Shown here: positions 1-8,087 of the stretch, piece by piece | Position numbering within the stretch: position 1 is the first letter of the stretch | Layout: each line of letters starts with the position of its first letter | Source of the DNA: Promethearchaeota archaeon | GTDB lineage: Archaea > Asgardarchaeota > Lokiarchaeia > Sigynarchaeales > SOKP01 | Assembly (NCBI GenBank): GCA_019894655.1 | Contig: JAGXNZ010000174.1 | Coordinates: 1-8,087, forward strand | DNA length: 8,087 nt | Direction: 5' to 3' | Program-made: the position numbers and the translations under genes | Notes under the pieces: model-generated | Seen by the model: only the letters and a program-made list of their open reading frames with translations | Database searches by the model: none | Told to the model about the DNA's origin: nothing

Positions 1-126
1 TAGAATAATGGTGCCTTTATATTTGATTAATCTTATAGCATTTGATAATGAGGATGTATTTCCAACGGTATCAATAACCAGATCAACTCGTCCACCTAGT
101 AAAATTGCGTCATTTTGCAGGAATGG
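1..126 (-). pseudogene. Partial, apparently broken medium-chain dehydrogenase/reductase (alcohol dehydrogenase-like), Rossmann-domain piece
   Basis: Read on the minus strand from 126 down to the window edge, 42 codons are open. They contain the run GGRVDLVIDTVGN, then SLSNAIRLIKYKGTIIL. This is the pattern of the Rossmann-fold segment of zinc-type alcohol/threonine/sorbitol dehydrogenases (a GVDVVIDAVGN-like strand, a helix, then a G-G-T-hydrophobic strand). The C-terminal rest would lie outside the window. Upstream, an in-frame TAA at 127-129 closes the frame and no ATG, GTG or TTG lies between it and the homology. The catalytic N-terminal half and the glycine-rich nucleotide loop cannot be found in any minus-strand frame of 130-475. 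A run of nine A at 146-154 could hide a sequencing slip, but the upstream frames still do not look like this family. I therefore read it as a truncated remnant; an assembly error is the alternative. Dinucleotide oxidoreductase is as far as function can be taken. Confidence 0.55.
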
Positions 127-324
127 TTAAAGATATATCAATCCCAAAAAAAAACGAAATGGACGTGGAAGATGTACTCAACTTACCTCCATAAAGCACG
201 AACTTGGACTTATGCGAGGTACAATTTCGAAGATATTGGTAAATATTATAATTTTTGGCATCTTTGGCAAGATTTAAATATAATCTATTTCGATAGATGA
301 ATGGAGTACTAATTCGAATAATTA

Positions 325-347
325 TTCAGATCGAAAATTAATCTGAA
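325..347. repeat. Perfect inverted repeat with 7-bp arms and 9-nt spacer
   Basis: TTCAGAT at 325-331 is the exact reverse complement of ATCTGAA at 341-347. It lies about 130 bp before the exchanger start and is followed by a short A run. It could be an operator, a weak hairpin or chance in AT-rich DNA. Confidence 0.35.
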
Positions 348-460
348 AAATCTCTTATTGGAATCTCTTTAATAACTAAATAGAGCAAGCTCAATAATTT
401 TATTTGAGAATATTTGATAAATTCAAATTAGGGTGTAGCATATTAATTAGAAATTTCTAA

Positions 461-466
461 AGGGAG
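461..466 (+). promoter_or_regulatory. Shine-Dalgarno site of the cation exchanger gene
   Basis: AGGGAG lies 9 nt before the ATG at 476 and is purine-rich enough to pair with the 3' end of 16S rRNA. It fixes the start of the exchanger gene and shows that this transcript has a leader. Confidence 0.6.
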
Positions 467-475
467 TATCATTTA

Positions 476-1435
476 ATGATCGATCTAATCTTAGCTATTT
501 TGATTCTTATAGGGGGTATTGTTCTTGTAATCTTTTCAAGTAAATATGCTGTAAAGCACTCAGCACTCCTCGCCACAGCTTTAGGAATATCGCCGTTAAT
601 AATCGGAGTAACATTAGTATCCATAGGCACGGATATTTCTGAAATATTTAATTCGATTATCTCTTGTTCTTTAGGTCACGGAGATATTGATGTAGGAGAT
701 TCTGTTGGCTCAGATCTTACCCAACTCACGTTAATCTTTGGACTCTTGCCAATAGTTTGCGGTGCATTTCATATTAATAGAAGAGACATAATCATTCTAG
801 GTTCTTGCGAAGTATTGTCTCTTATTGTGATATTTACCATCGTTGAGAAAGGATATATCACTCGCCTAAATGCAATTTTTCTGGTCTTCAGTCTATTTAT
901 TTATATATGGTTAATTTACAGCACAAATAAAGATCACATACAGCATAGAATAGAACTTCTAGAAATAAAGCAACCAACTAAGAAAAAAAGATACCATCTT
1001 CTAATTGCTGTAATTGGTTTTGGTGGCGTGACCATTAGCGCATATGTTATAGTACAATCAGTAATTTTCATATCACAGGCTATAAACATTCACGAATATA
1101 TTATTAGTTTCTTCATTCTTGCTATCGGGACATCCCTTCCAGAGCTCGTAGTAGATATTCACGCTCTCCGATCTGGCCACCCTGGTATAGCTATTGGGGA
1201 TATCGTTGGTTCTTGTATTGTTGATTCTACGCTATCAATAGGGATCGGTCAAGTCTTCTTCCCCCAGGCTGTCACAGCAGAATTAGCAGTTCCAACAGTG
1301 TTCTATACGCTTATCGTTAGCATAATTGTTATTGTTGTCATAGCAGTAAGAAAAAAAATAGACAAAAAAGCAGGAGTTTTCTTTATTTTCCTCTATTTAG
1401 GTGCTTATTTTTTGCTTTTTAATATAATAGTTTGA
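476..1435 (+). CDS. CaCA-family cation exchanger (Na+/Ca2+ exchanger-like membrane protein)
   Basis: A 319-residue integral membrane protein with the two inverted alpha-repeats of the Ca2+:cation antiporter superfamily. Members exchange Ca2+ for Na+ or H+ across the cytoplasmic membrane. Alpha-1 covers about residues 30-92 and alpha-2 about 210-260. A polar, charged loop (about 150-173) joins the two halves of roughly five helices each. Alpha-2 is canonical: GTSLPE with E223, then GDIVGSCIVD with D250. Alpha-1 diverges: the usual GTSLPE is GTDISE (E56 kept) and the usual GNxxGSNxFN is GDSVGSDLTQ (residues 74-83), putting acidic or Gln residues where Asn is normal. Length fits prokaryotic members. 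The ATG at 476 has a good SD site. It is a single gene that converges with the next one, 26 bp apart. The fold is secure; ion specificity is not, given the altered alpha-1 site. Confidence 0.9.
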   Translation: MIDLILAILILIGGIVLVIFSSKYAVKHSALLATALGISPLIIGVTLVSIGTDISEIFNSIISCSLGHGDIDVGDSVGSDLTQLTLIFGLLPIVCGAFHINRRDIIILGSCEVLSLIVIFTIVEKGYITRLNAIFLVFSLFIYIWLIYSTNKDHIQHRIELLEIKQPTKKKRYHLLIAVIGFGGVTISAYVIVQSVIFISQAINIHEYIISFFILAIGTSLPELVVDIHALRSGHPGIAIGDIVGSCIVDSTLSIGIGQVFFPQAVTAELAVPTVFYTLIVSIIVIVVIAVRKKIDKKAGVFFIFLYLGAYFLLFNIIV

Positions 1436-1461
1436 TCTATAACATTTTTGAGAAACAAATT

Positions 1462-1809
1462 TTATTCAGGTAAGTAAAACTTACATACTGTGCATTGTCG
1501 TACCTTCAATCGTCTTTCAGGGCCAAGAATAATATATTTACTTTTCATAGAACCGTTGCATTTAGGACACTGCTTCACAAAATTTTCTTTAATTGAATTT
1601 AAGACGAACTGGATATTTTCCTCTAGTTTAAGTAAGTCGTTCGCGTTCTCAATAATTTTTTTTGCGGAAACAATCCCAATACCTTTAATCCACGCTAAAT
1701 TTTCAGGTTTAGAACTTGCAATATCTTCAATTGTTTTAACTCCCGCTTTATCTAAATTAATCGCCGCAACTGGACCAATGCCATTTACTCGTTCAAGTTC
1801 ATTAGACAT
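1462..1809 (-). CDS. Small helix-hairpin-helix protein with C-terminal four-cysteine zinc-knuckle
   Basis: A 115-residue soluble protein. Residues 4-60 form a tandem helix-hairpin-helix: the first hairpin has NGIGPVAA (9-16), the second KGIGIVSAKK (42-51), each followed by a basic or amphipathic helix. Such pairs bind the DNA or RNA backbone without sequence preference and occur in RadA, RuvA, NucS, ERCC4-type nucleases and some topoisomerases. The tail has C81-x2-C84 and C106-x2-C109, separated by a basic stretch with RRLKVRQ, consistent with one zinc site. No nuclease or ATPase motif is present, so it may be an accessory DNA-binding subunit. The start is uncertain: ATG at 1809 is preferred because the domain begins right after it; an in-frame GTG at 1818 would add three residues. 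No clear SD is visible. The specific role is unknown. Confidence 0.8.
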   Translation of the reverse strand: MSNELERVNGIGPVAAINLDKAGVKTIEDIASSKPENLAWIKGIGIVSAKKIIENANDLLKLEENIQFVLNSIKENFVKQCPKCNGSMKSKYIILGPERRLKVRQCTVCKFYLPE

Positions 1810-1910
1810 TAGAAGCACATTAGATTATAAATTTCTGCTGAAGATTGACAAGTTATACTTGATGAATGGATTAAAATGAATTTTAACCATCAATTATCGC
1901 GAACTTATGC

Positions 1911-1926
1911 TATTATTATTATTATT
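1911..1926. repeat. Short TAT triplet repeat
   Basis: Five consecutive TAT/ATT triplets lie in the intergenic space between the helix-hairpin-helix gene and the membrane-protein gene. It is a low-complexity AT tract without evident role. Confidence 0.4.
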
Positions 1927-1960
1927 AATGGTAATTCTAAAAGATAAAATTTTATATGAT

Positions 1961-1971
1961 AAAAAAAAAAA
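1961..1971 (-). terminator. Oligo-T terminator tract after the seven-helix protein gene
   Basis: Eleven consecutive A on the plus strand read as T11 on the minus strand, about 20 nt past the TAA of the gene ending at 1991. Archaeal RNA polymerase terminates at such U-runs without needing a hairpin, so this is the likely 3' end of that transcript. It is inferred from position and composition only. Confidence 0.5.
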
Positions 1972-1990
1972 GAAATAAAATTTGAAAAAA

Positions 1991-2716
1991 TTACTTTTCT
2001 ATTTGTTTCCCTACGCCTCTATACATAAGAAAACCGCCTGAAATCGCTAGTATCAACCCTACTATTCCTATTATTAATCTAAATGTTGGATTGCCTAATG
2101 CATTAGAAATAAAGATTGCGTACATAAATGTCATTAGAGCAATGAATCCATATATGAAGGATTTCCACTTTTTCTTCAACACTTCATCCTCGAACTTCTT
2201 GTAAATCTGAAGTGAGAAATAAAGTGACGGTATGGTTGCACCGATGGTTTCGATTAAAGTAACATATATGAAGAATGGTAAGCTCCATACAGGACTCCAA
2301 CCTGTTCCTTCATTGATAGTAACTCCAAAATCAGGAATAAAGAGGAAGAAAAGCATACTAAACATCACAATTCCGAAAATAATAAGGATCATCAATTGTT
2401 TACTCGTTGAAATTACTTTTTCAGATTTTAAAAGTATTAAATCAAAGACTACGATAAATATAGGTGCATAAAAGAATCCAAAGTTGGTAAAAAAATTAAG
2501 TATTAGTACGATATTTACATCGGTTAAAGGCGCATATACAAAATTTATAAGAACCCCTATAGCAGGAGATATATATAGTCCTGCGAAAATGACATTTAAT
2601 CGTTTTCTATCTCTTAACAAGATTCTAATAGCCAAATAAAGAAAAGCCACTAAAATTACTCCCTGAGCTACATAAACAGTTAAAATTCGACCGGGCGTTA
2701 ATTGAAAATACACCAT
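1991..2716 (-). CDS. Seven-helix integral membrane protein of unknown function
   Basis: I do not recognise the family. The 241 residues are mostly hydrophobic and give about seven membrane segments: roughly 12-34, 41-62, 68-96, 107-127, 145-169, 186-206 and 211-232. Short basic loops (for example RDRKR at 35-39 and KKKWK at 181-185) suggest an extracellular N-terminus and a cytoplasmic C-terminus (GKQIEK end). There is no signal peptide, no conserved retinal-binding Lys context and no transporter signature. The number of helices and the lack of any soluble catalytic domain recall the seven-helix sensory modules fused to prokaryotic histidine kinases, but here standing alone. It shares its strand with the pseudo-GTPase gene upstream, 160 bp away, with separate promoter-like sequence, so an operon is not certain. 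ATG at 2716 is the only sensible start. A TATA-like stretch lies about 20 nt upstream. Confidence 0.75.
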   Translation of the reverse strand: MVYFQLTPGRILTVYVAQGVILVAFLYLAIRILLRDRKRLNVIFAGLYISPAIGVLINFVYAPLTDVNIVLILNFFTNFGFFYAPIFIVVFDLILLKSEKVISTSKQLMILIIFGIVMFSMLFFLFIPDFGVTINEGTGWSPVWSLPFFIYVTLIETIGATIPSLYFSLQIYKKFEDEVLKKKWKSFIYGFIALMTFMYAIFISNALGNPTFRLIIGIVGLILAISGGFLMYRGVGKQIEK

Positions 2717-2732
2717 TTAATATCACATTTGT

Positions 2733-2740
2733 TTTTTAAA
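2733..2740 (-). promoter_or_regulatory. TATA-like box for the seven-helix protein gene
   Basis: On the minus strand TTTAAAAA lies about 17-24 nt before the ATG, near the spacing expected for an archaeal promoter with a very short leader. The region is so AT-rich that chance cannot be excluded. Confidence 0.3.
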
Positions 2741-2752
2741 ATGTTTTTCTCC

Positions 2753-2780
2753 AATTCAATAAACTGATCATTATTGAATT
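2753..2780. repeat. Perfect inverted repeat, 10-bp arms and 8-nt spacer, upstream of the seven-helix protein gene
   Basis: AATTCAATAA at 2753-2762 is exactly complementary to TTATTGAATT at 2771-2780. It sits 37-64 nt before the ATG at 2716, just upstream of the TATA-like box. That position suits an activator or repressor binding site. It could equally be a hairpin in a leader or a transcript end. Confidence 0.45.
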
Positions 2781-2853
2781 ATTTGTTACTAGTTAATAAT
2801 TATTATTGTAGTTCTATTATTTAACTTAATTTATACAATTATTAGTTGAGTTG

Positions 2854-2869
2854 AAAAAGTTAACTTTTT
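2854..2869 (-). terminator. 16-bp perfect palindrome directly after the pseudo-GTPase gene
   Basis: AAAAAGTTAACTTTTT is its own reverse complement and begins 8 nt past the TAA of the gene ending at 2877. On the minus strand it ends in T5, which fits a short archaeal termination signal. A dimeric regulator site is the alternative. Confidence 0.35.
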
Positions 2870-2876
2870 GAACTAT

Positions 2877-3470
2877 TTACAAGTATCTTCCTGCGAAATC
2901 TTTACTATTTTTTTTCGCGCGGTCGAACATTTCGGGATTTGTAAATTCTAGCCTTAAAATCACATAATTTAGAACTTTCTTGAAAATATCGGCAATATCT
3001 TTTTGTGGATTTTGAATTTTAGAACAATAGTGAAATTTTATCTCTTTAGTTTTTTGAATTAAAACAAATTCATTAATGCTTCTCGATACGGGAGGATTTG
3101 TCTGCTCAATTAAATAAGGATCGGTTCCAACTAAGACTGCGATCCCATTAAAATTGAATTTATCACAGAAATTTTTATAGCTATTAAAATTTAGATTACT
3201 CATTACTTGATCATTATAAAGATTTACGGCAACAATAATCGCATCGAGTTTTTTAAGATTTTTAATATCATCGGAAAGATCTTCGAAATGAGTAAATTGA
3301 AAAATCTTCATTTTTAGTGGAACATTCTCGTAGATAAATTGAAATTCACTTTTCGAATCTTTAGATTTAGTTAATTCTGTTTTTTCTTTTAAATAATCTA
3401 AGATAATGTCAATTCTTGAATCATCAGTTCCTATTAAACCCAGATTTAAAGAAAAATGGAAACCCTTCAA
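2877..3470 (-). CDS. Ras-like small GTPase homologue without GTP-binding motifs (pseudo-GTPase)
   Basis: A 197-residue soluble protein whose strand pattern follows a Ras/Rab/Arf-type G domain. Beta-1 is LNLGLIG (8-14); a strand pair is EFQFIY/LKMKIFQF (42-59); beta-4 is LDAIIVAVNLY (75-85), like the usual DAIIVVFDL; beta-5 is GIAVLVGTDPYL (109-120); a last helix follows HYCSK (147-151), which sits where the SAK motif would be. Every nucleotide motif is altered: GxxxxGK[ST] reads GTDDSRID, DTAGQ reads QFTHF, NKxD reads TDPY. The register of beta-5 matches Ras numbering (VG at 114-115). It should therefore keep the fold but not bind GTP in the normal way, as a scaffold or adaptor. Expanded Ras-like families are typical of Asgard archaea. 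The start is TTG at 3470, required to keep beta-1; GGAAAG precedes it closely. The family call rests on pattern, without a search. Confidence 0.6.
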   Translation of the reverse strand: MKGFHFSLNLGLIGTDDSRIDIILDYLKEKTELTKSKDSKSEFQFIYENVPLKMKIFQFTHFEDLSDDIKNLKKLDAIIVAVNLYNDQVMSNLNFNSYKNFCDKFNFNGIAVLVGTDPYLIEQTNPPVSRSINEFVLIQKTKEIKFHYCSKIQNPQKDIADIFKKVLNYVILRLEFTNPEMFDRAKKNSKDFAGRYL

Positions 3471-3532
3471 TACTTTCCTACCAAATAAAAATAATAAAAG
3501 CTCTTAATTTAATATTATAATAAAATATCGTA

Positions 3533-3540
3533 CATATAAA
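3533..3540 (+). promoter_or_regulatory. TATA box of the EamA transporter gene
   Basis: CATATAAA is centred about 29 nt before the ATG at 3566. Archaeal transcription starts about 25-27 nt past the box, so the RNA would begin at or within a few nt of that ATG (leaderless). This supports ATG 3566 over the upstream TTG at 3548, for which no SD is visible either. Confidence 0.5.
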
Positions 3541-3565
3541 TTATTGATTGAACTTCCATTTCAGT

Positions 3566-4492
3566 ATGCTATTTATATACGGTTTATTAGTGTTAACGGT
3601 ATTTCTTTGGAGCTTCTCATTCGTTCTTGTGGACATAGCTGTCGAATTTATACCTCCAACATCTCTTGCCTTTACCAGATTCTTATTAGCATCGCTATCG
3701 TTTTTAATTGTTGATCTTTATTTATTTATACGACGAAGACAAAGAAGTAAGGGAACTTCCAAGACAGTTGAGAAGAGCTTATATACAAAGCTGGAGTGGA
3801 CATATTTAATTATTGCAAGTTTTAGCGGTACATCTTTCTTCTTTGCCATCCAATATGCAGCTATAGAGTTGATAGGACCTTCTTTGCCTGCATTATTCGT
3901 GTGTCTCTTAGCACCCGTATTAATCACTCTCTTTGCTTTAGCTTTCTTTAATGAAAGACTAACTAAGTTGAAAATAGTTGGTTATATCATTGCTACAATT
4001 GGAGGTTTTTTGTTAGTCACGGGAGGAGATTTACGAACACTTACTCCAACAACACCTAACTTTTTAGGATACTTATTTGCTCTTATAACACCCTTGCTTT
4101 GGGCTATATATACCATAACTACAAAAAAAATCTCGAAAAATAAGCCAAATTTCACATCTCTTAAATATATCGCTTACTTGGGAACTTTAGAATTGTTCAT
4201 TTTTGTAATAGTCAAAGGAGAATTTCTAATTTTCACTGCAAATGTGATAAATCCATTTGTTTTAATTACTGGGATTTATTTAGGTATTGGATGCTATGTT
4301 TTTGGTTATTTTATTTGGCAGAAATCGCAAAACGAACTTAAATCTTCAAAAGGAGCTTCGTTTCTCTATATTGAACCGTTTCTAACTCTCATCTTTTCAA
4401 TTATTTTAAACAGATTTGAAACAATACTGATATGGAACATTATCGGAGGTATCATTGTTCTGTTAGCAGTACTACTTATAAATTACAAGTAG
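3566..4492 (+). CDS. EamA-family (drug/metabolite transporter superfamily) permease
   Basis: A 308-residue cytoplasmic-membrane protein with about ten helices made of two tandem EamA repeats. The first half begins with LTVFLWSFSFVLVD and ends with the hallmark FNERLTKLKIVGYIIATIGG followed by a Leu-Val-Thr-Gly-Gly turn. The second half has the loop SSKGASFLYIEPFLTLIFS and a last helix rich in Gly and Ile. A basic loop (RRRQRSKG) lies between helices 2 and 3. Family members export or import amino acids, nucleobases, sugars or other metabolites; the substrate cannot be read from sequence. The start is set at ATG 3566 because a TATA box stands about 29 nt upstream; a TTG at 3548 would add six residues. 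It diverges from the pseudo-GTPase gene and converges on the methyltransferase operon, so it belongs to neither transcript. It ends with TAG, with further stops soon after. Confidence 0.88.
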   Translation: MLFIYGLLVLTVFLWSFSFVLVDIAVEFIPPTSLAFTRFLLASLSFLIVDLYLFIRRRQRSKGTSKTVEKSLYTKLEWTYLIIASFSGTSFFFAIQYAAIELIGPSLPALFVCLLAPVLITLFALAFFNERLTKLKIVGYIIATIGGFLLVTGGDLRTLTPTTPNFLGYLFALITPLLWAIYTITTKKISKNKPNFTSLKYIAYLGTLELFIFVIVKGEFLIFTANVINPFVLITGIYLGIGCYVFGYFIWQKSQNELKSSKGASFLYIEPFLTLIFSIILNRFETILIWNIIGGIIVLLAVLLINYK

Positions 4493-4500
4493 ATTAGATG

Positions 4501-4513
4501 AAAAAATTAAAAA
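4501..4513 (-). terminator. Paired oligo-T tracts after the methyltransferase operon
   Basis: On the minus strand T5 and T6 runs, separated by two A, follow the TAA of the MttB-like gene by about 40 nt. They lie in the 62-bp gap between two converging genes, and no other candidate 3' signal is evident there. Confidence 0.35.
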
Positions 4514-4554
4514 TTTGATTGTATGAAAATAAGATCAAGATTTAAATAAAGAGT

Positions 4555-5979
4555 TTACAAATTCCTTGAAGTAATAGATTCTAGTTCCTTAAAAATTGCA
4601 TCATCAATAGGTTTTAAAGAACTTTTCTCAGCTAGAATAGTCGCTTGCTCCTTTGCTCTTTTTCTTGCAGATTTAGACCCATTCTCTTTCCAAACTTCTC
4701 GAGACAGCCGATCTATTACCGGGCCAGCTAAAAAGAGCTCTTTTCTAAAAAGCTTTAAAGTTGTCGGATGGGAGAGTAATTCCTCTTTTTCATTGTAGTC
4801 CTTTAAAATTTCAGACGCGAATGGAGCACCGTGATCTTCTACACCTCTTAGAAGTCGCTTTACCATTCCTACAATTTCGTTATCAATTATTAATTTTTCA
4901 ATGCTTTGGGTGGACTCAAAATCTAGCATGCCAGGTCCCGAAGCCATATTAACGCCCGCAAGTCCCGCTAAAAGAGCTCCCATACCTCCTTCAAACCCTG
5001 CTTGAGCATCTGGAACTTTGGAGTCACTTAGACCCATGTAAGCATGAGTGGGCATTTTTAGAAATTTTCCCATTTCAACATCCCCCAAGTTAATCATCAT
5101 TGTCTCAATTGCTCCCATTGGAGTTGTACCTTGCTTCATATCTAATATTGCAGGTGATCCGCCCCATATTAGGGGGGCTCCCGTTTTTGTTAACTGTCCA
5201 ATTACAACTCCTGCTAAACATTCTGCAGAGTGTTGCGTTATTGAACCTATTAAGCTTATTGGAGCGCTAGCCCCTGCTAACGGCATAGATACAAACTCAG
5301 ATGGTATCATACTCTTGGCGGCATCGATAAGTGATTGAGAAGTCAGGTCTGACCATTTTAGCGGAGGACTAGGACAAGCATCGAAGATCGCTAAAGGTTT
5401 CCTTGCTAGTTCATCTTCTGATAAGCGACAGCTTAGCAATAATTCTCTCATAATTGAAAAGCTTTCCTTTCGAAATGTCCCTGTTACGACTGGTTTATAG
5501 CAATTAGAGAGTGCAATATATAACCTATGCCAATCTTGTGCCTGCGTGGGGACATCTTGATAAACAATAGCGGTGCTTTGAGCCTCGATATACTTTAAAT
5601 GTTCTACTACCTTTGAAAAACGCACGAAATCTTTTTCAAACGCGTTTCTAGTAGTCCCTGTATTTTCATCTAGAAATAATATCGCTGCTGAGCCAGGATC
5701 ATAATGAACATTATCGTTCGATAAAGTAATATGCTCTTTTCCTTCTCTATCAAATAATTTTATCTCATTTGGAACCGTTTTGAGACATCTATCTACTAAA
5801 TCAGAAGGAATATAGTATCGAGAACCCTCGTGATTAATTCCCTCGCTGTTAAATAATTCTTTCGCATCCTCATTTTCTAAAAATATTCCTAAATTTTCTA
5901 AAATATCTTTAGCCTCATTGAATATCTTTACTTTATGATCTTCATCTAAAACATTAATTCTTGGTCTTAATATTCCCAT
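4555..5979 (-). CDS. MttB-family corrinoid-dependent methylamine methyltransferase, non-pyrrolysine type
   Basis: A 474-residue TIM-barrel enzyme of the trimethylamine methyltransferase (MttB) family. It should transfer a methyl group from a methylated amine to the cobalt of a partner corrinoid protein. The N-terminus (LRPRINVLDEDHKVKIFNEA) has the family's usual opening. The middle has PLAGASAPISLIGS, then APLIWGGSPAILDM, and the C-terminal half carries the strongly conserved GLSDSKVPDAQAGFEGGMG (from residue 316). Archaeal MttB decodes an in-frame TAG as pyrrolysine; here the frame has no TAG at all and the gene ends with TAA. It therefore belongs with the non-pyrrolysine homologues, known to demethylate glycine betaine, proline betaine or carnitine. 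The exact substrate is unknown. It is the last gene of a three-gene operon, about 24 bp after the preceding stop. ATG 5979 is preferred; an in-frame GTG at 5991 is possible. Length is as in the family. Confidence 0.9.
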   Translation of the reverse strand: MGILRPRINVLDEDHKVKIFNEAKDILENLGIFLENEDAKELFNSEGINHEGSRYYIPSDLVDRCLKTVPNEIKLFDREGKEHITLSNDNVHYDPGSAAILFLDENTGTTRNAFEKDFVRFSKVVEHLKYIEAQSTAIVYQDVPTQAQDWHRLYIALSNCYKPVVTGTFRKESFSIMRELLLSCRLSEDELARKPLAIFDACPSPPLKWSDLTSQSLIDAAKSMIPSEFVSMPLAGASAPISLIGSITQHSAECLAGVVIGQLTKTGAPLIWGGSPAILDMKQGTTPMGAIETMMINLGDVEMGKFLKMPTHAYMGLSDSKVPDAQAGFEGGMGALLAGLAGVNMASGPGMLDFESTQSIEKLIIDNEIVGMVKRLLRGVEDHGAPFASEILKDYNEKEELLSHPTTLKLFRKELFLAGPVIDRLSREVWKENGSKSARKRAKEQATILAEKSSLKPIDDAIFKELESITSRNL

Positions 5980-6003
5980 CCTAATATACACACTCTCGTT
6001 TGG

Positions 6004-6891
6004 TTACTTCTCTAGTGAATCTATAAGTTTTCTCATTTGTTTTATAGTTGCTGGAGACGTTCCACAGCACCCTCCTACGATTTTAGCTCCTAGATGGATC
6101 ATTTCTCCTATATCAGTTACAAAATCCTTTATAGGTTGATCATAAACTGCAACATTATTACTGTTAATTCTTGGTTGGCCTGCGTTAGGCTTTATTGATA
6201 TTGGTTTATCAGTAAGAGGTTTCAATTCTTTTATTAAATCAACCATCTGATCACTTCCTAATGTACAATTTGCTCCGATTACGTCTACGTTTTGATCTTC
6301 CTGAAATTGGACGCACTTTTCTAAAGAATCTCCCATTATTGTATAAAAGCCTCTTTTCATTTTTTTATAAGTCATAGAGCTAATGATAGGTTTTTTTGAA
6401 ACATTTCTCACCGCCTCCAATGCTGCTTTCATCTCTTCAATATCTGACATTGTTTCTATATGCCATAAATCTACTCCATCTTCTAAGAAAGTAGCTTGCT
6501 TCTCAAAGCTAGAAATCCACTGATCTGGTGATGCTTTTCCAACTGGAGGTCTAAACTCACCAGAGGGTCCGATATCTGCAACAATTAAACGATTTGGAGG
6601 ACATGCTTTTTTTATATTTTCTAATCCGCCCAAGTTTATTTCTCTGATTCGATCTTCTAATTTATAATTCTTTAGGTTTATGAAACTTGAGCCGAAAGTG
6701 TTTGATTGACACATATCTGCCCCAGCATCGTAGTAGGACTTGTGAATATCGATTATCATATCGGTATGTTCGATATTGAGCGTATCAGGGAGTTTTCCCG
6801 GCATAATACCGCGTTTAAAAACTTCTGACCCCATCCCTCCATCAAACAGTATTATTTTGGAACTATCATTTAGCCAATCATGAAACAACAT
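6004..6891 (-). CDS. Homocysteine S-methyltransferase family protein (MetH N-terminal module-like / BHMT-like)
   Basis: A 295-residue cytosolic TIM-barrel enzyme of the homocysteine S-methyltransferase family, which uses a zinc-bound homocysteine thiolate to accept a methyl group and form methionine. The opening strand has FDGGMGSE (16-23). DAGADMCQSNTFG (55-67) is the classic substrate-side motif, and HIETMSDIEEMKAALEA (144-160) and GANCTLG (206-212) follow. The zinc cysteines are C209 and the pair C275-C276 in VGGCCGTSP. The protein stops after this domain: no folate-binding, cobalamin or activation domain of full methionine synthase is attached. The gene lies between the corrinoid-protein gene (29 bp upstream) and the MttB-like gene, so the methyl donor is probably the methylated corrinoid protein. 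Direct use of betaine, as in mammalian BHMT, is the alternative. ATG 6891 follows AGGTAAG, a weak SD. Confidence 0.88.
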   Translation of the reverse strand: MLFHDWLNDSSKIILFDGGMGSEVFKRGIMPGKLPDTLNIEHTDMIIDIHKSYYDAGADMCQSNTFGSSFINLKNYKLEDRIREINLGGLENIKKACPPNRLIVADIGPSGEFRPPVGKASPDQWISSFEKQATFLEDGVDLWHIETMSDIEEMKAALEAVRNVSKKPIISSMTYKKMKRGFYTIMGDSLEKCVQFQEDQNVDVIGANCTLGSDQMVDLIKELKPLTDKPISIKPNAGQPRINSNNVAVYDQPIKDFVTDIGEMIHLGAKIVGGCCGTSPATIKQMRKLIDSLEK

Positions 6892-6920
6892 AGAATCTTA
6901 CCTATAAATCCAATTTAATA

Positions 6921-7568
6921 TTATTTATTTAAGAGATTTTTAACTAATTTAACAGCTTCTACGGCACTACCAGCAAATCCATCAGCATTACATTCATCAG
7001 TCCACTCTTTTGTAACTGGAGCTCCTCCAATAATAACTTTAAAATTATCTCGAATCTCTCTCTCCTCTAAAATATCTATGATCTTTTTTTGACCATACAT
7101 TGTTGTAGTAAGCAAGGCAGAAACTCCTATTACGTCCGCATTTTTCTCAACTGCAGTTTGAATGATTTTTTCGGCTGGAACATCAGCACCAAGATCGTAG
7201 ACATCAAAACCATTAGCACTAAGCATGGTACCTACAATAGTTTTTCCAATAGAATGAATATCGCCCTCAATCGTAGCAATCACGACGACTCCTTGTGATG
7301 CAGAAATTCCACTCTCTTTCAAGCTTGGTAATAGAATATCCATTGATTCTTGCATAATAGTTCCACCAAGCATTAATTCTGGCAAGAAAAATTCTCCTTC
7401 TTCCCATAAGTCACCAATTCTTCGGATCCCGTCTCCATAACCCTTTTCGATGACCTCTAGCAAGTTCAATTCTTCAGTAACCGCTCTTTTTGCTAGTTCG
7501 ATTGCTAGCTCCTTATCTAAATTCACAATTGCGTCAGAAATTTCACCATAAAATTGCTCATGAGCCAT
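6921..7568 (-). CDS. Corrinoid (methyl-cobalamin carrier) protein of methyltransferase systems, MttC/MtbC-like
   Basis: A 215-residue cytosolic methyl carrier. Residues 1-88 form the helical cap domain (LWEEGEFFLPELMLGG at 54-69 is typical). Residues 90-215 form the Rossmann-like B12-binding domain with EGDIHSIGKTIV (101-112), whose H105 is the lower axial ligand of cobalt in the DxHxxG motif. GVSALLTTTM (148-157) and GGAPVT (181-186) contact the corrinoid tail. Length and order match the proteins that partner MttB, MtbB or MtmB enzymes and the cobalamin part of methionine synthase. It should shuttle CH3-Co(III)/Co(I) between the MttB-like enzyme and the homocysteine-type enzyme encoded after it. 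It is the first gene of the operon. ATG 7568 lies about 27 nt past a TATA box, so the mRNA may be leaderless. No gene for a reductive activase (RamA type), needed to rescue Co(II), is in the window. Confidence 0.93.
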   Translation of the reverse strand: MAHEQFYGEISDAIVNLDKELAIELAKRAVTEELNLLEVIEKGYGDGIRRIGDLWEEGEFFLPELMLGGTIMQESMDILLPSLKESGISASQGVVVIATIEGDIHSIGKTIVGTMLSANGFDVYDLGADVPAEKIIQTAVEKNADVIGVSALLTTTMYGQKKIIDILEEREIRDNFKVIIGGAPVTKEWTDECNADGFAGSAVEAVKLVKNLLNK

Positions 7569-7590
7569 TTCTATATCTCTTAAATTCTGT

Positions 7591-7600
7591 TTATATATAA
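7591..7600 (-). promoter_or_regulatory. TATA box of the corrinoid methyltransferase operon
   Basis: TTATATATAA, a self-complementary 10-mer, is centred about 27 nt before the ATG at 7568. This is the classic archaeal distance, with transcription starting at or next to the start codon. No other gene in the operon has such a box in its short upstream gap, which supports one transcript for the three genes. Confidence 0.55.
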
Positions 7601-7785
7601 TTTTTACAATATTTTGGTTAATTAATTAAAATTTCGGATTTTAAAAGAGTTTGCTTAATTTTTGTAATGGCAAAGCCCTAGATTATTATTCGGTTATTAC
7701 CAGATTATTTAACTTAAAAAAGAATATAAACTCCATACACTATATGAAAAATAAAAATAAGAATTCTCAATAAAATAGTATTTTA

Positions 7786-7791
7786 AAGGTG
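7786..7791 (+). promoter_or_regulatory. Shine-Dalgarno site of the gene starting at 7800
   Basis: AAGGTG, complementary to the archaeal anti-SD sequence, lies 8 nt before a GTG codon that opens a frame of 96 codons. It decides the GTG start, because no ATG lies near. Confidence 0.6.
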
Positions 7792-7799
7792 TTTAACAG

Positions 7800-8087
7800 T
7801 GTCTAGAAGATATTATGCTAAAGGTAAAAAGACTTACGCTAAAGACCAGAATTTTGAACAAGACCAAGTTGGAAAAGAAAAAGAACGCTATCTGATAAGC
7901 ATTGATTTAATGAGCTTAAAAACTTTAAAAGATTACGATATAATGGGATGGCGCGGCGAGTTCTATTTCAAAGCAGACGGTCCGAAAGTCTTTAAATCGA
8001 GATTTCCAAATAAGGGAAATATGAAGCTTCAAAGAAATCAAAACTTTACATCTAAAGCAGATATGAACATATGGAGTCAATTTAAAA
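7800..8087 (+). CDS. Partial gene: basic N-terminus plus beta-rich (possibly C2-like) domain, function unknown
   Basis: Ninety-six codons are open from GTG 7800 to the window edge, behind a good SD site; the 3' end is missing. I do not recognise the family with certainty. The first 30 residues are charged and unstructured-looking (SRRYYAKGKKTYAKDQ). Then come YLISIDLMSLKTL (31-43), WRGEFYFKADG (51-61), VFKSRFPNKGNMKL (64-77) and MNIWSQF (89-95). This alternation of strands with Gly/Asp/Asn turns suggests a beta-sandwich. A long LxSLK-type first strand followed by a GEFYF strand recalls C2-type domains, which bind membranes or proteins in eukaryotes, but the calcium-binding aspartates cannot be assigned in this fragment. 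It is transcribed away from the corrinoid operon across a 231-bp gap, so it is a separate unit. The reading frame is well supported; the fold guess is weak. Confidence 0.6.

Follow-up and report, generated by a model that had tools for sequence, protein, structure and literature searches.

The window, the whole 8,087-nucleotide stretch of Lokiarchaeon DNA analyzed here, carries three minus-strand open reading frames side by side. These encode a corrinoid protein, a stand-alone homocysteine-type methyltransferase (HMT), and a non-pyrrolysine MttB-family methyltransferase. The genes and their key sites are as follows.

6921..7568, minus strand: corrinoid (B12-binding) protein gene, 215 amino acids, first gene of the unit
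7245..7262, minus strand: cobalt-ligand motif D103-x-H105-x-x-G108, from alignment with MttC
6004..6891, minus strand: stand-alone HMT gene (equivalent to MetH module 3), 295 amino acids, PF02574 at 206 bits
6265..6267, minus strand: codon of zinc ligand Cys209, from alignment to 1q7m
6064..6069, minus strand: codons of zinc ligands Cys275 and Cys276, from alignment to 1q7m
4555..5979, minus strand: non-pyrrolysine MttB-family methyltransferase gene, ATG at 5979, 474 amino acids, PF06253 at 245 bits
5029..5031, minus strand: codon for Leu, not amber, at the pyrrolysine column, as located by aligning the modified residue of 7xcl

The corrinoid and HMT genes are separated by 29 bp, and the HMT and MttB genes by 24 bp, counting from the ATG of the latter. 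A GTG at 5991 offers an alternative start for the MttB reading frame (4555–5991, 478 amino acids), for which the gap is 12 bp. The reading frames and their Pfam families confirm the three-gene corrinoid operon, with gaps of 29 and 24 bp, that was proposed in an initial annotation. A pterin-binding module (PF00809) is absent from the three-gene unit, both among the window's reading frames searched with Pfam and in related loci.

The corrinoid protein contains a B12-binding domain (PF02310, 98.9 bits) and a B12-binding_2 domain (PF02607, 65.8 bits), and its best relative of solved structure is MttC (7xcn_M, E 2e-45). The residues of its Asp-x-His-x-x-Gly motif (D103, H105, and G108) are invariant in all 98 aligned rows. 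The MtgC, pyl_corrinoid, and MtbC models match the protein alike, each below its cut-off.

HMT matches PF02574 only, and the MetE-type PF01717 catalytic domain of MesA–D is not present. Among solved structures, HMT is nearest to the homocysteine module of Thermotoga MetH (1q7m; 173 bits, E 8.5e-50). The assignment of C209, C275, and C276 as the zinc cysteines of the homocysteine family is upheld by the alignment to 1q7m, in which they fall on the Asn-Cys and Cys-Cys motifs of the Thermotoga enzyme. C209 is conserved in 98 of 98 rows and C275 and C276 in 97, the remaining row being truncated by a contig end; together with E146, T147, and N208, the three cysteines are conserved in at least 91 of 98 rows. 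PF02574 also includes enzymes that methylate other thiols or selenols, which would fit an alternative in which the acceptor is not homocysteine and the unit serves for demethylation, with an unusual destination for the methyl group. The resemblance to Thermotoga MetH and the conservation of these six residues argue against such an acceptor, which we consider improbable. A direct betaine-homocysteine methyltransferase (BHMT), for which the corrinoid protein would be superfluous, is suggested by a match to the 'betaine--homocysteine' model NF005718, but at 165 bits this falls well below the cut-off of 338. BHMT chains score just 35–39 bits against HMT, HMT is co-conserved with the corrinoid protein and MttB, and the same label in Sinorhizobium has been reassigned to a split-MetH module (PMC12478193); a BHMT is therefore very improbable.

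By its family (PF06253) and the lack of an amber codon, the window MttB is assigned to the non-pyrrolysine branch of the MttB superfamily. Its solved relatives are the MttB of 7xcl and 2qne/9yce. Besides Leu at the pyrrolysine column, it has Ser at the column of Tyr364 of Methanosarcina MttB. An Rfam match to PYLIS_3 at 4932–5029 was considered as a pyrrolysine signal and rejected: the model begins at UAG, while the window has an in-frame CTA AGT at this point, and the match thus reflects coding-sequence homology. In a tree of 103 sequences of 430–540 amino acids, built by a quick method and with long branches flagged, the 67 operon-linked MttBs form a single clade (SH-aLRT 99). The pyrrolysine column in these 67 rows is occupied by Leu (51), Met (15), or Val (1). 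Within the clade, at least 98% of rows agree at 138 of 474 positions; for 44 of these, the residue occurs in fewer than 20% of other MttBs, and several conserved residues (e.g., H312 and W272) differ in the aligned 2qne. Such residues were considered as a basis for assigning the substrate, and the idea was dropped.

The three-gene order, which the initial annotation had suggested seeking in Asgard genomes, was found co-oriented in 50 of 55 Asgard loci by contig scan. Three of the five exceptions are truncated by contig ends (L023, L032, and L051), and the other two have HMT alone (L044 and L045). Recurrence of this order across many loci shows that the arrangement is not due to chance. The pairwise identities of the three proteins also covary, with Spearman coefficients of 0.87–0.90 for 49 Asgard sets and 0.67–0.79 for the 39 Loki sets alone. 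Two Marinimicrobia genomes that were searched have MttB-HMT plus a full MetH, and hence MttB-HMT is not the sole methionine synthase there.

Consistent linkage of an MtrH or MtbA gene to the operon had been named as evidence against coupling to homocysteine; a search revealed no such linkage. With one MtrH query, the reading frames of loci L001–L062 yielded no match, and the 25 commonest Pfam families, out of 156 in 91 neighbor clusters, include neither PF02007 (MtrH) nor PF01208, which we take to be the MtbA family. In three Loki loci that do encode MtrH (L257–L259), it lies beside another corrinoid protein or none. These observations weigh against an alternative in which the unit is an ordinary pterin-fed split MetH that receives methyl-H4MPT or methyl-THF through an MtrH encoded elsewhere, with MttB as an extra entry, following the logic of Ruegeria MtgBCDE. 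The same lack of an MtrH linked to the operon speaks against a reverse, catabolic reading, in which HMT would remove a methyl group from a sulfur compound for onward relay by the corrinoid protein.

Co-occurrence was followed in 227 Asgard genomes, mostly incomplete MAGs, with the window's own genome outside this sample; the lineage labels Loki, Heimdall, and Hod are taken from the titles of loci L001–L055, for genomes that map to one of these. A second HMT paralogue in some genomes adjoins no corrinoid gene and was therefore left out of the system counts. MttB is present in 83 of the 84 genomes with a stand-alone HMT, as against none of the 8 with a pterin-joined HMT, a distribution that supports the earlier proposal that MttB-type demethylation is coupled to a homocysteine-type methyltransferase. 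All eight of the latter genomes have Pterin_bind together with HMT, in G079 over two frames. As to exceptions, one HMT genome lacks any MttB match (G061), and another has MttB on a different contig (G039).

MtrH occurs in 44 of the 84 HMT genomes, mainly Lokiarchaea, among them the Loki chromosomes G029 and G041, each a single contig, and methyl-pterin could therefore reach the corrinoid protein through MtrH in these genomes. The pterin-fed alternative is also favored by MTHFR matches in 44 of the 84 (six others being scored as absent for E values of 7e-5 or higher) and by the methionine requirement of R. pomeroyi mutants in mtgD, the pterin gene (PMC12478193). It is opposed by the 40 HMT genomes in which MtrH is absent, 36 of which are also devoid of MTHFR and of a strong MetE core, that is, a match of 60 bits or more. 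We regard pterin feeding as an unlikely explanation of the system overall; the two accounts overlap, in that it may hold in MtrH-bearing genomes and transfer from MttB elsewhere. The description of the system as folate-free is accordingly well supported for MtrH-lacking genomes (Heimdall- or Hodarchaeal where titled); for Lokiarchaea, to which most of the MtrH-bearing HMT genomes belong, pterin entry is possible. Proteins of ~290 amino acids with a pterin domain were considered as a possible folate methyltransferase and rejected, as typing of the strong PF00809 proteins from 20 HMT genomes identified 16 of 16 as DHPS. Ten weak PF00809 matches sit in frames of 523–566 amino acids, and the one that was typed (L184) is DHPS-like.

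The HMT frames of 48 Asgard genomes are all 291–317 amino acids in length, which leaves no full MetH in those genomes, and PF01717 has no match in 66 of the 84 HMT genomes. The other 18 have a MetE-like match, weak in 16 cases (26–36 bits), and a divergent core methionine synthase is possible in these genomes. Weak MetE-like proteins, seen in 15 of 50 genomes of one subset, could be the real methionine synthase there, which would suit an acceptor other than homocysteine; the 66 genomes without PF01717 speak against it. The homocysteine-making HcyBio was not found in 40 of the 84 HMT genomes, 39 of which lack MtrH.

Neither a reactivation domain (PF02965) nor a RamA-like activator is encoded in the window, but both occur in relatives. 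Reactivation proteins were assigned through PF02965 or by BLAST to two members. Among the 84 HMT genomes, 34 have a reactivation protein (in G045 a sub-cut-off match distant from the operon), 38 a RACo-type activator, 2 both, and 14 neither. A MetH-type reactivation protein is found in 34 of the 40 genomes lacking MtrH and in none of the 44 bearing it, 34 of which have a RACo-type activator. Homologues of the reactivation protein occur at 9 of 62 loci (with PF02965 matches, several of them below cut-off, in 7 of the 9 genomes), and in 24 of 40 further stretches the protein adjoins the stand-alone HMT. Its predicted structure has a mean pLDDT of 82.3, and the sole PDB match of its profile is 1j6r, annotated 'methionine synthase'. 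Corrinoid methyl relays are reversible in principle, as the catabolic reading would require. The MetH-type reactivation partner points instead to methionine synthesis, and with MtrH missing altogether from 40 of 84 genomes, catabolic operation appears highly unlikely. The adjacency of this partner to HMT in many loci likewise disfavors a different thiol acceptor. Both the MetH-type reactivation protein and the RACo type have been named as activators of B12-dependent methionine synthases (PMC5764234).

The protein families, metal-site residues, gene order, co-occurrence, and missing alternatives provide the sequence basis for our favored explanation. The unit is likely to be a split cobalamin-type methionine synthase in which MttB replaces the methyl-folate module and feeds a relay to homocysteine. 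The methyl donor of MttB is probably an activated compound to begin with, a quaternary amine being the likeliest class, and its methyl group would be loaded by MttB onto the corrinoid protein in the Co(I) state. From there the group would pass, through zinc-dependent HMT, to homocysteine, yielding methionine for protein and SAM. Cobalt that had slipped to Co(II) would be rescued by a separate activator, predicted to be the MetH-type reactivation protein, usually encoded beside HMT, in MtrH-lacking genomes and a RamA/RACo-type protein encoded elsewhere in most MtrH-bearing ones. In this scheme, the direction of transfer, homocysteine as the acceptor, an amine as the donor, and the lack of any pterin step are our inferences. 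More tentatively, and with the odds slightly against it, Heimdall- and Hodarchaeia, and perhaps Lokiarchaea, may have no pterin route and rely on transfer from MttB as their sole methionine synthase, with one conserved MttB clade that has a fixed donor. Protein and SAM synthesis would in that case depend on a methylated compound.

Methionine is usually made as the last step of folate metabolism, and the known exceptions are MetE-type core synthases or BHMT. If the proposed relay is true, a MetH-type enzyme with a demethylase in place of its folate module would be a new wiring. Asgard archaea are the nearest known relatives of eukaryotes, and the spread of the unit over them would be relevant to C1 metabolism around eukaryotic origins. 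The relay would also offer an answer to the fate of Asgard MttB methyl groups, for which THF or H4MPT has been suggested as the destination in Atabey- and Freyarchaeia (PMC11291895). The missing methionine synthase in many MAGs would become a testable question.

In MtgBCA and methanogen methylamine systems, the acceptor enzyme hands the methyl group to THF (MtgA) or coenzyme M. The Asgard unit resembles Desulfitobacterium hafniense MtgBCA and the methanogen systems in having a non-pyrrolysine MttB (MtgB) and a cognate corrinoid protein, but has HMT in place of such an acceptor enzyme (PMC12478193). With the core methionine synthases MesA–MesD it would share folate-free methionine formation, predicted for MesA–C to proceed from a corrinoid protein; these are MetE-type (PF01717) enzymes with predicted use of MtrA or CoFeSP, whereas the Asgard enzyme is a MetH-type HMT beside a corrinoid protein putatively loaded by MttB (PMC7857596). 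The main text of that report contains neither 'MttB' nor 'Asgard'. As in MetH, there is an HMT module with a zinc Cys triad, a B12 cap and Rossmann domains, and, in part of the Asgard relatives, a reactivation domain. Unlike in MetH, all modules are separate chains, and MttB stands in place of the pterin-binding module.

The nearest precedent is MtgBCDE of Ruegeria pomeroyi, a modular link of an MttB-type demethylase to methionine synthesis that requires the pterin subunit MtgD; a demethylase–methionine link is thus already known in marine bacteria (PMC12478193). MtgBCDE and the split synthase of Phaeobacter inhibens likewise have a separate HMT (MtgE, PF02574), corrinoid protein (MtgC, PF02310), and MttB-type protein (MtgB, PF06253), along with RamA-like activation (PMC12478193, PMC5764234). 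Unlike MtgBCDE, the Asgard unit is without an MtgD-type gene, the PF00809 proteins typed in HMT genomes being DHPS, and many Asgard members have a MetH-type reactivation protein. In marine bacteria mtgE is not near mtgBCD, although all of MtgBCDE is colocalized in S. meliloti (PMC12478193), whereas HMT, the corrinoid protein, and MttB form one unit in Asgard archaea.

The initial annotation proposed a three-gene corrinoid unit in the window, and this was borne out. A corrinoid protein, a homocysteine-type methyltransferase (HMT) and a non-pyrrolysine MttB-family methyltransferase (MttB) are encoded on the minus strand, with gaps of 29 and 24 bp.

6921–7568, minus strand: corrinoid protein, first gene of the unit
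6004–6891, minus strand: HMT, second gene of the unit
4555–5979, minus strand: MttB, third gene of the unit

The best match of the HMT is the homocysteine module of Thermotoga maritima MetH (1q7m, 173 bits, E 8.5e-50), BHMT scoring far lower (35–39 bits). Its C209, C275 and C276, previously assigned as zinc cysteines, indeed align with cysteines of MetH 1q7m, for which zinc binding is established. The cobalt motif of the corrinoid protein is covered by its alignment with MttC. Structures of pyrrolysine MttB and of MtgB are equally near to the window MttB, which has leucine at the pyrrolysine position of MttB and serine at the position of Tyr364; the latter is described as an assisting residue in MttB, and the role of pyrrolysine is likewise described (PMC9842639). 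A match to the Rfam mttB pyrrolysine insertion sequence (PYLIS_3; 4932–5029, minus strand) is above the gathering threshold, but there is no in-frame amber codon there, and it was rejected as a pyrrolysine signal; the Rfam model picks up MttB coding sequence. Some other Asgard MttB-family matches contain one or more in-frame stops (TAG, TAA or TGA; e.g., G007:C194:196-1635 and G124:C22:126659-128095), which may reflect pyrrolysine, decay or assembly error.

The nearest loci to the window are titled Lokiarchaeota (91% HMT identity), which places the window among Lokiarchaeal contigs. The public record P0001, whose HMT shows 92% identity, bears the name 'Candidatus Nanopelagicaceae bacterium' and is probably a mis-binned Lokiarchaeal contig. 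Elsewhere in the window, 2877–3470 and 1991–2716 (both minus strand) encode proteins that match no Pfam family above cut-off and resemble members of two neighbor clusters found in 18 and 17 loci; these clusters look like a conserved Lokiarchaeal neighborhood.

Scanning GTDB species genomes with 23 aligned HMTs yielded 62 loci, 55 from Asgard archaea (L001–L055) and seven from Marinimicrobia. The same three-gene order was sought in the Asgard genomes, and all three genes lie on one strand in 50 of the 55 loci. Forty-eight of these are full length, a contig end cutting MttB in L035 and L049; the other five are cut by contig ends (L023, L032 and L051) or have HMT alone (L044 and L045). MttB is the first gene in L038. 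The corrinoid-HMT gap is 17–41 bp, except in L037, L047, L048 and L052 (1–5 bp) and L053 (74 bp), and the HMT-MttB gap falls between −1 and 35 bp unless genes intervene or the order is altered (L038, L047, L048, L053–L055). Pairwise identities are correlated among the three proteins across 49 sets including the window (corrinoid/HMT, 0.90; corrinoid/MttB, 0.87; HMT/MttB, 0.90) and within 39 Lokiarchaeal sets (0.79, 0.67 and 0.68, respectively). In a quick tree of 103 MttBs, the 67 operon MttBs form one clade (SH-aLRT 99), Marinimicrobia MttBs branch beside it (support 92), and other sampled Asgard MttBs, including four second MttBs near HMT, fall outside.

In L004, L006, L008 and L011, MttB is 91–93% identical to that of the window but the corrinoid protein and HMT only 73–77%; judging from these identities, the corrinoid and HMT genes were apparently swapped as a pair. 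The corrinoid gene is immediately preceded by a second, distant MttB (25–31% identical) at L013:1-513, L015:7741-9180, L016:2859-4298 and L017:818-2188, which suggests that more than one donor enzyme may load the corrinoid protein.

Some units include a 217–244-amino acid protein of the MetH reactivation family PF02965 (ACT). The order is corrinoid-HMT-MttB-ACT in L039–L042 and corrinoid-HMT-ACT-MttB in L047, L048 and L054, while opposite-strand genes sit between ACT and MttB in L053 and L055. Those of L053 (L053:12012-14639) encode a B12-binding/glutamate-mutase-E-like protein and an octopine/nopaline dehydrogenase family protein; similar-sized genes occur in L055, L203 and L208. The PF02965 match is 39.9 bits for L054 and weaker or below cut-off for L039–L042; the L047 and L048 proteins had no PF02965 match and were assigned by 50–51% similarity to L054. 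Against the PDB, a profile of the nine ACTs has a single hit, 1j6r, titled 'methionine synthase' (E 3.6e-7), with an R-x-S-P-G-Y stretch common to both. Among 40 further stretches, stand-alone HMT adjoins ACT in 24, with a corrinoid gene on the same strand in 22 and MttB in 17; five end at contig edges, and MttB is absent from the stretch in L205 (genome G061) and L238 (G039).

Among 227 Asgard genomes, 92 have HMT, 84 as a stand-alone chain and eight only as long frames; MttB occurs in 156, MtrH in 149, the MetE core in 59, MTHFR in 156, HcyBio in 101 and the RamA/RACo-type activator (RACo) in 141. MttB is present in 83/84 stand-alone-HMT genomes, 0/8 long-frame genomes and 73/135 genomes without HMT. 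All eight long frames join HMT to Pterin_bind, seven with B12 domains in the same frame; that of G079 is split over two frames. Since MttB accompanies stand-alone HMT and the pterin module the long frames, these two look, by co-occurrence, like alternatives for one HMT-corrinoid core in Asgard archaea. In G125, ACT (20.7 bits, below cut-off) and then MTHFR come after the long HMT gene, by gene content a classical, folate-fed arrangement; G093 has both HMT kinds. Seven loci (L223, L225, L227, L229, L231, L236 and L237) have a second HMT paralogue (37–39%) with no corrinoid gene beside it, followed in L225 by PAC2, HD-domain and ThiF protein genes, with similar-sized genes in the other six.

MtrH is absent from 40 of the 84 stand-alone-HMT genomes, and 39 of the 46 MttB genomes without MtrH have stand-alone HMT. 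A MetE core of at least 60 bits occurs in 2/84 (G036 and G092) versus 15/135 genomes without HMT; MtrH, a strong MetE core and MTHFR are all missing from 36/84. Because most of these genomes are MAGs, an individual absence carries little weight, the pattern across 40 of them rather more. In G092, which lacks MtrH, the unit lies on a contig of 4.94 Mb, but MTHFR and a MetE-like protein of 66 bits are present as well. As for reactivation partners, the 44 MtrH-bearing genomes have RACo in 34 and ACT in none, and 34 of the 40 lacking MtrH have ACT (G045 by a sub-cut-off match only, away from the operon). Fourteen of the 84 have neither.

In 20 HMT genomes, all 16 strong PF00809 matches are DHPS by NCBIfam; ten weak ones lie in frames of 523–566 amino acids, the one typed being DHPS-like TIGR00284. 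PF00809 was not matched in G001, and G029 and G041, each a single-contig chromosome, have the weak kind only. These two and the other 42 MtrH-bearing genomes have MtrH, so methyl-pterin entry may occur there. In three Lokiarchaeal MtrH loci (L257–L259), MtrH accompanies another corrinoid protein or none, never the three-gene unit.

In six Marinimicrobia loci (L056–L061), MttB and HMT are adjacent, with RACo, DUF1638 (5/6) and a corrinoid gene on the opposite strand and, in several, GcvT and amine-oxidase-like genes upstream. Two Marinimicrobia genomes searched have a ~1195-amino acid frame with HMT and the reactivation domain, a full MetH, and by this gene content the unit is an addition to MetH there, perhaps linked to betaine breakdown.

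The metal-site residues, the unit and its partners are read from sequence; donor, acceptor and direction of the relay we infer. Most likely, MttB would load the Co(I) corrinoid protein with a methyl group from the donor, HMT would bind homocysteine on zinc and take over the methyl group, and ACT or RACo would rescue oxidized cobalt. One homocysteine would be consumed per methyl, a stoichiometry that would fit methionine supply rather than bulk methylotrophy.

In R. pomeroyi, MtgC and MtgD serve methionine synthesis as well as betaine demethylation; MtgE acts as the homocysteine module and MtgB as the MttB-type donor module. Mutants in mtgC or mtgD require methionine, and mtgE lies away from mtgBCD in the marine groups depicted, while all colocalize in S. 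meliloti (PMC12478193, 2025). A three-part synthase with RamA-like activation is likewise known from Phaeobacter (PMC5764234), and MetE-type folate-free synthases are the subject of PMC7857596. For Atabey- and Freyarchaeia, THF or H4MPT was proposed as the MttB acceptor, in a paper whose main text showed no mention of homocysteine (PMC11291895). Among the open-licence papers listed for Asgard archaea, or archaea generally, together with homocysteine, MttB, methionine synthase or MtgB, none describes such an Asgard unit in its title or displayed abstract start. Thus, there is precedent for the parts and for the modular idea; what appears to be new is the archaeal version, pterin-less and in one unit.
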